From positions 930,001-994,000 of the forward strand of contig NZ_CP114542.1 of NCBI RefSeq assembly GCF_027271155.1: DNA of 64,000 nt, read 5' to 3'. Positions 1-64,000 of the stretch are shown here, one piece after another. Source of the stretch: Brevundimonas subvibrioides (GTDB taxonomy: Bacteria > Pseudomonadota > Alphaproteobacteria > Caulobacterales > Caulobacteraceae). The position numbers were made by a program, and so were the translations under genes. The notes under the pieces were generated by a model that saw only the letters and a program-made list of their open reading frames with translations, was not told where the DNA came from and did no database searches. Position 1 is the stretch's first letter. Each line of letters opens with the position of its first letter.

Positions 1-1
1 G

Positions 2-553
2 ATCGAGCGCACCGTCATGGTCGACGCCCACAACGCCGCCCGGATCGTCCTGACCGACGTCCAGGTCGACGCCGACGCCGTGATCGGTGAGGTCGATGGC
101 GGGGACAAGGCGCTCGAGGGTGCCCTGAACCTCGGCCGCGCCTGCGCCGCCGCCTGCCTGACCGGCGCCGGGGATCAGGCCTTCCTCTCGACCGTCGAAT
201 ACCTGCGCGGACGCAAGCAGTTCGGCAAGGCGATCGGCGAGTTCCAGGCCCTTCAGCACCGCGCTGCCCATCTGTTCACCGAGCTGGAACTGGCCAAGGC
301 GGCCGTGCTGGGGGCCCTGCAGCGGATCGACGCCGGGGCCGACAAGGCCGACCTCGCTGTCTCGGTCGCCAAGGCCAAGGCCGGCAAGGTCGCCGAACTG
401 GCCGTCCAGGAAGCCGTCCAGATGCACGGCGGCGTCGGCATGACCGATGAATACGACGTCGGCCTCTATATGAAGCGGGTCCGTGTACTGAACGAACTGC
501 TCGGCGACGCCGGGTTCCACGCCGAAAAACTGGCGAGGGCGGGAGGGTACTGA
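2..553 (+). CDS. Acyl-CoA dehydrogenase, C-terminal part (cut by window edge)
   Basis: The reading frame is open to the left edge, so the N-terminal half lies outside the window. The visible 184 residues are the C-terminal helical domain of an FAD-dependent acyl-CoA dehydrogenase. They include the RKQFGKAIGEFQALQH segment typical of the family and the AVQMHGGVGMTDEYDVGLYMKR segment near the end, which contacts FAD and the subunit interface. The enzyme would oxidise an acyl-CoA to the enoyl-CoA in fatty-acid or amino-acid catabolism. The substrate cannot be inferred because the catalytic-base region is not decisive here. It is followed by a palindromic intergenic element and then hmgA. Confidence 0.93.
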   Translation: MERTVMVDAHNAARIVLTDVQVDADAVIGEVDGGDKALEGALNLGRACAAACLTGAGDQAFLSTVEYLRGRKQFGKAIGEFQALQHRAAHLFTELELAKAAVLGALQRIDAGADKADLAVSVAKAKAGKVAELAVQEAVQMHGGVGMTDEYDVGLYMKRVRVLNELLGDAGFHAEKLARAGGY

Positions 554-561
554 TCCCGCTT

Positions 562-718
562 CCTTCTCCCCTTGCGGGAGAAGGTGGCCGAGCGGAGCGA
601 GGTCGGATGAGGGGTGACTGTGGATTCACCGGTGAGCCGCCTGGCCCGCCCATCTCGTCCGCATCCTCGTACCCCTCATCCGCTCCTCCGGGGCACCTTC
701 TCCCGCAAGGGGAGAAGG
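562..718. repeat. Long inverted repeat (family C intergenic palindrome)
   Basis: The left arm (562-615) contains CTTCTCCCCTTGCGGGAGAAG followed by a GGATGAGGGGT-type end. The right arm (671-718) carries the same motifs in reverse order, ACCCCTCATCC then CACCTTCTCCCGCAAGGGGAG. The whole 157 bp can fold into one long hairpin that fills the gap between the dehydrogenase and hmgA. A half copy recurs at about 50140-50205. Such elements behave as dispersed non-coding palindromes; a role in transcript ends is possible but not shown. Confidence 0.8.
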
Positions 719-746
719 GCTAAGTCCCGGTTCAGGGAGACCTTGC

Positions 747-2048
747 ATGACGCTGAACAGCGCGACCTACCTGACCGGCTTCGGCAATCATTTCGCGACC
801 GAGGCGGTCCCCGGTGCCCTGCCGGTCGGCCGCAACTCGCCGCAGAAGACGCCGATGGGCCTGTATGCGGAGCAGCTCAGCGGCACCGCCTTCACGGCGC
901 CGAGGGCCGAGAACCGCCGCAGCTGGCTCTATCGCCTTCGCCCCTCGGCCCAGCATCCGGCCTATCGGCCCTTCGATCGGGGCCTGATCCGCTCCGGCCC
1001 CTTCCACGACGCCCCGCCCAGCCCCAACCGCATGCGCTGGGACCCCCTGCCGATCCCGACCGCCCCCACCGACTGGGTGGAGGGCCTCGTCACCTATGGC
1101 GGCAACGGCGACGCGGAGGCCCAGACCGGCGTGGGCATTCACCTCTATGCTGCCAACCGCTCGATGGTGGACCGGGTCTTCTATTGTGCCGACGGCGAGC
1201 TGCTGATCGTCCCGCAGGAGGGATCCCAGACCTTCGTCACCGAGTTCGGCCGCATCGATGCGGACCCCGGCCACATCGTCGTCATCCCGCGCGGCGTCCG
1301 CTTCCGCGTCGAGGTGAGCGGGCCGGTGCGCGGCTATGTCTGCGAGACCTATGGCGCGCCCTTCCGCCTGCCGGATCTCGGCCCCATCGGTTCCAACGGC
1401 CTGGCCAATCCGCGCGATTTCGAGACGCCCGTCGCCGCCTTCGAGGATGTCGATCGCCCGACCGAATGCATCCAGAAGTTCGCCGGGCGTCTGTGGACCA
1501 CGACCTTCGCCCACAGCCCGCTGGACGTCGTCGCCTGGCACGGCAACAACGCGCCGTATCGCTGGGACACCGCCCGGTTCAACACCATCAACACGGTCAG
1601 CTTCGACCACCCGGATCCGTCGATCTTCACCGTCCTGACCAGCCCCTCGGATACGCCCGGCACCGCCAACTGCGATTTCGTGATCTTCCCGCCGCGCTGG
1701 ATGGTGGCCGAGGACACCTTCCGCCCGCCGTGGTTCCACCGGAACGTCATGAGCGAGTTCATGGGCCTGGTGACCGGGGCCTATGACGCCAAGGAGGGCG
1801 GCTTCGCCCCCGGCGGCGCCTCGCTGCACAACGCCATGAGCGGCCACGGCCCCGATCAGGCCAGCTATGACAAGGCGGTCGCCGCCGAGCTCAGGCCGCA
1901 CAGGCTGGAAAACACCCTGGCCTTCATGTTCGAGACACGGCTTCCGATCCGCACCACGGAATGGGCGCAAACGACCCCGACGATGCAGCTCGACTACGAC
2001 GACGTCTGGACCGGGTTCGCGAAGGGCGACGTCTCGCACAAGGGATAA
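747..2048 (+). CDS. hmgA: Homogentisate 1,2-dioxygenase
   Basis: The 433-residue protein matches the usual length of homogentisate dioxygenase, the Fe(II) enzyme that opens the homogentisate ring to maleylacetoacetate in tyrosine and phenylalanine breakdown. The start reads [20 protein letters not shown], the family signature. Iron ligands are visible as H331 and E337 in [11 protein letters not shown] and H367 in SGHGPD; H288 in SFDHPDP fits the acid-base histidine. The ATG is preceded by a GGGAG-like ribosome site. The downstream maleylacetoacetate and fumarylacetoacetate genes are not in the window; a small lipoprotein gene follows after 2 bp. Confidence 0.97.
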
Positions 2049-2050
2049 CC

Positions 2051-2404
2051 ATGCGCCTCCTGATCGCCGCCCTCGCCCTGTTGGCCTCCGCCTGTTCGCC
2101 AATGGCGGCCCCGACCCCGGAGACGGCCACGCCGACCCGGACGGCGGAACAGGCCTGCGCGGCCCGGGGCGGCGCCCTGATGCGGGTGGGCCGGTTGCAG
2201 ACCGAGCAGTGCATCATTCCCTTCGCGGACGGCGGCAAGGTCTGTCGCGACGGCGATGACTGCCGGGGCAATTGCTACACGGAGACAGCAGGCAACCAGC
2301 CTCCCGGCCCGGTGACCGGGCGCTGTGCCGTCAACGACCTGCCGTTCGGCTGCCGCACGCCGGTCGAGGACGGGCAGGCCGGCCCGACCCTCTGCGTGGA
2401 CTGA
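2051..2404 (+). CDS. Small cysteine-rich lipoprotein, unknown function
   Basis: The 117-residue protein starts with a short signal peptide, MRLLIAALALLASACSP, with Cys15 as the probable lipidation site (the lipobox is slightly degenerate). A longer frame runs upstream into hmgA, but this ATG sits 2 bp after the hmgA stop and gives a clean signal peptide. The mature part has about eight cysteines, including CRDGDDCRGNC and a C-terminal LCVD, which suggests disulfide bonding in the periplasm. It is probably cotranscribed with hmgA. I do not recognise the family. Confidence 0.75.
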   Translation: MRLLIAALALLASACSPMAAPTPETATPTRTAEQACAARGGALMRVGRLQTEQCIIPFADGGKVCRDGDDCRGNCYTETAGNQPPGPVTGRCAVNDLPFGCRTPVEDGQAGPTLCVD

Positions 2405-2411
2405 TGGCCGT

Positions 2412-3380
2412 CTAGCAGTCCGGGCAGTCCGGCATCACGTCGGTTTCCAGCTGCAGGGTCGTGTGGCCGATGCCGAAGCGGCTGCGCGCCAGGGTCTGGG
2501 CTTCCAGCAGCAGGGCCCGCGGATCACCCCGGTCGTGGACCAGATGCGCCGTCAGCGCCGTCCGGGTCGTCGACATCCCCCAGATGTGCAGGTCGTGCAC
2601 AGCCGTGACGCCCGGCAGCCCGGCCAGGGCCGACCGGACCGCGGCCACATCCACCGAGGCGGGGGCCGCGTCCATCGCCAGGCCGACAGAATCCTTCAGC
2701 AGGCCCCAGGTGCCCCACAGGATCACCGCCACGATGACGATGGATACCAGCGGATCCAGGATCGACCATCCGGTCATCATGATGACCCCGCCTGCGATCA
2801 CCACCCCGATCGACACCGCCGCGTCCGACAGCATGTGCAGATAGGCCCCGCGCGCATTCAGGTCCGAATGCTGGTCCCGCATGAACAGCAGCGCCGTGGC
2901 CAGGTTGATGACGAAACCGATGCCTGCCACGATCATGACGACGCCCGACTGGACCGGCGCGGGCTCTGACAGTCGCTGCACCGCCTCGAAGGCGATGGCC
3001 CCGCAGGCGAAGATCAGCAGCAGGGCATTGGCCAGCGCCGCCAGGATGGTCGCCTTGCCGAAGCCATAGGTCAGCTGGCTGCCCGCCGCGCGCCTCGCCA
3101 GCACCGCCGCCCCGCCTGCCATGGCCAGACCCAGCACGTCCGACAGATTGTGCCCCGCGTCCGCCAGCAGCGCCGTCGAGCCGCTGAACAGCCCGGCCCC
3201 GAACTCGCACGCCACAAAGGCCAGATTGATGATCAGCCCGACGCCATAGCGCCAGTCGCCCGTGTCGACCGGACCGTGCGCATGTCCATGTCCGCCGTGG
3301 GCGTGCCCCGCGTGCCCATGGGTGTGACCACTGTGGTCGTGGTCGTGGTCGTGGTGAGGGTGCGCGTGGTCGTGAGCCAT
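2412..3380 (-). CDS. Cation diffusion facilitator (Zn/Co/Cd efflux), His-rich N-terminus
   Basis: The protein has 322 residues when started at MAHDHAHPHHDHDHDHSGH; the longer frame adds a non-conserved tail, so this ATG was chosen. The first 50 residues form a histidine cluster, a probable metal-sensing or metal-loading tail in the cytoplasm. About six membrane helices follow, with the HNLSDVLGLA motif of CDF transporters in helix 2 and a matching histidine/aspartate pair (HMLSDAAVSIG) in helix 5. The C-terminal domain (about 245-320) is the cytoplasmic metal-binding fold. It resembles CzcD/DmeF/ZitB exporters that exchange divalent metal for protons. The metal is not determinable from sequence. 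Confidence 0.92.
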   Translation of the reverse strand: MAHDHAHPHHDHDHDHSGHTHGHAGHAHGGHGHAHGPVDTGDWRYGVGLIINLAFVACEFGAGLFSGSTALLADAGHNLSDVLGLAMAGGAAVLARRAAGSQLTYGFGKATILAALANALLLIFACGAIAFEAVQRLSEPAPVQSGVVMIVAGIGFVINLATALLFMRDQHSDLNARGAYLHMLSDAAVSIGVVIAGGVIMMTGWSILDPLVSIVIVAVILWGTWGLLKDSVGLAMDAAPASVDVAAVRSALAGLPGVTAVHDLHIWGMSTTRTALTAHLVHDRGDPRALLLEAQTLARSRFGIGHTTLQLETDVMPDCPDC

Positions 3381-3400
3381 GGGGGATGGGTAGGCCGGGG

Positions 3401-3530
3401 AGTGGCGAGTGGCTAGTGGCGAGTGGCGAGGGATCGCCGCACGGTCAATTCTCTCCATACCGGATACCCTGGGGCCGTGGACAACGCGCGCGGTTCAAGC
3501 TGAACCACTCGTCACTCGTCACTCGCCACT
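3401..3530. repeat. Inverted blocks of 7-bp tandem repeats
   Basis: The left block (3401-3430) is about four tandem copies of AGTGGCG/AGTGGCT. The right block (about 3505-3530) is the reverse complement pattern, copies of (C/T)CACTCG. The blocks could pair across a spacer of about 75 bp. They fill the gap between two genes on the minus strand, downstream of the membrane protein and upstream of the efflux gene. No coding potential was seen. Confidence 0.7.
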
Positions 3531-3532
3531 GC

Positions 3533-4192
3533 CTAGTGCCGATGCATCACGACAAGAAGTCCGATCGCGATCAGGGCGACACCCAGGATGGCCCCCTCAT
3601 ATCGCGCCCACCGCTCCAGCCTCAGCACCGAAGCGCCCGCGCGGGCCAGGGTCGTGAAGGTCGCCATGCCCAGGATCGTCCCGACGGCGAAGACGATCGT
3701 CAGCAGCGCCAGCGCCATCGTGCCCTCCTGGGCCGAGGACATGTAGATCGGCAACAGGACCTCCCCCGGCGACAGGGCCATGACCGCCACCAGCCCCCAG
3801 AAGGCGGCCGAATGCGACACCGCGGGTTCGGCCAGATCCAGCAGCGGCCCGCCCGCCGTCGCCGGCCTGCGGACCATCGATTTGATCAGATAGAAGCCGC
3901 CGAAGCCGAACAGCAGCACCGCCGACAGATGCGGCAGCAACCCGGCGACCACCTCGTCCAGCGCCATGCCGGCCGCGACGATCAGACTGCCGACCACGGC
4001 CGTCGTGGCGATATGGGCCAGCCCCGCCGCCGTGACCGCCAGAAGGCTCCGCGTCAGGCTCCATCGCTGGGCCCGGCCGACCAGCACGAATGGCAGCCAG
4101 TGCGTCGGCAGGGCCGCGTGCAGAAAGGCCGCCGCGAACCCGCCGCCCAGAAGCGACCACAGGACCGGCTGTTCAAGGGCGGACGGGGACAT
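3533..4192 (-). CDS. Polytopic membrane protein, TauE/SafE-UreH-like
   Basis: The 219-residue protein has about six hydrophobic helices. The first carries the pattern FLHAALPTHWLPFVLVGRAQ followed by a helix ending GLAHIATTAVVG, and a later helix has ALSPGEVLLPIY. This paired His/Pro layout is seen in the sulfite-exporter TauE/SafE and UreH-like superfamily, and also in NicO-type nickel/cobalt exporters. It lies just upstream of and on the same strand as the cation diffusion facilitator, so a role in metal or anion export is plausible. Substrate unknown. Confidence 0.75.
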   Translation of the reverse strand: MSPSALEQPVLWSLLGGGFAAAFLHAALPTHWLPFVLVGRAQRWSLTRSLLAVTAAGLAHIATTAVVGSLIVAAGMALDEVVAGLLPHLSAVLLFGFGGFYLIKSMVRRPATAGGPLLDLAEPAVSHSAAFWGLVAVMALSPGEVLLPIYMSSAQEGTMALALLTIVFAVGTILGMATFTTLARAGASVLRLERWARYEGAILGVALIAIGLLVVMHRH

Positions 4193-4210
4193 CGTCCGCC
4201 CTATAGCGTG

Positions 4211-5809
4211 TTACTTTGTAACGGTCGAGCGCGATTCGTCCTTGATCGCCAGCGGAGGGGCGTCGACGATGGTCCAAACCTCGGGTTCGACCAGAGGCTG
4301 GTTGCAGCTCGCTTCCAGGACGCGGCCGTCGCGCGTGCCGTAGCGGATCGGCAGGTTGTCGGCGCAGCGAGCCTGGATGGCTTCGAACATGGGACGGCTG
4401 GCGCGGTGCGGGTCATGGCCCTCGACCGTGTCTATGATCGGCTCGCCAGACAGGACGCCGCAGTTGGCCCCGTCCAGCGTCAACTCGCCTGGAGTGTCGT
4501 AGAAGCCGTAAGACCCGCCCGGGCAGTTGATCCGGGCGACGTGCATCAGGGCGGCACCGCGCAGGTCCTGATCGCCCGGGTGGTTCTCGATCGTGACATC
4601 CAGATCGGCGAGGCGGGCCTTGATCGTGGCCCAGCGGGTAGCGCTGGGTCCGTCGAGCAGAACGGCAACAGCGCTGCCGGTGCCGGTCAGAGCGCGGAAT
4701 TCGCTGACGCCATAGCCTGTCGGAGACGTACGAGCGGCTGCCAGCATTGTTTTCCACAGCATGAAGACATCGCCGGATCCGGCTTTCCGGGCCTCGAGGT
4801 CTACCAGCCACTGGATCAGGACACCGCAATCATAGGGGCCGTTGCCGGACTGGAGACGAACGGGGTCCAGGTCGTCCGCGCCCAGGAGGCGGTGACACCC
4901 ATTGAGACGGCGTGCGATGCTCGATCTCGCCGATGCCTCGTCCATCGCGCCCGTCGAGACCGCGCCGACGACAGCGGCGTATTCGGCACCACCCTCGTGC
5001 AACCACGGGGCGTCTTCCGCGTCCGGCGTCTCCACGCTGTGACTGTTCCACAGGTGGAAGGTCTCATGCCAGACGAACGGGTCGACGGCTTCGATCGCGT
5101 CGCGCCATGCATTGCCCTGGAAACGCACCGAGATCACGCCTGTTTCGGTGACGTCGCCGCGGAAGCTCGCCGGGCCGGGGCTGTCGACACTGCCGATCAG
5201 TACCGGGCGGAACGGCAGGCCCGCATTCAGGCGAGCCGCGTAGAAGGCCATGGAGTCAAAGAAGCTGTGCCTTAGTGCTTCGCTCAGTTCGGGGGCGATG
5301 TTCGTCCCGGTGACGACGTCACCACGTGGGTCGATCGCAATATCGGTCGATGGTCCGACATAGGCATAGCCGTCGATCAGATGGGCGTCCGGCAGGCTGG
5401 TCTCGCCCATGGTCAGGGCGAACGACAGTTCGGTGCGGATGCCCTCCAGCATAAAGCCGGGGCCGAAGACGACGCGGCCTTCGCCCGCGAGGCTCAAGCC
5501 CATGTAGACGCGATCGACCTCGGCCGCATCAGGGCGGAGGTGCAGCTCGAACGCGTCGAACGGCCTTTCACTGCTGATCACGTCGTCGTCCAGCGTCAGG
5601 CCGGGCGTGGTGACGGCCCAGAGCGTACGGATCGTGTCGTGGTCGGAAAAGGCGACGCGGGTGACCGGCTCGGGCAGGGTGTAGCGGACGGTGACGCCAG
5701 CGGCGTCCCGCGATGCGACGGCCTGGGCTGTCTGGATATCCTGAGCAGCGGTCGAACGGCCGATGCTCGCGAAAGCGAGTGCGACGACTAGGACGAGTAG
5801 CTTCGGCAT
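4211..5809 (-). CDS. Predicted secreted M61-like metallopeptidase (gluzincin)
   Basis: The start at MPKLLVLVVALAFASIGRST gives a 532-residue protein with a signal peptide of about 22 residues; the longer upstream frame overlaps the neighbour and was dropped. The centre contains VWHETFHLWN, an HExxH zinc site (H248, E249, H252) in the HExFHxWN form typical of family M61. WLHEGGAEYA follows 20 residues later, with E272 in place for the third ligand. The N-terminal 200 residues look like a beta-rich domain as in M61/M1 enzymes. It would act in the periplasm or outside the cell. Family assignment rests on these motifs only. Confidence 0.7.
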   Translation of the reverse strand: MPKLLVLVVALAFASIGRSTAAQDIQTAQAVASRDAAGVTVRYTLPEPVTRVAFSDHDTIRTLWAVTTPGLTLDDDVISSERPFDAFELHLRPDAAEVDRVYMGLSLAGEGRVVFGPGFMLEGIRTELSFALTMGETSLPDAHLIDGYAYVGPSTDIAIDPRGDVVTGTNIAPELSEALRHSFFDSMAFYAARLNAGLPFRPVLIGSVDSPGPASFRGDVTETGVISVRFQGNAWRDAIEAVDPFVWHETFHLWNSHSVETPDAEDAPWLHEGGAEYAAVVGAVSTGAMDEASARSSIARRLNGCHRLLGADDLDPVRLQSGNGPYDCGVLIQWLVDLEARKAGSGDVFMLWKTMLAAARTSPTGYGVSEFRALTGTGSAVAVLLDGPSATRWATIKARLADLDVTIENHPGDQDLRGAALMHVARINCPGGSYGFYDTPGELTLDGANCGVLSGEPIIDTVEGHDPHRASRPMFEAIQARCADNLPIRYGTRDGRVLEASCNQPLVEPEVWTIVDAPPLAIKDESRSTVTK

Positions 5810-5882
5810 GGAGCGGTCCCGGCGAGCGAAACTATGCCTGACAATGCCCGACACTCGGGAGTCAGGTCCAGTGTGGCCTGCG

Positions 5883-7208
5883 TCACCGATACAAACTGGC
5901 CCGGTCCAGTGGCAGGCCACTGGGTCCGGGACGGCGTTTCTGGGCGACGGTCTGGTAGACCAGGACCGAGCCGCGCTCGAAGCCCTTCTTGAACAGGGCG
6001 AAATAGATCAGCCACAGCCGGGTGCGGGCCTCGCCGACCAGGGCATAGGCCTCCTCGCGCCGGGCATACAGCCGGTCTTCCCAATGCTTCAGCGTCAGCT
6101 CGAAATGCTCGCGCATGTCCTCGACATCCAGGGTCTCGAATCCGAGACGGCCCAGGTTGGTCACCGTCATGCCGATGGTGTCCAGCTCGCCGCCCGGAAA
6201 GATGAAGCGGGTGATGACCTTGGTGGTGTCGGTCGGCCTGATCGGATCCTGGCCGCCGCGCCGCACCGACGCCTGGTGGAAATACAGGCCGCCGGGCTTC
6301 AGCAGCCGCTTCATCTCCAGGAAGTGGCGTTCGTGGTTGGCGAAGCCGACGTGCTCGAACATCTCGACCTGGCTGATGGCGTCGTACTCGCCCTCGACGT
6401 TGCGATAGTCCTTCAGCTCCAGGGTGATTCTGTCCGACAGCCCCTCCCGCTCGACCTTGGCCCGGCCGAAATCCAGTTGCGCCTGCGACAGGGTCACGCC
6501 GTGAACGGTGACCCCGTAATGCTTCGCGGCCCAGCAGGACAGACCGGCCCAGCCGCAGCCGACATCCAGAAGGCGTTGCCCGGGCTGGAGCCGCAGCTTC
6601 CTGCAGATGCGGTGCAGCTTCTCTTCCTGCGCCGCCTCAAGCGTCGCGTCGTGGCGGGTGAAATAGGCGCTGGAATAGACCATCTCCGGGTCCAGGAAGA
6701 GCGCATAGAAGTCGTTGCCGACGTCATAGTGGAATTGGATGAAGTCCTGGTCGCTGCGTCCGGCCTTCTCGGCCCCGATGCCGTCGTTGCCGGTCGTGTC
6801 CCAGGCCGGAAGCTGCGTCGCCTCCGCGTCCGATCCTCCCAGCAGGAAGGGCAGGGCCTCCTTCGCCATCAGGACCTTGTCGAGCCGTGAGGCCAGATGG
6901 ATGGCGCGACCGTGGTCCCAGCGGTCGGCGGCATCCAGCGGACTGCCCCCCTCGACCCGCAGGTCGCCGGTGCCGAACATCTCGAACAGCGTCATCAGGC
7001 CGGGCTTCAGCAGCAGGCGACGCACCGCCGACGGGCGCGCAACCACGATCTGGATGTCGTCGCGGGCTTTCGGTCCCAGCGGCAGGACCTCGCCGGTCCA
7101 CAGCCGCAGCGACAGGTCGGCCTGAAGATGTTCGGCCACATGGGCGACGATCCGGCGGGCGGCGGTCACGCGGCGGTCGGTCGCGCCGCCGGCTTCAGTC
7201 TGGGTCAT
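5883..7208 (-). CDS. cfa: Cyclopropane-fatty-acyl-phospholipid synthase family methyltransferase
   Basis: The 441-residue protein has the SAM-binding motif LLDVGCGWAGLS (about 213-224) and the family signature FIQFHYDVGNDFY (about 156-168). QVEMFEHVG and the late AIARR/KRWED-like segments match cyclopropane synthases that add a methylene bridge across double bonds of membrane phospholipid acyl chains. The N-terminal 150 residues form the lipid-binding domain. The start sits divergent from rplU with 200 bp between them. Confidence 0.92.
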   Translation of the reverse strand: MTQTEAGGATDRRVTAARRIVAHVAEHLQADLSLRLWTGEVLPLGPKARDDIQIVVARPSAVRRLLLKPGLMTLFEMFGTGDLRVEGGSPLDAADRWDHGRAIHLASRLDKVLMAKEALPFLLGGSDAEATQLPAWDTTGNDGIGAEKAGRSDQDFIQFHYDVGNDFYALFLDPEMVYSSAYFTRHDATLEAAQEEKLHRICRKLRLQPGQRLLDVGCGWAGLSCWAAKHYGVTVHGVTLSQAQLDFGRAKVEREGLSDRITLELKDYRNVEGEYDAISQVEMFEHVGFANHERHFLEMKRLLKPGGLYFHQASVRRGGQDPIRPTDTTKVITRFIFPGGELDTIGMTVTNLGRLGFETLDVEDMREHFELTLKHWEDRLYARREEAYALVGEARTRLWLIYFALFKKGFERGSVLVYQTVAQKRRPGPSGLPLDRASLYR

Positions 7209-7315
7209 CGAGGGCCTCTGTCTGGAAGGTCGTCCCGTCTTTGCACAGCCGGTTGGGACAGGGCTAGATCAGCGTCGCAAATCAGCACCCGGCGGCATTT
7301 CCGGTGCGTTTCGCG

Positions 7316-7343
7316 TTGACTCGCAGGGCACCATCCGTATATG
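7316..7343 (+). promoter_or_regulatory. Candidate sigma-70-type promoter for rplU-rpmA
   Basis: TTGACT at 7316-7321 and TATATG at 7338-7343 are separated by 16 bp, a good match to a housekeeping promoter. It faces rplU and starts a leader of about 60 nt. It is the only strong promoter match in the gap between cfa (divergent) and rplU. Confidence 0.6.
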
Positions 7344-7354
7344 TCGCCGCTCTT

Positions 7355-7390
7355 CGCCCGCGGGGTCTCCCGGCGGGCGCATTCTTTTTT
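7355..7390 (+). terminator. Terminator-like stem-loop with T-run in the rplU leader
   Basis: CGCCCGC at 7355-7361 pairs with GCGGGCG at 7373-7379, and the stem is followed by ATTCTTTTTT to 7390. No gene on this strand ends upstream, because cfa is divergent. The structure therefore lies in the rplU leader itself, shortly after the predicted start of transcription, and could act as an attenuator. Confidence 0.5.
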
Positions 7391-7410
7391 GCGTTAGCCA
7401 AGGCTTCAAG

Positions 7411-7926
7411 ATGTACGCGGTGATCAAGACCGGCGGCAAGCAGTACCGGGTCCAACCGGGCGACACGATCGTCGTTGAAAAGCTCGACGGCGCGGCCGGC
7501 GATGTCCTCAGCCTGGGCTCGGTCCTGATGCTGGGCGGCGACAAGGGCGTGACCCTGGGCGCTCCCCTGATCGAGGGCGCGACCGTCGCCGCCACCCTGA
7601 TCGAGACCCGCAAGGGTGAGAAGGTCAAGATCTTCAAGAAGACCCGCCGTCAGGGCTATCGCCGTACCAATGGCCACCGCCAGATGGAATCGGTCCTGCG
7701 CATCACCGGCATCGACGGTGCCGGCGAGACCGCAAAGTGGGACGGCAAGGTCGATCTGATGACCAAGGCCGAGATCAACCTGCGTGCCCGTGGCCTGGCG
7801 CCCCGTGTGGAAGCCGCCACTCCGGTGGAAGCCGAAGCGCCCGCCGCCGCCGCCAAGCCTGCGAAGGCTCCGGCGAAGAAGGCCGCGCCCAAGACCGAAA
7901 CCGCCGCTTCGACCGACGAAGCCTAA
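7411..7926 (+). CDS. rplU: 50S ribosomal protein L21, with C-terminal Ala/Lys extension
   Basis: Residues 1-103 are L21, which binds 23S rRNA: MYAVIKTGGKQYRVQPGDTI at the start and the GYRRTNGHRQ core near 85-95, close to the classic GHRQ(P/Y)FT site. The remaining 68 residues are an Ala/Pro/Lys-rich low-complexity tail (AAAAKPAKAPAKKAAPK), a common addition in alphaproteobacteria. Total length is 171 against about 103 in E. coli. It is followed by rpmA after 63 bp, the usual order. Confidence 0.97.
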   Translation: MYAVIKTGGKQYRVQPGDTIVVEKLDGAAGDVLSLGSVLMLGGDKGVTLGAPLIEGATVAATLIETRKGEKVKIFKKTRRQGYRRTNGHRQMESVLRITGIDGAGETAKWDGKVDLMTKAEINLRARGLAPRVEAATPVEAEAPAAAAKPAKAPAKKAAPKTETAASTDEA

Positions 7927-7989
7927 GCAGGACTCGCGCTCAGCCAGGCCGAACGGCCGCTGGCGCAACAAGGAAGCAGGAGCGCCCAG

Positions 7990-8289
7990 ATGGCTCACAA
8001 GAAATCCGGTGGTTCGTCGCGTAACGGTCGCGACTCTCACTCCAAGCGCCTCGGCGTGAAGAAATACGGCAGCGAGAACGTGCTGGCCGGCAACATCCTG
8101 GTGCGTCAGCGCGGCACGACCTTCCACCCCGGCGACAACGTCGGCATGGGCCGTGACCACACCCTGTTCGCTCTCGAGCACGGCGCGGTGAAATTCACCA
8201 AGAAAGCCAACGGCCGCTGTTACGTGTCGATCCTTCCGGCGAACGACGACGCCTCCCTTGCCCAGAATGGGGCGATCGCCGCCGAGTAG
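7990..8289 (+). CDS. rpmA: 50S ribosomal protein L27
   Basis: The 99-residue protein begins [20 protein letters not shown], the L27 N-terminus that reaches the peptidyl-transferase centre. It continues with [21 protein letters not shown] and the [17 protein letters not shown] block. A purine-rich GGAAGCAGGAG sequence precedes the ATG. It is the second gene of the L21-L27 operon, and a strong hairpin follows the stop. Confidence 0.98.
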
Positions 8290-8360
8290 CGCGAAACCGG
8301 ATTTCGGATCGCGCTGCTTCCTCGAAAAAGCAGCCGATCCGGACCAGGGAAATATTTCCG

Positions 8361-8392
8361 CGGGGAGTCTGGATCACCAGGCTCCCCGTTTG
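8361..8392 (+). terminator. Probable intrinsic terminator after rplU-rpmA
   Basis: CGGGGAGTCTGG (8361-8372) pairs with CCAGGCTCCCCG (8377-8388) around a 4-nt ATCA loop, with one G-T wobble, and is followed by TTTGCG. The T-run is short, but the stem is strong and correctly placed 70 nt after the rpmA stop. Confidence 0.65.
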
Positions 8393-8456
8393 CGTTCCCC
8401 GCCTCGAAGTCCGCCCGAGCCCTCAAAGGAGGTGGACCGAAGACAAGGCTGGAAAC

Positions 8457-8990
8457 ATGTGCGTCATCGAAACCTCTCCGGTCATCGAGACCCGGCGCCT
8501 GCTGCTGCGCGCGCCTGCGCCCCGGGACGTGTCGGCCATTGCGCAATTGGCCAATGACGAGGCCATCACCCGCAACACATTGCGGATGCCCTATCCCTAT
8601 GGCCATCGGGAAGCCGAGGCGTTCGTGACCGATGTCGCGGCCCAGAACCCGGCCAAGGCCAACACCTTCCTGATCGAGCACGAGGATCTGGGACCCGTCG
8701 GGGTCATCGGACTGTTCGAGGACGCCGACCTGGCCCCCGAGATCGGCTACTGGATCGGTCGGCCCTTCTGGGGCCGGGGCTTTGCCACAGAGGCCCTGGA
8801 AGGCGCCCTGGTCTGGGCCGGCAAGCGCTGGCGCAGGCGGGCCCTGATGTCCGGCCATTTCGCCGACAACCCGGCCTCGGGTCGCGTTCTGGAAAAGGCG
8901 GGCTTCCTCTACACCGGCGAGGTCCGGCGTCAGTTCAGCAAGGCGCGGGGCGCGCCGGTCGACACCCGCCGGATGGTCTGGCTGGCCTAA
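8457..8990 (+). CDS. GNAT family N-acetyltransferase (RimJ/RimL-like)
   Basis: The 177-residue protein starts with the ETRRLLLRAPAPRDVSAIAQL pattern of RimJ/RimL-type acetyltransferases. It carries the acetyl-CoA site GYWIGRPFWGRGFATEALEG (about 99-118) and the family end NPASGRVLEKAGF. It would transfer acetyl from acetyl-CoA to an amine on a protein or small molecule; the target is unknown. A perfect AAAGGAGG lies 25 nt upstream of the ATG, too far to serve it directly, while AAGG 8 nt upstream is the likely ribosome site. Confidence 0.88.
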   Translation: MCVIETSPVIETRRLLLRAPAPRDVSAIAQLANDEAITRNTLRMPYPYGHREAEAFVTDVAAQNPAKANTFLIEHEDLGPVGVIGLFEDADLAPEIGYWIGRPFWGRGFATEALEGALVWAGKRWRRRALMSGHFADNPASGRVLEKAGFLYTGEVRRQFSKARGAPVDTRRMVWLA

Positions 8991-9184
8991 CCGCCGGCCA
9001 GGCCCGGTCCGAAGGCCAGGACGGCGGCGACCACGCCGCCAACCAGGGCGGCGGCCGCTCCGGCCACGAAAGCGAAGGCCGTGCGGGTCTGGCGGCGACG
9101 CATGCCGCCCGTCCGCACGCTGCGGATGATGACGAAGGGCGATCGGTTGAACGCTTCCGAACCGACGATGTTGTGCTGGGACAT
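8987..9184 (-). CDS. Small single-span membrane protein, unknown
   Basis: The start MSQHNIVGSEAFNRSPFVII gives 65 residues and is preceded by an AGGGAG ribosome site; a longer upstream frame lacks support. The C-terminal half is one hydrophobic helix, AFVAGAAAALVGGVVAAVLAFG, after a basic stretch (MRRRQTR), so the N-terminus is probably cytoplasmic. It overlaps the end of the convergent acetyltransferase gene by 4 bp. No family recognised. Confidence 0.6.
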   Translation of the reverse strand: MSQHNIVGSEAFNRSPFVIIRSVRTGGMRRRQTRTAFAFVAGAAAALVGGVVAAVLAFGPGLAGG

Positions 9185-9309
9185 GAACGCGCTCCCTGAA
9201 CTGAGACCGGCCCGGGACGGGCCTGGCACAGGTAAGGCGATCCCGCTGCGTCCGAAAGATGGCGAACGCGGGTTACCCACTGTCTCGTGATCGGCCGGGA
9301 GGCCCGGCG

Positions 9310-9798
9310 TCACCCGCAGAACACCAGACGGCCGGAATAGGCGCGGTAGTAGCCACTGCCGGGATCGTAGGAGCGGTAGCGCGCGGCGCACCAGGACGAC
9401 CGGCTGCCGACCTGACCGCCGTAACCGCTGCCAGGATACACCTGGTCCGGGCGGCCGTATGCTCCGTAGTACTGGGTGCCCTGGCTGTAGGGCTGGTAGA
9501 CATAGCCGCCGCCCTGCCCATGGCCGTAGGACGTGTAGCGTCGATGGTCATAGTCCGGACCACGGGTCTGGCTGCTGTCGCGCCGCTGGTCGCGCCAGGA
9601 GGCTCCGCAGTCGTCCCGCCCCCGATCCCAATAGGCGTCGCAGCGGTAATCGCCCGGCCGGTCGGCCTGACCGCTGAAGTCGTCTCCATACCGGCCGTCG
9701 CTCGAATAGGTCCGGGCCGGATCGGGATGGGGCCCGCTCTGCGCCGAGGCGGGGCCTGCGACGGTCAGGACAAGGGCGGCGAGGGCGAAGGCTTTCAT
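9310..9798 (-). CDS. Secreted Tyr/Gly-rich protein with BA14K-like C-terminus
   Basis: A clear signal peptide (MKAFALAALVLTVAGPASAQ) is followed by a Tyr, Gly, Arg and Asp-rich low-complexity region (about 25-130). The last 30 residues, WCAARYRSYDPGSGYYRAYSG and a terminal Cys, match the BA14K pattern in which two cysteines bracket a repeated tyrosine motif. BA14K proteins of Brucella and relatives are cell-surface or periplasmic and have been linked to lectin-like activity. Function here is not known. Confidence 0.72.
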   Translation of the reverse strand: MKAFALAALVLTVAGPASAQSGPHPDPARTYSSDGRYGDDFSGQADRPGDYRCDAYWDRGRDDCGASWRDQRRDSSQTRGPDYDHRRYTSYGHGQGGGYVYQPYSQGTQYYGAYGRPDQVYPGSGYGGQVGSRSSWCAARYRSYDPGSGYYRAYSGRLVFCG

Positions 9799-9852
9799 CG
9801 AAGGGACGCCTCGGGCTGGGGCGGGACCGGCCCGCGCGGATGGGGGTAAGCC

Positions 9853-10359
9853 TTACAGGGTGACGTTGGCGGTCGTGCCGGCGCGGGTGACGACGTGGCG
9901 CATCAGGATGATCCGGTCCGCCCCGGCGCTGACCGGCGTGATCAGGAACCAGCCGCCCTCGGGCAGGGCGTCGAACCGGAACCGGCCGTTGGTGCAGGTC
10001 TGGGACCGGACGTAGGAGCGGTAGTCGGCATTGGGGTCGGGCACGGTGCGGGCGCGGACCACCACCTCGGGCACGGCGGCCTGTTCGGTCGAGCCATACA
10101 GGGTCTGGAACCGCTGGCGGGTATAGGGGGTGTCCGGCGTCAGGCCGACCGAGCCGGTGCAGGCGAAGCTCTGGCCGTCGCGCCCGAAGGCCACGCGCCC
10201 CTCGATGGCGGCGTTCCCGATCCGGGCGGAGGGTGCGAAGTCGGCGGCGTTGAAGGCGGCGGGGGGACCATAGCCGCCACCGGCCGTTCCCATGGTCGGG
10301 GCGCAGGCCCCCAGACCGGCCGCGACGGCCGCAACGGCGACGAAGGTACGGATCGACAT
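9853..10359 (-). CDS. Predicted lipoprotein, unknown function
   Basis: The 168-residue protein has a signal peptide with a canonical LGAC lipobox (Cys19). The mature part includes SFACTGSVGLTPDTPYTRQR, a pair of cysteines and a C-terminal segment (GRFRFDALPEGGWFLITPV) that looks like a small beta-sandwich of the carboxypeptidase-regulatory type. Expected location is the periplasmic face of a membrane. It lies next to another secreted protein on the same strand. Confidence 0.7.
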   Translation of the reverse strand: MSIRTFVAVAAVAAGLGACAPTMGTAGGGYGPPAAFNAADFAPSARIGNAAIEGRVAFGRDGQSFACTGSVGLTPDTPYTRQRFQTLYGSTEQAAVPEVVVRARTVPDPNADYRSYVRSQTCTNGRFRFDALPEGGWFLITPVSAGADRIILMRHVVTRAGTTANVTL

Positions 10360-10474
10360 CGGCAGGCTCCCTTCAAGACACGCGGAATCGCCCGTCAGGC
10401 GACCGCCACAAGACCCCTAACGCAGGCGTAAGGTCAAGGTTGCGAGACCTGACGGCGGGCGCCACAACCGCCCC

Positions 10475-11677
10475 ATGAGCGTCACCTTCGAAGACATCCA
10501 GGCCGCGCAGTCGCGCATCGCCGGCCAGGTCGACCGCACCCCCGTCCGCCACTCCCGCCGCCTGTCGCAGGCCACGGGGGCCGAGGTCTGGGTCAAGTTC
10601 GACAACCTGCATTTCACCGGCTCCTTCAAGGAGCGCGGTGCGCTGAATCGCCTCCTGTCCCTGACCCCCGACGAGCGGCGGCGCGGCGTGGTGGCGGCCA
10701 GCGCGGGCAACCATGCCCAGGCCCTGGCCTATCACGGCGGCCGGCTGGGCATCCCCGTGACCATCGTCATGCCCGAGGGCACGCCCTTCACCAAGGTCGA
10801 CGGCACCCGCGGCCACGGCGCCCATGTGGTCATCCACGGCCTGGACTTCACCGCCTCCACCACCGAGGCCCACCGGCTGAGGGACACCGAGGGCTTCGTC
10901 TTCATCTCCGCCTTCGACGATGCGGGCATCGTGGCGGGGCAGGGGGTCTGCGGCCTGGAGTTCCTCGAGGACGCCCCCGATCTGGACGCCCTGGTCATCC
11001 CCATCGGCGGCGGGGGCCTGATCGCGGGCTGCGCCATTGCGGCGAAGGCGATGAAGCCCGACATCCGCATCTTCGGCGTCGAGGCGGCCATGTATCCCTC
11101 CTTCAGCGCCCGGCGGGCGGGCCTGCCGCCCGTCTGCGGCGGGGCGACGATCGCCGAGGGCATCGCCATCAAGGCCGTCGGCGACATCCCCTTCGCCCTG
11201 GCCGACCCCCTGGTCGAGGACGTCGTGGTCTGCGCCGAGGAGGATTTCGAGCGCGCCGTCTCCCTGTTCGCCACCCTCGAAAAGACCGTCGCGGAGGGGG
11301 CCGGGGCCGGGGGTCTGGCCGCCCTGCTGGCCCAACCGGAGCGGTTCCGGGGGATGAAGGTCGGCCTCGTTCTCTGCGGCGGCAACATCGACGCCCGGAT
11401 GCTGGCCGTGGTCCTGAACCGCGAGATGGTCAGGGAGCGCCGCCTGATCGTCTATCGCATCCTGTCCGACGACCGGCCGGGCATCCTGTCGGCCATGGCC
11501 CGGGTCATCGGCGACGTCGGCGGCAACATCATCGACGTCGTCCACAACCGTCTGGCGCTGGACGTGCCGGCCAAGGGGGCGGAGTTCGACATCATGGTCG
11601 AAACGCGCGATAGCGCCCACGCCGACGAGATCGGACAGGCTTTGAGGGACCAGGGTTATGCGCTTCGGATGGGTTAG
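10475..11677 (+). CDS. Threonine ammonia-lyase, single ACT domain (catabolic type)
   Basis: The 400-residue PLP enzyme has its Schiff-base lysine at K52 in FTGSFKERGALNRL, the glycine loop IPIGGGGLIAGC (about 176-187), and one ACT domain at about 325-400 (RLIVYRILSDDRPGILSAMARVIG). It deaminates threonine, and probably serine, to 2-oxobutyrate. The single ACT domain and shorter length separate it from the two-ACT biosynthetic IlvA encoded at 29784-31304 in this window. Its last 20 bp overlap the FKBP gene, so the two are translationally linked. Confidence 0.92.
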   Translation: MSVTFEDIQAAQSRIAGQVDRTPVRHSRRLSQATGAEVWVKFDNLHFTGSFKERGALNRLLSLTPDERRRGVVAASAGNHAQALAYHGGRLGIPVTIVMPEGTPFTKVDGTRGHGAHVVIHGLDFTASTTEAHRLRDTEGFVFISAFDDAGIVAGQGVCGLEFLEDAPDLDALVIPIGGGGLIAGCAIAAKAMKPDIRIFGVEAAMYPSFSARRAGLPPVCGGATIAEGIAIKAVGDIPFALADPLVEDVVVCAEEDFERAVSLFATLEKTVAEGAGAGGLAALLAQPERFRGMKVGLVLCGGNIDARMLAVVLNREMVRERRLIVYRILSDDRPGILSAMARVIGDVGGNIIDVVHNRLALDVPAKGAEFDIMVETRDSAHADEIGQALRDQGYALRMG

Positions 11678-12185
11678 GCCTTTCGTTCTGGTCGCGGTCC
11701 TGGCCGTGTCCGCCTGCAACAGGGGCGACGCCGCGCCGGGCGCCGATGCGGAGGCGGACCTGAAGGCCGCCGAGTTCTTCCTGACCTCCAACGCCCGCGC
11801 CGAGGGCATCCGCACCACGGCCAGCGGCCTGCAGTACAAGGTCCTGAACAGCGGCCCGTCCGGCGCCCCCAGCCCCGACCGCAACGACCTGGTCCGCGTG
11901 GACTATGAGGGGGCGCTGACGGACGGCACGGTGTTCGACTCCTCCTTCGCCCGGGGCATCCCCTATGCCACCCATGTGGACGCGGTCGTGCCCGGCTGGA
12001 CCGAGGCCCTGCAGATGATGAAGGCCGGCGACGAGTGGATGCTCTACCTCCCGCCCGACCTCGGCTATGGCGACCAGGGCCAGGGCGACATCCCGCCCAA
12101 TTCGGTGCTGGTGTTCCGGGTCAAGCTGCTCGACGTCGCCCCCGTCCCGGGCGGCGGACGGGGTGTCGGGCTGGCGACGGGCTGA
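11658..12185 (+). CDS. FKBP-type peptidyl-prolyl isomerase, lipoprotein
   Basis: The 175-residue protein has a signal peptide ending LAVSAC (Cys17, lipidation site), so it is anchored in the periplasm. The FKBP domain fills about 50-160: VRVDYEGALTDGTVFDSS, a central VVPGWTEALQMMKAGDEWMLYLPPDLGYG, and the closing IPPNSVLVFRVKLL. These are the FkpA/FklB active-site strands that catalyse cis-trans prolyl isomerisation during envelope protein folding. It starts inside the end of the upstream ammonia-lyase gene. Confidence 0.93.
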   Translation: MRFGWVRPFVLVAVLAVSACNRGDAAPGADAEADLKAAEFFLTSNARAEGIRTTASGLQYKVLNSGPSGAPSPDRNDLVRVDYEGALTDGTVFDSSFARGIPYATHVDAVVPGWTEALQMMKAGDEWMLYLPPDLGYGDQGQGDIPPNSVLVFRVKLLDVAPVPGGGRGVGLATG

Positions 12186-12189
12186 CCCT

Positions 12190-12765
12190 CTAGGGCCACC
12201 TCTCCGCCACCCCGTCCGGCAGCCCGACTTCCTCACGCCAGGTCCGCGCGTGCAGTTGCAGGATCAGGATGTCCAGCTCCCACTGCGGCTTCAACCGCCC
12301 CTCGGCATCCCACAGCACTTCGCCCCAGGCATAGCCGCGCGCCTTCTCCCGATCCGCCACCGCCACCTCGGCCCCCAGAAGCCGCGCCCGCTCGCTATAG
12401 ATGAAGCCCAGGTGCCACAGCGGCGCGTCCCCGATCGGCCCACCCTTCAGGATGCGCATCAGATCGAGCGCCAGCTCTCGCACGCTCTCCAGATCGTTCA
12501 GGAACCGCTCTCGCTTCCGTTCCGCAAAGCTGTCCCATCCCTCCACCGGCTCGACCGGTCCCGACTGCGGTTCGGGCCGCGTCCACCCCTCGGCTTCCCT
12601 CCGTTTCCACAGGGCGGGCACGCCGACGTCATAACGTCTGGCCACCGACCGCGCCGTCTCCCCGCTCTCCCAGGCCTTGCGCACCTCGGCCCAGACGGAA
12701 TCGGGACGGATCTTGCGCCGCGTCGGCCGGACCTCGTCCTCCGCCGCCCCTTCCGCCGCCGTCAC
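12190..12765 (-). CDS. Conserved hypothetical protein with N-terminal helix-turn-helix
   Basis: The GTG start overlaps the stop of the upstream small gene (GTGA), so both are probably one operon. The 191-residue protein has a helix-turn-helix-like segment at about 24-50 (VWAEVRKAWESGETARSVARRYDV), resembling resolvase/homeodomain-type recognition helices. A charged helical body and a conserved-looking C-terminus (RGYAWGEVLWDAEGRLKPQWELDIL) follow. Possible DNA-binding protein; no function can be assigned. Confidence 0.65.
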   Translation of the reverse strand: MTAAEGAAEDEVRPTRRKIRPDSVWAEVRKAWESGETARSVARRYDVGVPALWKRREAEGWTRPEPQSGPVEPVEGWDSFAERKRERFLNDLESVRELALDLMRILKGGPIGDAPLWHLGFIYSERARLLGAEVAVADREKARGYAWGEVLWDAEGRLKPQWELDILILQLHARTWREEVGLPDGVAERWP

Positions 12766-12959
12766 GCCGTCTCCCGCTCCAGGGTCTCGATCTGACGATC
12801 CACCTCGGCCTTCAGTGTACGCCGGACCCGCCCCTCGGGCAGGGTCGCCACCAGCTTGATCAGCCCCACGATCCGTATCGCTTCCGACGCGACCCGACTG
12901 GCCTTGGCCAGCCGCGCGTCATCCCCCATCCCCGCCCACTTCGCCTTCACCCTCGCCAT
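12762..12959 (-). CDS. Small hypothetical protein upstream of the HTH gene
   Basis: The start MARVKAKWAGMGDDARLAKA was chosen because GGAGG lies 5 nt before it; a frame extending to 13115 adds an unlikely Pro/Arg-rich tail. The resulting 65 residues are helical and charged (KASRVASEAIRIVGLIKLV, then a coiled-coil-like RRTLKAEVDRQIETLERE). The stop overlaps the start of the next gene by 4 bp, which suggests the two products are made together. Unknown function. Confidence 0.6.
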   Translation of the reverse strand: MARVKAKWAGMGDDARLAKASRVASEAIRIVGLIKLVATLPEGRVRRTLKAEVDRQIETLERETA

Positions 12960-13134
12960 CCCGTCCTCCGCATCTGGCCCGACTCTCATCATCGCACGGC
13001 CCGATATGCGGGCGCGTTCGGGGGGCCGGTCGCGTGATCGGGTGTTGAAAGGACGGGGGAAATCGGAGCGAGCGCGGACAGTTGGGGGTGGTGGACCGGA
13101 CATTTCCCTCGTCATTCCGGCCCTTCCTCCCCTT

Positions 13135-13320
13135 CGTCATTCCGGGCGCAGCGGAGCGGAGACCCGGAACGTGGCGGCGCCGCAGCGAAGCGAAGGCGAT
13201 CTTCCAGCAACACTGTCCGCGACAGCTTAGCGCTCCCGCGCGCCGCCTCGTTGGCTGCTACGCGCCGCCCTTCGGGTCCGGGTCTTCCCCCGCTTGCGCC
13301 GGGGTTCGCCCGGAATGACG
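13135..13320. repeat. Palindromic repeat family A, copy 1
   Basis: The 186-bp element is bounded by CGTCATTCCGGGC and its reverse complement GCCCGGAATGACG (one or two changes). The inner core reads AGCGGAGACCCGGAAC, then GGCGGCGCCGCAGCGAAGCG, and later GTCCGCGACAGCTT. The same ends and core recur at 13731-13889 and 13938-14125, with a variant at 14651-14820. It is non-coding. This copy ends 14 bp from the GIY-YIG gene. Confidence 0.85.
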
Positions 13321-13333
13321 AAAGGGGGGTGGC

Positions 13334-13675
13334 TCAGTCCGCCTCGGACGGCGGCACCCAGGCCGGATCGTTCACCGGATACCAGTCCGCCGCCAGGTCC
13401 AGCCAGTCGGGGTTCGCATCCTCGATCAGCTTCAGCTTCCAGTCGCGTTTCCAGCCCTTGATCCGCTTCTCGCGCCGGATCGCCTCGACCACCCATTGGT
13501 GCTGTTCGTACCAGACCAGCGACGTGCAGCCCTTGTCCATCGAATAGCCGTCATAGGTCCCGTTCTTGTGCTTCCACACCCGCGCGTGGAGGTTGGACGT
13601 CATCCCGACATTGGTCGCCCCATTGCGCCCGTTCGCCATGATGTAGGTGGCGATGAAGGGACGGCGGATGGACAT
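13334..13675 (-). CDS. GIY-YIG family nuclease-like protein (UPF0213/YhbQ type)
   Basis: The 113-residue protein is one GIY-YIG domain: ATYIMANGRNGATNVGMTSNLHARVWKHKNG carries the two short motifs in diverged form (YIM and VGM), the catalytic-type arginine and a conserved histidine. VVEAIRREKRIKGWKRDWKLKLIE follows, with a conserved glutamate late in the fold. It ends PDWLDLAADWY, as in stand-alone bacterial relatives. It is bracketed on both sides by family A palindromes, the nearest 14 and 56 bp away. Biological role is unknown; nuclease activity is plausible from the fold. Confidence 0.88.
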   Translation of the reverse strand: MSIRRPFIATYIMANGRNGATNVGMTSNLHARVWKHKNGTYDGYSMDKGCTSLVWYEQHQWVVEAIRREKRIKGWKRDWKLKLIEDANPDWLDLAADWYPVNDPAWVPPSEAD

Positions 13676-13730
13676 GATTGCAATCTAAACGCGCTTTTCC
13701 TCTCCGTCATTCCCGTTCTTTTTCTTCATT

Positions 13731-13889
13731 CGTCATTCCGGGCGCAGCGCAGCGGAGACCCGGAACCAGGCGGCGCCGCAGCGAAGCGCAGGCGATCTGT
13801 CAGCCGCCAGTGTCCGCGACAGCTTCGCGCTCCCGCGCGCCGCCTTGTTCCGGGTCTCCGGCGCAAGCGCGCCTGCGCCCGGAATGACG
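13731..13889. repeat. Palindromic repeat family A, copy 2
   Basis: This 159-bp copy has the CGTCATTCCGGGC / GCCCGGAATGACG ends and the GGCGGCGCCGCAGCGAAGCGCAGG-type core (key blocks shared with copies 1 and 3). It lacks a 25-30 bp block near the right end that copies 1 and 3 contain. It lies 56 bp from the start of the GIY-YIG gene. Confidence 0.85.
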
Positions 13890-13937
13890 AAGGAGAAGAG
13901 TGCATCCCATCTCATCATTCCAGCCCTTCCTCCCCTT

Positions 13938-14125
13938 CGTCATTCCGGGCAAAGCGCAGCGGAGACCCGGAACCAGGCGGCGCCGCAGCGAAGCGCAGGC
14001 GATCTGTCAGCCGCCGGTGTCCGCGACAGCTTCGCGCTCCCGCGCGCCGCCTTGTTGGCTGCTACGCGCCGCCCTTCGGGACCGGGTCTCCCCCCGGCTT
14101 GCGCCGGGGTCCGCCCGGAATGACG
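13938..14125. repeat. Palindromic repeat family A, copy 3
   Basis: The 188-bp copy is nearly identical to copy 2 over its left 110 bp and to copy 1 over its right end (TTGGCTGCTACGCGCCGCCC block). Only about 48 bp of unrelated sequence separates it from copy 2. Its right end lies 17 bp from a decayed restriction-enzyme fragment. Confidence 0.85.
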
Positions 14126-14141
14126 AAAGAGGGGCGGGGGT

Positions 14142-14300
14142 TTAGGTCGTCCGCCGGTACGACCCCCGCCTGTTGAACGCCAGCCACCCCCGGTCCCGCA
14201 GCCCCTGCAACGGCTGCCTGATCCAGGGCCGGACGTTGTGGTTGCCGGGGTAGAGGGCCGCCAGCCGCGCCTCGAACCCATAGACCTCCGCCAGGGTGAA
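14142..14300 (-). pseudogene. C-terminal fragment of a DpnI-type restriction endonuclease (remnant 1)
   Basis: About 52 codons in frame on the minus strand end at a stop at 14142-14144. They read FTLAEVYGFEARLA, then YPGNHNVRP, IRQPLQGLRDRGWLAF and GSYRRTT. This matches the winged-helix C-terminal domain of DpnI/Dam-replacing endonucleases, where an IRQQLQxLRDxGxxxFxGRGxY pattern is typical. No N-terminal catalytic part is present: family B and A palindromes flank it directly. A second, better-preserved copy lies at 14825-14944. Confidence 0.6.
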
Positions 14301-14315
14301 CCCGGGTCGTCTCCT

Positions 14316-14510
14316 CCCTCTCCCGGCGGGAGAGGGCTTGAGCGCACGGCGGCCTCAGCCGTCGTCCTGGCGCGAAAGGGTGAGGGGTTAAGGTGCCAGC
14401 CGGTGAGTGCGTAACCCCTCACCCTTTGGCTGCTACGCGCCGCCCTTCGGGTCGGCTGATGCGCATCGCTTCGCTCTGCGAGCCTCAAGCCCTCTCCCTA
14501 TGGGAGAGGG
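14316..14510. repeat. Palindromic repeat family B, copy 1
   Basis: The element starts CCCTCTCCCGGCGGGAGAGGG followed by CTTGAG and ends with CTCAAG and CCCTCTCCCTATGGGAGAGGG. Inside, GAAAGGGTGAGGGGTT faces AACCCCTCACCCTTT, so the whole unit can form one long hairpin with short hairpins at each tip. Related copies lie at 21781-21945 and 25066-25237. Confidence 0.85.
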
Positions 14511-14519
14511 AGTGGCCGG

Positions 14520-14627
14520 GCGCAGTTGAACCGCGTCCTCGACCCGAATGCCTCGAATGTGACGCTGGACATCCTGAACCGCGCGGCGCGGGTGCTGGGG
14601 CATTCGCTGAAGGTGGAGTTGGTTTAG
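14520..14627 (+). pseudogene. C-terminal fragment of an XRE/HigA-type antitoxin
   Basis: Thirty-five codons before a TAG read QLNRVLDPNASNVTLDILNR, then AARVLGHSLKVELV. This is the conserved end of small XRE-family antitoxins (pattern LNRVLDPxxxxVTLxTLxRAAxxLGxxLxVxLV). The 5' part is missing and the family B palindrome abuts the break at 14510-14519. No matching toxin is seen beside it. Confidence 0.6.
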
Positions 14628-14650
14628 GGCGAGCCGCCCCGTCCCCCTTT

Positions 14651-14820
14651 CGTCATCCTCCGGCGAAGCGCAGCGGAGACCGGGTGACGCAGCGGCGCGC
14701 GAGAGCGCGAAATTGCCGCACACACTGACTGCAAAGAGATCGTGCCTGAACAGATCGCCTTCGGCGCCGCTGTGTCCCCCGGTCTGCGCCGCGAAGGCGC
14801 GGCTTGCCGGAGGATGACGA
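14651..14820. repeat. Palindromic repeat, variant of family A
   Basis: The ends are CGTCATCCTCCGGC and GCCGGAGGATGACG, differing from family A in the CCTC/GAGG block. The left core still reads GAAGCGCAGCGGAGACCGG. The middle differs from copies 1-3. It separates the XRE antitoxin remnant from the second DpnI-type remnant. Confidence 0.7.
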
Positions 14821-14824
14821 AAGA

Positions 14825-14944
14825 TCAGGTCGTCCGCCTGTACGTCCCCCGCCCGTTGAACGCCAGCCAGCCCCGGTCCCGCAGCACCTGCAACTGCTGC
14901 CTGATCTTCGGTCGCACATTGTGGTTGCCGGGGTAGATCGCCTT
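14825..14944 (-). pseudogene. C-terminal fragment of a DpnI-type restriction endonuclease (remnant 2)
   Basis: About 38 codons before the stop read AIYPGNHNVRPKIRQQLQ, VLRDRGWLAFNGRG and TYRRTT. The match to the DpnI/Dam-replacing winged-helix domain is cleaner than in remnant 1: the two share most residues but differ at several, so they are separate decayed copies rather than a recent duplication. Upstream the similarity stops at the start of the BglII-like gene, which is divergent. Confidence 0.62.
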
Positions 14945-14978
14945 GTCCCGGCGATGGAATCCGATGCATCGTGCCGCG

Positions 14979-15791
14979 ATGAACGATGACGAGACATTCG
15001 AGGACGAAGTATCGCGAGACGAGGTCGCGCTTTCTCCCAACGAGGCCGCTGACCCTCAGGAGATCGTCGCGCGGATGATACCCCCGGACCTACTCGCGAA
15101 GTATGAAGTTCACAGCTATCGCAGCGCGGCGACGATCCTGGCTCTGAGCCACGAAGGTCTGTTCGAGGAACTGTGTGACGCCCTGAGAGACTTCGCGATT
15201 ACGGAGACGATGATCCGGACCGCAGGCGGCAACGAGTCCGAAATCCCCAAGCTTCTGTCCGCCAGTCTTCGCCCCAAGGAATGGCGCGAAACCATCATTC
15301 GAGGCGACCTGAAGGTCGAGAAGATCGCCAAGCGTTACGTGACGACAAGCAAACGCGGGAAGCCGCTTGCGAAGCCCAGATACGAGAAGATGGAGCCGGA
15401 GATTATCACGAGGGCAAAATACCTCGACGGGCATAAGGTCGACTACGTGAAGGGCAAGGTTGCCTTCGACCTCGAATGGAACAGCAAGGATCAGACCTTT
15501 GACCGGGACCTATACGCCTTCTCGGCGTTCGCCCAGACCGGGGTCGTGGATGTGGGCGTTCTGGTGACTAGAGGCGTCGAGATGACCGAGTTCATCAAGG
15601 GGCTCGGCCCCGCGCTGACGAAAAGCGGCAAGATAGAAATGAAAGACGGGACGCCGCGTACAACGGCAGCCAAATACGGGGCCAGCACCACATGGATGGG
15701 GAAGTTGCTTTATCGCCTAAATGCCGGCCGCAACGGTGCCTGTCCCGTCCTCGTATTCGGGATCACGCCCCGCTGCGTCGTGGAACGCTAA
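14979..15791 (+). CDS. Type II restriction endonuclease, BglII/BstYI-like
   Basis: From ATG 14979 the protein has 270 residues; TTG 14943 and ATG 14964 are alternative starts and no clear ribosome site decides. The N-terminal region (KYEVHSYRSAATIL, then FEELCDALRDF) and the core VAFDLEWNSKDQTFDRDLYA (162-180), followed by TGVVDVGVLVTRG, match the BglII/BstYI family: the acidic DLEWN..K motif and the following FDRDL belong to its PD-(D/E)XK active site. These enzymes cut around a GATC core (AGATCT, RGATCY). An MT-A70 methyltransferase 140 bp downstream on the same strand is the likely partner. Lower G+C than its neighbours suggests transfer. Confidence 0.7.
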   Translation: MNDDETFEDEVSRDEVALSPNEAADPQEIVARMIPPDLLAKYEVHSYRSAATILALSHEGLFEELCDALRDFAITETMIRTAGGNESEIPKLLSASLRPKEWRETIIRGDLKVEKIAKRYVTTSKRGKPLAKPRYEKMEPEIITRAKYLDGHKVDYVKGKVAFDLEWNSKDQTFDRDLYAFSAFAQTGVVDVGVLVTRGVEMTEFIKGLGPALTKSGKIEMKDGTPRTTAAKYGASTTWMGKLLYRLNAGRNGACPVLVFGITPRCVVER

Positions 15792-15809
15792 CGCCGTCGT
15801 GGACACCCG

Positions 15810-15826
15810 GTCTACTTTTTGTAGAC
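15810..15826. promoter_or_regulatory. Inverted repeat between endonuclease and methyltransferase genes
   Basis: GTCTAC (15810-15815) and GTAGAC (15821-15826) are perfect inverted arms around TTTTT. The repeat lies 19 bp after the endonuclease stop and about 105 bp before the methyltransferase start, in an AT-rich stretch. It could be an operator for the methyltransferase promoter or a weak terminator of the endonuclease transcript. No controller gene was found. Confidence 0.4.
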
Positions 15827-15931
15827 AAATCGTCCAGAACAAACGATGAACTAGGTATGCGGAGCGCACACCTTGCCGTTACCGTCGGTTACGCGCGCCA
15901 CTGATTCTGTCCGCAGCGCGGGGGTGAGTGA

Positions 15932-16579
15932 ATGGCCTACGATGCAGAGCAGCCCGATGCAGGCCGTGATCTCCTTACCTTCGCGAAGGGGAAGAAGTTC
16001 CGCACGATCCTGGCCGATCCACCTTGGCAATTTCAGAACCGCACGGGGAAAGTCGCGCCGGAGCACAAGCGGCTGAACCGCTATCCGACCATGGACCTGC
16101 AAGGCATCTGCGACCTGCCGGTTGCCGAGGTCGCTCAGGACACGGCGCATCTCTACATGTGGGTGCCCAACGCCCTGCTGCCCGAGGGGCTGGAGGTCAT
16201 GAAGGCCTGGGGCTTCAACTACAAATCCAACCTGATCTGGCACAAGATCCGTAAGGACGGCGGTTCGGACGGTCGGGGCGTCGGCTTTTATTTCCGCAAT
16301 GTGACCGAGATCATCCTGTTCGGAACGCGCGGCAAGAATGCGCGCACCGAGGCTCCGGGGCGGCGGCAGGTCAATATGATCGAGACGCGCAAGCGGGAAC
16401 ACAGCCGCAAGCCCGACGAGCAGTACGAACTGATCGAGGCGTGCAGTCCAGGGCCGTATCTGGAACTGTTTGCGCGCGGCGAGCGGCCGAAATGGGCCGT
16501 CTGGGGCAATCAGGCGGATGAGACCTATGCGCCGACGTGGAAGACGTATTCGTACAACTCTTCGGTAGCCGCCGAGTAA
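15932..16579 (+). CDS. MT-A70 family DNA adenine N6-methyltransferase
   Basis: The 215-residue protein has the catalytic DPPW motif (residues 29-32 in ILADPPWQF), the MT-A70 pattern HLYMWVPNALLPEGLEVMKAWGF, and EIILFGTRGK and SRKPDEQYELIEACSPGPYLELFARG, which form the SAM pocket. It should methylate adenine N6. Placement right after a BglII/BstYI-like nuclease suggests protection of a GATC-containing site. It could also be an independent phage-derived methylase. It is convergent with the ParD gene, 3 bp away. Confidence 0.92.
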   Translation: MAYDAEQPDAGRDLLTFAKGKKFRTILADPPWQFQNRTGKVAPEHKRLNRYPTMDLQGICDLPVAEVAQDTAHLYMWVPNALLPEGLEVMKAWGFNYKSNLIWHKIRKDGGSDGRGVGFYFRNVTEIILFGTRGKNARTEAPGRRQVNMIETRKREHSRKPDEQYELIEACSPGPYLELFARGERPKWAVWGNQADETYAPTWKTYSYNSSVAAE

Positions 16580-16582
16580 CTC

Positions 16583-16870
16583 TCACGCCGCGCGGTCGGC
16601 GAACCCGGCTTCGACCTCGGCCTCGATCTCGTCGAGGAAGGCCCGGATGTCGGTGACCTCGATGACTTCGCCGCGCTCGATCTCGTCGAGCCCCACCTGA
16701 ACCAGGCCATTGAAGCGTTCCACGCGGAAGGCGTCGGCCTCGGCGCGGGGCATCATCCGCAGGATGGCTTCATGGATCAGGGTGTCGGTGTCGGGATATT
16801 CCCCGGCAGCGACCTGATCCCGGACGAACCGGTCGAGCGCGGGCGGCAGGGTGACATTGAGCACGGCCAT
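16583..16870 (-). CDS. ParD-like antitoxin, orphan
   Basis: The start MAVLNVTLPPALDRFVRDQV gives 95 residues; a longer frame adds a spurious Gly-rich tail. This is the ribbon-helix-helix of CopG/ParD antitoxins (beta strand VLNVTLPPAL, then VRDQVAAGEYPDTDTLIHEAI), with an acidic C-terminal tail (IRAFLDEIEAEVEAGFADR) that would wrap a ParE toxin. No parE follows: the downstream space is taken by the convergent methyltransferase gene. It may be a solitary antitoxin or partner a distant toxin. Confidence 0.8.
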   Translation of the reverse strand: MAVLNVTLPPALDRFVRDQVAAGEYPDTDTLIHEAILRMMPRAEADAFRVERFNGLVQVGLDEIERGEVIEVTDIRAFLDEIEAEVEAGFADRAA

Positions 16871-16912
16871 GGGGAGAGGATAGCACAGATGGCGGCGGTG
16901 CGGAATGTGGGA

Positions 16913-16935
16913 CCCTCTCCCCTTGGGGGAGAGGG
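16913..16935. terminator. Perfect hairpin after uvrB
   Basis: CCCTCTCCCC and GGGGAGAGGG are perfect 10-bp arms with a 3-nt loop. They lie 6 bp beyond the uvrB stop on the minus strand and also 43 bp upstream of the parD start. There is no T-run, so it may be a terminator aid or one tip of the family B/C palindromes. Confidence 0.45.
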
Positions 16936-16941
16936 GACCGA

Positions 16942-19335
16942 CTACAACCGCCCCTTCCGGAACGCCTCCGCCTTCTCCGCCGCCGCCTCCGCGCGCCACT
17001 TCTTCGGCGCGGTCTTGTCGACCGCTTCCCCCGCCCCGGTCATGATCTCGTTGGCGAACTCCAGGTCCAGCAGCTTCAGTTTCTTGATCTCGTCGCGCAG
17101 GCGGCCGGCCTCCTCGAACTCGAGGTTGGAGGCGGCCTCGCGCATCTTGCCTTCGAGGTCCTTCAGCGTGGCCTGGAAATTGTTGCCGATGAAGGGGCGG
17201 GTGTCTTCCTTCACGCCCGTGGTCGGGATCAGGACGCGGTCCTTCTCATAAGGGCTGTCGAGGATCTCCTTGATGTCGCGCTTGACGCTCTCGGGCGTGA
17301 TGCCGTGTTCCAGATTGTAGGCGGTCTGGCGCTCTCGCCGGCGATTCGTCTCGGCCATGGCGCGCTCCATCGAGCCGGTGACGCGGTCGGCATAGAGGAT
17401 GACGCGGCCGTCGACATTGCGGGCCGCGCGGCCGATGGTCTGGATCAGGGAGGTCTCCGAGCGCAGGAAGCCCTCCTTGTCCGCATCGAGGATGGCAACC
17501 AGGCCGCATTCGGGGATGTCGAGCCCCTCGCGCAAAAGGTTGATGCCGATCAGGACGTCGAAGGTGCCCAGGCGCAGGTCACGGATGATCTCGATCCGCT
17601 CCATGGTGTCGACGTCAGAGTGCATGTAGCGGACGCGCACGCCCTGTTCGTGCATATATTCGGTCAGGTCCTCGGCCATCTTCTTGGTCAGGACGGTGAC
17701 CAGGGAGCGGTAGCCGGCGCGGGCCACGGCCTTGACCTCGTCGATGACGTCGTCGACCTGGTTGCGGGTGGCGCCGCTGACGGGGCGGATCTCGACCGGG
17801 GGGTCGATCAGGCCGGTGGGGCGGATGACCTGTTCGACGAAGACGCCGCCGGTCTGTTCCATCTCCCACGGGCCGGGGGTGGCCGAGACGTGGACCGTCT
17901 GGGGCCGCATCGCCTCCCATTCGTCGAACTTCAGCGGGCGGTTGTCGATGCAGGAGGGCAGGCGGAAGCCGTATTCGGCCAATGTGGATTTGCGGCGGTA
18001 GTCGCCCCGGAACATGCCGTTGATCTGGCCGATGGTGACGTGGCTCTCGTCCACGAACAGCAGGGCGTTGTCGGGGATGTATTCGAAGAAGGTGGGCGGG
18101 GGCTCGCCCGGCGCGCGGCCGGTCAGCCAGCGGGAATAGTTCTCGATCCCGGCGCAGGAGCCGGTGGCCTCCATCATCTCCAGATCGAAGCGCACGCGCT
18201 GTTCCAGCCGCTGGGCCTCCAGCAGCTTGCCGTTCTCGATCATCCAGTCGAGCGTCTCCTTCAGCTCGGCCTTGATGCCGCCGAGCGCCTGGTTGAGCGT
18301 CGGCCGGGGGGTGACGTAGTGGCTGGCGGCATAGACGGTGACCTCCTTCAGATCGGCGGTCTTCCGGCCGGTCAGGGGGTCGAACTCGGCGATCGCCTCG
18401 ATCTCGTCGCCGAACAGGCTGACGCGCCAGGCCCGGTCGTCGAGGTGGACGGGGAAGATCTCGACGGTGTCGCCGCGTTTCCTGAACATGCCGCGGTCGA
18501 AGGCGACGTCGTTCCTCTTGTACTGAAGCGCGATCAGGTCGGCCCGCAGCTTCGACTCGTCGATCTGGTCGCCGACCTTCAGGTCGAAGGTCATGGCCGT
18601 ATAGGTCTCCACCGACCCGATGCCGTAGATGCAGGAGACCGAGGCCACGACGATGACGTCGTCCCGCTCCAGAATCGACCGCGTCGCCGAGTGCCGCATC
18701 CGGTCGATCTGCTCGTTTATGCTTGAGTCCTTCTCGATATATGTATCAGTTCTAGGTACATATGCTTCCGGCTGGTAGTAGTCGTAGTAGCTGACGAAGT
18801 ATTCGACCGCATTGTCGGGGAAGAAGGCCTTGAACTCGCTGTATAGCTGGGCCGCCAGGGTCTTGTTCGGCGCGAGGATCAGGGCCGGGCGCTGGGTCGC
18901 CTCGATGACCTTGGCCATGGTGAAGGTCTTGCCCGAGCCAGTGACGCCCAGCAGGACCTGGTCGCGGTCGCCCTGGGCCGCCTGGGACACCAGTTCGGCG
19001 ATGGCGGCGGGCTGGTCGCCGGCGGGGGTGTAGGTGGTCTCCAGCCGGAAGCGGTGCTTCTGGCGGCCGGTCAGGGATTTGGCGGGGCGGTCGGGGCGGT
19101 GCGGGGTCCACTCGCCCGCATTGACCGGCGGCTCCTCCGGCGTCAGGCGCGGTCCGGTGACGGGGGCGAACATGGGCAGGTTCGACGTGGCCCGCCCTCC
19201 GGTCGAGCCGGAGGAGGACGGGATATCGCCGTCGCGGAGGAAGGCCGACGGGGCCTCGGCCACGCCCCTGTTCGGAACGTGGACCGGCTTCCTGGTAACG
19301 GGGGCCGAGCCCTTCGGGGTCGAGGAACGGTTCAT
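16942..19335 (-). CDS. uvrB: Excinuclease ABC subunit B
   Basis: The 797-residue DNA-damage recognition helicase of nucleotide excision repair has ATP site [16 protein letters not shown] (about 128-143), the beta-hairpin region [20 protein letters not shown], helicase motif DESH (about 434), the [13 protein letters not shown] block, and the UvrC-interacting UVR domain at about 720-755. A 93-residue proline-rich extension precedes the usual start ([17 protein letters not shown]), which explains the length beyond the E. coli 673. A 50-bp stretch at about 18715-18765 uses AT-rich rare codons unlike the rest of the gene (see findings). Confidence 0.98.
18739..18763. other. Inverted repeat hidden in uvrB coding sequence
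   Basis: ATATGTA (18739-18745) and TACATAT (18757-18763) are perfect arms around an 11-bp spacer. They sit in a strikingly AT-rich patch of a GC-rich gene, encoding the [10 protein letters not shown] segment with codons such as GTA, AGA, ACA and ATA. The pattern suggests a DNA or RNA signal superimposed on the protein code. Confidence 0.45.
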
Positions 19336-19418
19336 GAACGCAACCTAGTGCGCCGGGGACGATGTCGCCAGTCACTGCGCGGTCGCGTCGTCGGGTCCGG
19401 GAGGCTGTGTCGCTGACC

Positions 19419-19928
19419 TCAACCCGGCGCGGGGTCGTGGCGGGCGGCGTCGGCATCGATGCGGATGTTGGCGACGTGGCGCAGCGACAGGCCGTCGTCC
19501 CGCCCCGTGAAGACCAGGGTCATGCGGTTGGTCTCCGCCACGATCCGGTCCCCCGACGGCGTGGTGTAGTCGCCGAGCACCCAGCGGGCGACGCAGATCC
19601 GGACGTCCGGCGCGATCTGGACCACGCTGTCCACGCCCAGAAGGGTCAGGGGCACGTCGCGGAACATGATGGCAAAGAACACCTCATGCGCATGGATCAC
19701 GGCGGGCAGGCCCCGCCAGTGCATGCCGACCACATTGACCCAGTGCAGGTCGGGCGCGGCGCGGGTGTACATGCCGGGAACGTCGTTGGCGTTCCAGGCG
19801 GCGGCGTGCTGATCCAGCCAGGCGTGGATATCGGCGTGGCCGTCGGTGGAGGGCTGGGCGAGGGCGGTCATGGCGGTGCCTGCGAGAGGAAGGGAAACAA
19901 GGCCGAGAACGGCGTGACGGCGGTGCAT
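19419..19928 (-). CDS. Exported NTF2-like (SnoaL/DUF4440-type) protein
   Basis: The 169-residue protein starts MHRRHAVLGLVSLPLAGTAMTALAQ, a signal with RRxxxLG that may use the Tat pathway. The mature domain begins DIHAWLDQHAAAWNANDVPGMYTRAAPDLHWVNVVG, the opening helix and strand of the SnoaL/DUF4440 cone-shaped fold. It closes with LSLRHVANIRIDAD. Such proteins bind small molecules or act as isomerases or hydratases. The AraC-type regulator gene lies 68 bp upstream on the same strand. Confidence 0.72.
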   Translation of the reverse strand: MHRRHAVLGLVSLPLAGTAMTALAQPSTDGHADIHAWLDQHAAAWNANDVPGMYTRAAPDLHWVNVVGMHWRGLPAVIHAHEVFFAIMFRDVPLTLLGVDSVVQIAPDVRICVARWVLGDYTTPSGDRIVAETNRMTLVFTGRDDGLSLRHVANIRIDADAARHDPAPG

Positions 19929-19996
19929 GGGTCGGTCTCCGTCCGGACGGACCCGCAGTCAGCCACGCCGGACCCCCGACCGATAGGACGGATCGG

Positions 19997-20794
19997 TCAT
20001 GCCCGGACGACCGGAAGCGGCGAGGCGAACCCGCCGGGCGCGGTTCCGGCGAAGGCGTGGAAGTCGCGCTGGAGATGGGACTGGTCGAAATAGCCGTGGT
20101 CCTGGGCCAGGGCGGTCCAGGGGCGCGACGGGTCCCGGCCCCGGTCCGCCAGCATGGCGTCGAAGCGGACGATGCGGGCATAGAGTTTCGGCGCGACTCC
20201 GACCTGGGCGGTGAACCGCCGGTGGAACTGGCGTTCGCCCAGGCCCGCGCGGTCGGCCAGGGCGTCGATCCGCACCGCCCCCCGCATCCGGCGCAGGACA
20301 TCCGCCGCCTGGTCGACCGCGTCGCGCGGGCGTGCGGCCTGCATCCGCCGCGACAGCCAGGCCTCGGCCGCGGCGACCCGCCCCTCGAAGCCCGCCGCCG
20401 ACTGCACCGCGGCGCGCAGGTCGACCAGGGCCGCCCCGCCGACGTTGTCCGCCGCATGGGCGGCATCCGCCATCTCGTCCATCGGCAGTCCCAGAAGCCG
20501 GTTGAGGCCCCCCGCCTGGAACTGGATGTTGAAGCTGCAGATCTCGCCGCGCATCAAAAGGTCCGTATGCCGCCGGGTCTGGGGCCCCACGATCACGGCG
20601 TCCGGCACCGCCGCGAACCCCGACCCCACATCGGCCCAGTAGGGGGTGGCGGCATAGATCTCGATGAAGGCATTCGGCCGCGCGGTCAGCGGCAGCACCA
20701 CCCCCGGCCCGGACAGGCGACCGGTCCGCTCCTGATAGCCGCGCACGACACCCCGAAGGCGGGCGGCGGCGGGCTGGCGACGATAGACGAGCAT
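19997..20794 (-). CDS. AraC family transcriptional regulator
   Basis: The 265-residue protein has an N-terminal sensing domain (1-160) and a C-terminal AraC double helix-turn-helix (about 165-255): IDALADRAGLGERQFHRRFTAQVGVAPKLYARIVRFD, then DHGYFDQSHLQRDFHAFAGTAPGGF. This matches the GlxA/DUF6597-type subgroup in which the N-terminal half resembles MLVYRRQPAAARL. Likely activator of a nearby operon; the NTF2-like gene downstream is the first candidate target. Confidence 0.9.
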   Translation of the reverse strand: MLVYRRQPAAARLRGVVRGYQERTGRLSGPGVVLPLTARPNAFIEIYAATPYWADVGSGFAAVPDAVIVGPQTRRHTDLLMRGEICSFNIQFQAGGLNRLLGLPMDEMADAAHAADNVGGAALVDLRAAVQSAAGFEGRVAAAEAWLSRRMQAARPRDAVDQAADVLRRMRGAVRIDALADRAGLGERQFHRRFTAQVGVAPKLYARIVRFDAMLADRGRDPSRPWTALAQDHGYFDQSHLQRDFHAFAGTAPGGFASPLPVVRA

Positions 20795-20927
20795 GGCCTC
20801 AGCCTAGCCGAAGCGCGGCACCCCGATCTACCGGCCCTGAGCTCGGCTCGGCTGCCGACACGCGCAGGCGGAGCCGGGGCGATTGTGGCGGAGGGCGCGG
20901 GGGGTGCCGAACAGGTCGGGTTGCAAC

Positions 20928-21113
20928 TCAGTCCTTGCCGTCGCGGCCGTCGGGTTCCCTGGCGACGCCCTTGAAGGGGCCTTCGCTGGACTTGCGCTCC
21001 ATGAACTGGCCCGTGCGCTCGTCGCGCTTCTGCCAGTCGCCGTTGGGTTGCTGAAACTGGGTGCGGCCGGTGACGGCCCCGCGGCGAAAGTCGTTACCCG
21101 TGTTCTTGGCCAT
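20928..21113 (-). CDS. Small conserved hypothetical protein
   Basis: The start MAKNTGNDFRRGAVTGRTQF has GGAGG 5 nt upstream, which decides it although the frame remains open further 5'. The 61-residue, highly charged, probably disordered protein has the pattern NDFRRGAVTGRTQ, then DWQKRDERTGQFMERK and PFKGVARE. Short relatives of this kind occur beside toxin-antitoxin genes in alphaproteobacteria as far as I recall. Function unknown. Confidence 0.65.
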   Translation of the reverse strand: MAKNTGNDFRRGAVTGRTQFQQPNGDWQKRDERTGQFMERKSSEGPFKGVAREPDGRDGKD

Positions 21114-21314
21114 CACAGCCTCCGTGGGAACAGATCGGGAACGTATACCGATTCTCGCCTTTGTCATCCGCACCCGTGCGCGAGCCACGACCTCGACGGC
21201 GCGCGACAGGGCGACCGCGCCGTCCAGCCTGGCATCGGCGAGATAGGCGGCAATGGCTTCCTCGGTGTCGAGGTAGTCCGCCGGATCGAAAGGCAGGGTT
21301 TTGAGGGGCATCAT
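21114..21314 (-). pseudogene. Truncated HigA-type antitoxin, in frame with the next gene
   Basis: The frame starts MMPLKTLPFDPADYLDTEEAI and continues AAYLADARLDGAVALSRAVEVVARAR, the N-terminus of addiction-module antidote proteins (HigA/YbaQ-like pattern LKTxPFDxADYLDTxEAIAAYL). The helix-turn-helix that should follow (normally an MTEIARETGLSRESLYRAL-like stretch) is scrambled into MTKARIGIRSRS. No stop intervenes, so the remnant reads into the downstream 61-residue gene. Its ATG overlaps the TGA of the toxin remnant. Confidence 0.6.
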
Positions 21315-21424
21315 AATTCTCGTTCGAGCGCCTTGGCCCTGGCGATGTCTCGCGATTGAGAACTCCTGTCTCCGCCCCACAATAGCACAATCACTGTTTC
21401 TCCGGGAGAAGGAAAACGGTAAAG
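21311..21424 (-). pseudogene. C-terminal remnant of a HigB/RelE-type toxin
   Basis: The last 36 codons read YRFPSPGETVIVLLWGGDRS, then SQSRDIARAKALEREL, and a TGA that overlaps the antitoxin ATG. This is the conserved end of the addiction-module killer (HigB-like RelE/ParE superfamily: YRVYxxxxGxxVVLLLCGGDKSxQxxDIxxA). The N-terminal two thirds are gone, replaced by the divergent DUF559 gene that starts 8 bp away. Confidence 0.65.
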
Positions 21425-21431
21425 TTGTGCG

Positions 21432-21779
21432 ATGAGAAAGATCTCGCAGGCGCGGGCGCTGCGACAATCCTCCGGCCTCGCCGAGGACAGGATGTGGGCC
21501 AGGCTGCGCGGGGGCCGGGTCGATGGACACAAATTCCGGCGGCAGCACCCGATCGGCCGTTTCATCGCCGACTTCGCCTGCGAGCCACTGAGGCTGGTAA
21601 TCGAGTTGGATGGCGGCGTGCACGGGCTGGAGGCGGTGGCGGAACGGGACCGGGCGCGTCAGACGCAGATCGAGGCCATCGGCTGGACCGTGATCCGGTT
21701 CGACAATGCCGTAGCGCTGGGCGAGCCGCGCCGGATCGACGAGGCGGTGCGGGAGCATGCGAGGGCGTTAAGGCTGTGA
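21432..21779 (+). CDS. DUF559 family protein (Vsr/PD-(D/E)XK endonuclease-like)
   Basis: The 115-residue protein has the DUF559 pattern: AEDRMWARLRGGRVDGHKFRRQHPIGRFIADFACEPLRLVIELDGGVH, then a region ending GWTVIRFDNA. The aspartate in ADFAC and IELDGGVH resemble the active site of very-short-patch endonucleases. No biochemical role is established for the family. It starts against the broken HigB toxin and its stop touches family B copy 2. Confidence 0.88.
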   Translation: MRKISQARALRQSSGLAEDRMWARLRGGRVDGHKFRRQHPIGRFIADFACEPLRLVIELDGGVHGLEAVAERDRARQTQIEAIGWTVIRFDNAVALGEPRRIDEAVREHARALRL

Positions 21780-21780
21780 T

Positions 21781-21945
21781 CCCTCTCCCGGCGGGAGAGG
21801 GCTTGAGGCTCGCAGAGCGCAGCGATGCGCAAGCCGAAAGGGTGAGGGGTCGGTGCGTGACGGGTGGCGGGGTGCCCCTCACCCTTTCGCACAAGACTGA
21901 TCGCTACGCTCTCAGGTGCTCAAGCCCTCTCCCGCCGGGAGAGGG
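21781..21945. repeat. Palindromic repeat family B, copy 2
   Basis: The element opens with CCCTCTCCCGGCGGGAGAGGG and CTTGAGGCTCGCAGAGCGCAG and closes with CTCAAGCCCTCTCCCGCCGGG. The inner arms are GAAAGGGTGAGGGG and CCCCTCACCCTTTCGC. Positions 21912-21945 also encode the last residues and stop of the large restriction-modification enzyme, so the element forms that gene's 3' end. Confidence 0.85.
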
Positions 21946-24900
21946 AGTTCCCGCGCCCCCGGCGGCAATCCCGCCATGGCGTCGGTGATCGCCACTGTCT
22001 CGACGCTGACCGTCACCACACGGGCAAGCAGGTCCACGACCGTCTCCTTGTAGTCGGCGAAGCGGTAGGTGTTGAACTTCGCGGCGATGGTCGGGTCTTT
22101 CGGCTTCTTTTCCTTGTGCTGGTCCAGCACCCAGTCGATGGCCGAACGGTTGCCGAGGCGATAGCGCCAGGCCTCGGTCGGAATGCCCGACAGCTGGGTG
22201 TCGGCGTCCAGCACGACGATACCGGCGTCGGGATCGGACTTCAGCTTGACCACCGGGGTCGTGTCCGGCGCGCGTTTCGGGTCAGGGGTGTCGGTGCGGG
22301 TGAGGGGCGCGGGGGCTTTGGTCTCATAGCCGATGTGCAGGTCCAGCAGGGCCTGACCCCAGTCACGCCATTTCTTGAAGTCGGGATACAGCGGGATGCG
22401 CGGGAACTCGCGCTTCAGATTCAGGGCATAGGTCTCGCGGTACACCGGGTCGTGCAGCACGGCATAGACATAGGCGAAGATGTCGTCCTTCGATATCGCG
22501 GCGGCCTTGCCGTAGCGTTCGGTGAACTGTTTCAGCGCCCATTCGGTGATGTTGTCGAGACGGTCGCCTTCCTTGTTGTAGCGGAAGCGGGAAACGCTCT
22601 GGGTGCCACCATTGCCCTGCTTCAGGAGGCAGAGGTCGAAAACCTGTTGCACCGCTAGAGTCGACAAGTGATTCTGGGACGCGATACCCAAAAACGTGAG
22701 CGCCGTATTTGGCCCGCGACCGAACATCGATGGCTGCTGATAGGTCATGCCGTTGAAGTGTTGGTCGAAGTAAAGCCAGCGCTTAACAAACGGTCGGTAG
22801 GCTGCCTTTATGACGGCAGCGTCGCTGAATTCCTTTGTTACGCCGCTGCCGAGGTAGCGTGCCAACTCGCGGTCCCACTTGATCGTAGCCCTGCCTGTAA
22901 AAGTCGGCTCGCGGCGAGTGGCCTCATAGACCTCGACCATCTGCTTAGCTTTTGATTCCACGTTCGATTTGTCAGCATCATATACCCACTCGTCGCGCTG
23001 AGTTTTAAGGCCGTTTGAGCTCAGTCGGAAAATGGCATTGTGCTGATTGGTCATCCGCGTAGCCGAAATGTTTGGATCGACTAGGGGCAGCAGCTTATCC
23101 CAGTCATTATCGCTCAGGTTCAACCAGTCGTTCTTCCTGTCCGGCTGGATCGTCTCGACGGCTAGATTGCCCAGTCCGCCGATCGCGGAGATCGCCGCCA
23201 GCTTGTCCTCCGCCGTCTCCATTTCCGGTCGTCGCGCATAGCGGATCACCGCCCCGCCGGACTTGCCCTTCTTCTTGACCAGAAACACCATCGCCACGCC
23301 GGTCTGGATGCCGAAGACGTTGTGCTTGGTGCCCGACAGTTTCGGGTTGTCACGCACGTCACCACCCAGATCGACGACCCAGATTTCCGCGAACTCGCGC
23401 GCGATGACCTTTCGGAATCCGTCATAGGCGGCCTTGGCGAAGGGCTTTCGCCCGATGATGAAGGCGATGACGCCTTCGTCCTTCACCCGGTCCGAGGCCC
23501 AGCGGATGAAGCGGGTGTACATGTCATAGACGCTGTTCTTGTTCTGGGCCGTGCCTTCCTTGATGTAAGTCGCGCCGATCCGCTGATCGACGCGCGCATA
23601 GGGCCGGTTGGCGTTGTTCTGATTGTAGTTTTCCTGCCAGGCATTGTAGGGCGGATTGCCGATCACGACGCTGATCTTGCGGCTGTTCTGGCGCTTCACC
23701 CGGTCGGCGTTCTCGTCCGACATGCCGCCCAGCAGATCGTACTGGTGGCCGGAATAGATGCCGAGCGCGGCGACATTATCCAGCGTGTCCACGAAGCACA
23801 GGCCGGGGAACTCGGCATAGCCGCCGGTGATGGCGTTGTAGGTCGCCTCGATGTTCAGGTTTGCGACGTAATAGGGCAGGATCGCCACCTCATTGGCGTG
23901 CAGCTCCTCGGCGTATTTGTGCTTCAGCTTTTCGGGCTGGCCGCTGAAATGTTCCAGCAGTTCGACGATGAAGGTGCCGGTGCCCGTGGCGGGGTCGAGG
24001 ATTTCGACGTCGCGGTCGATCAGGTTCTTCTTGAAATGCTTCTCGCACAGCCAGTCGGCGGACTCGACCATGAAGCGGACGATCTCGTTCGGGGTATAGA
24101 CGACCCCCAGCCGGTCGGCGGCCTTGGCGTTATAGACCTTGTAGAACCCCTCATAGATCGCCTTGAGGAACCCCTGCTTTTCGCTGTGGGATTTGATCAG
24201 GGCGGCGGCGGATTCGATGGCGGCGTAGTAGGTCGAGAGTTTGGACAGGGTGCGGCGGCGCACGTCGCCGGAGAAGAAGGTGTCCTCCAGCGCATACAGG
24301 GCCTGGGCGACGTTGTTCTTGCGGTGGAACTCGTCGTCGCCGAACACCTTGGCGAAGATGTTTTCGGTCAGGATGTGCTGGATCAGCATTTCCCGAACGT
24401 CGTCGGCGGTCACCGAGGGATTGATCGTCTCCTTGGCCTGTTTCAGGAAGGCGGCGGCGGCGGTCTGGAACGCCGGGACGTTCGCCTGGGCCGCGTCGAT
24501 CTGTTCGCGCAGGATGTCGAGGACGGGGGGCAGGTCGACCTTGAACTGGGCCACGGCCCTTTTGAAATTGGTCGTCTCCTCGCGCTCGTAGCCGAAGAAG
24601 ATATCGAGCAGCTTGCCCAGTTCCGGGCCGTCGGTGACGGCGCAGTCCATGACGAACTTGCCGTGCTGCCACAGGACCGCGCGGTGGGTGTCCTCGAAGA
24701 TGATGTTGGTCTTGGGATAGCCGCGCCGGAACTTCTTCTCGATCTCGACGTCGAGGTCGTCGTCCTCGTCCTTGGCCTCCCAATATCCGATGGGAAACCG
24801 CTCCAGCATGATCGCGCCGTCGACGCGATTGTTGACCTTGGCCGTCGTGGTGAAGGCGTGCTGGGGGATGAAGGTGAAGCCCAGCGGGCGGGCCCAGGCC

Positions 24901-25007
24901 TTCAGCAGGTCCTTGAACGCCTCGGAGGTCACGCCCTCGGTCGTGCCGCCGATGCGGCGAAGGGTGGCGAGTTCCTTCAGATAGGCGTTGATCAGTTGCT
25001 GGCTCAT
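21912..25007 (-). CDS. Single-chain restriction-modification enzyme (type ISP/IIG-like), no helicase
   Basis: The 1031-residue protein has an N-terminal PD-(D/E)XK-like nuclease (D63 in NNRVDGAIM, E77-x-K79 in IGYWEAKD). A helical linker leads to an adenine N6-methyltransferase with SAM motif EILDPATGTGTFIVELLEHF (about 332-351) and catalytic NPPY (about 452-455 in VVIGNPPYNAWQENY). The C-terminal 400 residues fit the target-recognition region of type ISP enzymes. ISP enzymes of about 1600 residues carry an SF2 helicase between nuclease and methylase; none is visible here, so a type IIG-like mode is inferred. The last 11 residues (LPLPAGEGLST) come from a palindromic repeat. Confidence 0.85.
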   Translation of the reverse strand: MSQQLINAYLKELATLRRIGGTTEGVTSEAFKDLLKAWARPLGFTFIPQHAFTTTAKVNNRVDGAIMLERFPIGYWEAKDEDDDLDVEIEKKFRRGYPKTNIIFEDTHRAVLWQHGKFVMDCAVTDGPELGKLLDIFFGYEREETTNFKRAVAQFKVDLPPVLDILREQIDAAQANVPAFQTAAAAFLKQAKETINPSVTADDVREMLIQHILTENIFAKVFGDDEFHRKNNVAQALYALEDTFFSGDVRRRTLSKLSTYYAAIESAAALIKSHSEKQGFLKAIYEGFYKVYNAKAADRLGVVYTPNEIVRFMVESADWLCEKHFKKNLIDRDVEILDPATGTGTFIVELLEHFSGQPEKLKHKYAEELHANEVAILPYYVANLNIEATYNAITGGYAEFPGLCFVDTLDNVAALGIYSGHQYDLLGGMSDENADRVKRQNSRKISVVIGNPPYNAWQENYNQNNANRPYARVDQRIGATYIKEGTAQNKNSVYDMYTRFIRWASDRVKDEGVIAFIIGRKPFAKAAYDGFRKVIAREFAEIWVVDLGGDVRDNPKLSGTKHNVFGIQTGVAMVFLVKKKGKSGGAVIRYARRPEMETAEDKLAAISAIGGLGNLAVETIQPDRKNDWLNLSDNDWDKLLPLVDPNISATRMTNQHNAIFRLSSNGLKTQRDEWVYDADKSNVESKAKQMVEVYEATRREPTFTGRATIKWDRELARYLGSGVTKEFSDAAVIKAAYRPFVKRWLYFDQHFNGMTYQQPSMFGRGPNTALTFLGIASQNHLSTLAVQQVFDLCLLKQGNGGTQSVSRFRYNKEGDRLDNITEWALKQFTERYGKAAAISKDDIFAYVYAVLHDPVYRETYALNLKREFPRIPLYPDFKKWRDWGQALLDLHIGYETKAPAPLTRTDTPDPKRAPDTTPVVKLKSDPDAGIVVLDADTQLSGIPTEAWRYRLGNRSAIDWVLDQHKEKKPKDPTIAAKFNTYRFADYKETVVDLLARVVTVSVETVAITDAMAGLPPGARELPLPAGEGLST

Positions 25008-25065
25008 GCGGTCCCCTGCGCCGGGAGACTTTCGCCCGGTTCGCGGGAGACGTGCAACGCAAAAA

Positions 25066-25237
25066 CCCTCTCCCGGCGGGAGAGGGTTTGAGCCCCCGAT
25101 CAGGTCGGGGGGAGCGATGTGTCTTGAGCCGAAAGGGTGAGGAGTTGGTGCGAAGGGGTGAGGGGGTGCCCCTCACCCTTTCGCGTGGCCGATCGCTTCG
25201 CTCCCGGACGCTCAAGCTCTCTCCCGACGGGAGAGGG
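25066..25237. repeat. Palindromic repeat family B, copy 3
   Basis: The ends are CCCTCTCCCGGCGGGAGAGGG with TTTGAG and CTCAAGC with TCTCCCGACGGGAGAGGG; the inner arms are CGAAAGGGTGAGG and CCTCACCCTTTCGCG. It lies 59 bp before the start of the restriction-modification gene, so copies 2 and 3 bracket that gene at both ends. It fills most of the 240-bp gap; nothing else was seen there. Confidence 0.85.
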
Positions 25238-25248
25238 AAGGGACAGGC

Positions 25249-26145
25249 CTAGCGCCGCACTCTCGCCTGGACCTCCAGCTCGCCGAGGCGGCGGTCCAGA
25301 TAGGCGCGGTCGTCGGGGGAGGGTTGGGTGCGGCTGTAGGCGGCCTCGAGGCGGGTGAGGTCGTCGAGCGGGACGCGGATGGCGTCCTGCTGGCCGCGCG
25401 GCAGGGTGTAGAGGGCGCGTTCGATGGCGGTCAGGCGGTCGCGGGGGCTCGGGGCATAGCCGCCGCCGTTGCTGCCGTTGCCGTAGCCGGTGTCGCCGAC
25501 GCGGGCGTCCAGGGCGTCGAGGCGGGTCTCGATGTCGGCGCGCTCGCGGGCGGTCAGGCCGTCCCGCTGATAGCCGGCCTCGACCTGGACCAGGGCGGCA
25601 TAGTCGGAGCGCAGACGCGTGGCCTCAGTGCGGGTCAGGCGGCGGGTGCCGACGGCGGCGTCGACGCGGGCCTCGAACTCACGGCGGCCGTCGGCGACCG
25701 ATTGATAGCCGCCGACGTCGTCGCCATAGCCGCCATCTTCCACCGCCAGGGTCAGGGCGTTGTAGCGGGTGGTCAGGTCCTGACGTTCCTGGGTCGTGAA
25801 GCGGCCGTCGCGGGCGTAGGAGGCCTCCAGCTGGACCAGGGCGTCATAGTCGGCGCGGATGCGGTCGCCGCTGTACGACTGGATGGCACCGGAGCGGACC
25901 TGGGCGTCCAGCCGGCTGTCGAAGGTGGCCTGTTGCGACGCCAGCGGGCGACGGCCGCGGCTCCATTCCGCATCGACGGTGCCGGAGGTCTGGCCGCCCA
26001 GAAGCTGCTGCAGGATCTGGCCGAAGACCTGCTGGCCGGTCGAGGGCTGGCCGTATGGCGACGGGGTCTGGGCGGTGGCGACCGATGCGGTGGCGAGCGC
26101 GAGGGTTCCGGCCGCGAGGGCGGTGAAGGTCTTCAGCGATGTCAT
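25249..26145 (-). CDS. Exported protein with three tandem helical repeats, unknown
   Basis: The start MTSLKTFTALAAGTLALATA has GGAGAG just upstream and a signal peptide of about 25 residues; the longer frame is spurious. The mature 270 residues hold three related units of about 70 residues. Each has RI/LRxDYxALVQxEAxYxRDG, then T/AxERxDLxTRxxAL, the last more diverged (DDLTRLEAAYSRTQPSPDDRAYLDRRLGEL). Units are helical and rich in Asp and Arg. Periplasmic; no function recognised. Confidence 0.75.
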   Translation of the reverse strand: MTSLKTFTALAAGTLALATASVATAQTPSPYGQPSTGQQVFGQILQQLLGGQTSGTVDAEWSRGRRPLASQQATFDSRLDAQVRSGAIQSYSGDRIRADYDALVQLEASYARDGRFTTQERQDLTTRYNALTLAVEDGGYGDDVGGYQSVADGRREFEARVDAAVGTRRLTRTEATRLRSDYAALVQVEAGYQRDGLTARERADIETRLDALDARVGDTGYGNGSNGGGYAPSPRDRLTAIERALYTLPRGQQDAIRVPLDDLTRLEAAYSRTQPSPDDRAYLDRRLGELEVQARVRR

Positions 26146-26241
26146 GGGGGTCTCTCCGGGTCTGGCCCTGTTCGGATGAGAGAACGGCGTCGGCTGGTTA
26201 TGGTTGCCGCCGGGGCCGGTTCGTCGTGCTAGGATCACGGC

Positions 26242-26418
26242 ATGACCGACGAAGCGAACGACCCGGAAACGCCCGCCGAGACCCCGGCCCGCAAGGCCCT
26301 GAGGCTGAAGCAGGCGCGGCTGGAGGCGCGGCCCAAACCGCCCCGGGGCGGGAAGTTCCAGAAGGATCAGGCGGCGGGCGTCAATCCGGGCGCCAACCGG
26401 CCTTGGACGCATAAGTAG
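26242..26418 (+). CDS. Small conserved basic protein (58 aa), unknown
   Basis: ATG at 26242 opens a 58-codon frame ending TAG. It reads MTDEANDPETPAETPARKAL, then RLKQARLEARPKPPRGGKFQ and KDQAAGVNPGANRPWTHK. The acidic start and the strongly basic, Pro/Gly-containing end are typical of a small conserved alphaproteobacterial family that I recognise only by pattern. Codon use matches neighbours, and a GC hairpin follows the stop. Confidence 0.6.
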   Translation: MTDEANDPETPAETPARKALRLKQARLEARPKPPRGGKFQKDQAAGVNPGANRPWTHK

Positions 26419-26423
26419 GCGAT

Positions 26424-26455
26424 GCCCCGTCCCCCGTCGGGGGGGGGGGAGGGGC
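26424..26455 (+). terminator. GC-rich hairpin after the 58-residue gene
   Basis: GCCCC (26424-26428) and CCCCC (26431-26435) face a run of nine or more G and GGGGC (26451-26455). GGTTCTA follows. This is a weak intrinsic-terminator candidate because the T-run is short. Confidence 0.35.
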
Positions 26456-26485
26456 GGTTCTAACGGGTGGAGTGACAGGCCTCGC

Positions 26486-26537
26486 TTGACTCCCTCACAC
26501 AGTATGCGGCATACACTGTGCGTCACACACTATGTGA
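26486..26537 (+). promoter_or_regulatory. padR promoter with two palindromic operator candidates
   Basis: TTGACT (26486-26491) and CATACA (26510-26515) form a promoter-like pair with an 18-bp spacer. The dyad GTATGC-GG-CATAC (within 26502-26514) overlaps the -10, and a second perfect dyad GTCACA-N5-TGTGAC lies at 26522-26538. PadR regulators usually bind such palindromes in their own promoter, so autorepression is likely. Confidence 0.55.
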
Positions 26538-26554
26538 CGTGAAGGGCCGAACGC

Positions 26555-26884
26555 GTGACCGTCGACGCTGACCTGTTTGAATCGATGCGGCTGGAGCTGC
26601 GGCGCGGGTCGCTGGTGCTGGCGGTGCTGGCCTGCCTGCGGACCGAGCGGTACGGCTATACGCTGCGTCAGGCCCTGGCCGCCGACGGGCTGGAGATGGA
26701 GGAATCGACCCTCTATCCGCTGCTGCGCCGGCTGGAGAGCCAGGGCCTGCTGAACAGCGAATGGCGCGAGGAAGAGAAGCGGAAAAAGCGCTTCTATGTG
26801 CTGTCGCCCCTGGGCGTGCAGCTGCTGGCCCGTCTGGGCGACGAGTGGCGGGCGATCAACGCCTCGCTCGACAGGATTCTCTGA
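26555..26884 (+). CDS. PadR family transcriptional regulator
   Basis: The GTG-started 109-residue protein is a winged-helix PadR: MRLELRRGSLVLAVLACLRTERYGYTLRQAL, then LEMEESTLYPLLRRLESQGLL and REEEKRKKRFYVLSPLG. This is the short subfamily-2 form with a C-terminal dimerisation helix. It is followed after 24 bp by a HAAS-domain membrane protein, a classic partner in which PadR controls the membrane gene. Confidence 0.95.
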   Translation: MTVDADLFESMRLELRRGSLVLAVLACLRTERYGYTLRQALAADGLEMEESTLYPLLRRLESQGLLNSEWREEEKRKKRFYVLSPLGVQLLARLGDEWRAINASLDRIL

Positions 26885-26908
26885 CATTTCGGATTTGAGG
26901 GGAGCGTC

Positions 26909-28057
26909 ATGAACGCCAGGACCGAAGACATGATCGACCGCTATCTGGAGGCCGTCGCCGCCCAGCTTCCGGTCGAGGAACGCGACGACATCATCGCCGA
27001 GCTGAAGGACCTGATCCTGAGCCGCGTCGAGGCGGGCGAGGCGGAGAAGGCGCGGCCGCTGACCGACGACGAGCGCGAGGCGATCCTGAAGGAGATCGGC
27101 CATCCGCTGGTGGTCGCCGCGCGCTACCGGAAGGGTCCGGACAGTCTGATCGGGCCGGAGCTGTTTCCCTACTGGCTGTACGGCGCCAAGGCGGGACTGA
27201 TGATCCTGGCGACGGTGTTCGCGCTCGGTCTGTTGATCCGGCTGATCGGCGGGTCCGCGAACTTCGGTCAGGACATCGCCCAGGCCTTCCACGGCTTCTT
27301 CGGTGCGGCCCTGACCCTGATCGGGGCGCTGACACTCGCGGGGGCGGTGATGGAGCATTACGCCATCCGTCCGAAATGGCTGACCGACTGGCGGGTCAAG
27401 GACCTGGGTGCCTTCGGCCTGTCGGACCCCTCGACCTGGGGCATGGCGGCCAAGTCTGCGGGCGAGCGGATGAAGGCCGAGGCGAGCGGGCGACCGCTGT
27501 CTGTGCGACCCCTGCGGATCCGTCAGCGCAACGTCGTGGGCGACGCCGCCTTCAGCTTCATCGCCCTGGGCATGTTCGTGCTGTGGTGGGTGGGCGTGGT
27601 CCATTTTCCCGGCGTCGGCATGCTGTCGCTGGACGGCGAGACCGCGCGGCTGAGCGCGGCGCCGATCTGGACCGTGCTGTTCCTGCCGATCCTGGCCTAT
27701 GCGCTGGGCCAGATGGGGGTCGCCATCTTCACTGTCGTCCAGCCGCAGGCGGCTCGGTTGCGGGCGCTGCTGAACCTCCTGGTCGCCGGGTTCGGTGTGT
27801 GGCTGACCTGGACGATCTTTCAGGCTGGCGACTGGTTCACCCTGTCGGCCGGAGCCGAGACGGCCCGGATCGCGGGCGATGTGACGATGCTGGACTTCGA
27901 CCTCGTGAGGACCTTGGGCGACGGGCCGCGTGACCTCGCGGGCATTGCCTCGACGCTGTCGATCGCGGGGACCTGGATGCTGGCCTTCATGGGATTGAGC
28001 CTGGTCTGGAAGGCGGTCGCGAGCCTTGGGCGGTTGCTCCAGTCCTCCCCCGAGTAG
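26909..28057 (+). CDS. HAAS/DUF1700-type membrane protein, PadR-associated
   Basis: The 382-residue protein opens with a helical HAAS-like domain (DMIDRYLEAVAAQLPVEERDDIIAELKDLI, then EREAILKEIGHPLVVAARY), usually cytoplasmic. About seven to eight membrane helices follow (for example LMILATVFALGLLIRLIGG and NLLVAGFGVWLTWTIF). Gene pairs of PadR with HAAS proteins are widespread and linked to envelope stress or permease control. Substrate and mechanism unknown. Confidence 0.85.
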   Translation: MNARTEDMIDRYLEAVAAQLPVEERDDIIAELKDLILSRVEAGEAEKARPLTDDEREAILKEIGHPLVVAARYRKGPDSLIGPELFPYWLYGAKAGLMILATVFALGLLIRLIGGSANFGQDIAQAFHGFFGAALTLIGALTLAGAVMEHYAIRPKWLTDWRVKDLGAFGLSDPSTWGMAAKSAGERMKAEASGRPLSVRPLRIRQRNVVGDAAFSFIALGMFVLWWVGVVHFPGVGMLSLDGETARLSAAPIWTVLFLPILAYALGQMGVAIFTVVQPQAARLRALLNLLVAGFGVWLTWTIFQAGDWFTLSAGAETARIAGDVTMLDFDLVRTLGDGPRDLAGIASTLSIAGTWMLAFMGLSLVWKAVASLGRLLQSSPE

Positions 28058-28127
28058 GGAAGGAGACGGGGGAAGATAAGTCCGAAAACCGCGAGACATC
28101 GGCGGTGTCCCGGGTCATCTTCGCGGC

Positions 28128-29252
28128 ATGGACATGCGCGCCGAACCGCTGGATCAGGAGGCCTGCTATCGTGCGGCCCTGACGCGGGATGCGCGGTTCG
28201 ACGGGCGGTTCTTCGGCTGTGTGAAGACGACGGGCATCTATTGTCGGCCGGTCTGTCCGGCGCGGACCCCGAACCGCCAGAACATGATCTTCGTGGTCAC
28301 GGCGGCGGCGGCGGAGGAGGCGGGGTTCCGCGCCTGTCTGCGCTGCCGGCCGGAGACGGCCCCGGATATGGGGGCCTGGCGTGGCACCTCCAACACCGTC
28401 AGCCGGGCGCTGACCCTGATCGAACAGGGGGCGCTGGATGAGGGCGATGTGGATGCCCTGGCCGGGCGGCTGGGGGTCGGTGAGCGGCAGCTAAGGCGGC
28501 TGTTCCGTCAGCATCTGGGGGCTGCGCCGGTCAGCGTGGCCCAGACGCGGCGCGTGCTGCTGGCCAAGGCCCTTATCCAGGAGAGTGATCTGTCGATGGC
28601 GCAGGTGGCGCTGGCGTCCGGCTTCGGATCAGTGCGGCGGTTCAACGAGACGTTTCAGGCGCTGTACGGGCGGGCACCGTCGGCCCTGCGGCGCGGCAAG
28701 GACCGGGTGTCGGACGGGGGCGTGAAGCTCAGCCTCAGCTATCGGCCGCCCTATGACTGGGACGCGATGTTCGAGGCGCTGAAGGCGCGGGCCCCGGATC
28801 AGGTCCGGGGTGACAGGCCGGGACGCCGGGTGTGGTCGCGCGAGCTGGATGCGGCGATCGACGGGGCGACGGGGCGGGTGACGGCGACGCCCGGCCCGCC
28901 GGGGCGGCTGGAGGTGCGCGTGGAGGCCTCGGACCTGAAGGCCCTGCCCGGTGTGCTGGCGCGGGTGCGCCGGGTGTTCGACCTGTCGGCGGACCCCGAG
29001 GCGATCGCGCGCGACCTGTCGGCCGATCCGGTGCTGAGGCCCCTGATCGAGGCGCGGCCGGGGCTGCGGTTGCCGGGCGACTGGGTGGATGCGGGCGAGG
29101 ATGCGCCGTCGGACCGACTGACGGATGCGACGCTCGAGGCACGGGCCGAGCGGTGGCGGCCCTGGCGGGCCTATGGGGCGCTGTATCTCGGCCTGGCCGG
29201 GATCACGGGCGCGGACCTGATGGAGAGAGACGATGAAAAACGCGCAGCCTGA
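28128..29252 (+). CDS. Ada-AlkA fusion with the glycosylase catalytic core deleted
   Basis: Residues 1-80 are the Ada zinc/methyl-acceptor domain: FFGCVKTTGIYCRPVCPART and FRACLRCRPE, with Cys39, 43, 70 and 73 spaced exactly as the E. coli Ada ligands. Residues 88-190 are an AraC-type DNA-binding domain (LGVGERQLRRLFRQHLG, GFGSVRRFNETFQALYGRAP). Residues 205-310 match the AlkA N-terminal domain (LSYRPPYDWDAMFEAL, RPGLRLPG). The helix-hairpin-helix glycosylase domain that should follow is absent; the sequence resumes at RAERWRPWRAYGALYL, the usual AlkA end. Length is 374 against about 480-500. It should still sense methyl phosphotriesters and regulate. Confidence 0.88.
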   Translation: MDMRAEPLDQEACYRAALTRDARFDGRFFGCVKTTGIYCRPVCPARTPNRQNMIFVVTAAAAEEAGFRACLRCRPETAPDMGAWRGTSNTVSRALTLIEQGALDEGDVDALAGRLGVGERQLRRLFRQHLGAAPVSVAQTRRVLLAKALIQESDLSMAQVALASGFGSVRRFNETFQALYGRAPSALRRGKDRVSDGGVKLSLSYRPPYDWDAMFEALKARAPDQVRGDRPGRRVWSRELDAAIDGATGRVTATPGPPGRLEVRVEASDLKALPGVLARVRRVFDLSADPEAIARDLSADPVLRPLIEARPGLRLPGDWVDAGEDAPSDRLTDATLEARAERWRPWRAYGALYLGLAGITGADLMERDDEKRAA

Positions 29253-29757
29253 GACCCTGACGCTGGACCGGATCGCGACGCCGGTGGGCGAGGTGCTGCT
29301 GGTCACCGATGCGGACGGTGCCGTGCGGGCGCTGGACTTCGTCGACTATGAGCCCCGGATGATGCGGCTGTTGGCACGGCACGCGCCGGGCGCGATGCTG
29401 AAAGGCGGCCGCGCGCCGGAGACGGTGCGGGGGGCGGTCGAGGCCTATTTCGCGGGTGATGCGAAGGCACTGGACGGGCTGACGGTCCGGACGGCGGGAA
29501 CGGCCTTCCAGTCGGCGGTCTGGGCCGCGCTGCGCGCCATCCCGGCGGGCGAGACCCGCAGCTATGGCCAGCTGGCGGCGGCGGTGGGGTCGCCGAAGGC
29601 GGTGCGGGCGGCCGGGCTGGCGAACGGACAGAACCCCGTCGCGGTGATCGTGCCGTGCCACCGGGTGATCGGGGCCAACGGGACGCTGACAGGCTATGCC
29701 GGCGGGCTGGAGCGCAAGCGGTGGCTGCTGGCGCATGAGGGGGTGGTCCTGGGTTAA
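29233..29757 (+). CDS. ogt: Methylated-DNA--protein-cysteine S-methyltransferase
   Basis: The 174-residue protein transfers the O6 alkyl group of guanine to Cys142 in IVPCHRVIGANG. It also shows the helix-turn-helix with the arginine finger (YGQLAAAVGSPKAVRAAGLANGQNP) and the end LTGYAGGLERKRWLL. It overlaps the Ada-AlkA gene by 20 bp, so both are made from one transcript as an adaptive alkylation-repair operon, probably induced by the upstream Ada-like regulator. Confidence 0.96.
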   Translation: MKNAQPETLTLDRIATPVGEVLLVTDADGAVRALDFVDYEPRMMRLLARHAPGAMLKGGRAPETVRGAVEAYFAGDAKALDGLTVRTAGTAFQSAVWAALRAIPAGETRSYGQLAAAVGSPKAVRAAGLANGQNPVAVIVPCHRVIGANGTLTGYAGGLERKRWLLAHEGVVLG

Positions 29758-29781
29758 TCCTTCCCCGCCGAGGGGGAGGAT
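29757..29781. terminator. Hairpin between convergent ogt and ilvA
   Basis: ATCCTTCCCC (29757-29766) pairs with GGGGGAGGAT (29772-29781) with one wobble pair and a 5-nt loop. It fills the 26-bp gap between two convergent genes and could end both transcripts. There is no clear T-run on either strand. Confidence 0.4.
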
Positions 29782-29783
29782 GG

Positions 29784-31304
29784 CTACACTGCCTCCAGGA
29801 ACAGTTTCGTCGCCGGGTTGTCGGTCTCGTCGACATAGGGATAGCCCAGCTCGGCCAGGGCGGTGGTCAGGGCGGGCTGTTCGGCGGGCGGGACCGAAAT
29901 GCCCGCCAGCACCCGGCCGACGTCGTCGCCGTGGTTGCGGTAGTGGAACAGGGTCAGGGCCCAGGCGGGCTTCAGACTGTTCAGGAACCGCAGGAAGGCC
30001 CCGGGCCGTTCGGGGAATTCGAAGCGCAGGATACGTTCGTGCGGCACGCCGGTGGCGCGTCCCCCCACCATGTGGCGGACATGCAGCTTGGCGGTCTCGT
30101 TGTCGCTCATGTCCTCGATGTCAAAGCCGTCAGCAGTCAGGGTCGAAATCAGGTCGTCCTTCTCGTGCGGCCCCTGTTTCAACGCCACGCCGACGAAGAT
30201 GTGGGCCCGTCCCGCGCCGGCCCAGCGGTAGTTGAACTCGGTGACCGACCGGCCGTCCAGGGCGGAGATGAACCGGCTGTAGACCCCCCGGTCCTCGTCC
30301 ATGGCGACGGCCAGAAGGGCTTCGGTGCCCTCCCCGATCTCGGCGCGTTCGGCGATGTGGCGCAGGCGGTCGAAATTGACGTTGGCCCCGGAGTTGACCG
30401 CGATCAGGGCACCTTGATCTGCTTCCGGATGGGCGGCGGCCCAGGTCTTCAGGCCCGCAAGCGCCAGGGCCCCCGACGGCTCGGCCACGGCGCGGCTGTC
30501 GTCGAAGATGTCCTTGATCGCGGCGCAGATGGCGTCGTTATCGACGGTGACGATCTCGTCCAGCAGGTCCCTGCACAGGCGGAAGGTCTCGGTGCCCGCC
30601 TGGCGCACCGCCACCCCGTCGCAGAACAGGCCGACCTGGTTCAGGGTGACGACCTCGCCCGCCGCGATGGCGGCCTGCATACAGGCGGCGTCGACCGGCT
30701 CCACGCCGATGACCTTGGTCTCGGGCCGCAGGAATTTGACGATGGCCGCGACCCCGGCGGCCAGGCCCCCGCCGCCGATGGGCACGAAGATGGCCTCGAT
30801 CGGCCCGGAGTGCTGGCGCATGATCTCCAGCCCCACCGTGCCCTGGCCCGCGATCACATCGGGGTCGTCGAACGGGTGGATGAAGACCGCGCCGTCGGCC
30901 TCGGCCATGCGGCTGGCCTCGGCGAAGGCCTCGTCGAAGGCGTCGCCGTGCAGGATGACGTGGCCCCCCAGGGCGCGCACAGCCGCGACCTTGATGGGCG
31001 GGGTTGTGACCGGCATGACGATGGTAGCGGTCGCGCCCCGCTTCCGGGCGGCGAAGGCCACGCCCTGGGCATGATTGCCGGCCGAGGCACAGATGACGCC
31101 CCGCGCCAGCTCCGGGCCGGTCAGACCGGCGATCTTGTTGTAGGCTCCGCGGATCTTGAACGAGAAGATCGGCTGCAGGTCCTCGCGTTTCTGCAGCACG
31201 GCGCGGCCGAGACGGCGGGTCAGGCCGGGCAAGGGATCGAGCGGCGTCTGGATCGCCACGTCATAGACCCGGGCGGTCAGGATGCGACGGAGGGTTTCTT
31301 GCAT
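29784..31304 (-). CDS. ilvA: Threonine ammonia-lyase, biosynthetic, two ACT domains
   Basis: The start MQETLRRILTARVYDVAIQT gives 506 residues. K50 in QPIFSFKIRGAYNKI binds PLP; VPIGGGGLAAGVAAIV is the phosphate-binding loop. Two ACT domains follow (about 330-405, ALLAVAMDEDRGVYSRFISAL, and about 425-500, ILRFEFPERPGAFLRFLNSL), the arrangement of isoleucine-inhibited IlvA that commits threonine to isoleucine synthesis. It complements the single-ACT enzyme at 10475-11677. The ORF can be extended to 31448 but without conservation. Confidence 0.95.
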   Translation of the reverse strand: MQETLRRILTARVYDVAIQTPLDPLPGLTRRLGRAVLQKREDLQPIFSFKIRGAYNKIAGLTGPELARGVICASAGNHAQGVAFAARKRGATATIVMPVTTPPIKVAAVRALGGHVILHGDAFDEAFAEASRMAEADGAVFIHPFDDPDVIAGQGTVGLEIMRQHSGPIEAIFVPIGGGGLAAGVAAIVKFLRPETKVIGVEPVDAACMQAAIAAGEVVTLNQVGLFCDGVAVRQAGTETFRLCRDLLDEIVTVDNDAICAAIKDIFDDSRAVAEPSGALALAGLKTWAAAHPEADQGALIAVNSGANVNFDRLRHIAERAEIGEGTEALLAVAMDEDRGVYSRFISALDGRSVTEFNYRWAGAGRAHIFVGVALKQGPHEKDDLISTLTADGFDIEDMSDNETAKLHVRHMVGGRATGVPHERILRFEFPERPGAFLRFLNSLKPAWALTLFHYRNHGDDVGRVLAGISVPPAEQPALTTALAELGYPYVDETDNPATKLFLEAV

Positions 31305-31442
31305 GGGAGGGCGATCAGGTAGCGGTTCCGTGGAGGAACTATCTCGCTTACGCGATATTTGCGAACGGATTTCCCTCGAATGACCGCATTTCGCGCGGAC
31401 GGCGGTCGGCGATAGCGCACACGATCGGTCGTTCACCTGCCC

Positions 31443-31499
31443 TTGCACCCGTCCGTCATCGGCCTATATTGCTCCCAGTTATGCTAACTTTGAGCATAA
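31443..31499 (+). promoter_or_regulatory. nad operon promoter and candidate operator
   Basis: TTGCAC (31443-31448) and TATATT (31465-31470) are 16 bp apart. Directly downstream, TTATGCT (31479-31485) and AGCATAA (31493-31499) form a perfect 7-bp dyad around AACTTTG, spanning the expected transcription start. A repressor bound there would block the nadA operon. Alphaproteobacterial NAD repressors (NadQ, NrtR) are candidates; none is encoded in the window. Confidence 0.6.
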
Positions 31500-31515
31500 G
31501 GGTCGGGAGGCCGCA

Positions 31516-32592
31516 TTGGTCGTCAGTCTGCAGCTGGATCGCAGGATCGCCGAGGAGACCGCACCGGTCTGGGCCAAGGTCAAGGACTTCGTCACGCCGA
31601 TGGAGTGGCCGGATCAGGCGCGACTGATCTCCGAGATCAATGCGCTCAAGAAGGAACGCGACGCGGTCATTCTGGCGCACAACTACATGACGCCGGAGAT
31701 CTTCCACGGGGTCGGCGACTATGTCGGGGACAGCCTGGGCCTGGCCAAGGAGGCGGCGAAGTCCAGCGCGAAGGTGATCGTGCAGGCGGGCGTGCACTTC
31801 ATGGCCGAGACGTCGAAGATCCTGAGCCCCGACAAGACCGTGCTGATCCCCGACCTGAAGGCCGGCTGCTCGCTGGCCGAGGCGATCACGGGGGCGGACG
31901 TGCGGCTGATCAAGCAACGCTATCCCGGTATTCCCGTCGTCACCTATGTGAACACCACGGCCGACGTGAAGGCCGAGACCGACATCTGCTGCACATCCGC
32001 CAACGCCGTTCAGGTGGTGGAATGGGCGGCGAAGGAATGGGGTGTCGACAAGGTCATCCTGATCCCCGACGAGTTTCTGGCGCGCAATGTCGCCGCCCAG
32101 ACGACGGTCGGCATCATCGCCTGGAAGGGGCGTTGCATCGTCCACGAGCGGTTCCGCGCCGCCGACATCGAGGAGATGCGTCAGGCCTGGCCGGGTGCCG
32201 AGATCCTGGCCCACCCGGAATGCCCGGAGGACGTGCTGGCCGCCGCCGACTTCGCCGGATCGACCGCGGCGATGACGGACTACATCACCGCGAGAAAGCC
32301 GCGCCAGGTGGTGCTGATCACCGAATGCTCGATGGCGGCCAACATCAAGGGCGACGTGCCCGAGGTCCAGTTCATCGGGCCGTGCAACCTGTGCCCCTAT
32401 ATGAAGCGGATCACCCTGACGAATATCCGCGACTGCCTGCGGGACATGCGGTTCGAGGTGACGGTGCCTGACGCGCTGATCGCCCCGGCCGCCCTGGCCG
32501 TGCAGCGGATGATCGACCTGCCGCCGCCGTCGGTGCCGGCGCGCTATGACATGATCAAGGCCCGGCACCCTGTGTCGGTGGAGCTGATCTGA
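31516..32592 (+). CDS. nadA: Quinolinate synthase A
   Basis: The TTG start at 31516 has GGGAGG 5 nt upstream, which fixes it. The 358-residue enzyme condenses iminoaspartate and dihydroxyacetone phosphate to quinolinate using a [4Fe-4S] cluster. Cluster cysteines are visible in LKAGCSLAEAI, AHPECPEDV and GPCNLCPYMKRI; AHNYMTPEIFHGVGDYVGDSL is the substrate-site signature. First gene of the operon nadA-(protease)-nadB-nadC for NAD synthesis from aspartate. Confidence 0.97.
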   Translation: MVVSLQLDRRIAEETAPVWAKVKDFVTPMEWPDQARLISEINALKKERDAVILAHNYMTPEIFHGVGDYVGDSLGLAKEAAKSSAKVIVQAGVHFMAETSKILSPDKTVLIPDLKAGCSLAEAITGADVRLIKQRYPGIPVVTYVNTTADVKAETDICCTSANAVQVVEWAAKEWGVDKVILIPDEFLARNVAAQTTVGIIAWKGRCIVHERFRAADIEEMRQAWPGAEILAHPECPEDVLAAADFAGSTAAMTDYITARKPRQVVLITECSMAANIKGDVPEVQFIGPCNLCPYMKRITLTNIRDCLRDMRFEVTVPDALIAPAALAVQRMIDLPPPSVPARYDMIKARHPVSVELI

Positions 32593-33473
32593 TGGCGGAC
32601 GAAGAGCGTCCCCGCGGCCCGTGGGATCCGAAGCCTGAAGATCAGGCGCCACCGTCCTCGGCCCCGGGCAAGACCTACACCCTTGGGCCCGTCGGCGTGC
32701 GGTTCGAGAAGACCGTGGGCGCGCCGCCGGTCGACAAGGGGCAGAGCCTGCCCTGGGCGATCGCCTCGACCCTGCTGCTGGGCGGGTTCATCTGGTGGTC
32801 GACAGGCAGCTGGGTCGTCGCGATAGCGGCGATCTTCGGCCTGTTCGTGCACGAATACGGACACGTTCTGGCGATGAACCGGCTGGGGATGGGCCCGGCG
32901 AAAATCTACATCATCCCCTTCCTCGGCGGGCTGGCGCGGGGGCAGCGGAACCCGGACAGCGAGTGGCACGGGGTTCTGGTGGCGCTGGCGGGGCCGGCGT
33001 TCGGCCTGTTGGCCATCCTGCCGGTGGTCGGGATTTGGCTGGCGACTGGCGACGATGCCTGGATGCTGGGGGCCTTCCTTATCGCCATGATCAATCTGGT
33101 GAACCTGGCCCCCGCGCCGCCGCTGGATGGATCGAAGGCGCTTGGCCCCGTGCTGGCCCGGATCGACCCGATGGTCGAGAAGGCCGCGCTGATCGCCATC
33201 GGCGGGCTGGCGGTCTGGTGGGGTGTGTCCACCGGGCGGTGGTTTCTGGCGATCTTTCTGGCCATCGCGGTGTTCGGTTCGCTTCAGCGAGGGGCCTGGC
33301 GGCCGGGCGAGAGGACGCTGACCTGGCCCGAGGCGGCGAGGTCCCTGGGCCTGTTCCTGCTGACCGGTGCGGCCTGTCTGGGCGCGGCGATCGGCGTGCT
33401 GCTGCCGATCGCGGATGGCTCTCCGGGCAAGGCCCTGTCGATCGCCGCCCGCTTCATCGGTTTCGACCAATGA
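32592..33473 (+). CDS. Site-2-protease family zinc membrane protein
   Basis: The 293-residue protein has a proline-rich cytoplasmic start and then about six membrane helices. FVHEYGHVLAMNRLGMG holds the zinc site (H87, E88, H91) and NLAPAPPLDGSKAL (about 176-189) the third-ligand aspartate, the paired motifs of M50 intramembrane proteases. ATG overlaps the nadA stop by 1 bp and its stop overlaps the nadB start by 4 bp, so it is embedded within the NAD operon. Why a protease sits there is unknown. Confidence 0.88.
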   Translation: MADEERPRGPWDPKPEDQAPPSSAPGKTYTLGPVGVRFEKTVGAPPVDKGQSLPWAIASTLLLGGFIWWSTGSWVVAIAAIFGLFVHEYGHVLAMNRLGMGPAKIYIIPFLGGLARGQRNPDSEWHGVLVALAGPAFGLLAILPVVGIWLATGDDAWMLGAFLIAMINLVNLAPAPPLDGSKALGPVLARIDPMVEKAALIAIGGLAVWWGVSTGRWFLAIFLAIAVFGSLQRGAWRPGERTLTWPEAARSLGLFLLTGAACLGAAIGVLLPIADGSPGKALSIAARFIGFDQ

Positions 33474-34981
33474 GCCGGATCGTGCATGACGGCCCGTTGA
33501 TCATCGGCGGCGGGCTGGCCGGGCTGTCTGCCGCCCTGGCCGCAGCCCCGCGACCGGTTCTGGTCATCAGTCCGGCCCCCCTGCTGGAAGCCGCATCGAG
33601 CGCCTGGGCCCAGGGCGGCGTGGCGGCGGCCCTGTCCAGGGACGACGCACCTGCGCTGCACCTGAAGGACACCGAGGCGGCCGGGGCCGGTCTGGTCGAC
33701 CACCACGCGGCCGAGGTCCTGACGGACGAGGGGCGTTCGACAGTCGAGTGGCTGGCGTCTCTGGGCGCGCCGTTCGACCGGGATGCGGATGGCGAATTCT
33801 CCGTCAGCCTGGAGGCGGCCCATTCGAAGGCACGGGTGGCGCGGGTCGGCGGCGACGGCGCCGGGCGGGCGATCCTGTCGGCCCTGGTCGCCTCGGTGCG
33901 GGCCGCCGAACACATCACCGTCCGGGAGGATGCGCGGCTGCGGTCGCTGATCCAGGACGAGACCGGCCGGGTGCGCGGCGCAGTGATCGAGCATCCGGGC
34001 GGAACCCTGGTCGAGGTGCTGGCCCCGGCCGTCGTGCTGGCGACCGGCGGCGCGGGCGGGCTGTTCGGGGCGACGACAACCCCGACCGCGCTGAAGGGCG
34101 AGGGCATGGCCCTGGCCTGGGCGGCGGGGGCGGAAATCCTCGATCCGGAGTTCGTGCAGTTCCACCCCACGGCGATCGATGTCGGCCTGGACCCCATGCC
34201 GCTGGCGACCGAGGCACTGCGCGGCGAGGGCGCGCGGCTGATCGATCGGGAGGGGCGTTTCCTTCTGGGAGAGGCACCGGATGCGGATCTGAAGGCGCGC
34301 GACATCGTGGCCCGCGCGGTCCATGCCGCGCGGGCGTCGGGGCGCGGGGCCTTGCTGGATGCGACCCGGGCGATCGGCGCGCATTTCCCGACCGAATTCC
34401 CGGCCGTCTTCGCCGCCTGTATGAAGGCCGGGCTGGACCCGCGCACGACACCGATCCCGGTGGCGGCGGCGGCCCACTATCACATGGGCGGGATCGGCGC
34501 GGACCCGGACGGACGTACCAGCCTGCCGGGCCTGTTCGCCGTCGGCGAATGCGCGGCAACGGGGGTTCATGGAGCCAACCGTCTGGCGTCGAACTCCCTG
34601 CTTGAGGCGGCCGCATTCGGGCGCCGGACGGGGCGGCTGGCGGCGACGATGACGGCCGGGACCGGGCCGGTCGTGGTCGGGTCAGTGATCGACGACCTGC
34701 CGGCGCCGGTCATGCTGGAACTCCGCGCGGGCATGAGCGCGAACTGCGGCGTGGTCCGCGACGGTGACGGTCTGCGGCGTCAGATCGCCGTGATCGACCG
34801 GCTGGAGGCGACCTGCGGGGCGGCACCGGCCCTGGTTGCGGCCCGGCTGATCGTCGAGGCGGCCCTGGCCCGGCACGAGAGCCGCGGCGGGCACTACCGC
34901 AGCGACTATCCGGACACGGCGTCCGTGGCGCGACACACGCGCTTGCGTCGGTCGGAGATCGAGGCGATGGCGGCGGAATGA
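33470..34981 (+). CDS. nadB: L-aspartate oxidase
   Basis: The 503-residue flavoenzyme oxidises aspartate to iminoaspartate. The FAD dinucleotide fold is at 10-30 (LIIGGGLAGLSAALAAA), followed by SAWAQGGVAAAL, ATGGAGGLFGATTTP, EFVQFHPTAID and the conserved HYHMGGIGADPDGRTSLPGLFAVGECAATGVHGANRLASN-type FAD region. It starts in the ATGA overlap with the protease gene and its own stop overlaps the nadC start by 4 bp. Confidence 0.97.
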   Translation: MSRIVHDGPLIIGGGLAGLSAALAAAPRPVLVISPAPLLEAASSAWAQGGVAAALSRDDAPALHLKDTEAAGAGLVDHHAAEVLTDEGRSTVEWLASLGAPFDRDADGEFSVSLEAAHSKARVARVGGDGAGRAILSALVASVRAAEHITVREDARLRSLIQDETGRVRGAVIEHPGGTLVEVLAPAVVLATGGAGGLFGATTTPTALKGEGMALAWAAGAEILDPEFVQFHPTAIDVGLDPMPLATEALRGEGARLIDREGRFLLGEAPDADLKARDIVARAVHAARASGRGALLDATRAIGAHFPTEFPAVFAACMKAGLDPRTTPIPVAAAAHYHMGGIGADPDGRTSLPGLFAVGECAATGVHGANRLASNSLLEAAAFGRRTGRLAATMTAGTGPVVVGSVIDDLPAPVMLELRAGMSANCGVVRDGDGLRRQIAVIDRLEATCGAAPALVAARLIVEAALARHESRGGHYRSDYPDTASVARHTRLRRSEIEAMAAE

Positions 34982-35847
34982 TCCCGTCGCTTCCCGACAT
35001 CCTGATCCTGCCCATCGTGCGGGCCGCCCTGGCCGAAGACCTGGGCCGGGCCGGCGATGTGACGGCGGCGGCCTGTATTCCGGGCGGCGCGCGGATGCGG
35101 GCGGTCTTCGCGGCGAGGAAGCCCGGCGTGCTGGCGGGAATCGATGGCGTGCGGCTGACCGTGCTGGAGATGGACCCCGAAGCGTCCGTGGACCTGCGGA
35201 TGCGGGACGGGGACGCGTTCGAGGCGGGAGCCGTGCTGGCCGAGGTCGAGGCGGACGCGCGGGCCTTCCTGTCGGCGGAGCGCTCGGCGCTGAACCTGCT
35301 GGGACGGCTGTGCGGGATCGCGACCCTGACGCGGGCCTATGTGGAGGCGGTGGCCGGCACGGGGGCGCGGATTGCGGATACGCGCAAGACCACGCCCGGC
35401 CTGCGCGCGCTGGAGAAACACGCGGTGCGCTGTGGCGGGGGAATCAATCACCGCTTCGGTCTGGATGACGCCATCCTGATCAAGGACAACCACATCGCCG
35501 TCTGCGGCGGCGTGGAGGCGGCCGTCACGGCTGCGCGCGCCCGGGTCGGTCACCTGATGAAGATCGAGGTCGAGGTGGACGGACTGGATCAGCTGGACGT
35601 CGCCCTGGGACTGGTCGCAGCAGGCCGGGGGCCGGACGTCGTCATGCTGGACAATTTCGACCTGGCGATGCTGGTGGAGGCGGTGCGGCGGACGCGAGAG
35701 GGTGGACACCGGGTGGTGCTGGAGGCGTCAGGCGGCGTGAACCTGTCGACGGTGCGGGGCATCGCGGAGACGGGGGTCGACGTCATCTCGGTGGGCGCGC
35801 TCACCCATTCGGCATCGATTCTGGATATCGGTCTGGACGCGGTCTGA
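34978..35847 (+). CDS. nadC: Nicotinate-nucleotide diphosphorylase (carboxylating)
   Basis: The 289-residue enzyme converts quinolinate and PRPP to nicotinate mononucleotide. Family blocks are ALAEDLGRAGDVTAAACIP, SALNLLGRLCGIATLTRAYV, IADTRKTTPGLRALEKHAVRCGGGINHRFGLDDAILIKDNHI (RKTTPGLR binds the substrates) and the C-terminal EASGGVNLSTVRGIAETGVDVISVG. Last gene of the operon, coupled by a 4-bp overlap with nadB. Confidence 0.98.
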   Translation: MIPSLPDILILPIVRAALAEDLGRAGDVTAAACIPGGARMRAVFAARKPGVLAGIDGVRLTVLEMDPEASVDLRMRDGDAFEAGAVLAEVEADARAFLSAERSALNLLGRLCGIATLTRAYVEAVAGTGARIADTRKTTPGLRALEKHAVRCGGGINHRFGLDDAILIKDNHIAVCGGVEAAVTAARARVGHLMKIEVEVDGLDQLDVALGLVAAGRGPDVVMLDNFDLAMLVEAVRRTREGGHRVVLEASGGVNLSTVRGIAETGVDVISVGALTHSASILDIGLDAV

Positions 35848-35901
35848 CGTCGGCGCTGTGCCTTGCAATGGCACGTTCCGGACCGGCAGGCGCGCGACCG
35901 A

Positions 35902-37008
35902 TCAGGCCGTCGGCGTGCTCGCGGGCTGGACCTGGGCCGGTGTCCTGGCCGGGGCGGTCGGAGCCTGAACCGGGGGCGATGCGGGCTGATTGGTCGGGGC
36001 CTCTGAGTCCGGGGCCGATGTCGTGCCGGACGCCAGGTTCTCCTGTGCCACCAGCGCCGTGTAGGCGATCGCCTCGCCCGCCTGACGCAGGCTGGTCGAA
36101 GGGTCGATACCGGCATAGACGGTGCGTTGCATCTCGGTGCCGCTCGATGGCTGCGTCTGATAGGCGAAGGCGCTGGTGGTGCCTGAGCGACCGCCGAAGC
36201 GGTAGAAGACGTGGTTGCCGACCTGGCCGACGCGCATCAGCGCGTTCCGCCATGACGGTGAGACGCCGGTGGTGTGGAAGTGAGTCGCATTGCCGACCCC
36301 AGCATAGACCGAGCCGGACAGGGCTGCCGAGGCGATGGAGCGCGCCCGGTTCCAGGCGACACGGTTGACGGCACCACGCATCGAGCCGTCGCAAGTGAAG
36401 CTGAACTGGCAGCCGACCCGACGGCCGGCACCCTGGAACACGACGCCGCAGATGCTGTGCGGGAAGGCCGGGTGGCGGGCGCGGTTCAGCACGACCTGGG
36501 TCACGGCGCGCATGCCGTCGGCACCCTCGCCGCGCGCCTCGTAGTAAGCCGCCTGGGTCAGGCATTCGAGGTCACGGCTGTCATCGAGGGCGTTGCCGAG
36601 ATGGAAGGGCCGCGGGGCATCCGACAGACTGGCGCGTCGCAGACCGGCATCCAGACGCTGCGGACGAAGCTGCTCCAGGCGGGCGGTCAGCAGTTCGGCC
36701 TGGCGGTCACGCTGGGCGGAGCCGGCGACGGTATAGGGATCGTGACGACGGGCGATGGCCAGGGCACTGGCGTCGAGACCGCCGGCGGCTGCGGCCAGGG
36801 CCTCTTCGGTGAAGCCGGCAGAGGTGGCACCCTCGAGCCGTTCGGCCTGGGCGCGCACGGTGGTCGCCCTGGCAACGGTGCCGCCCAGATAGGCGCAGCC
36901 GATTCCCAGCCCCAGCACTGCGCCGAACACCGCTGCCGCCGTCATGGGCCGAATCCGGGCCACACGATCGGCGTGCGGATTCGCACGCGTCTGCGAGGGA
37001 TGGATCAA
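35902..37008 (-). CDS. SleB-family cell wall hydrolase, paralogue 1
   Basis: The 368-residue protein has one N-terminal membrane anchor (AAAVFGAVLGLGIGCAYLGG). A SleB/CwlJ domain (about 150-275) has LECLTQAAYYEARGEGADGMRAVTQVVLNRARHPAFPHSICGVVFQG, with the catalytic glutamate in YYEARGE, and CQFSFTCDGSMRG. The C-terminal 70 residues are proline and alanine rich. Such lytic transglycosylases cleave peptidoglycan glycan strands. A second paralogue lies at 39054-40268 on the other strand. Confidence 0.9.
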   Translation of the reverse strand: MIHPSQTRANPHADRVARIRPMTAAAVFGAVLGLGIGCAYLGGTVARATTVRAQAERLEGATSAGFTEEALAAAAGGLDASALAIARRHDPYTVAGSAQRDRQAELLTARLEQLRPQRLDAGLRRASLSDAPRPFHLGNALDDSRDLECLTQAAYYEARGEGADGMRAVTQVVLNRARHPAFPHSICGVVFQGAGRRVGCQFSFTCDGSMRGAVNRVAWNRARSIASAALSGSVYAGVGNATHFHTTGVSPSWRNALMRVGQVGNHVFYRFGGRSGTTSAFAYQTQPSSGTEMQRTVYAGIDPSTSLRQAGEAIAYTALVAQENLASGTTSAPDSEAPTNQPASPPVQAPTAPARTPAQVQPASTPTA

Positions 37009-37460
37009 AGGCGTCGTCCTATTCAGCAGGGCGGGAAGCTGCCCCTTGGTCGTCTGCAGAACCGGGCGACATGGTGGGTCGCGGGCCGGTTTGCGAATCG
37101 AGGCTCGGTGAACGCAAAGCCATCGAAGAAAGCGCCTTAAGCCACCCGTTTATGGCACCAATGTGTTTGATTCGCAACTCCGTGCTGCAGCGCAGCATCC
37201 GGCCCCCTGTGTTCACTCAAGGTGAGGTGAATCGGCACAGCCTTGTGAACAGGCTAATGGCTTTCGTTTTCAAATCTGTATCGTGATGCACAGAGCTTTC
37301 ATGGAGCGAGGGCCCGAAGTGAAAAAATCACTCTGATGTCTGTCCTTTATTGTATTTGTTGACTGTCGCTCGCTCATGCGAACTGGAGCCCGGTCCGGTG
37401 CGTGGAACCCGGGCGATCATCCTGCGTTTCGGAACCGTCATTCCCGGAAGGACCGAAACC
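37009..37460. other. 452-bp intergenic region, AT-richer, with a candidate promoter
   Basis: No gene was found. On the minus strand TTGCGA (37177-37172) and CATAAA (37154-37149), 17 bp apart, could drive the SleB gene 140 bp downstream. Positions 37200-37360 are clearly AT-richer than the surroundings and hold GTGA-AAAAA-TCAC (about 37320-37332) and a TTGACT box at 37359. A small RNA or regulatory region is possible. Confidence 0.4.
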
Positions 37461-37643
37461 ATGCGCCACGCCATCCTCGCCTCCCTGGCGCTCTCCGCCC
37501 TGGCGCTCACCGCCTGTGGCCAGACGATCGAACAGCGCGCGGCCACGGGCGCCGTGGCCGGAGCGGTCGTGGCGGGACCTGTGGGCGCGGCGGTCGGTGG
37601 CGCGGCCGGAACCGCTGTCGGTCAGGCCGGCAAGCCGGACTGA
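37461..37643 (+). CDS. Small glycine-zipper lipoprotein
   Basis: ATG 37461, preceded by GGAAGGA, encodes 60 residues. A signal peptide ends with a perfect LTAC lipobox (Cys19). The mature peptide is a glycine-zipper-like helix (GAVAGAVVAGPVGAAVGGAAGTAVGQAG) of the kind found in Slp/OmpA-like and entericidin-like small lipoproteins. A membrane-associated role is expected; nothing more specific can be said. Confidence 0.75.
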   Translation: MRHAILASLALSALALTACGQTIEQRAATGAVAGAVVAGPVGAAVGGAAGTAVGQAGKPD

Positions 37644-37887
37644 CCTGGTCGCGCGCCCGGCACTGGATAAGGACCAGCGGCGCCCCCGATGCGTCGGCCC
37701 GTCTGCGACACCGGTGCGACGGTCGACCATGAACCGTGCCCAAAGCGGTTCCGGAAATGGCTGCGCGCTTGATTTTTGCCGCCGTTTCGGGTTTGCCGAC
37801 CGCCAGGTGCCGTGACGCACCCTGTTCGCGTCGTCCGGCTGATCCGGACGGGCGACCCAAACCCCCGAAGGACGACCGACCGCCCGC

Positions 37888-38247
37888 ATGAGAGATCTGA
37901 AACAGACCGGCTTCAACGACCGCATCACGGCCCAGCAGGAAGCCAAGAAGGCGCTGCTCGCCAAGTTCAAGCCCAAGCCGACCGTGACCGACCCCGAGTT
38001 CGACCGCCTGGCCGAAAAGCGTGCGGCGGAGAAGGAAGCCCTGCGCCTGCAGCACGAGGCCGCCAAGGCCGAGGAACGCCGCATCAAGCAGGAGCGTGAA
38101 GAAGCCCGTCTGGCCGCCATGCGCGAGACCGAGGAGGCCAAGGAGGCCGAGAAGCGCGCCGCTCGCAAGGAGCGCAAGCAACTCACCAAGGAAGAACAGA
38201 AGGCCGCACGCGACGCCCGCTACGCCGCCCGCAAGGCGCGTCGCTAG
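37888..38247 (+). CDS. DUF6481-like charged helical protein
   Basis: The 119-residue protein is almost entirely one long charged helix: it starts MRDLKQTGFNDRITAQQEAKKALLAKF and continues with Ala, Glu, Lys and Arg-rich heptads (EERRIKQEREEARLAAMRET, then RAARKERKQLTKEEQKAARD). The FNDRxxxxQEAKKALLxKF start is characteristic of DUF6481 of alphaproteobacteria. No enzyme motif. A possible role in RNA or ribosome association is only a guess from charge. Confidence 0.75.
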   Translation: MRDLKQTGFNDRITAQQEAKKALLAKFKPKPTVTDPEFDRLAEKRAAEKEALRLQHEAAKAEERRIKQEREEARLAAMRETEEAKEAEKRAARKERKQLTKEEQKAARDARYAARKARR

Positions 38248-38410
38248 GGGACCATCGGTCGAGACAGAACCGCGCCGCGGGTCCGGCTTTCCCGCGCTTG
38301 CGGCCGTTCGCCCACGCATTCGCCCGATATGCGGCAACGCTGGGGAAGTCCGTGCGTTCTTCGTCCCTGCGCGCCCCTCCGGCGCGTTGATGAGGCCCGG
38401 GATAAGGGTT

Positions 38411-38436
38411 GGGCAGACGCGTTCGGTCGTCTGCCC
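38411..38436. promoter_or_regulatory. Perfect 9-bp inverted repeat upstream of dps
   Basis: GGGCAGACG (38411-38419) and CGTCTGCCC (38428-38436) flank an 8-bp spacer, 36 bp before the dps start. It could be an operator for an oxidative-stress or iron regulator, or a hairpin in the 5' leader. Confidence 0.4.
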
Positions 38437-38472
38437 GCTGTCCCGGGGTCGCCAGAGGGACAAGGATTTCGC

Positions 38473-38955
38473 ATGACCGCCGCCACGATCGACACAGGCC
38501 TGACCAGGGCCGAACGCACCCATGTGACCGGGGAGCTGAGCAAGGTCCTCGCGGACAGCTTCGCGATCTATCTGAAAACCCACGGCTATCACTGGAACGT
38601 GCGCGGGCCGGAGTTCTTCACCTATCACACCCTGCTCGAGCAGCAGTACCGCGACATCTGGACCGCCCTGGACGAGATCGCCGAGCGGATCCGGGCTCTG
38701 GGAGAGTTCGCGCCGCAATCCCATTCCGCCCTGGGCAACCTGACCTCCATCAGGGACGGCGACTCGGAAAAGGACGCCTCGGCCATGCTGAAGGAGCTGA
38801 TGACGGACCACGAGACGGTCATCGCCACCTGCCGCACGGCTCTTACGGCTGCCGATGACGACGGGGACGATGTGTCGGTCGACCTGCTGACCCGGCGCCT
38901 GGCCGCGCACGAAAAGTTTGCCTGGATGCTGCGATCGACCCTGGGCGGGCGCTAG
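38473..38955 (+). CDS. dps: Dps family ferritin-like DNA-protection protein
   Basis: The 160-residue four-helix protein has the Dps ferroxidase signature: FAIYLKTHGYHWNVRGPEFFTYHTLLEQQYRDIWTALDEIAERIRALG, with H, D and E residues that bind iron between subunits. It stores iron and protects DNA from peroxide. The start MTAATIDTGLTRAERTHV was chosen over a longer frame from 38329 because of length and conservation. A perfect inverted repeat lies 36 bp upstream. Confidence 0.95.
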   Translation: MTAATIDTGLTRAERTHVTGELSKVLADSFAIYLKTHGYHWNVRGPEFFTYHTLLEQQYRDIWTALDEIAERIRALGEFAPQSHSALGNLTSIRDGDSEKDASAMLKELMTDHETVIATCRTALTAADDDGDDVSVDLLTRRLAAHEKFAWMLRSTLGGR

Positions 38956-39053
38956 GGTAGGCTGACCGAACCGTAGTCAACGGCCCGAAAAGCGCCGTGA
39001 AGGGCGGTTAAGGCCCCGTCCTCGCGGCGCTCGCGCCCCAGCCCGAAAGCGTC

Positions 39054-40268
39054 ATGACGCCATCCTTCGCCTCGCCGATCGACTGGAACCGGGTGAACAC
39101 CCGTGCCCGTCGTTACGCGGCGGCGCTGCCGGCCGCACTGGCGGCGCTGGGTGTGGCCATGGCGGCGGGATCGACGGCGCGTTCCGATGCGGACCGGACG
39201 GCCGAGGCGGTGGCGCGGGTCACCGAGGGCGATCTGTCCTCGCGTGGTCTGGCCGCGCTGTCGGCGCGGATGGATCCGGCGCAGCTGGCCCTGGCCATCC
39301 GTTTCGACCCCAATGACCGCCACCCGGCGTTGCTGGGTCTGACACCCGGCTGGGAAAGCCTGACGCTGGCGGGCAAGCCGTCGCTGGAGCTGGGCACCAA
39401 CGGGCTGCAGGCACAGCGCCTGAATGCGGCGATGCCGTCCGACACGGGCGCGCTGCGCGAGGCCAAACCGTTCGTGTTCAGTCCCGCGAGCGAGGCGGAC
39501 CGCCAGCGCGCGCTGCGCTGCCTGACGCAGGGCGTCTATTACGAGGCGGCCCTGGAAAGCACCGAGGGCCAGGAGGCGGTGGCGCAGGTCATCCTGAACC
39601 GCGTACGCGACCCCAACTATCCCAACACCATCTGCGGAGTCGTGTTCGAGGGTGCCGAGCGGACGACGGGCTGCCAGTTCAGCTTCACCTGCGACGGTGC
39701 CCTCGCACAGGCCCCTGTCGGCTGGGCCTGGAACCGGGCCCGTTCGGTGGCGGAGCGGGCGCTGGCCGGGCACGTTGCTGAAAAGGTCGGCACCGCGACC
39801 CACTATCACGCCGACTATGTCCATCCCTGGTGGTCGCCGACCCTGGCCAAGATCACCCAGATCGGCGCGCACATCTTCTATCGCTGGAAGGGCATCTACG
39901 GCGAGACCGCCGCCTTCCGGCAGCGCTATGCCGGGCATGAGCCGGTGATCGACGAGGCGCGCTTTTCGCGTCCCCGCTTTGCTGCCCCGCCGACGCTGCT
40001 GGCCGGGGGCGATCTCGATGCCGCGGATGCGGCGGTGCTGGCCAGGGGCGGTGCCAATCTGCGCACCGTGGAGATCGACGGCCATACGCGCGTCGTCGGC
40101 GTAGCCAGCCTGGGCGGACGGCGCCCCGGCACGGCCGAGGAGATCGCGGCCATCAACGCGCGCCTGGCGGCCTTCGAGGCTCCGTCCATCGCGCCCGCGC
40201 CGCTGGACCCCCCACCGGCCGGCGTGACCCGGATGGAAGTCGAGGAAGTCGGCAAGCCCGTCGGCTGA
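39054..40268 (+). CDS. SleB-family cell wall hydrolase, paralogue 2
   Basis: The 404-residue protein has an N-terminal membrane anchor (YAAALPAALAALGVAMAAGS) and a SleB domain (about 155-290): LRCLTQGVYYEAALESTEGQEAVAQVILNRVRDPNYPNTICGVVFEG, then CQFSFTCDG and a HYHADYVHPWW region. The catalytic glutamate lies in YYEAALE. It shares the anchor-spacer-SleB layout of the 35902-37008 gene. Likely acts on septal or side-wall peptidoglycan. Confidence 0.9.
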   Translation: MTPSFASPIDWNRVNTRARRYAAALPAALAALGVAMAAGSTARSDADRTAEAVARVTEGDLSSRGLAALSARMDPAQLALAIRFDPNDRHPALLGLTPGWESLTLAGKPSLELGTNGLQAQRLNAAMPSDTGALREAKPFVFSPASEADRQRALRCLTQGVYYEAALESTEGQEAVAQVILNRVRDPNYPNTICGVVFEGAERTTGCQFSFTCDGALAQAPVGWAWNRARSVAERALAGHVAEKVGTATHYHADYVHPWWSPTLAKITQIGAHIFYRWKGIYGETAAFRQRYAGHEPVIDEARFSRPRFAAPPTLLAGGDLDAADAAVLARGGANLRTVEIDGHTRVVGVASLGGRRPGTAEEIAAINARLAAFEAPSIAPAPLDPPPAGVTRMEVEEVGKPVG

Positions 40269-40344
40269 ATGGTCGCGTCTGCAACCGGTGCGGGGTTCAG
40301 GCATTTGACGGCCTGGCCATTCGTGGCGCCGCCAGAGAGACCGC

Positions 40345-41892
40345 TTGACCGCCCGAGAGACAGACCGTCCCCGCTGGACCGAAGCCGAGCGCCTTCAGGC
40401 CCTGCAGGACTACGGCATTCTGGACACGGCGCGCGAGGCCGCCTTCGACGACATCGTGTCCCTGCTGGCGACCGTGTTCGACGCGCCCATCGCCCTGGTC
40501 AATCTGATCGACGAGGATCGGGCCTGGTTCAAGGCCGAGGTCGGGACCGGCATGACGGGCAGTCCGCTGGGCGTGTCCTTCTGTGCCCGGGCGATCGAGG
40601 ACGACACCGACCGGCTGGTCGTGGCCGATGCGACCCGGGATGTGCGCTTTGCCGACAATCCGCTGGTGACGGGGGCACCGCATCTGCGCTTCTATGCCGG
40701 ACAGGTGCTGCGCACGCCGGAAGGTCTGCCGCTGGGGGCGCTGTGCGTCCACGACGTCAGGCCGCGGCCCGAGGGCCTGACACCGGCCCAGGACAAGGCG
40801 CTGGAGGTTCTGGCCGGTCAGGTCATGGCCCAGATCGAGTTGAAGCGGGCCGTGCGCGAGCGCGATCAGGGCATTGCCGATCTGGCGGAAAGCGAGTCGA
40901 AATTCCGGGCCATCGCCGACTCCATGCCCCAGATGGTGTGGTCGACCCGACCGGACGGCTTCCACGACTACTACAATGCCCGCTGGTACGAGTTCACCGG
41001 CGTGCCTGCCGGTTCGACCGACGGCGAGGGATGGAGCGGCATGTTCCACCCCGAGGACCAGGATCGCGCCCGGGCGGCCTGGCGGCACTCGCTGGAGACC
41101 GGCGACCTTTACGAGATCGAATATCGGCTGCGGCGCGCGGACGGGGTGTATCGCTGGGCGCTGGGTCGGGCGACGCCGATCCGGAACGCGGAGCGTCAGG
41201 TCGTCCGCTGGTTCGGCACCTGCACCGACATCGACGAGCTGAAGCGGATGGAGCAGGGCAAGGACCTGCTGAGCCAGGAACTGAGCCACCGCATCAAGAA
41301 CATCTTCGCCGTCATCTCGGCCCTGATCGCCCTGTCGGCCCGGGAACACCCGGAGGCCAGGGCGTTCGCCGCCGCCGTCCGGAACCGCATCGGGGCGCTG
41401 GCCCGCGCCCATGAGTTCGTGCGGCCGCACTCGGAGGTGTCCCGGCCCACGGTGGGCAACACCACCCTTCACACCTTCCTGAATGCCCTGTTCGTGCCCT
41501 ATGCGGACAACAGCGGCAGGCCCCGCGTGCTGATCCAGGGCGACGACGCCGTGTTCGACGACCAGTCGGCGACCTCGGTGGCTCTGCTGTTCCACGAACT
41601 GGCGACCAATGCGGCGAAATACGGGGCCCTGTCGAGGCCGGACGGGCGGGTCCTTCTGACCACGCGCGCCGAGGACGACCGCTTCATCCTGAGCTGGAGG
41701 GAAATCGGCGGGCCGGCGGTGACGGGCGAGCCTGTCCGTTCCGGCTTTGGATCGTCGCTGGCCACCCTGTCGGTCGAGGGTCAATTGGGTGGACGGCTGG
41801 AACGAAGCTGGCGGCCGGAGGGTTTGATCGTGGAAGCCGACCTTCCTGCCACTGCGCTCTCACGACGCAGGGCGGCCCTGAAACGTTCCTGA
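40345..41892 (+). CDS. GAF-PAS sensor histidine kinase, HWE family
   Basis: The TTG-started 515-residue protein has a GAF domain (about 15-170), a PAS domain with PAC (about 185-300, ending WFGTCTDIDELKRMEQG), and an HWE kinase core. The phospho-acceptor is H315 in LSQELSHRIKNIFAV, the N-box is LLFHELATNAAKYGALS and the WxE motif is LSWREIGGP. No membrane segment: a cytoplasmic light, redox or ligand sensor is possible. The adjacent lone receiver is the likely partner. Confidence 0.93.
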   Translation: MTARETDRPRWTEAERLQALQDYGILDTAREAAFDDIVSLLATVFDAPIALVNLIDEDRAWFKAEVGTGMTGSPLGVSFCARAIEDDTDRLVVADATRDVRFADNPLVTGAPHLRFYAGQVLRTPEGLPLGALCVHDVRPRPEGLTPAQDKALEVLAGQVMAQIELKRAVRERDQGIADLAESESKFRAIADSMPQMVWSTRPDGFHDYYNARWYEFTGVPAGSTDGEGWSGMFHPEDQDRARAAWRHSLETGDLYEIEYRLRRADGVYRWALGRATPIRNAERQVVRWFGTCTDIDELKRMEQGKDLLSQELSHRIKNIFAVISALIALSAREHPEARAFAAAVRNRIGALARAHEFVRPHSEVSRPTVGNTTLHTFLNALFVPYADNSGRPRVLIQGDDAVFDDQSATSVALLFHELATNAAKYGALSRPDGRVLLTTRAEDDRFILSWREIGGPAVTGEPVRSGFGSSLATLSVEGQLGGRLERSWRPEGLIVEADLPATALSRRRAALKRS

Positions 41893-41965
41893 AACCGATA
41901 ACCGCGTTTTGCGTTTGCTGGCGGAAGCGGGACGAACTGACACAGAGACTGAAACGAAAAGACCC

Positions 41966-42373
41966 ATGACTGCGCGTATCCTGATCATCGAGGACGAGGC
42001 CCTTGTGGCTATGGAACTCCGCTTCGTGCTGGAGGACCTCGGGCATGACGTGATCGGGACCGTGGCGGACGCCCGCGCGGCGCGCGTCATGGCCTCCAGA
42101 GCCGACATCGACCTGGCTCTGGTGGACATCCACCTTCAGGACGGGCCGACGGGAATCGAACTGGGTCGCGAGCTGGGCCAGGACAGGGGTGTGACCGTGC
42201 TGTTCATGACCGCCAACCCGGGTATGGTGCGCGATGGTGTCGCCGGCACGATCGGGGTCCTGACCAAACCGACCGACGAGCGCGCGGTCCAGACCGCCGT
42301 CGACTATGCCCTTCGCCGTCGCATGGGCCGCCCGGTCGAATATGCGCCGCCGGAGTTGCAGCTGTTCGCGTAA
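41966..42373 (+). CDS. Single-domain response regulator (receiver only)
   Basis: The start MTARILIIEDEALVAMELRF gives 135 residues. The acidic pair is E9-D10, the phospho-acceptor is D54 in LALVDIHLQDG, and the conserved lysine is in GVLTKPTDE. No output domain, so it relays phosphate or acts by protein contact. It follows the HWE kinase after 73 bp; such pairs feed alphaproteobacterial stress or phosphorelay systems. Confidence 0.93.
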   Translation: MTARILIIEDEALVAMELRFVLEDLGHDVIGTVADARAARVMASRADIDLALVDIHLQDGPTGIELGRELGQDRGVTVLFMTANPGMVRDGVAGTIGVLTKPTDERAVQTAVDYALRRRMGRPVEYAPPELQLFA

Positions 42374-42425
42374 CGCCGGATCTGAAGCGGCCGCCCACCC
42401 CGGGGCGGGCAGGCAGAAGGTCAGA

Positions 42426-43433
42426 TCACCAGACCCCGATCTTTTCGGCCTCATGGTGGGAGATCGGATGATGGGCGCGGGCGTGGTCTTCCTCGGCGAG
42501 GAAGCGGACGGCCTCCAGCGCGGCCATACAGCCCATGCCCGCCGCGGTCACGGCCTGGCGATAGACATCGTCGGTGACGTCGCCGGCGGCGTAGCAGCCC
42601 TCGACATTCGTCGAGGTGGTGCCCGGCTTCACGACCAGATAGCCGCCCTGCTTGGTCTCAAGCTGACCCAGGAACAGTTCCGATGACGGCGCGTGACCGA
42701 TGGCGATGAAGACCCCGTCGCAGGACCGCTCGTGCGTCTCGCCGGATTTGGCATTCTTCAGTCGTACGCCGGTGACGTTGGAGGCGACCCCGTCATTGTG
42801 GCCCAGGATCTCGTCGACCTGGTGGTCCCAGACCACCTCGACCTTCGGGTTGGCGAACAGCCGGTCCTGCAGGATCTTTTCGGCGCGGAACTCGTCCTTC
42901 CTGTGCACCACGGTCACCCCGGCGGCGAAATTGGTCAGGAACAGCGCCTCTTCGACGGCCGTATTGCCACCGCCGACCACCACGACCTGCTTGCCGCGAT
43001 AGAAGAAGCCGTCGCAGGTGGCGCAGGCGCTGACGCCGAAGCCCTGGTATTTCGCTTCGGATTCCAGACCCAGCCACTTGGCCTGGGCCCCGGTGGAGAT
43101 GATGACCGTCTCGGCCAGAATTTCGGTGCCACTGTCCAGCTTCAGTCGGAAGGGGCGCTGCGACAGGTCGCAGGACACCACGATGTCCTCGATGATCTCG
43201 GTACCGACGTGAAGGGCCTGGGCCTTCATCTGCTCCATCAGCCAGGGGCCCTGGATGACCTCGGCGAAGCCCGGGTAGTTCTCCACGTCGGTCGTGATGG
43301 TCAGCTGACCGCCCGGCTGGATGCCGGCGATGACGATGGGGTTCAGGCTGGCCCGCGCCGCATAGATGGCGGCGGTCCATCCGGCGGGGCCGGAACCGAT
43401 GATGGCGACACGGGTGGTTATGGGATGGCTCAT
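42426..43433 (-). CDS. trxB: Thioredoxin reductase
   Basis: The 335-residue flavoprotein reduces thioredoxin with NADPH. It has the FAD site IIGSGPAGWTAAIYAARA (about 11-28), redox cysteines C137 and C140 in SACATCDGFFYRG, the NADPH site VVVVGGGNTAVEEALFL, and the C-terminal FAD motif GCYAAGDVTDDVYRQAVTAAGMGCMAAL. It is convergent with the response-regulator gene. Confidence 0.97.
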   Translation of the reverse strand: MSHPITTRVAIIGSGPAGWTAAIYAARASLNPIVIAGIQPGGQLTITTDVENYPGFAEVIQGPWLMEQMKAQALHVGTEIIEDIVVSCDLSQRPFRLKLDSGTEILAETVIISTGAQAKWLGLESEAKYQGFGVSACATCDGFFYRGKQVVVVGGGNTAVEEALFLTNFAAGVTVVHRKDEFRAEKILQDRLFANPKVEVVWDHQVDEILGHNDGVASNVTGVRLKNAKSGETHERSCDGVFIAIGHAPSSELFLGQLETKQGGYLVVKPGTTSTNVEGCYAAGDVTDDVYRQAVTAAGMGCMAALEAVRFLAEEDHARAHHPISHHEAEKIGVW

Positions 43434-43497
43434 GAGTGCTATCTAGTCGCTGATTCCGCCGGGCGCGATGCCCGCAGGTGTGGATAAGGATCGTCTC

Positions 43498-43848
43498 ATG
43501 CAGGGTCGCAGTTACATCGGGATCTTCATCGCCCTGGGCGCGGCGGTCGGGGCCGGCATCGGCTATGTCGTCGGCAGCATTCTGATCGGTCTGATCATCG
43601 GGTTCACCCTGGGGATCGCCGCGGGCCTGGCGCTGGATGCGCGGGGTAGCAAACGAAGCGCAACCCGCCGCAGTGACGATGGCGGAGACGCCGCGATCTT
43701 TCCCCTGATCATGGGCACCGGGAGCGACGGCCACGGTCACGGCCACGGTCACGGCCACGGCCACGGCCACGGCTCGCACGGCGACGGGGGATCTGACGGG
43801 GGTGGAGACGGCGGCGGCGGAGGCGGAGGCGGAGGCGGAGGCGACTGA
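43498..43848 (+). CDS. Membrane protein with His-Gly and Gly tandem-repeat tail
   Basis: The start MQGRSYIGIFIALGAAVGAG has AAGGA 7 nt upstream; an upstream in-frame ATG at 43468 is less likely. The 116-residue protein has one or two hydrophobic helices rich in Gly (about 5-45). The tail contains GHGHGHGHGHGHGHG and a terminal run of glycine coded by hexanucleotide repeats (about 43729-43773 and 43803-43848). The His run could bind metal. The repeats may vary in length by slippage. Function unknown. Confidence 0.6.
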   Translation: MQGRSYIGIFIALGAAVGAGIGYVVGSILIGLIIGFTLGIAAGLALDARGSKRSATRRSDDGGDAAIFPLIMGTGSDGHGHGHGHGHGHGHGSHGDGGSDGGGDGGGGGGGGGGGD

Positions 43849-43851
43849 GCC

Positions 43852-44868
43852 TTACCGCGACTGCGGCCCAGGAAAGTTGCGCCTGTCCATCGCCTTCAGC
43901 ACCGCCCGCGCGGCCCGGTCGGTCTCGGCCAGTGGCGGATAGGTCCAGGTCTCCAGCACGTCGTCGAAGGGTCGCGCCGCGCCGCGTTTGGCAAGGTCGG
44001 CGTGCAGCCGGGCGAACTTGCCGGGCGGCTTCCGTGCAATCATGGGCAGGATGTGGACGGGCTTGCCGGTCGAGGCGGCCTCGGCGGCCATATTGGCGCT
44101 GTCCTCGGTGACCAGGATGTGGTCGGCCGTCTCCAGGAAGGCGAACATCGGATTGGGTCCGCTCCCGTCCCAGATCCAGCCGGGCAGATCGGAAAGCCGC
44201 GTCGTCATCGCCGCGCGCGCCAGAGCCGGGGTGCGTCGCGAGAAGCTCAGCAACAGGGCGCCGCCGACGGCGCGCACCGCCGCCTCGATCCGGTCGGCCA
44301 GGGCCAGGGCGTGGTCCTCGGTCAGGTCGAAGGCCTTCGAGCGGCCGCCGATCAGGACCGTCACGCGCGGTCGGGACAGGGCATCCAGCCGGTCGGCGAA
44401 GGCGGGCGCGGCGGCGGCCAGGGCCCCGGGCGTGATCCGGTGCGGCGAGCCGGTGATGGAGACGACATTCGGAGCGGTCAGGCCGTCATGGGCCGGGGCC
44501 ACGATCAGGTCGAATCCGGCCGGGTCGATGCGCGGGTCCTGGGTCTGGACGACGAAGGTGCGGCCGCCACTCAGACGACGGGCCGCCAGCGACAGGGGCA
44601 GGGTCGCGCGGCCGGTAGCGATCCACAGATCGGGCCAGGGCTGGCCCTCGGTCGGAAAAGGCGCGTCACCGGCCGGGTCCAGCATCCCGGGCGACTTGAG
44701 GCCGACCGGCAGCCAGTCGAACGCCCGCCGCCAGCGAACGCGCTTCACGGTGATCTCTGCAGGCGTCAGCCGCGCGATGGCCTCCGCCAGACCGAGTGCC
44801 TGATTTTCCATGCCGACCCGGCCGTCGGAGACGACCTGGATGCGAAGAGGGCCGGAGCCTATTTCCAC
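43852..44868 (-). CDS. ELM1/DUF1022-type family protein
   Basis: The GTG-started 338-residue protein matches the mitochondrial-fission ELM1 family found in alphaproteobacteria and plants: [21 protein letters not shown] near the start, the ARPSHD-like [33 protein letters not shown] block, [14 protein letters not shown] and [25 protein letters not shown]. The fold resembles GT-B glycosyltransferases. Role in bacteria is not settled. It overlaps the greA stop by 10 bp. Confidence 0.87.
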
Positions 44869-45332
44869 TCGACCTTGAGGATTTCGTAGGCCTTCACGCC
44901 GCCGGGGGTGTTCACCTCGACCGTGTCGCCGACCGACTTGGAGATCATGGCGCGTGCGATGGGCGACGAGATCGAGATCTTGCCCTTCTTCACATCGGCC
45001 TCATGCTCGCCGACGATCTGGTAACGGCCCTCTTCCTCGGTGTCCTCGTCGACCACGGTGACGGTCGCGCCGAACTTGACCTGGTCGCCGCTCAGCTTGG
45101 ATACGTCGATGACCTGGGCGCGGCTGATCTTGTCCTCGATCTCGGCGATCGACCCTTCGATCCAGCCCTGACGCTCTTTCGCAGCGTGATATTCAGCGTT
45201 TTCCGACAGGTCGCCGTGTTCGCGCGCCTCGGAAATGGCGGCGATCACGCTGGGCCGTTCCACCGACTTCAATTGCTTAAGCTGATCGTCGAGGGAGCGG
45301 TATCCCTCGGCCGTCATCGGCACTTTTTCCAT
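44859..45332 (-). CDS. greA: Transcription elongation factor GreA
   Basis: The start [20 protein letters not shown] gives 157 residues, the usual length. The N-terminal coiled coil (about 1-75) carries [25 protein letters not shown], with the acidic tip residues that trigger RNA cleavage in backtracked polymerase. The C-terminal FKBP-like domain ends [33 protein letters not shown]. The ELM1-like gene follows with overlap. Confidence 0.97.
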
Positions 45333-45473
45333 GTGGTCGTGATTTTTCTGGGTTGTCGCCCGGTAAACCGGAGAGGGGACTGAAGAGAAACTCTGGCGAA
45401 AGCACTGGGTCGCTGGGCGCGCGCGACCGGCCGAAGACACTAGGGCAGGCCAACCGAAAACTCAAGGTGGGGG

Positions 45474-45704
45474 TCAGGTGGCAGGCGGGGGCACCGCCCG
45501 GGGCGGGCTTTCGGCGGCGACCCGGCCCGCCCGGTCGCGGGTCAGGGCGTTGCGCGCCACGCGGTAGGCGATCCAGGCCACCAAGCCCGCAGCGAGCAGG
45601 GCGGCGAGACCGGACATCACGGCGATGCCCATGGCGATGAAGGCCAGAAACAGGGCGACGGCAGCGGCCAGGGCCGCACAGATGTGGATCATTCGAAGAC
45701 GCAT
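45474..45704 (-). CDS. Small two-helix membrane protein, unknown
   Basis: The 76-residue protein starts MRLRMIHICAALAAAVALFLAF and has a second helix IAVMSGLAALLAAGLVAWIAY, then an Arg/Pro-rich tail. Both termini are probably cytoplasmic. It lies 140 bp upstream of greA on the same strand. No family recognised; the long open reverse frames typical of this GC content keep confidence moderate. Confidence 0.5.
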   Translation of the reverse strand: MRLRMIHICAALAAAVALFLAFIAMGIAVMSGLAALLAAGLVAWIAYRVARNALTRDRAGRVAAESPPRAVPPPAT

Positions 45705-45752
45705 GGGCCGCTTAACGCCCGCACGCCGCCATGGTTGCCGGGGCGGCGACCG

Positions 45753-46418
45753 TCAGGCGTAGGCGTAGGGTCCGCCGCGTTCCAGCGCCTGCTGATAGGC
45801 CGGGCGTGCATGGATGGCGGTCAGGAAGGCCTTCAGCCGGGGCTTGTCCTTGCCATAGGGCGCGCGGCTGGCCCCGGCCTCCAGCGGGAAGCTCATCATG
45901 ATGTCGGCGGCGCTGAAGGTCTCGCCTGCGAACCAGGCGGATTTGGTCAGTTCGGCCTCCCAGTAGGCCGTGTGGCTGGCGATCTGGGGGTCGATGAAGC
46001 CGGTCTGGGCCTTGTTCGAGATCGCCTTGACCAGTGGCCTGACCAGACCCGGTGACCGGGTCGGCAACTGGCCGAAGATCAGTTTCAGCAGCAGGGGCGT
46101 CATGGCAGACCCCTCGGCATAGTGCAGCCAGTAGGTGAAGCGGCGCCCTTCCGGCGAGCCCGGCTGGGGTTTCAGCCCCCGCCCGGGATAGGCCTCCAGC
46201 AGATATTCGACGATGGCGCCGGTCTCGGCGACCACGATATCGCCGTCCTGGATCACCGGCGACTTGCCCAGCGGGTGGATGGCGCGCAGCTCGGGCGGGG
46301 CCAGCATGGTCTTTGCGTCGCGCCCGTAGCGCTTCACCTCATAGGGCAGGCCCATCTCTTCCAGCAGCCACAGCACGCGCTGCGAGCGGGAGTTGTTCAG
46401 GTGATGGACGACGATCAT
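45753..46418 (-). CDS. Glutathione S-transferase family protein
   Basis: The start MIVVHHLNNSRSQRVLWLLE gives 221 residues. The thioredoxin-like N-domain (1-80) has the serine-containing NNSRSQRVLWLLEEMGLPYEV active-site region and the glutathione motif VIQDGDIVVAETGAIVEYLLE. The helical C-domain carries WFAGETFSAADIMMSFPLEA. Probable beta-like transferase of glutathione to electrophiles. The longer frame upstream was rejected for lack of conservation. Confidence 0.94.
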   Translation of the reverse strand: MIVVHHLNNSRSQRVLWLLEEMGLPYEVKRYGRDAKTMLAPPELRAIHPLGKSPVIQDGDIVVAETGAIVEYLLEAYPGRGLKPQPGSPEGRRFTYWLHYAEGSAMTPLLLKLIFGQLPTRSPGLVRPLVKAISNKAQTGFIDPQIASHTAYWEAELTKSAWFAGETFSAADIMMSFPLEAGASRAPYGKDKPRLKAFLTAIHARPAYQQALERGGPYAYA

Positions 46419-46569
46419 GGTGCGGCTCCGCTGACGACGCGTCACCTTAGCGGAGTTGACGCCACGGAGCGCAAGCCCGGCGTCAGCCGGTCCGCCCGCT
46501 CCGGACGCGCGCCTCGACCCCGGCTCACCGGCGTTGAAACCCTGCTCGGTTTCGCCCACACCTTAACGC

Positions 46570-47613
46570 ATGACCACGCCCGAACCGCGCCTGACCAGTC
46601 TCGCCCACGGCGGGGGATGCGGCTGCAAGCTGTCGCCCGGCGTGCTGCGCGACATCCTGTCCGGAATGCCCCAGGCGGCGGCCTTCGCCAGCCTGATGGT
46701 CGGCACCGAGACCAGCGATGACGCGGCGGTCTGGCGGCTGAACGACACCCAGGCGCTGGTGGCGACCACGGACTTCTTCATGCCGGTGGTGGACGATCCG
46801 TTCGACTTCGGCCGGATCGCCGCGACCAATGCCCTGTCCGACGTCTATGCCATGGGCGGGCGACCGATCCTGGCGCTGGCCCTGGTCGGGATGCCGGTGA
46901 ACGTGCTGTCGACCGGGACGATCGGACAGATCCTGGCGGGCGGGGCCAGCGTCTGCGCCGAGGCGGGAATCCCGATTGCCGGGGGCCATTCGATCGACAG
47001 CGTGGAGCCGATCTACGGGCTGGTCGCCCTGGGGCTGGTGCATCCCGACCGGGTGCGGACCAACCGGGGTGCACAGGCCGGCGACGTCCTGATCCTGACC
47101 AAGGGGCTGGGCGTGGGCGTGCTCAGCGCGGCGCTGAAACAGGGGCGGCTGGATCAGGCGGGCTATGCGACGATGCTGGCCTCGACGACGGAGCTGAACG
47201 CGGTCGGGGCCGATCTGGCGGACGTCGATGCGGTCCACGCCATGACCGATGTGACCGGCTTCGGTCTTCTGGGCCATGCGCTGGAGATGGCGCGGGGGTC
47301 CGGACGGGCGGTCGAGATCGAGGCGGCGGCCGTGCCGCTGCTGGACGGGGTCGAGACCCTGGCGCGCGATGGCGTGCGGACCGGGGCCTCAGGGCGGAAC
47401 TGGGACAGCTATGGCGCGGGCGTATCCTTGTCGGACGGATTCGACGGCTGGCGACGCGACCTGCTGACGGATCCGCAGACCTCGGGCGGCCTGCTGATCG
47501 CAGTGGCTCCCGACGCAGCTCCTGGCGTTCTCGCCCGGGTCCGTGCGGCAGGCTTCGAGCGGGCCGCCATCGTCGGCCGGATGATCGAGGGCACCGGAGT
47601 GCAGGTCGTTTGA
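46570..47613 (+). CDS. selD: Selenide, water dikinase
   Basis: The 347-residue enzyme makes selenophosphate from selenide and ATP. The glycine-rich active site [17 protein letters not shown] has ordinary cysteine C17, not selenocysteine, and K20. The body includes [21 protein letters not shown] and [18 protein letters not shown]. Its stop overlaps the mnmH start, so selenium from this enzyme feeds the tRNA selenation enzyme next door. Confidence 0.97.
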
Positions 47614-48692
47614 TCCGGCGCACGACCGATCTGTCGGCCGCGGCCCGCGCGGGCTTCCACGCCATCATCGATGTGCGCAGCCCCTCCGAGTTCGCCCTGG
47701 ATCACATTCCGGGGGCCATCAACCTGCCGGTGCTGGACGATACGGAGCGGGCGGAGATCGGGACCCTCTATGTCCAGTCGTCCAAATTCCTCGCCCGGCG
47801 CATCGGGGCGGCAAAGGTAGCGCGCAACATCGCCGCCCATCTGGACGGCGCGCTGAAGGACCGGGACGGCAGCTTTCGCCCCTTGGTCCACTGCTGGCGC
47901 GGCGGACAGCGCTCGGGGGCCATGGCGGCGGTGATGGACCAGATCGGCTGGCCGGTCACGGTGCTGGACGGTGGCTACATGACCTGGCGGCGCAGGGTCC
48001 AGGCGGCCCTGTATGGCGACGGCGCGGACCGGCAGGTCGTGCTGCTGGATGGCGGCACCGGTTCGGGCAAGACGGCGCTGCTGGCCCGGCTGGCGGAGCG
48101 CGGGGTTCAGGTCATCGATCTGGAGGGACTGGCTGCGCATCGCGGCTCCCTGTTCGGGGCGCTGAAGGACTGTCCGCAGCCGTCGCAGAAGCTGTTCGAA
48201 AGCCGTCTGTTCGTGGCGCTCGAAGGGCTGGACCCGGGCCGCCCGCTGGTCGTCGAGGCCGAAAGCAGCCGCATCGGGGCTCGCACCGTCCCGCCCGCCC
48301 TGTGGGCCGCCATGGGCCGGGCCCCGGTGGTCGAACTGTCCGCTCCCGTGGCCGCCCGCGCCGCCTTCTCGGCGCGGGTCTATGCCGATATCGCGGCGGA
48401 CCCGGCCGCGCTGGAGACCGCCCTGACCCGCCTGCCGCCGCATCATTCCAAAGAGACCGTCGCGGGCTGGAAAACCCTGGCGCGCGAGGGCGCGTTCGAG
48501 GCTCTCGCCGCCGCCCTCATCGCCGAACACTACGACCCCGCCTATCGGCGCACGTCGGCCCGGCGGGACCGGCCGGTACTGGGCCGGGTGGAGATGGCGG
48601 ACCTTTCCGACGGGGCGCTGGACCGGGCGGCGGATCGTTTGGTTGCAACCCTCTCCCCACAGACCGGCGAAGGCACTAGCGTCTCCTCATGA
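47610..48692 (+). CDS. mnmH: tRNA 2-selenouridine synthase
   Basis: The TTG-started 360-residue protein (SelU/YbbB) has an N-terminal rhodanese domain with the active cysteine C95 in [15 protein letters not shown]-loop domain ([16 protein letters not shown], about 148-163) follows and ends [18 protein letters not shown]. It replaces sulfur by selenium in wobble 2-thiouridine of tRNAs for Lys, Glu and Gln using selenophosphate. It is coupled to selD by a TTGA overlap and to the symporter by ATGA. Confidence 0.95.
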
Positions 48693-49975
48693 CCTCATCC
48701 CGCACGCGCTCCATCCTGACCTCCCTCAGCCTGTGGGTGCTGATCGCCCTGGTCGGGGGTGTGGCGGCGGGGGCGGCGGCGCAGGCGTATGGCATTCCGG
48801 GCGGGACGGGGACGATCGCGGTGGTCGATGCCCTGGGCCAGCTGTGGCTCAATGCGCTCAGGATGACGATCATCCCGCTGGTCTTCAGCCTTCTGGTCAC
48901 CGGCATCGCCTCCATCGCCGATGCGGCGGCCTCGGGGCGGCTAGCCTTGAAGGCGGTGCTGGTGTTCGCGGCCCTGCTGGTTGTCGCCACGGTCTGGGCC
49001 GTCGCCTCGTCGCTGGGGCTGCATATGCTGTGGCCGATCGACCCGGCAGGGGCCCGGGCCCTGATCGCCGGAGCGCCACCGGAGGCCTCCCGCGAAGTGG
49101 CTGGCAATGTCACCGGCGGCGGGTTCGAGGCCTTCCTGACGGGCCTGGCCCCGTCCAATCCGATCCGGGCGGCCGCCGACGACGCCATCCTGGCCATCGT
49201 CGTCTTCGCCATCGCATTCGGCTTCGCCACGACCAAACTGCCCGAGCGCCTGCGCCAGGCTGTCGCCGTCTTCTTCGAGGCGGTGGCCCAGACCATGATC
49301 GTCATCGTCCAGTGGGTGCTGGCGGTCGCCCCGCTGGGCGTGTTCGCCCTCGCCATGGGTGTGGGCCTGCGCGCCGGGCTGGGAGCCGCCGGCGTGCTGG
49401 GGCACTACATCGCCCTGGTGGTGCTCAGCCTGATCGGCCTGATCCTGCTGACCTATGGGATCGCCGTCGTGTTCGGCCGGATCAGCCTGTCGCGGTTCGC
49501 CTCGGCCGTCGCCCCGGCCCAGGTGGTGGCCTTCTCGACCCAGTCGTCCCTGGCCTGCCTGCCGGTGATGGTGGAGCGGGCGACGACGCGGCTGGGGGTC
49601 TCAGCCCCGACGGCGGGTCTCGTTCTGCCACTGGCGGTGGCGGTGTTCCGCATCACCTCGACCGTCGCCAACCTGGCCGTCGCCATCTATTGCGCCAGGC
49701 TGTTCGGCGTCGCCCTGTCACCGCAGGTCTTGCTGGCCGGCAGCGTGGCGGCACTCGCCATCAGCGTCGGCACCGTCGGCCTGCCCGGACAGGTCAGCTT
49801 CTTCGCCTCCATCGGCCCCATCTGCCTTGCCATGGGCATCCCGCTGCAGGTCCTGCCCCTGCTGCTGGCGGTCGAGGTCGTGCCCGACATCTTCCGCACG
49901 GTCGGCAATGTCACCGCCGATCTGGCGGCGGCGCGGATCGTGGAGGGGCAGGGGGCGGATGCGGCCGACGGCTGA
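48689..49975 (+). CDS. Dicarboxylate/amino acid:cation symporter (DAACS family)
   Basis: The 428-residue protein has eight or so membrane helices and the re-entrant loops of GltP/DctA transporters: the serine-rich VVAFSTQSSLACLPVMVERATT loop, MPTAGLVLPLAVAVFRITSTVANLA-type helix 7 region (no proline in the NMDGT-like position) and helix 8 SVGTVGLPGQVSFFASIGPIC. It moves glutamate, aspartate or a dicarboxylate with sodium or protons. It overlaps mnmH by 4 bp, unusual company for such a carrier. Confidence 0.9.
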   Translation: MTSSRTRSILTSLSLWVLIALVGGVAAGAAAQAYGIPGGTGTIAVVDALGQLWLNALRMTIIPLVFSLLVTGIASIADAAASGRLALKAVLVFAALLVVATVWAVASSLGLHMLWPIDPAGARALIAGAPPEASREVAGNVTGGGFEAFLTGLAPSNPIRAAADDAILAIVVFAIAFGFATTKLPERLRQAVAVFFEAVAQTMIVIVQWVLAVAPLGVFALAMGVGLRAGLGAAGVLGHYIALVVLSLIGLILLTYGIAVVFGRISLSRFASAVAPAQVVAFSTQSSLACLPVMVERATTRLGVSAPTAGLVLPLAVAVFRITSTVANLAVAIYCARLFGVALSPQVLLAGSVAALAISVGTVGLPGQVSFFASIGPICLAMGIPLQVLPLLLAVEVVPDIFRTVGNVTADLAAARIVEGQGADAADG

Positions 49976-50208
49976 GCGGAGGTCTGGAGTCAGTGGGCGT
50001 GGTTGCATCCACTGCACCGACCCGTTCCTCACCTCCCCGACCGCCTCAGCCTGTCCAGCGATGTCGCGGCACGCAGCAGGGCGTTGGCGGCGTCTGTCTT
50101 GTCCTGGCTCAACAGGGCGGCCAGCCCTCAATCCACTGGCCCGTGAGACCCCCCATCCGTCAGCCTTCGGCTGCCACCTTCTCCCGCAAGGGGCGAAGGA
50201 AAAGGACC
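49976..50208. other. Intergenic region with a half palindrome and a possible gene remnant
   Basis: Positions 50140-50205 hold half of the family C palindrome (CCATCCGTCAGCC and CCACCTTCTCCCGCAAGGGG). On the minus strand 50027-50127 a frame reads GLAALLSQDKTDAANALLRA and ATSLDRLRRSGR before a stop, with codon use like a real protein end. It may be a remnant cut off by the palindrome. No family recognised. Confidence 0.3.
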
Positions 50209-53511
<3,303 letters not shown>

Positions 53512-53522
53512 CTCAGCCTCCT

Positions 53523-53885
53523 CTAGTTCGTCACGACCGCGCACTCCCAGCCGTCGTAATCGAGCTGGAAGGCCGCGGCCCAGGATTGCATCATGGCGGA
53601 AACCGGCGTGAAGGACGCCTCGTCCACCGCCATGGTCGTTTCAAGAATGGTGGTGTCGTCCTGGCCCCGGGTGAGGAAGCCGGCGCGGCGTGCGACCTCG
53701 TTCAGATCGTCGTGGTCGCCCTCGCCATGGAAGTAGAACAGGGTGTGGCGCGGCGTGATTCCGCTGTCGCCATGCTCGGCCAGCGAGGCGCGCACCATGG
53801 CATCGCGTTCGTCGTGGGGGATGGCGTCGTCGTCCAGTGCGGTCTCTCGCTCGCGCGCAAGCAACCGGCGACGCCATCCCCACAA
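53523..53885 (-). CDS. RraB-like (RNase E inhibitor family) protein
   Basis: The 120-residue protein has the RraB pattern: [32 protein letters not shown], then [39 protein letters not shown]. The C-terminal helix plus DYDGWE motif is typical. Members bind RNase E and change mRNA decay, though many relatives are untested. A TTG start is used here and the first 15 residues may not be real. It likely shares a transcript with carB, 11 bp downstream. Confidence 0.75.
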
Positions 53886-53974
53886 GGGTTCGGCGCGCCG
53901 GTGGCGGTAGGGGTATCGGCTAAGCGGCCCGTCTAAAGACGGGGGGGGCGGGGGGCAAGCCCCTTGGTTCCGCT

Positions 53975-54670
53975 TCAGGTCCGGCCGGCGATCCAGGCGG
54001 GCAGGGCGGTGATCGTGTCCAGAGCCCCGTATCGTGCATGACCCTCCGGCGCATCGGCCAGTTCATGCGCCCAGGTGACGGGATAGGGGATGTGGACGGC
54101 GAAGGACCCGGCCTGCAGCGCGGGCAGGATGTCTGACTTCATGGAGTTGCCGACCATCACCGCCTCGTCCGCGCCGGTGCCGTGGCGGGCGAAGACGCGA
54201 TCATAGGTGCCGCGGTCCTTCTCCGAGACGATCTCGACGGCAGCGAACAACTCGCCGAGGCCCGAAGCCGCCAGTTTGCGTTCCTGATCCAGCAGATCGC
54301 CCTTGGTGATCAGCACCAGGCGAAAGGTTTCGGCCAGCAGCGCCACGGTCTCGTCGACGCCGGGCAGGGTTTCGACCGGATGGGCGATCATCTCGCGCCC
54401 GGCGGCCAGGATTTCGCGCACGACGGAGGCGGGGGCGTCGCCTTCGCACAGCTCCATGGCCGTCTCGATCATCGACAGGGTGAAGCCCTTGATGCCGTAG
54501 CCGTAGAGCCGAAGGTTGCGCCGCTCGACCTCGGCCAGTCGGGCTTCGGTCGTGTCCGTATCGGCATAGGCGCCCAGCAGCTCGCGGAACCGCGCCTGGG
54601 TCAGCCGAAAGATCGTCTCGTTGTGCCAGAGGGTGTCGTCAGCATCGAGACCGATCGTGGTGATGGGCAT
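53975..54670 (-). CDS. HAD family hydrolase
   Basis: The start MPITTIGLDADDTLWHNETI gives 231 residues; a longer frame is unsupported. The HAD nucleophile motif is GLDADDTLW (D9, D11), motif II is VLITKGDLLDQE, and the late VGNSMKSDILPALQAG holds the acidic metal ligands. The helical cap lies between motifs I and II, as in phosphoglycolate-phosphatase-like enzymes. Substrate unknown. Confidence 0.92.
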   Translation of the reverse strand: MPITTIGLDADDTLWHNETIFRLTQARFRELLGAYADTDTTEARLAEVERRNLRLYGYGIKGFTLSMIETAMELCEGDAPASVVREILAAGREMIAHPVETLPGVDETVALLAETFRLVLITKGDLLDQERKLAASGLGELFAAVEIVSEKDRGTYDRVFARHGTGADEAVMVGNSMKSDILPALQAGSFAVHIPYPVTWAHELADAPEGHARYGALDTITALPAWIAGRT

Positions 54671-54783
54671 GGGGAGGGCTCCGGCCGGGACGGGTGATCT
54701 GGCGCGCGCCCGATGCGGGGTCAACCGGTCGCGTTGCGCCCCGGGCCGGAGCGCGGCATGGCCTTCACATGGACCCGAGCGAC

Positions 54784-55479
54784 ATGAAGACATCGGCCGT
54801 GGTGATCGGAGCCTCCGGCGGGATCGGGGGCGCCGTCGCCGATGCGCTCGAGGCCGGGGGCGCGTTCGGTGTCGTGCATCGCTTCGCGCGGTCGACGCCG
54901 GGCGAGAACCACATCGACCTGGAAGATGAGGATTCCATCGCCGCCGCCGCTGCGCGGGTGGCGCAGGGGCCCGTTCCCACCCTGGTCTTCGTCGCCACCG
55001 GCGTGCTGCATCACGGTCAGGAACCGGAGCGGTCCTACAGGGCGATGACGGCCGGGCATCTGTTGCGCGATTACAGGGTCAACACCGTCGGTCCTGCGCT
55101 GATCGCCAGGTATTTCGTCCCGCTGATGCCGCGCGACCGGCGGGCGGTCTTCGCGGCCCTGTCGGCGCGGGTCGGCTCTATCGGGGACAACCGGCTGGGC
55201 GGCTGGCACAGCTATCGGGCGTCCAAGGCGGCGCTGAACATGATCCTGACCAATCTTGCCATCGAGCTGGGGCGGTCGCATCCGCAAGCCATCGTGGCGG
55301 GCCTTCATCCCGGCACGGTCGACACCGGACTGAGCGCGCCCTTCCAGCGCGGGGTAAGGCCGGAAAAGCTCTTCACGCCCGCAGCCTCGGCCGCGCGGCT
55401 GCTGACGGTGCTGGACGGTCTGACGCCGGCCGACAGCGGTGGCGTTTTCGCATGGGACGGCACACGAATTCCGGCATAG
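54784..55479 (+). CDS. Short-chain dehydrogenase/reductase
   Basis: From ATG 54784 (MKTSAVVIGASGGIGGAVAD) the protein has 231 residues; 54769 is an alternative. It is an NAD(P)-dependent SDR with the cofactor motif GASGGIGGA and the catalytic Ser-Tyr-Lys set in ALSARVGSIGDN and WHSYRASKAALNMI. It matches the C-factor/CsgA-like group often annotated cell-cell signalling protein. It starts divergent from the HAD gene and ends 10 bp before the permease gene. Confidence 0.92.
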   Translation: MKTSAVVIGASGGIGGAVADALEAGGAFGVVHRFARSTPGENHIDLEDEDSIAAAAARVAQGPVPTLVFVATGVLHHGQEPERSYRAMTAGHLLRDYRVNTVGPALIARYFVPLMPRDRRAVFAALSARVGSIGDNRLGGWHSYRASKAALNMILTNLAIELGRSHPQAIVAGLHPGTVDTGLSAPFQRGVRPEKLFTPAASAARLLTVLDGLTPADSGGVFAWDGTRIPA

Positions 55480-55488
55480 CGTTTTGCC

Positions 55489-56796
55489 ATGAGCCAGACC
55501 GAAACGATTCCACTGGCGGCCCGGCACGGCGGCCGCAAGCTCGGCTGGGGCCTGGCTGCGCTGGTGGTGGCCGGCAACATGATCGGCTCGGGCGTCTATC
55601 TGGCACCCGTGGCCCTGGCCGCAACCGGGTCGTCCAGCCTGATCGGCTGGCTGATCTGCGGGGCGGGAGCCATGGTGCTGGCGGCGGTGTTCGCGGGGCT
55701 GGGCCGGCTCCAGCCGGACGCGGACGGGCTGACCGACTTCACGCGCCGGGGTCTGGGGCGGTTCGTGGGGTACCAGACCGCCATCGCCTACTGGGGCGTC
55801 TGCCTGACCGGCAATGTGGCGGTTGCCCTGGCGGGAACCGGGTATCTGGCCTTCTTCCTGCCGTCGCTGGCCGAGCCCGTTCCGGCGATGCTGTGCAATC
55901 TCGCCCTGATCGGGATCACGACGGCGGCCTATGCGGCCGGAGCGCGCGTCGCGGCGCGCCTGGGGGCGGTTACCCTGGTGATCGGGCTGTTGCCGCTCGT
56001 GCTGGCCATGGGGGCGGGGGTCGTGGCCTTCAGCGGGACGACGTTCGCGGCGTCCTGGTCGCCACAGGGCCTGCCGCTGGCCCAAAGCGTGCCGGCGTCC
56101 CTCGTGGTGATCTTCTGGTCCTTCCTCGGGCTGGAGAGCGCCGCAGCCCTGTCACGGCTGGTGCGGAACCCGGCAAAGGACGTTGGCCGCGCCAGCGTCG
56201 CGGGGGTGGGACTGGCTCTGGTCGTCTACGTCGCCGCCAGCGTGGCGGTTTTCGGCGTCATACCGGCCGGACAGCTGGCCAGTTCGACCAGCCCGTTCGC
56301 CGATCTGGCGGCCCGGGTGTTCGGGGCCTCGGTCGCCGGGTTCGTGGCGGCCTGCGCCGTCATCAAGGCGCTTGGCACCATTGCCGGCTGGACCATTCTG
56401 GGCGGCGAGACAGCGAGGAGCGCCGGCGAGGCCGGCTATCTGCCGCGCTGGTTCGGATCCGCCGCGACGCCGGGGCGGTTGCCGCTGGCCAATCCCCTGA
56501 TCAACGGGGCGATCATGGCCGCCCTGATCGTCATGACCTCCCAGCCGACGCTGGCCGGACAGTTCGCCCTGCTGATCGGGGCCTGCACGGTTCTGACCAT
56601 CTGTCTGTATGCCCTGTGCTGCGTCAGCCTGTTCCGGGCCAGCCGGGCACCGGGCTGGAGAGCCCTGGCCGTTGTCGGGCTGGTGTTTTCGGTGGGGGCC
56701 GTGGTGGCGGCGGCACCGGGGAATATCGTGCCGGCCATCGTCCTGTTCCTCGTAGCGTCGATCGGATGGCTTTTCGTCAGACGTCATCAGGCCTGA
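55489..56796 (+). CDS. APC family amino acid permease
   Basis: The 435-residue protein has about twelve membrane helices. Helix 1 carries GNMIGSGVYLAPVALAATG, the substrate-binding unwound region of APC transporters; helix 6 has FWSFLGLESAAALSRLVRNPAKDVGRAS and helix 8 AACAVIKALGTIAGWTILGGETARSAGE. This resembles the YjeH/arginine-agmatine antiporter group. Direction and substrate are not clear from sequence. Confidence 0.92.
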   Translation: MSQTETIPLAARHGGRKLGWGLAALVVAGNMIGSGVYLAPVALAATGSSSLIGWLICGAGAMVLAAVFAGLGRLQPDADGLTDFTRRGLGRFVGYQTAIAYWGVCLTGNVAVALAGTGYLAFFLPSLAEPVPAMLCNLALIGITTAAYAAGARVAARLGAVTLVIGLLPLVLAMGAGVVAFSGTTFAASWSPQGLPLAQSVPASLVVIFWSFLGLESAAALSRLVRNPAKDVGRASVAGVGLALVVYVAASVAVFGVIPAGQLASSTSPFADLAARVFGASVAGFVAACAVIKALGTIAGWTILGGETARSAGEAGYLPRWFGSAATPGRLPLANPLINGAIMAALIVMTSQPTLAGQFALLIGACTVLTICLYALCCVSLFRASRAPGWRALAVVGLVFSVGAVVAAAPGNIVPAIVLFLVASIGWLFVRRHQA

Positions 56797-56853
56797 GAGA
56801 CTTGCGTGGCGACCGGTGGCCCCTCACGGTGACGCCTCATCAAGGGGGACATC

Positions 56854-57252
56854 ATGAACGACTTCATCCAGCCGTATCGGAAATACGCGCAGTTCAGCGG
56901 TCGGTCAGACCGCAAGGAGTTCTGGTATTTCATCCTGTTCTACATCGTTGTGGCCGGTGTGCTGTCGATCGTCGACGGCATCGTTTTCGCGGGCCAGATG
57001 GCGGGGTCTGACGATGGCTTTTCGTCCTCGTCGTCCGGCCCGCTTCAGGCCATCTTTATCCTGGGGTCCTTTATCCCCCTGCTTGCGGTGACGTTCCGCC
57101 GGCTGCACGACATCGGCAAGACCGCATGGTGGATTTTCCTCGGCCTGATCCCGGTGGTCGGCACGATCGTCCTCATCATCTGGTATGCCCGCAAGGGTGA
57201 GCCGGTGCCGAACGCCTACGGCGAGGTTCCGGCCGGCAGTCTGCCAGCCTGA
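56854..57252 (+). CDS. DUF805 family membrane protein
   Basis: The 132-residue protein has the DUF805 layout: MNDFIQPYRKYAQFSGRSDRKEFWYFILFYIVVAGVLSIVD, a second hydrophobic segment (AIFILGSFIPLLAVTFRRLHDIGKTAWW), a third (LIPVVGTIVLIIWYARKGEP). The RRLHDIGK sequence is the most conserved element. Inner membrane, function unknown. A GGGGGA ribosome site precedes the ATG. Confidence 0.93.
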   Translation: MNDFIQPYRKYAQFSGRSDRKEFWYFILFYIVVAGVLSIVDGIVFAGQMAGSDDGFSSSSSGPLQAIFILGSFIPLLAVTFRRLHDIGKTAWWIFLGLIPVVGTIVLIIWYARKGEPVPNAYGEVPAGSLPA

Positions 57253-57270
57253 ACGGTTTCGCGGTCGGGT

Positions 57271-57299
57271 TTGACCCGGCCGCGACGGCTCTGTAGCAA
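57271..57299 (+). promoter_or_regulatory. Candidate promoter for carA
   Basis: TTGACC (57271-57276) and TAGCAA (57294-57299) are separated by 17 bp. The predicted start of transcription is about 35 bp before the carA ATG. No arginine or pyrimidine operator was recognised. Confidence 0.5.
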
Positions 57300-57341
57300 G
57301 CCAGCCGTTTGTTCGCCGGGATTCGGTGTAAGGGAACGGCC

Positions 57342-58499
57342 ATGACCACTCAGCTTCTGCCCGGCTGCACCGGCGTTCTGGCCCTCGCCGACGGCACCGT
57401 CTTTCAGGGGATCGGCGTCGGCGCGACCGGCTCCGCGCTCGGCGAGGTGGTCTTTAACACCGCGATGACCGGGTATCAGGAAATCCTGACCGACCCCAGC
57501 TACATGAGCCAGATCCTGGCCTTCACCTTCCCGCACGTCGGCAATACCGGGACGAACGTCGAGGACATCGAGCAGATGGGTGGCGGGTCGGACACCTCGG
57601 CGCGCGGCGCGATCTTCCGCGACCTGCCGACCGATCCGGCCAATTGGCGCTCGGACGCCAGTCTGGACGCCTGGATGAAGCGTCGTGACGTCGTGGGTCT
57701 GTCGGGTATCGACACCCGCGCCCTGACCCAGCGCATCCGTGACCACGGCGCGCCCCATGCGGTCATCGCCCACGATCCGGAAGGCCGCTTCGATCTGGAG
57801 GCACTGGTCGAGCAGGCCAGGGCCTGGACCGGTCTGGTCGGCCTCGATCTGGCTAGACCCGCCTCGACGCTGCAGGCGTTCGAGTGGGACGAAGGGCTGT
57901 GGGAATGGCCGGAAGGGCATCCGAAGACGATCGGCAGGAAGTCGGTCGTGGTTCTGGACTATGGGGTGAAGCGCAACATCCTGCGGGCCCTGGCCTCGAC
58001 CGGCGCGAAGATCACGGTGGTCCCGGCGACGACGACGGCGGAAGAGGTCCTGGCGCGCCATCCGGACGGCATCGTCCTGTCGAACGGCCCGGGCGATCCG
58101 GCGGCGACCGGCGACTATGCCGTGCCGGAGATCCGCAAGCTGGTCGACAGCGGCAAGCCGGTCTTCGGGATCTGCCTCGGCCACCAGATGCTGGCTCTCG
58201 CCCTGGGCGCCAGGACGGTGAAGATGGATCAGGGGCACCACGGGGCCAACCATCCGGTCAAGGATCTGACCACCGGCAAGGTCGAGATCGTGTCGATGAA
58301 CCACGGCTTCACGGTCGACCGCGACAGCCTGCCCGAGGCGGTGGTGGAGACGCACGTTTCGCTGTTCGACGGCACCAACTGCGGTATCCAGCTGAAGGGC
58401 CGGCCGGTGTTCAGCGTCCAGCATCACCCCGAGGCCTCGCCCGGGCCTACGGACAGCCTGTATCTGTTCGACAGGTTCCAGGCCCTGATGGACGCCTAG
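57342..58499 (+). CDS. carA: Carbamoyl-phosphate synthase small subunit
   Basis: The 385-residue glutaminase subunit supplies ammonia to CarB. The N-terminal domain begins [44 protein letters not shown]. The class I amidotransferase triad is C278 in [17 protein letters not shown] and the His and Glu of [14 protein letters not shown] 57342 was preferred to an upstream in-frame TTG/ATG at 57309 by conservation. carB is on the opposite strand 4 kb away, so the two are not in one operon. Confidence 0.98.
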
Positions 58500-58500
58500 G

Positions 58501-59457
58501 TTGGCATCCTCGCCCAGCGTCCGGTCGGACTATCTGCACTGGCTGTCCCAGGCGCTGGGATCCGCGCGGGTGGAGGCGGTGTCGGGTTCGGGCACCGTCG
58601 ATGTCGTGGCCGGCTATGCCACCGGCTATGACGCCCACCATATCGCACCCTTCGTCCGCTCGCTGCGCAGCGTCTTCGATGGCGAGATCACACTTGCCGC
58701 CGACGCGCGGCCCGACGTCGAGGCCCTGTTCGCCGAACACGACGTGCGGTTCCTGGCGCAGCCGCAGACGCAGGGCTGGCGGCCCCATCCGGTCATGGCC
58801 CGGTTCGCGGCGGTGGATGCCTGTCTGTCCGGGCGGCCCGATGTCCGCAACATCCTGCTGACCGACGTGCGCGACGTGATCTTCCAGAAGGCCCCGTTCG
58901 ACCCCGCGCCAGAGGGGCTGGAGGTGTTCCTGGAAGGCGACCGGCTGGCCGACCACGCCTTCGACATGAAGTATCTGCGGGCCCTGGCCGGAGACGCGAT
59001 CGCCGACGACCTGGCTCGGGCACCCGCGATCTGCGTCGGCACGATCCTGGGGCCACGCGCCGACATGATGCGGTTCTGCCGAACGGTGCTGATGCTGGCG
59101 GCCGTGCCCCGCTCGGAGATGGGCGGCAGCTTCGGGGCCGATCAGGCCGCCTGCAACCTGGCGATCCACATGGGGCTGGTGGAGGCTGAGGTGCGCGAGA
59201 ACTACGGCCGGGTCGCCACCATCGGTCTGGCGGCGGCGGAGGGGTTTGCCTTTCGTGACGGGCAGGTGGTCAATCCCGACGGCACGATCAGCGCCATCGT
59301 TCACCAGCACGATCGCCACCCGATGCTGGCCGAAGCGGTGCGCGGGCGCTGGGCCGTCGGGCTGGAAGCGCGTGAGCGGGTGACGCCCAGGAGCCTGATG
59401 TCCCGGCTCCAGCGGCTCAGGCAGTCCCTCGCGCGACGGCTGCCCGAGGCACGCTAG
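58501..59457 (+). CDS. Putative GT-A-fold glycosyltransferase (LTDVRDVIFQ motif)
   Basis: TTG 58501, one base after the carA stop, opens a 318-residue protein, so the gene is probably read with carA. VDVVAGYATGYDAHHIAPFVRSLRSVF opens a Rossmann-like unit and NILLTDVRDVIFQKAPFD (118-135) has the TDxRDxxFQ motif seen in small LPS or cell-surface glycosyltransferases, where the aspartates bind metal and nucleotide sugar. SFGADQAACNLAIH and VHQHDRHP follow, as in such enzymes. Substrate unknown. Confidence 0.68.
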   Translation: MASSPSVRSDYLHWLSQALGSARVEAVSGSGTVDVVAGYATGYDAHHIAPFVRSLRSVFDGEITLAADARPDVEALFAEHDVRFLAQPQTQGWRPHPVMARFAAVDACLSGRPDVRNILLTDVRDVIFQKAPFDPAPEGLEVFLEGDRLADHAFDMKYLRALAGDAIADDLARAPAICVGTILGPRADMMRFCRTVLMLAAVPRSEMGGSFGADQAACNLAIHMGLVEAEVRENYGRVATIGLAAAEGFAFRDGQVVNPDGTISAIVHQHDRHPMLAEAVRGRWAVGLEARERVTPRSLMSRLQRLRQSLARRLPEAR

Positions 59458-59464
59458 ATTCCCT

Positions 59465-59731
59465 TCAGGGCAGGGGCGCGAAGCTGCGTTCCTCGCGCAG
59501 GGCGCAGGCCTTGCGGACCGCCACGGGCGCGGCGTGAAGCCAGTATTCCGCATCCTCGAGCCGGTCGGCCCGCTTTCGCTCCATGCCGCGCAGCCGCCGT
59601 TGGGCGGCATTCTCCAGAAGACGCGCATGCAGGGCGCGCGGGGTCAGATCGTGGATGGCGGGGGAACCGGGGACGGCGACGGCGTCGGGGCCGAGGGGTT
59701 CCACCGCCGGGCGGGCGATGGCGATGAACAT
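59465..59731 (-). CDS. Hypothetical protein, weakly supported
   Basis: From ATG 59731 the frame gives 88 residues: MFIAIARPAVEPLGPDAVAV, then PRALHARLLENAAQRRLRGM and RKRADRLEDAEYWLHAAP. The centre is a basic amphipathic helix. No ribosome site decides the start and a longer frame to 59830 exists. Codon use is compatible with a gene, but no family is recognised. Confidence 0.4.
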   Translation of the reverse strand: MFIAIARPAVEPLGPDAVAVPGSPAIHDLTPRALHARLLENAAQRRLRGMERKRADRLEDAEYWLHAAPVAVRKACALREERSFAPLP

Positions 59732-59813
59732 GGTGGACAGATCCGAAGACTGAGGCCGCCCGTGGCGCATCGCGTCCGGTGTGGCGAGGGCGCTCCCCTT
59801 CTGGGAGCGTTCG

Positions 59814-59842
59814 ACAGGGTTAATCCACAAACCCTGTGGATT
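59814..59842. promoter_or_regulatory. Two mutually exclusive perfect hairpins
   Basis: ACAGGGTT (59814-59821) pairs with AACCCTGT (59830-59837). AATCCACA (59822-59829) pairs with TGTGGATT (59835-59842). The two stems share bases so only one can form at a time. AATCCACA also resembles a DnaA box (TTATCCACA) with one or two differences. The element lies upstream of the small minus-strand gene and beyond the patatin gene. Confidence 0.45.
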
Positions 59843-59919
59843 GTTCCGGGTGTCCCACAGAAATATGCCCGAAATCAGATGTTTACGGACACGCTTTGGC
59901 CCGGGTGGTTAATCAGAGG

Positions 59920-61080
59920 TTAATGGGGCAAGCCGGGATCGCGGGTCCATGCCGTGCCGCTGAGGGCCGCCGCCCGGCCCTGATCGAACAGTCCCTGCAT
60001 CCACGCCCGATCGAAGCGCAGGTTGTTCTCGCTGGACCCCACGGGGGCCATGGCGACCGACAGCGACAGGCCGCGCAGCCGGGCGAACTGGTCGGCGGCC
60101 ACCACGCTCATGCGGGTGGAGGCCTTCATCATGGCGTCCAGGCCCCGGGCCGCGACACCCACGCCACTGTAGGATGCCACGCTGAACCGCGCGTCGGGCC
60201 GCCCGTTGATGGCGACCCACAGCCGGCCGCCGGCGGCGTTCGCCAGCAGGTCGGGGTCCAGCATCAGACGTTCCGGCGCGATGAAGAAGTTGGCGGTGGT
60301 CCGGCCGTCGGCGTGCAGCTCCCGCACCGTGTGTCCGTCGTGCGCCAGCGCCACGAAGACCGGAGGGAAGACGCCGGGGATGCTGGCCGAGGCCGTCAGG
60401 ATGTCGATGAAGACCTGGCGTCGATCCGGGCGATCCGATGCCGCTAGGGCCCCCATGTCCCAGACGACCTGACCCTGGGTGTCCAGGCTCGTCGTGGCGA
60501 CATACAGTCTGCGTCCGGCCCGGTGACCCGCCGCGATCCGGTCCAGCAGATCGTCGGTGACCGAGGCGGCGACAAGGTCGCGCAAGGGGCGCTGACGAAA
60601 CAGGCCCGGACCCACCAGCGACATGGCCCAGCGCGCCTGCAGCAGACGGTCGGAGCGGCCATCGGTGAAGGCGGCCTCCAGCGCGGCGTCCTCATCCAGG
60701 CCGACGAAGGCGAAGGGCGCGATCAGGGCCCCGGTCGAGACGCCGGTGACGACCTCGAACTCCGGTCGGTCGCCATGCTGGCTCCAGCCGACCAGCAGGC
60801 CCGCGCCATAGGCCCCGACCGCGCCCCCGCCGGACAGGGCCAGCAGGTCGAAATGTCCGTCTCGTGAGCTCAGGGCGGCCGCGTTGGCGTCGGCCACATA
60901 ATGGTCGCGGTCTGCCGGTCTCTGGAAGTCCAGCCGGATGTCCGGACTGGCTGCGGCGATATCGTCATAGGTAAAGGCTGTGCGCGACATCGTCTGGCAG
61001 CCGCCCAGCAGCAGCGCGCTGATCAGCCCCGCGATCGCGACGGCACGACGTATGATGGCGGACCCCATGCCAACGCCCAT
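59920..61080 (-). CDS. Patatin-like phospholipase, predicted lipoprotein
   Basis: The 386-residue protein has a signal peptide with an LGGC lipobox (Cys28), so it is membrane anchored in the periplasm. The patatin domain has the oxyanion loop LALSGGGAVGAYGAGLL (about 81-96), the nucleophile S115 in VVTGVSTGALIAP and the aspartate in HADGRTTANFF for the catalytic dyad (the usual DG-G/A is present as DGR). It would cleave lipid acyl esters. It is divergent from dnaG. Confidence 0.9.
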   Translation of the reverse strand: MGVGMGSAIIRRAVAIAGLISALLLGGCQTMSRTAFTYDDIAAASPDIRLDFQRPADRDHYVADANAAALSSRDGHFDLLALSGGGAVGAYGAGLLVGWSQHGDRPEFEVVTGVSTGALIAPFAFVGLDEDAALEAAFTDGRSDRLLQARWAMSLVGPGLFRQRPLRDLVAASVTDDLLDRIAAGHRAGRRLYVATTSLDTQGQVVWDMGALAASDRPDRRQVFIDILTASASIPGVFPPVFVALAHDGHTVRELHADGRTTANFFIAPERLMLDPDLLANAAGGRLWVAINGRPDARFSVASYSGVGVAARGLDAMMKASTRMSVVAADQFARLRGLSLSVAMAPVGSSENNLRFDRAWMQGLFDQGRAAALSGTAWTRDPGLPH

Positions 61081-61160
61081 ATCAGGGGTCTGTGACGCTA
61101 TCCACCGCCATGACGTCGTCCTTGCTTCGCGTCGGGACGCAATGGCGTTAAGGATTGCGG

Positions 61161-63029
61161 GTGCGTTTCGATGACCGCTTCCTGGAAGAACTGAAGGCCC
61201 GCCTTCGCCCGTCCGACGTGATCGGCCGGTCGGTGAAGCTCAAGCGTCAGGGACGCGAGTGGGTGGGGCTGAGCCCCTTCTCGAAAGAGAAGTCGCCGTC
61301 CTTCTTCGTCAACGACGACAAGGGGTTCTTCCACGACTTCTCCTCCGGCAAGCACGGCGACGTCATCAGCTTCCTGCAGGAAACCGAGCGGCTGAGTTTC
61401 CCTGAGGCGGTCGAGCGGCTGGCGGCCGAGGCGGGGATGCAACTGCCGGCCGAGGACCCGCAGGCCGCCGAGCGTGAGGCGAGGAAGCAGGGCCTGTCGG
61501 ACTGGATGGACCTGGCGCAGAAATGGTTCGCGGCCAACCTGCGCCGGTCGGTCGGCAAGGCGGCGCGGGAGTATCTGGAGCGGCGCGGCCTGCCCGAGGA
61601 TCAGTGGGACCGGTTCGGACTGGGCTATGCCCCGAACGACCGCGAGGGGCTGAAGACGGCGCTGGTCCAGCGGGGCGCGAAGCCGGGCGACCTGGTCGAG
61701 ATGGGCATGCTGATCGCGCCGGAGGGCGGCGGCGCGCCCTATGACCGGTTCCGCGACCGGCTGATGTTCCCGATCCTGGATGCACGCGGGCGGCTGGTCA
61801 GCTTCGGTGGCCGGGCGATGAACCCCGACGACCGGGCCAAATATCTGAACGGGCCGGAGAGCCCGCTGTTTCACAAGGGGGCCACCCTCTATGGCCTGCC
61901 CGAGGCGCGGCGCATCCTGGGGGCGGAATCGAAGTCGACCCAGAGCGTGATCGTGGTCGAGGGCTATATGGACGTCATCGCCTGCCAGCGCGCGGGCCTG
62001 CCGGCCGTGGCTCCGATGGGCACGGCCCTGACCGAGGAGCAGATGGCCCTGCTGTGGCGGGTCTCTTCCGAGCCGATCCTGTGTTTTGACGGCGACGGGG
62101 CCGGGCAGAGGGCGGCCTATCGCGCCATCGAGCGGGCCTTGCCGCTGCTCAAGTCCGGCCGGTCGTTCCGGTTCGCCTTGCTGGAGGGCGGCCAGGACCC
62201 CGACGATATCCTGCGCGACAAGGGGGCACCGGCGCTGCGTCAGGCCATGACCGAGACACGGCCGTTCGCCGAGGTCCTGTTCAGGCGCGAGGCCGAGGTC
62301 GAGCCGCTGGACACGCCCGAGCGCCGCGCGGGGCTGAAGGGCCGGCTGCGCACGGCCGCTGCGGCCATCGCCGACAAGGATCTGGCCGAACAGTATCGCA
62401 GGGAACTTTTCGACCGGTTCGACGCCCTGTTCCCCGCGCGGGCGCAGCCCCCGCAGCGCGCCCGACAGACCGGCGGACGCTGGCGACCCGGCCCGCCACC
62501 AAAGCTGGGCCAGACGGCCGAGGGGGCTCAGGCCATGCGGGCGCTGAACCGATCCATCGAGCCCGTTGCAGCCGCTCTGGCCCACGGGGCAATCGAAGAC
62601 CCCGAACGTATTGATGATCATCTGGAAGAGATATCGTCGCATGGATTTGGCGACCCGGCCCTGGACGGGCTGGCGCAGGAGCTGGTGCGATTGCGGTTCT
62701 CCAGCAGAGCCGTTGATGGTGCATCTGCGCGGCGAGAGCTTGCCGGTGCTGGATTGGATGCCCTTCTGGTCGAGGTCGACAAGGCGGCTGGAAAATCCGG
62801 TGCTCCTTTCCTCCTGTCGAGTCTGTCAAGAGAGGAAGCCACTTCGCTTTGGTCCCGCACTCTTGAACTCGTCATCCGTTTGGGAGCCCTCGACAAGGCA
62901 ACCGAGATGGCAAAACAGGAACTGGGGTTGCGGTCCGGCAGCGACACTTTTGCGCGCCTGAAAGCGGAGCGGGACGCGCTGCGACGTGCGGTCAATGCGG
63001 AGACGGATTGGCGCGGGGGGCGAGCTTGA
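61161..63029 (+). CDS. dnaG: DNA primase, zinc ligands lost, foreign-looking C-terminus
   Basis: GTG 61161 is chosen because AAGGA lies 7 nt upstream; TTG 61155 is in frame too. The 622-residue primase has an N-terminal domain (VGLSPFSKEKSPSFFVNDDKGFFHDFSSGKHGD, 35-67) in which all four CHC2 zinc ligands (expected C38, H41, C59, C62) are replaced by Ser, Ser, Asp and Ser. The TOPRIM core reads VIVVEGYMDVIACQRAGLPAV and LCFDGDGAGQRAA. From about residue 480 on, and clearly after 513, the code is AT-richer; a second version of this C-terminus lies after vapC (see findings). Confidence 0.95.
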   Translation: MRFDDRFLEELKARLRPSDVIGRSVKLKRQGREWVGLSPFSKEKSPSFFVNDDKGFFHDFSSGKHGDVISFLQETERLSFPEAVERLAAEAGMQLPAEDPQAAEREARKQGLSDWMDLAQKWFAANLRRSVGKAAREYLERRGLPEDQWDRFGLGYAPNDREGLKTALVQRGAKPGDLVEMGMLIAPEGGGAPYDRFRDRLMFPILDARGRLVSFGGRAMNPDDRAKYLNGPESPLFHKGATLYGLPEARRILGAESKSTQSVIVVEGYMDVIACQRAGLPAVAPMGTALTEEQMALLWRVSSEPILCFDGDGAGQRAAYRAIERALPLLKSGRSFRFALLEGGQDPDDILRDKGAPALRQAMTETRPFAEVLFRREAEVEPLDTPERRAGLKGRLRTAAAAIADKDLAEQYRRELFDRFDALFPARAQPPQRARQTGGRWRPGPPPKLGQTAEGAQAMRALNRSIEPVAAALAHGAIEDPERIDDHLEEISSHGFGDPALDGLAQELVRLRFSSRAVDGASARRELAGAGLDALLVEVDKAAGKSGAPFLLSSLSREEATSLWSRTLELVIRLGALDKATEMAKQELGLRSGSDTFARLKAERDALRRAVNAETDWRGGRA

Positions 63030-63041
63030 TTTCCTTGGCCT

Positions 63042-63302
63042 ATGCCTCGACCTATGCTAGTCAGAGCCGTGCAGAATTCGCGTTCAGTCAAATTGTTCAG
63101 AAACGGCCGGAACCAGGCCGTAAGAATTCCCCGCGAGTTCGAACTTCCGGGCGAGGACGCCGTCATGAGGCGGGAGGGGGATCGTCTGATCATCGAACTG
63201 CCGGAACGGATCGGTTTGTTGGCCTTGCTTTCGACTCTCGACCCGATTGACGAGGATTTCGCCCTGATCGAAGACGCCCGGCCCGAGGACGTCGATTTTT
63301 GA
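63042..63302 (+). CDS. vapB: VapB-type antitoxin (AbrB-like)
   Basis: The 86-residue protein (ATG 63042; ATG 63054 and GTG 63069 are alternatives, none with a strong ribosome site) has the swapped-hairpin start QNSRSVKLFRNGRNQAVRIPREFELPGEDAVMRREGDRLII typical of VapB. A short acidic tail (LDPIDEDFALIEDARPEDVDF) would block the toxin. It begins 12 bp after the dnaG stop and its TGA overlaps the vapC start. Represses its own operon in known systems. Confidence 0.92.
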   Translation: MPRPMLVRAVQNSRSVKLFRNGRNQAVRIPREFELPGEDAVMRREGDRLIIELPERIGLLALLSTLDPIDEDFALIEDARPEDVDF

Positions 63303-63703
63303 TCCGGTATCTTCTCGACACCAACATGCTTTCGGATCTCGTTCGCCGGCCGCTCGGAGGCGTTCGACAAAGGGTCGCCCTGGTCGGTGAGGCGGCCGTG
63401 GGGACCAGTATCGTTGTCGCCGCCGAGGCTCGCTTCGGTGCCGCCAGGGCGTCGTCCGCGCGCTTGACAGATCAGCTTGAAAGAATCCTGTCCGAGCTCG
63501 TGGTCCTGCCTTTCGAGGCCCCGGCCGACCGCCATTACGCGGATGTGCGCTCCGCCCTGACACGTGCAGGCACCCCTATCGGTGCTAACGACACGCTGAT
63601 CGCGGCCCATGCCTTGGCGCTGAATTGTATTCTGGTAACCGACAACGAGCGTGAATTTGGTCGGGTTTCCGGCCTGAGCATCGAGAATTGGTTGCGGGCG
63701 TGA
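63299..63703 (+). CDS. vapC: VapC-type PIN-domain toxin
   Basis: The TTG-started 134-residue protein is a PIN-domain RNase: acidic residues D7 in RYLLDTNMLSDLV, E43 in TSIVVAAEARFGAA, D99 in PIGANDTLIAAHAL and D114 in ILVTDNEREFGRV. It would cut tRNA or rRNA when VapB is lost. The start overlaps the vapB stop (TTGA). The stop (TGA 63701-63703) overlaps a GTG that opens the dnaG-like fragment. Confidence 0.95.
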   Translation: MIRYLLDTNMLSDLVRRPLGGVRQRVALVGEAAVGTSIVVAAEARFGAARASSARLTDQLERILSELVVLPFEAPADRHYADVRSALTRAGTPIGANDTLIAAHALALNCILVTDNEREFGRVSGLSIENWLRA

Positions 63704-64000
63704 ACTCCGTCCAGACGCTTGACAGCGCGGCCCTGCGTCGCCATCTCGCGTCCTCCGGACACGACGCTTTAGTGCGCGAGGTCGAGAAGGCGGCGGCAAA
63801 GTCCGGCGCGCCTTTCCTGGCCGCGAATGCGCCCCTCGCCGAGGCAAGGGTCCGGTGGTCGCAAGGCTTCGATGCCCTGACCCGCGTGGCGGGTCTGGAC
63901 GCGGCGCTGGCGTCAGCGAAATCGGGGGCGGATCACGCCTTCGATGCCTCGGCCTTCAGTCGCCTGAAGGCGGAGCGCGATGCGTTGCGACGAGCCATCA
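63700..64000 (+). pseudogene. Second copy of the dnaG 3' end, stranded behind vapC
   Basis: From GTG 63700 the frame is open to the window edge (100 codons). It reads VNSVQTLDSAALRRHLASSG, EVEKAAAKSGAPFLAANAP, and ends SRLKAERDALRRAI. This aligns over its whole length with the last 110 residues of DnaG (ASARRELAGAGLDALLVEVD, KAAGKSGAPFLL, ARLKAERDALRRAV) but is clearly diverged. It has the high-GC codon use of the region. It has no primase or TOPRIM part, so it is a displaced C-terminus; translation by GTGA coupling to vapC cannot be excluded. Confidence 0.82.

Follow-up and report, generated by a model that had tools for sequence, protein, structure and literature searches.

Recurrent exchange of the dnaG 3′ end ahead of rpoD in Brevundimonas, with vapBC present at some of the swapped loci

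Integrative elements exist that restore the 3′ end of their target gene. Restriction-modification units, as summarized in a review (PMC3874152), insert with a long target duplication (Nobusato 2000, Furuta 2010), and in E. coli a heat-inducible sigma-gene promoter lies inside dnaG, in the macromolecular synthesis operon (Taylor 1984, as cited in PMC2824700). Among the papers listed by term searches of the literature, none linked an rpoD promoter inside dnaG with exchange of the dnaG end. Here we describe a locus of Brevundimonas subvibrioides, the source genome of the window (the whole 64,000-nt stretch of DNA analysed; the genome is labeled G000), in which two dnaG tails enclose a vapBC module ahead of rpoD.

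Two dnaG tails and a vapBC module in B. subvibrioides

The DNA primase gene dnaG of G000 (61155..63029, forward strand) is an ORF with matches to DNAG_N, Zn ribbon, Toprim and TIGR01391, and it is a hybrid: a body of about codons 1-420 is native, whereas the last 110 codons are not and belong to a foreign C-terminal part. The first 1230 nt are 96.4% identical to dnaG of the relative G079, and GC3 falls from 0.898 in codons 1-420 to 0.744 in codons 421-510 and 0.614 in codons 511-624 (114-codon windows inside codons 1-510 range from 0.746 to 0.930), in keeping with the original prediction that the tail is AT-richer in its codons. Elsewhere GC3 is 0.686 in vapB, 0.709 in vapC and 0.788 in the second tail. 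From the drops in identity to G079 and in GC3, the foreign 3′ part was placed at 62415..63029 (forward strand), with a left edge that is uncertain within 62415-62698. Position 62698 had been proposed as the start of the similarity between the tails, and dnaG is indeed strongly divergent from about there onward; judged by sequence, however, the foreign part probably begins earlier, somewhere in 62415-62698, and probably exceeds the 110 or so residues first envisaged. We gave up placing the left breakpoint precisely at 62698, codons 469-516 being 75-80% alike between G000 and G079 and 80-91% between G079 and G120.

Beyond vapC, a tail-only frame starts at 63688 and extends past the window end. 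The second dnaG tail (63712..64000, forward strand, and on past the window) closes with its own stop directly before rpoD, in a genome that forms a single contig. The in-frame and stranded tails share 46 of 98 residues (47% amino acid identity, E 1e-23). The stranded tail with its intergenic DNA is identical to the uninterrupted tail of G079 at 410 of 419 nt and is therefore the native end rather than a local duplicate, so that, as predicted, vapBC lies between a foreign tail and the native one, and relatives without vapBC, such as G079, have a dnaG that continues straight into the fragment sequence. In the tail tree the stranded tail groups with G079, G120 and G046, while the in-frame tail groups with those of other swapped genomes, away from its own stranded tail; the two do not cluster as local duplicates would. 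Relatives with vapBC and a similar tail had also been anticipated and were found, but only distant ones, the closest being G005, which is sister in the tail tree with 59% identity over the aligned last 165 residues. The donor was not found among 118 matches, in which nothing besides the G000 tail itself exceeded 56% identity. The foreign tail shows a weak structural likeness to the DnaG C-terminal domain, and a tail-profile search of solved-structure sequences gave unrelated matches only (E 0.00018 or worse). Plasmids and phages were rejected as carriers, since neither positions 62417-63028 (against plasmids) nor 62417-63703 (against phages) gave a DNA match at the sensitivity used.

The insert holds vapB and vapC alone between the tails, and no integrase or other recombinase was found in it, as the original prediction had stated. 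The vapB antitoxin gene (63042..63302, forward strand, start codon uncertain) encodes an antitoxin of the MazE/AbrB type by its match to PF04014 MazE_antitoxin (25.5 bits, cut-off 24.7), its VapB NCBIfam matches falling below their cut-offs. The downstream vapC (63299..63703, forward strand) encodes a PIN-domain toxin (PF01850 PIN, 65.8 bits, cut-off 23.6, E 6.9e-18; PDB VapC 3tnd, E 4.9e-18) that scores 105.8 bits against the tRNA(fMet)-specific VapC equivalog NF047863, below the cut-off of 140. The acidic residues D7, E43, D98 and D115, which we take to be catalytic, are invariant across the 11 dnaG-linked VapCs. The three genes had been described as following each other with no gap; vapB and vapC do overlap, by 4 nt, but the annotated start of vapB is 12 nt past the dnaG stop. 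Operator-like repeats GGCCTATGCC / CCTATGCTAG (63037..63062, forward strand), putative in function, are found here, GGCCTATGCC overlapping the annotated vapB start, and stretches resembling them precede several vapBC modules not linked to dnaG. PADLOC gave no match for VapB or VapC; it matched dnaG to two reverse-transcriptase-system models. The proposed tie of the host primase to the toxin holds as genetic linkage and as nothing beyond it.

Near-identical attachment repeats at both insert ends were not found at the G000 locus. The longest direct repeat (42 nt at 86%) lies within the coding block common to both tails, and the others are of 12-18 nt. There was no tRNA target within the surrounding 11 kb, and an Rfam scan of 61000-64000 found no family at gathering score.

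Recurrence of the tail swap and its cargo

The genus sample comprised 131 genomes, three of them without a DnaG match. Of the resulting 128 loci, 94 show the ordinary arrangement, 32 carry a swapped dnaG tail and retain the old end at rpoD, and two (G112 and G095, which end ahead of the dnaG stop) are uninformative; G013, with a break in the dnaG frame, was counted within the 94 and as not swapped in the tree count. The rpoD tree requires 21 changes between the ordinary and swapped states, 15 of which are forced by starred branches, and because such changes give no direction, some may be returns to ordinary. Two rpoD trees were built, one of 113 rows and another of 125 rows with shorter pieces, five of these rows being less than half filled. 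In the tail tree, where the ordinary genus rows were a hand-picked 26, every in-frame tail from the 32 swapped genomes falls into one of three groups, A with 21 members, B with 7 and C with 4. Eleven stranded tails were included, ten of which stand beside the native tails of the expected relatives, that of G100 being placed only loosely. Judged by eye on their frames, 11 stranded tails out of 29 remain recognizable as DnaG; by length alone, 15 are open. The dnaG tail swap recurs across Brevundimonas and, decayed, in other genera, and is not the single event originally envisaged.

The slot of the 32 swapped loci holds intact vapBC in 11, vapBC remains in 2 (broken copies are present in G039 and G100), a methyltransferase (FkbM) alone in 1, and nothing in 15, and in the other 3 dnaG lies away from rpoD. 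Since vapBC is intact in only 11 of the 32, it is not the common denominator of the swaps; the toxin-antitoxin module had been said to come in with the foreign tail as the only cargo, but other cargo occurs. The exchange might still be driven by an element without recombinase, composed of a dnaG 3′ end and vapBC, that spreads through addiction and mends its target gene; the vapBC-free loci would then be past carriers that lost the module. This would fit the 13 of 32 swapped loci in which the slot from dnaG to the motif described below (the slot that was inspected) holds vapBC, whole or as remains, the broken copies, and the placement of the 11 dnaG-linked VapCs, which share a region of the VapC tree with a few unlinked ones and for which the test does not reject a single clade (p-AU 0.241). 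The empty and methyltransferase-only slots speak against it, as do the close VapCs of G027 (tail A) and G028 (tail B), which show that tail family and vapBC do not strictly travel together, and the related vapBC modules of other genera, none of which was beside dnaG among the matches listed with both coordinates. We consider such a driving role unlikely, and vapBC appears instead to be an optional passenger of the swaps.

Two further explanations were weighed against the same data. If the dnaG end had been duplicated locally in tandem, with vapBC entering between the copies and the in-frame one diverging fast, the homology of the two tails would be accounted for, but G079 matches the body and the stranded tail of G000 at 96-98% identity while the in-frame tail is 47% identical to the stranded one; together with the difference in GC3 and the grouping in the tail tree, these values refute duplication for G000, and we regard it as highly improbable. 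An ancestral dnaG-vapBC-tail order that was lost repeatedly is hardly credible either. The arrangement does occur in several branches of the genus, but most relatives lack it, G000 is nested among ordinary genomes in the rpoD tree, the motif lies inside dnaG in 12 of 18 other-genus loci of the first set, and in ten cases stranded tails are 90.9-100% identical to the uninterrupted tails of relatives.

The promoter-like motif ahead of rpoD and the joins

The stranded end is not merely pushed aside, as had been supposed, but contains a conserved element, promoter-like in sequence, that remains with rpoD. This motif, CTTGAC-N15-CGCCATCT (63718..63746, forward strand), is on motif comparisons a putative rpoD promoter of RpoH type, and at ordinary loci it sits inside the dnaG coding region. 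Of 126 classifiable genus loci, 123 have it with at most one mismatch at its 14 fixed positions; in the three exceptions dnaG is no longer beside rpoD, and there rpoD retains the motif 344-368 nt upstream with 0-1 mismatches. Among dnaG genes having the motif at one mismatch or fewer, to which the codon count was confined, CTT GAC codons stand at the motif in 105 of 105 (93 from the genus and 12 from other genera, with G056, G124 and G151, at three mismatches each, and the frame-broken G013 omitted), and CTT accounts for 5.8% of the remaining leucine codons in these genes. Likewise, the CAT codon is used at the motif in all 105, as against 32% elsewhere. In decayed tail relics the motif persists while most of the remaining sequence drifts. 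The motif is not the sole stretch conserved as DNA, since conservation is mostly 0.89-0.99 also at other third codon positions, 56-101 nt behind its start, in ordinary genes too. RNA structure in the conserved leader that follows the motif is unsupported, the consensus energy being -5.49 with a covariation term of only -0.14. In the extra other-genus loci, 19 of 20 of which contained dnaG, the motif was absent within 2 mismatches from 6 of 19 readable ones (G289, G293, G295, G297, G303 and G251; rpoD lies outside the stretch inspected in G295 and G251).

The RpoH consensus is given in PMC4843759 as CTTGAA-N15-16-CCTATAT and CTTGCC-N15-16-CCTATCT, and CTTGAC-N16-GCCATCT agrees with these forms at 5 of 6 positions of the -35 and 4-5 of 7 positions of the -10 element, with a fitting spacing. 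The G000 genome has 7 matches to CTTGA-N18-CCATNT and none to the backward control. The six matches other than that at dnaG are followed by a long frame 29-81 nt downstream in five and 270 nt downstream in one, the five frames being, by eye, thioredoxin-like, methionine aminopeptidase, DEAD-box helicase, glutamate-cysteine ligase and phasin. An RpoH -10 form CCCATNT would be a closer fit to the motif. By its sequence the motif looks like a promoter of RpoH type for rpoD that lies within dnaG, with a predicted promoter function, and the stranded dnaG end would be the promoter and leader of rpoD.

The right join is near-constant: comparison of 18 swapped loci places the start of native sequence 0-11 nt upstream of CTTGAC-N15-CGCCATCT. 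In G000 it falls at 63704..63711 (forward strand), the contiguous native match starting 6 nt (against G079) or 7 nt (against G120) before CTTGAC. Native sequence reaches 5-11 nt upstream in G000, G007, G030, G005, G025 and G087, and a homologous crossover inside the motif does not fit these six loci; the upstream native match at the remaining loci amounts to 0-2 nt, which chance may explain. Left breakpoints vary from event to event.

A model of the exchange and its relation to known systems

Our preferred reading, to which we give a probability of roughly 0.7, is that the dnaG 3′ end has been exchanged repeatedly in Brevundimonas and its family, with the old end kept as the embedded promoter and leader of rpoD and with vapBC as an optional passenger. 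In the ordinary state the coding region of dnaG would contain a heat-shock (RpoH-type) rpoD promoter. Incoming DNA would consist of a dnaG 3′ part, with or without trailing genes (vapBC or the FkbM methyltransferase), joined on the left by a homologous crossover somewhere in the dnaG body and on the right no more than about 11 nt ahead of the embedded promoter. Surviving recombinants would be those retaining a whole dnaG and an rpoD promoter; because survival would need both, the recipient's own dnaG end would be kept as rpoD promoter and leader, would then decay as protein, and the new dnaG end would be released from the embedded promoter. The displaced end most likely persists because the promoter of rpoD, the essential gene that follows, is concealed within it; selection and the joining process are parts of the model that we infer. 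More tentatively, and with doubt prevailing, recombinase-free cassettes that restore the gene end, carrying primase ends A, B or C and optional addiction cargo, may circulate in the genus and enter at a single point, the upstream edge of the embedded promoter, which would set the site of insertion and force keeping of the displaced end, the helicase-binding end being the trait diversified.

The model would explain the retention of a seemingly useless duplicate gene end, and it suggests a possible rule for essential operons, whereby foreign DNA may enter ahead of a promoter that lies concealed within the gene before. The data also indicate that the primase C-terminal end is often exchanged in nature. 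Where a short dnaG-like frame precedes rpoD, it may be a promoter leader and not a gene, and whether toxin-antitoxin modules drive or ride such exchanges becomes testable.

Like the E. coli promoter described by Taylor (1984, as cited in PMC2824700), the motif would place a stress promoter of the main sigma factor within the dnaG coding sequence, the difference being that the Brevundimonas promoter is a prediction. With the restriction-modification insertions outlined in PMC3874152, the G000 locus shares an addiction-type gene pair between two partial target copies, with no transposase or integrase; unlike those, the G000 copies do not come from one target sequence, one being native and the other foreign (47% amino acid identity), and many swapped loci have no addiction module in the slot. 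Elements that restore a gene's 3′ end resemble the dnaG swap in bringing a replacement end and leaving the old one downstream, but the swap involves neither an integrase nor attachment-site repeats, its left boundary is variable, and its replacement has diverged as protein. As in other type II VapBC modules, a MazE-type antitoxin gene overlaps that of a PIN-domain toxin by four nucleotides; nothing unusual was seen in the G000 module itself, and its location alone is unusual.

Two dnaG tails beside vapBC

Near the end of the window, dnaG (61155-63029, + strand) is followed by vapB (63042-63302, +), vapC (63299-63703, +) and, 3′ of vapC and in the same orientation as dnaG, a second dnaG tail that extends beyond the window end and, in the source genome (G000), reaches its own stop before rpoD, all on one contig. 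The two tails align as homologues (E 1e-23) with identity at 46/98 residues, and third-position GC along dnaG falls from 0.898 (codons 1-420) through 0.744 (421-510) to 0.614 (511-624), with 0.788 in the second tail. ORFs, third-position GC and homology confirm the original prediction in its description of this stretch, i.e., dnaG with an AT-richer end, vapB, vapC and a second tail. It had also envisaged relatives in which dnaG runs straight into the "fragment" sequence without vapBC, and these were found in the nearest relatives, G079 and G120, where an uninterrupted gap of 92 nt separates dnaG and rpoD and to which the second tail and intergenic DNA of G000 are identical at 410/419 and 406/420 nt, respectively. 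The dnaG body of G000 is 96.4% identical to that of G079 over 1230 nt; at codons 421-516, read per 12 codons, G000 shows 75-86% identity where G079 versus G120 gives 80-91%, and beyond codon 516 the value for G000 is 27-52%, except in two conserved blocks with 83-86%. Since only the 3′ part of dnaG departs from G079, the downstream tail is, as judged from these alignments, the native end and the in-frame tail a foreign one, whose left edge falls in the interval from about 62415 to 62698. The two tails share a direct repeat of 42 nt (62771-62812 and 63777-63818; 86% identity), its copies 1006 nt apart; recombination between these might, in principle, delete vapBC and restore the native tail.

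Recurrence of the exchange within and beyond the genus

Of 131 genomes of the genus searched, 128 had DnaG, and the loci of all 128 were examined for a promoter-like motif, CTTGAC-N15-CGCCATCT. The motif was inside dnaG, the ordinary state, in 94/128 loci, including G013, where a frame change near residue 445, either real or an assembly error, breaks dnaG. It lay 3′ of the dnaG stop in 29/128, dnaG was away from rpoD in 3/128 (G056, G124, G067), and two loci ended too early for classification; the swapped loci, with a foreign dnaG end in frame, total 32 with the three moved genes included. In G124 about 25 kb lies between dnaG and rpoD, which point in opposite directions, and G056, with the same tail family, has rpoD on a separate contig. 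Mapped onto an rpoD tree (125 rows), the ordinary and swapped states require 21 changes, of which starred branches force at least 15; the corresponding numbers on an earlier 113-row tree are 17 and 11. These counts carry no direction. Exchange of the primase end is recurrent, and the vapBC and stranded end of the window are one case of many; with 32 swapped among 128 loci and 21 tree changes, the original prediction described one instance of an event that recurs across the genus.

For the 32 swapped genomes, the tail tree (87 rows, few columns, with a program warning on long branches) divided the in-frame tails into three groups: A (21 rows; support 99, starred), B (G000, G005, G028, G067, G097, G023 and G106; 87, not starred) and C (G056, G124, G101 and G072; 98, starred). 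Ten of the 11 stranded tails still reading as DnaG adjoined native tails of the expected relatives, with G100 placed loosely. In nucleotide searches, stranded tails matched the uninterrupted tails of near relatives at 100% over 395 nt (G128 with G018/G070), 99.4% (G039-G022), 97.8% (G000-G079), 97.2% (G110-G022), 97.0% (G021-G085), 96.4% (G007-G040), 94.6% (G030-G057), 92.9% (G087-G114), 91.9% (G025-G094) and 90.9% (G005-G117); older ones (G100, G004, G027, G028, G097, G106, G023) matched at 83-88%, and the most decayed in short pieces only. In-frame and stranded tails have, by their sequences, two different histories. Left breakpoints, read in 30-codon blocks against the nearest ordinary relative, fell at about codon 270 (G030), 300 (G039, G128, G110, G004), 330 (G007, G021), 420 or later (G000, G005) and 480 or later (the G028 group); the left join would be a homologous crossover at differing places in dnaG, for which varied breakpoints are expected, as observed. 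The close relatives G027 and G028 have similar vapBC and stranded tails and in-frame tails of different families (A versus B), which suggests a renewed tail exchange 5′ of a vapBC already in place.

In a first set of 18 loci from other genera, the motif was present with at most one mismatch in 17, the eighteenth being G151; it lay inside dnaG in 12 and 3′ of the dnaG stop in five. Among 19 further readable loci, picked largely for having extra matches, it was found within two mismatches in 13 and not in six. In G204, an opposite-strand hybrid histidine kinase stands between dnaG and the motif with a tail remnant. Given such displaced ends, displacement is not confined to the genus, but the motif was not found everywhere.

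Cargo of the exchanged locus

The original prediction had the toxin-antitoxin module come in together with the foreign dnaG end, and vapBC accompanies such an end in a part of the swapped loci. Between the swapped dnaG stop and the motif, intact vapBC frames were present in 11/32 (G000, G005, G021, G128, G110, G004, G027, G028, G097, G106, G072), broken remains in 2/32 (G039, G100) and a methyltransferase without vapBC in 1/32 (G101), and the slot was empty in 15/32, these counts covering the 29 loci other than those with moved dnaG. G072 has an FkbM methyltransferase besides its vapBC. Other cargo in the same slot is a hybrid histidine kinase (G204) or an FkbM-type methyltransferase (G101, G072), the family search having covered G204 and G072. 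VapB and VapC of G000 are ordinary by family searches, and, among the matches listed with both coordinates, no close vapBC relative from another genus adjoined dnaG. A tree of 52 VapCs put the 11 dnaG-linked ones close together, mixed with a few unlinked ones; a single dnaG-linked clade was not rejected (p-AU 0.241). We infer that the addiction module is a passenger of primase-end exchange, commonly present yet optional.

The right edge and a putative rpoD promoter

A comparison of 18 swapped loci with ordinary relatives showed an unbroken native match starting 0-11 nt 5′ of the motif; the distance was 5-11 nt for six recent loci, and for the remainder 0-2 nt, possibly by chance. In the 15 cargo-free loci the dnaG stop lies just 10-34 nt 5′ of the motif. 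In ordinary genomes this stretch codes for LDxxxxxRHL of DnaG, and in 105 dnaG genes with the motif at no more than one mismatch, which are related and motif-selected and so neither independent nor unconditional, CTT GAC was used in 105/105 (CTT makes up 5.8% of the remaining leucine codons in these genes) and CAT in 105/105 versus 32% among other histidine codons; third positions further 3′ were also often highly conserved. The DnaG frame, as judged by reading of frames, was lost in 18/29 stranded tails, in which the motif is kept and most remaining sequence drifts. Partial conservation in decayed tails extends to two more blocks 3′ of the motif, GAGGTCGAGAAGGCGGCGGC and GCCCCTCGCC (e.g., window 63777-63818), and no covarying RNA structure was found in the relic leader 3′ of the motif. 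Where dnaG has left rpoD within the genus (G056, G124, G067), and in G151 of another genus, the motif stands 344-414 nt upstream of rpoD with 0-1 mismatches, followed by recognisable dnaG-tail remnants in the first three and by no clear remnant in G151. Since the motif stays with rpoD where dnaG has left, the element belongs to rpoD; the right boundary of the exchange is probably an rpoD promoter hidden in dnaG, and the motif would be that promoter.

The motif resembles in shape the RpoH consensus sequences quoted in PMC4843759. A looser pattern gave seven matches in the G000 genome versus none for a backward control, and a long frame starts 29-81 nt 3′ of the pattern in five of the six other matches. 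In E. coli, a heat-inducible sigma-gene promoter inside dnaG is cited in PMC2824700, and for Caulobacter PMC5760092 mentions one rpoD promoter out of several.
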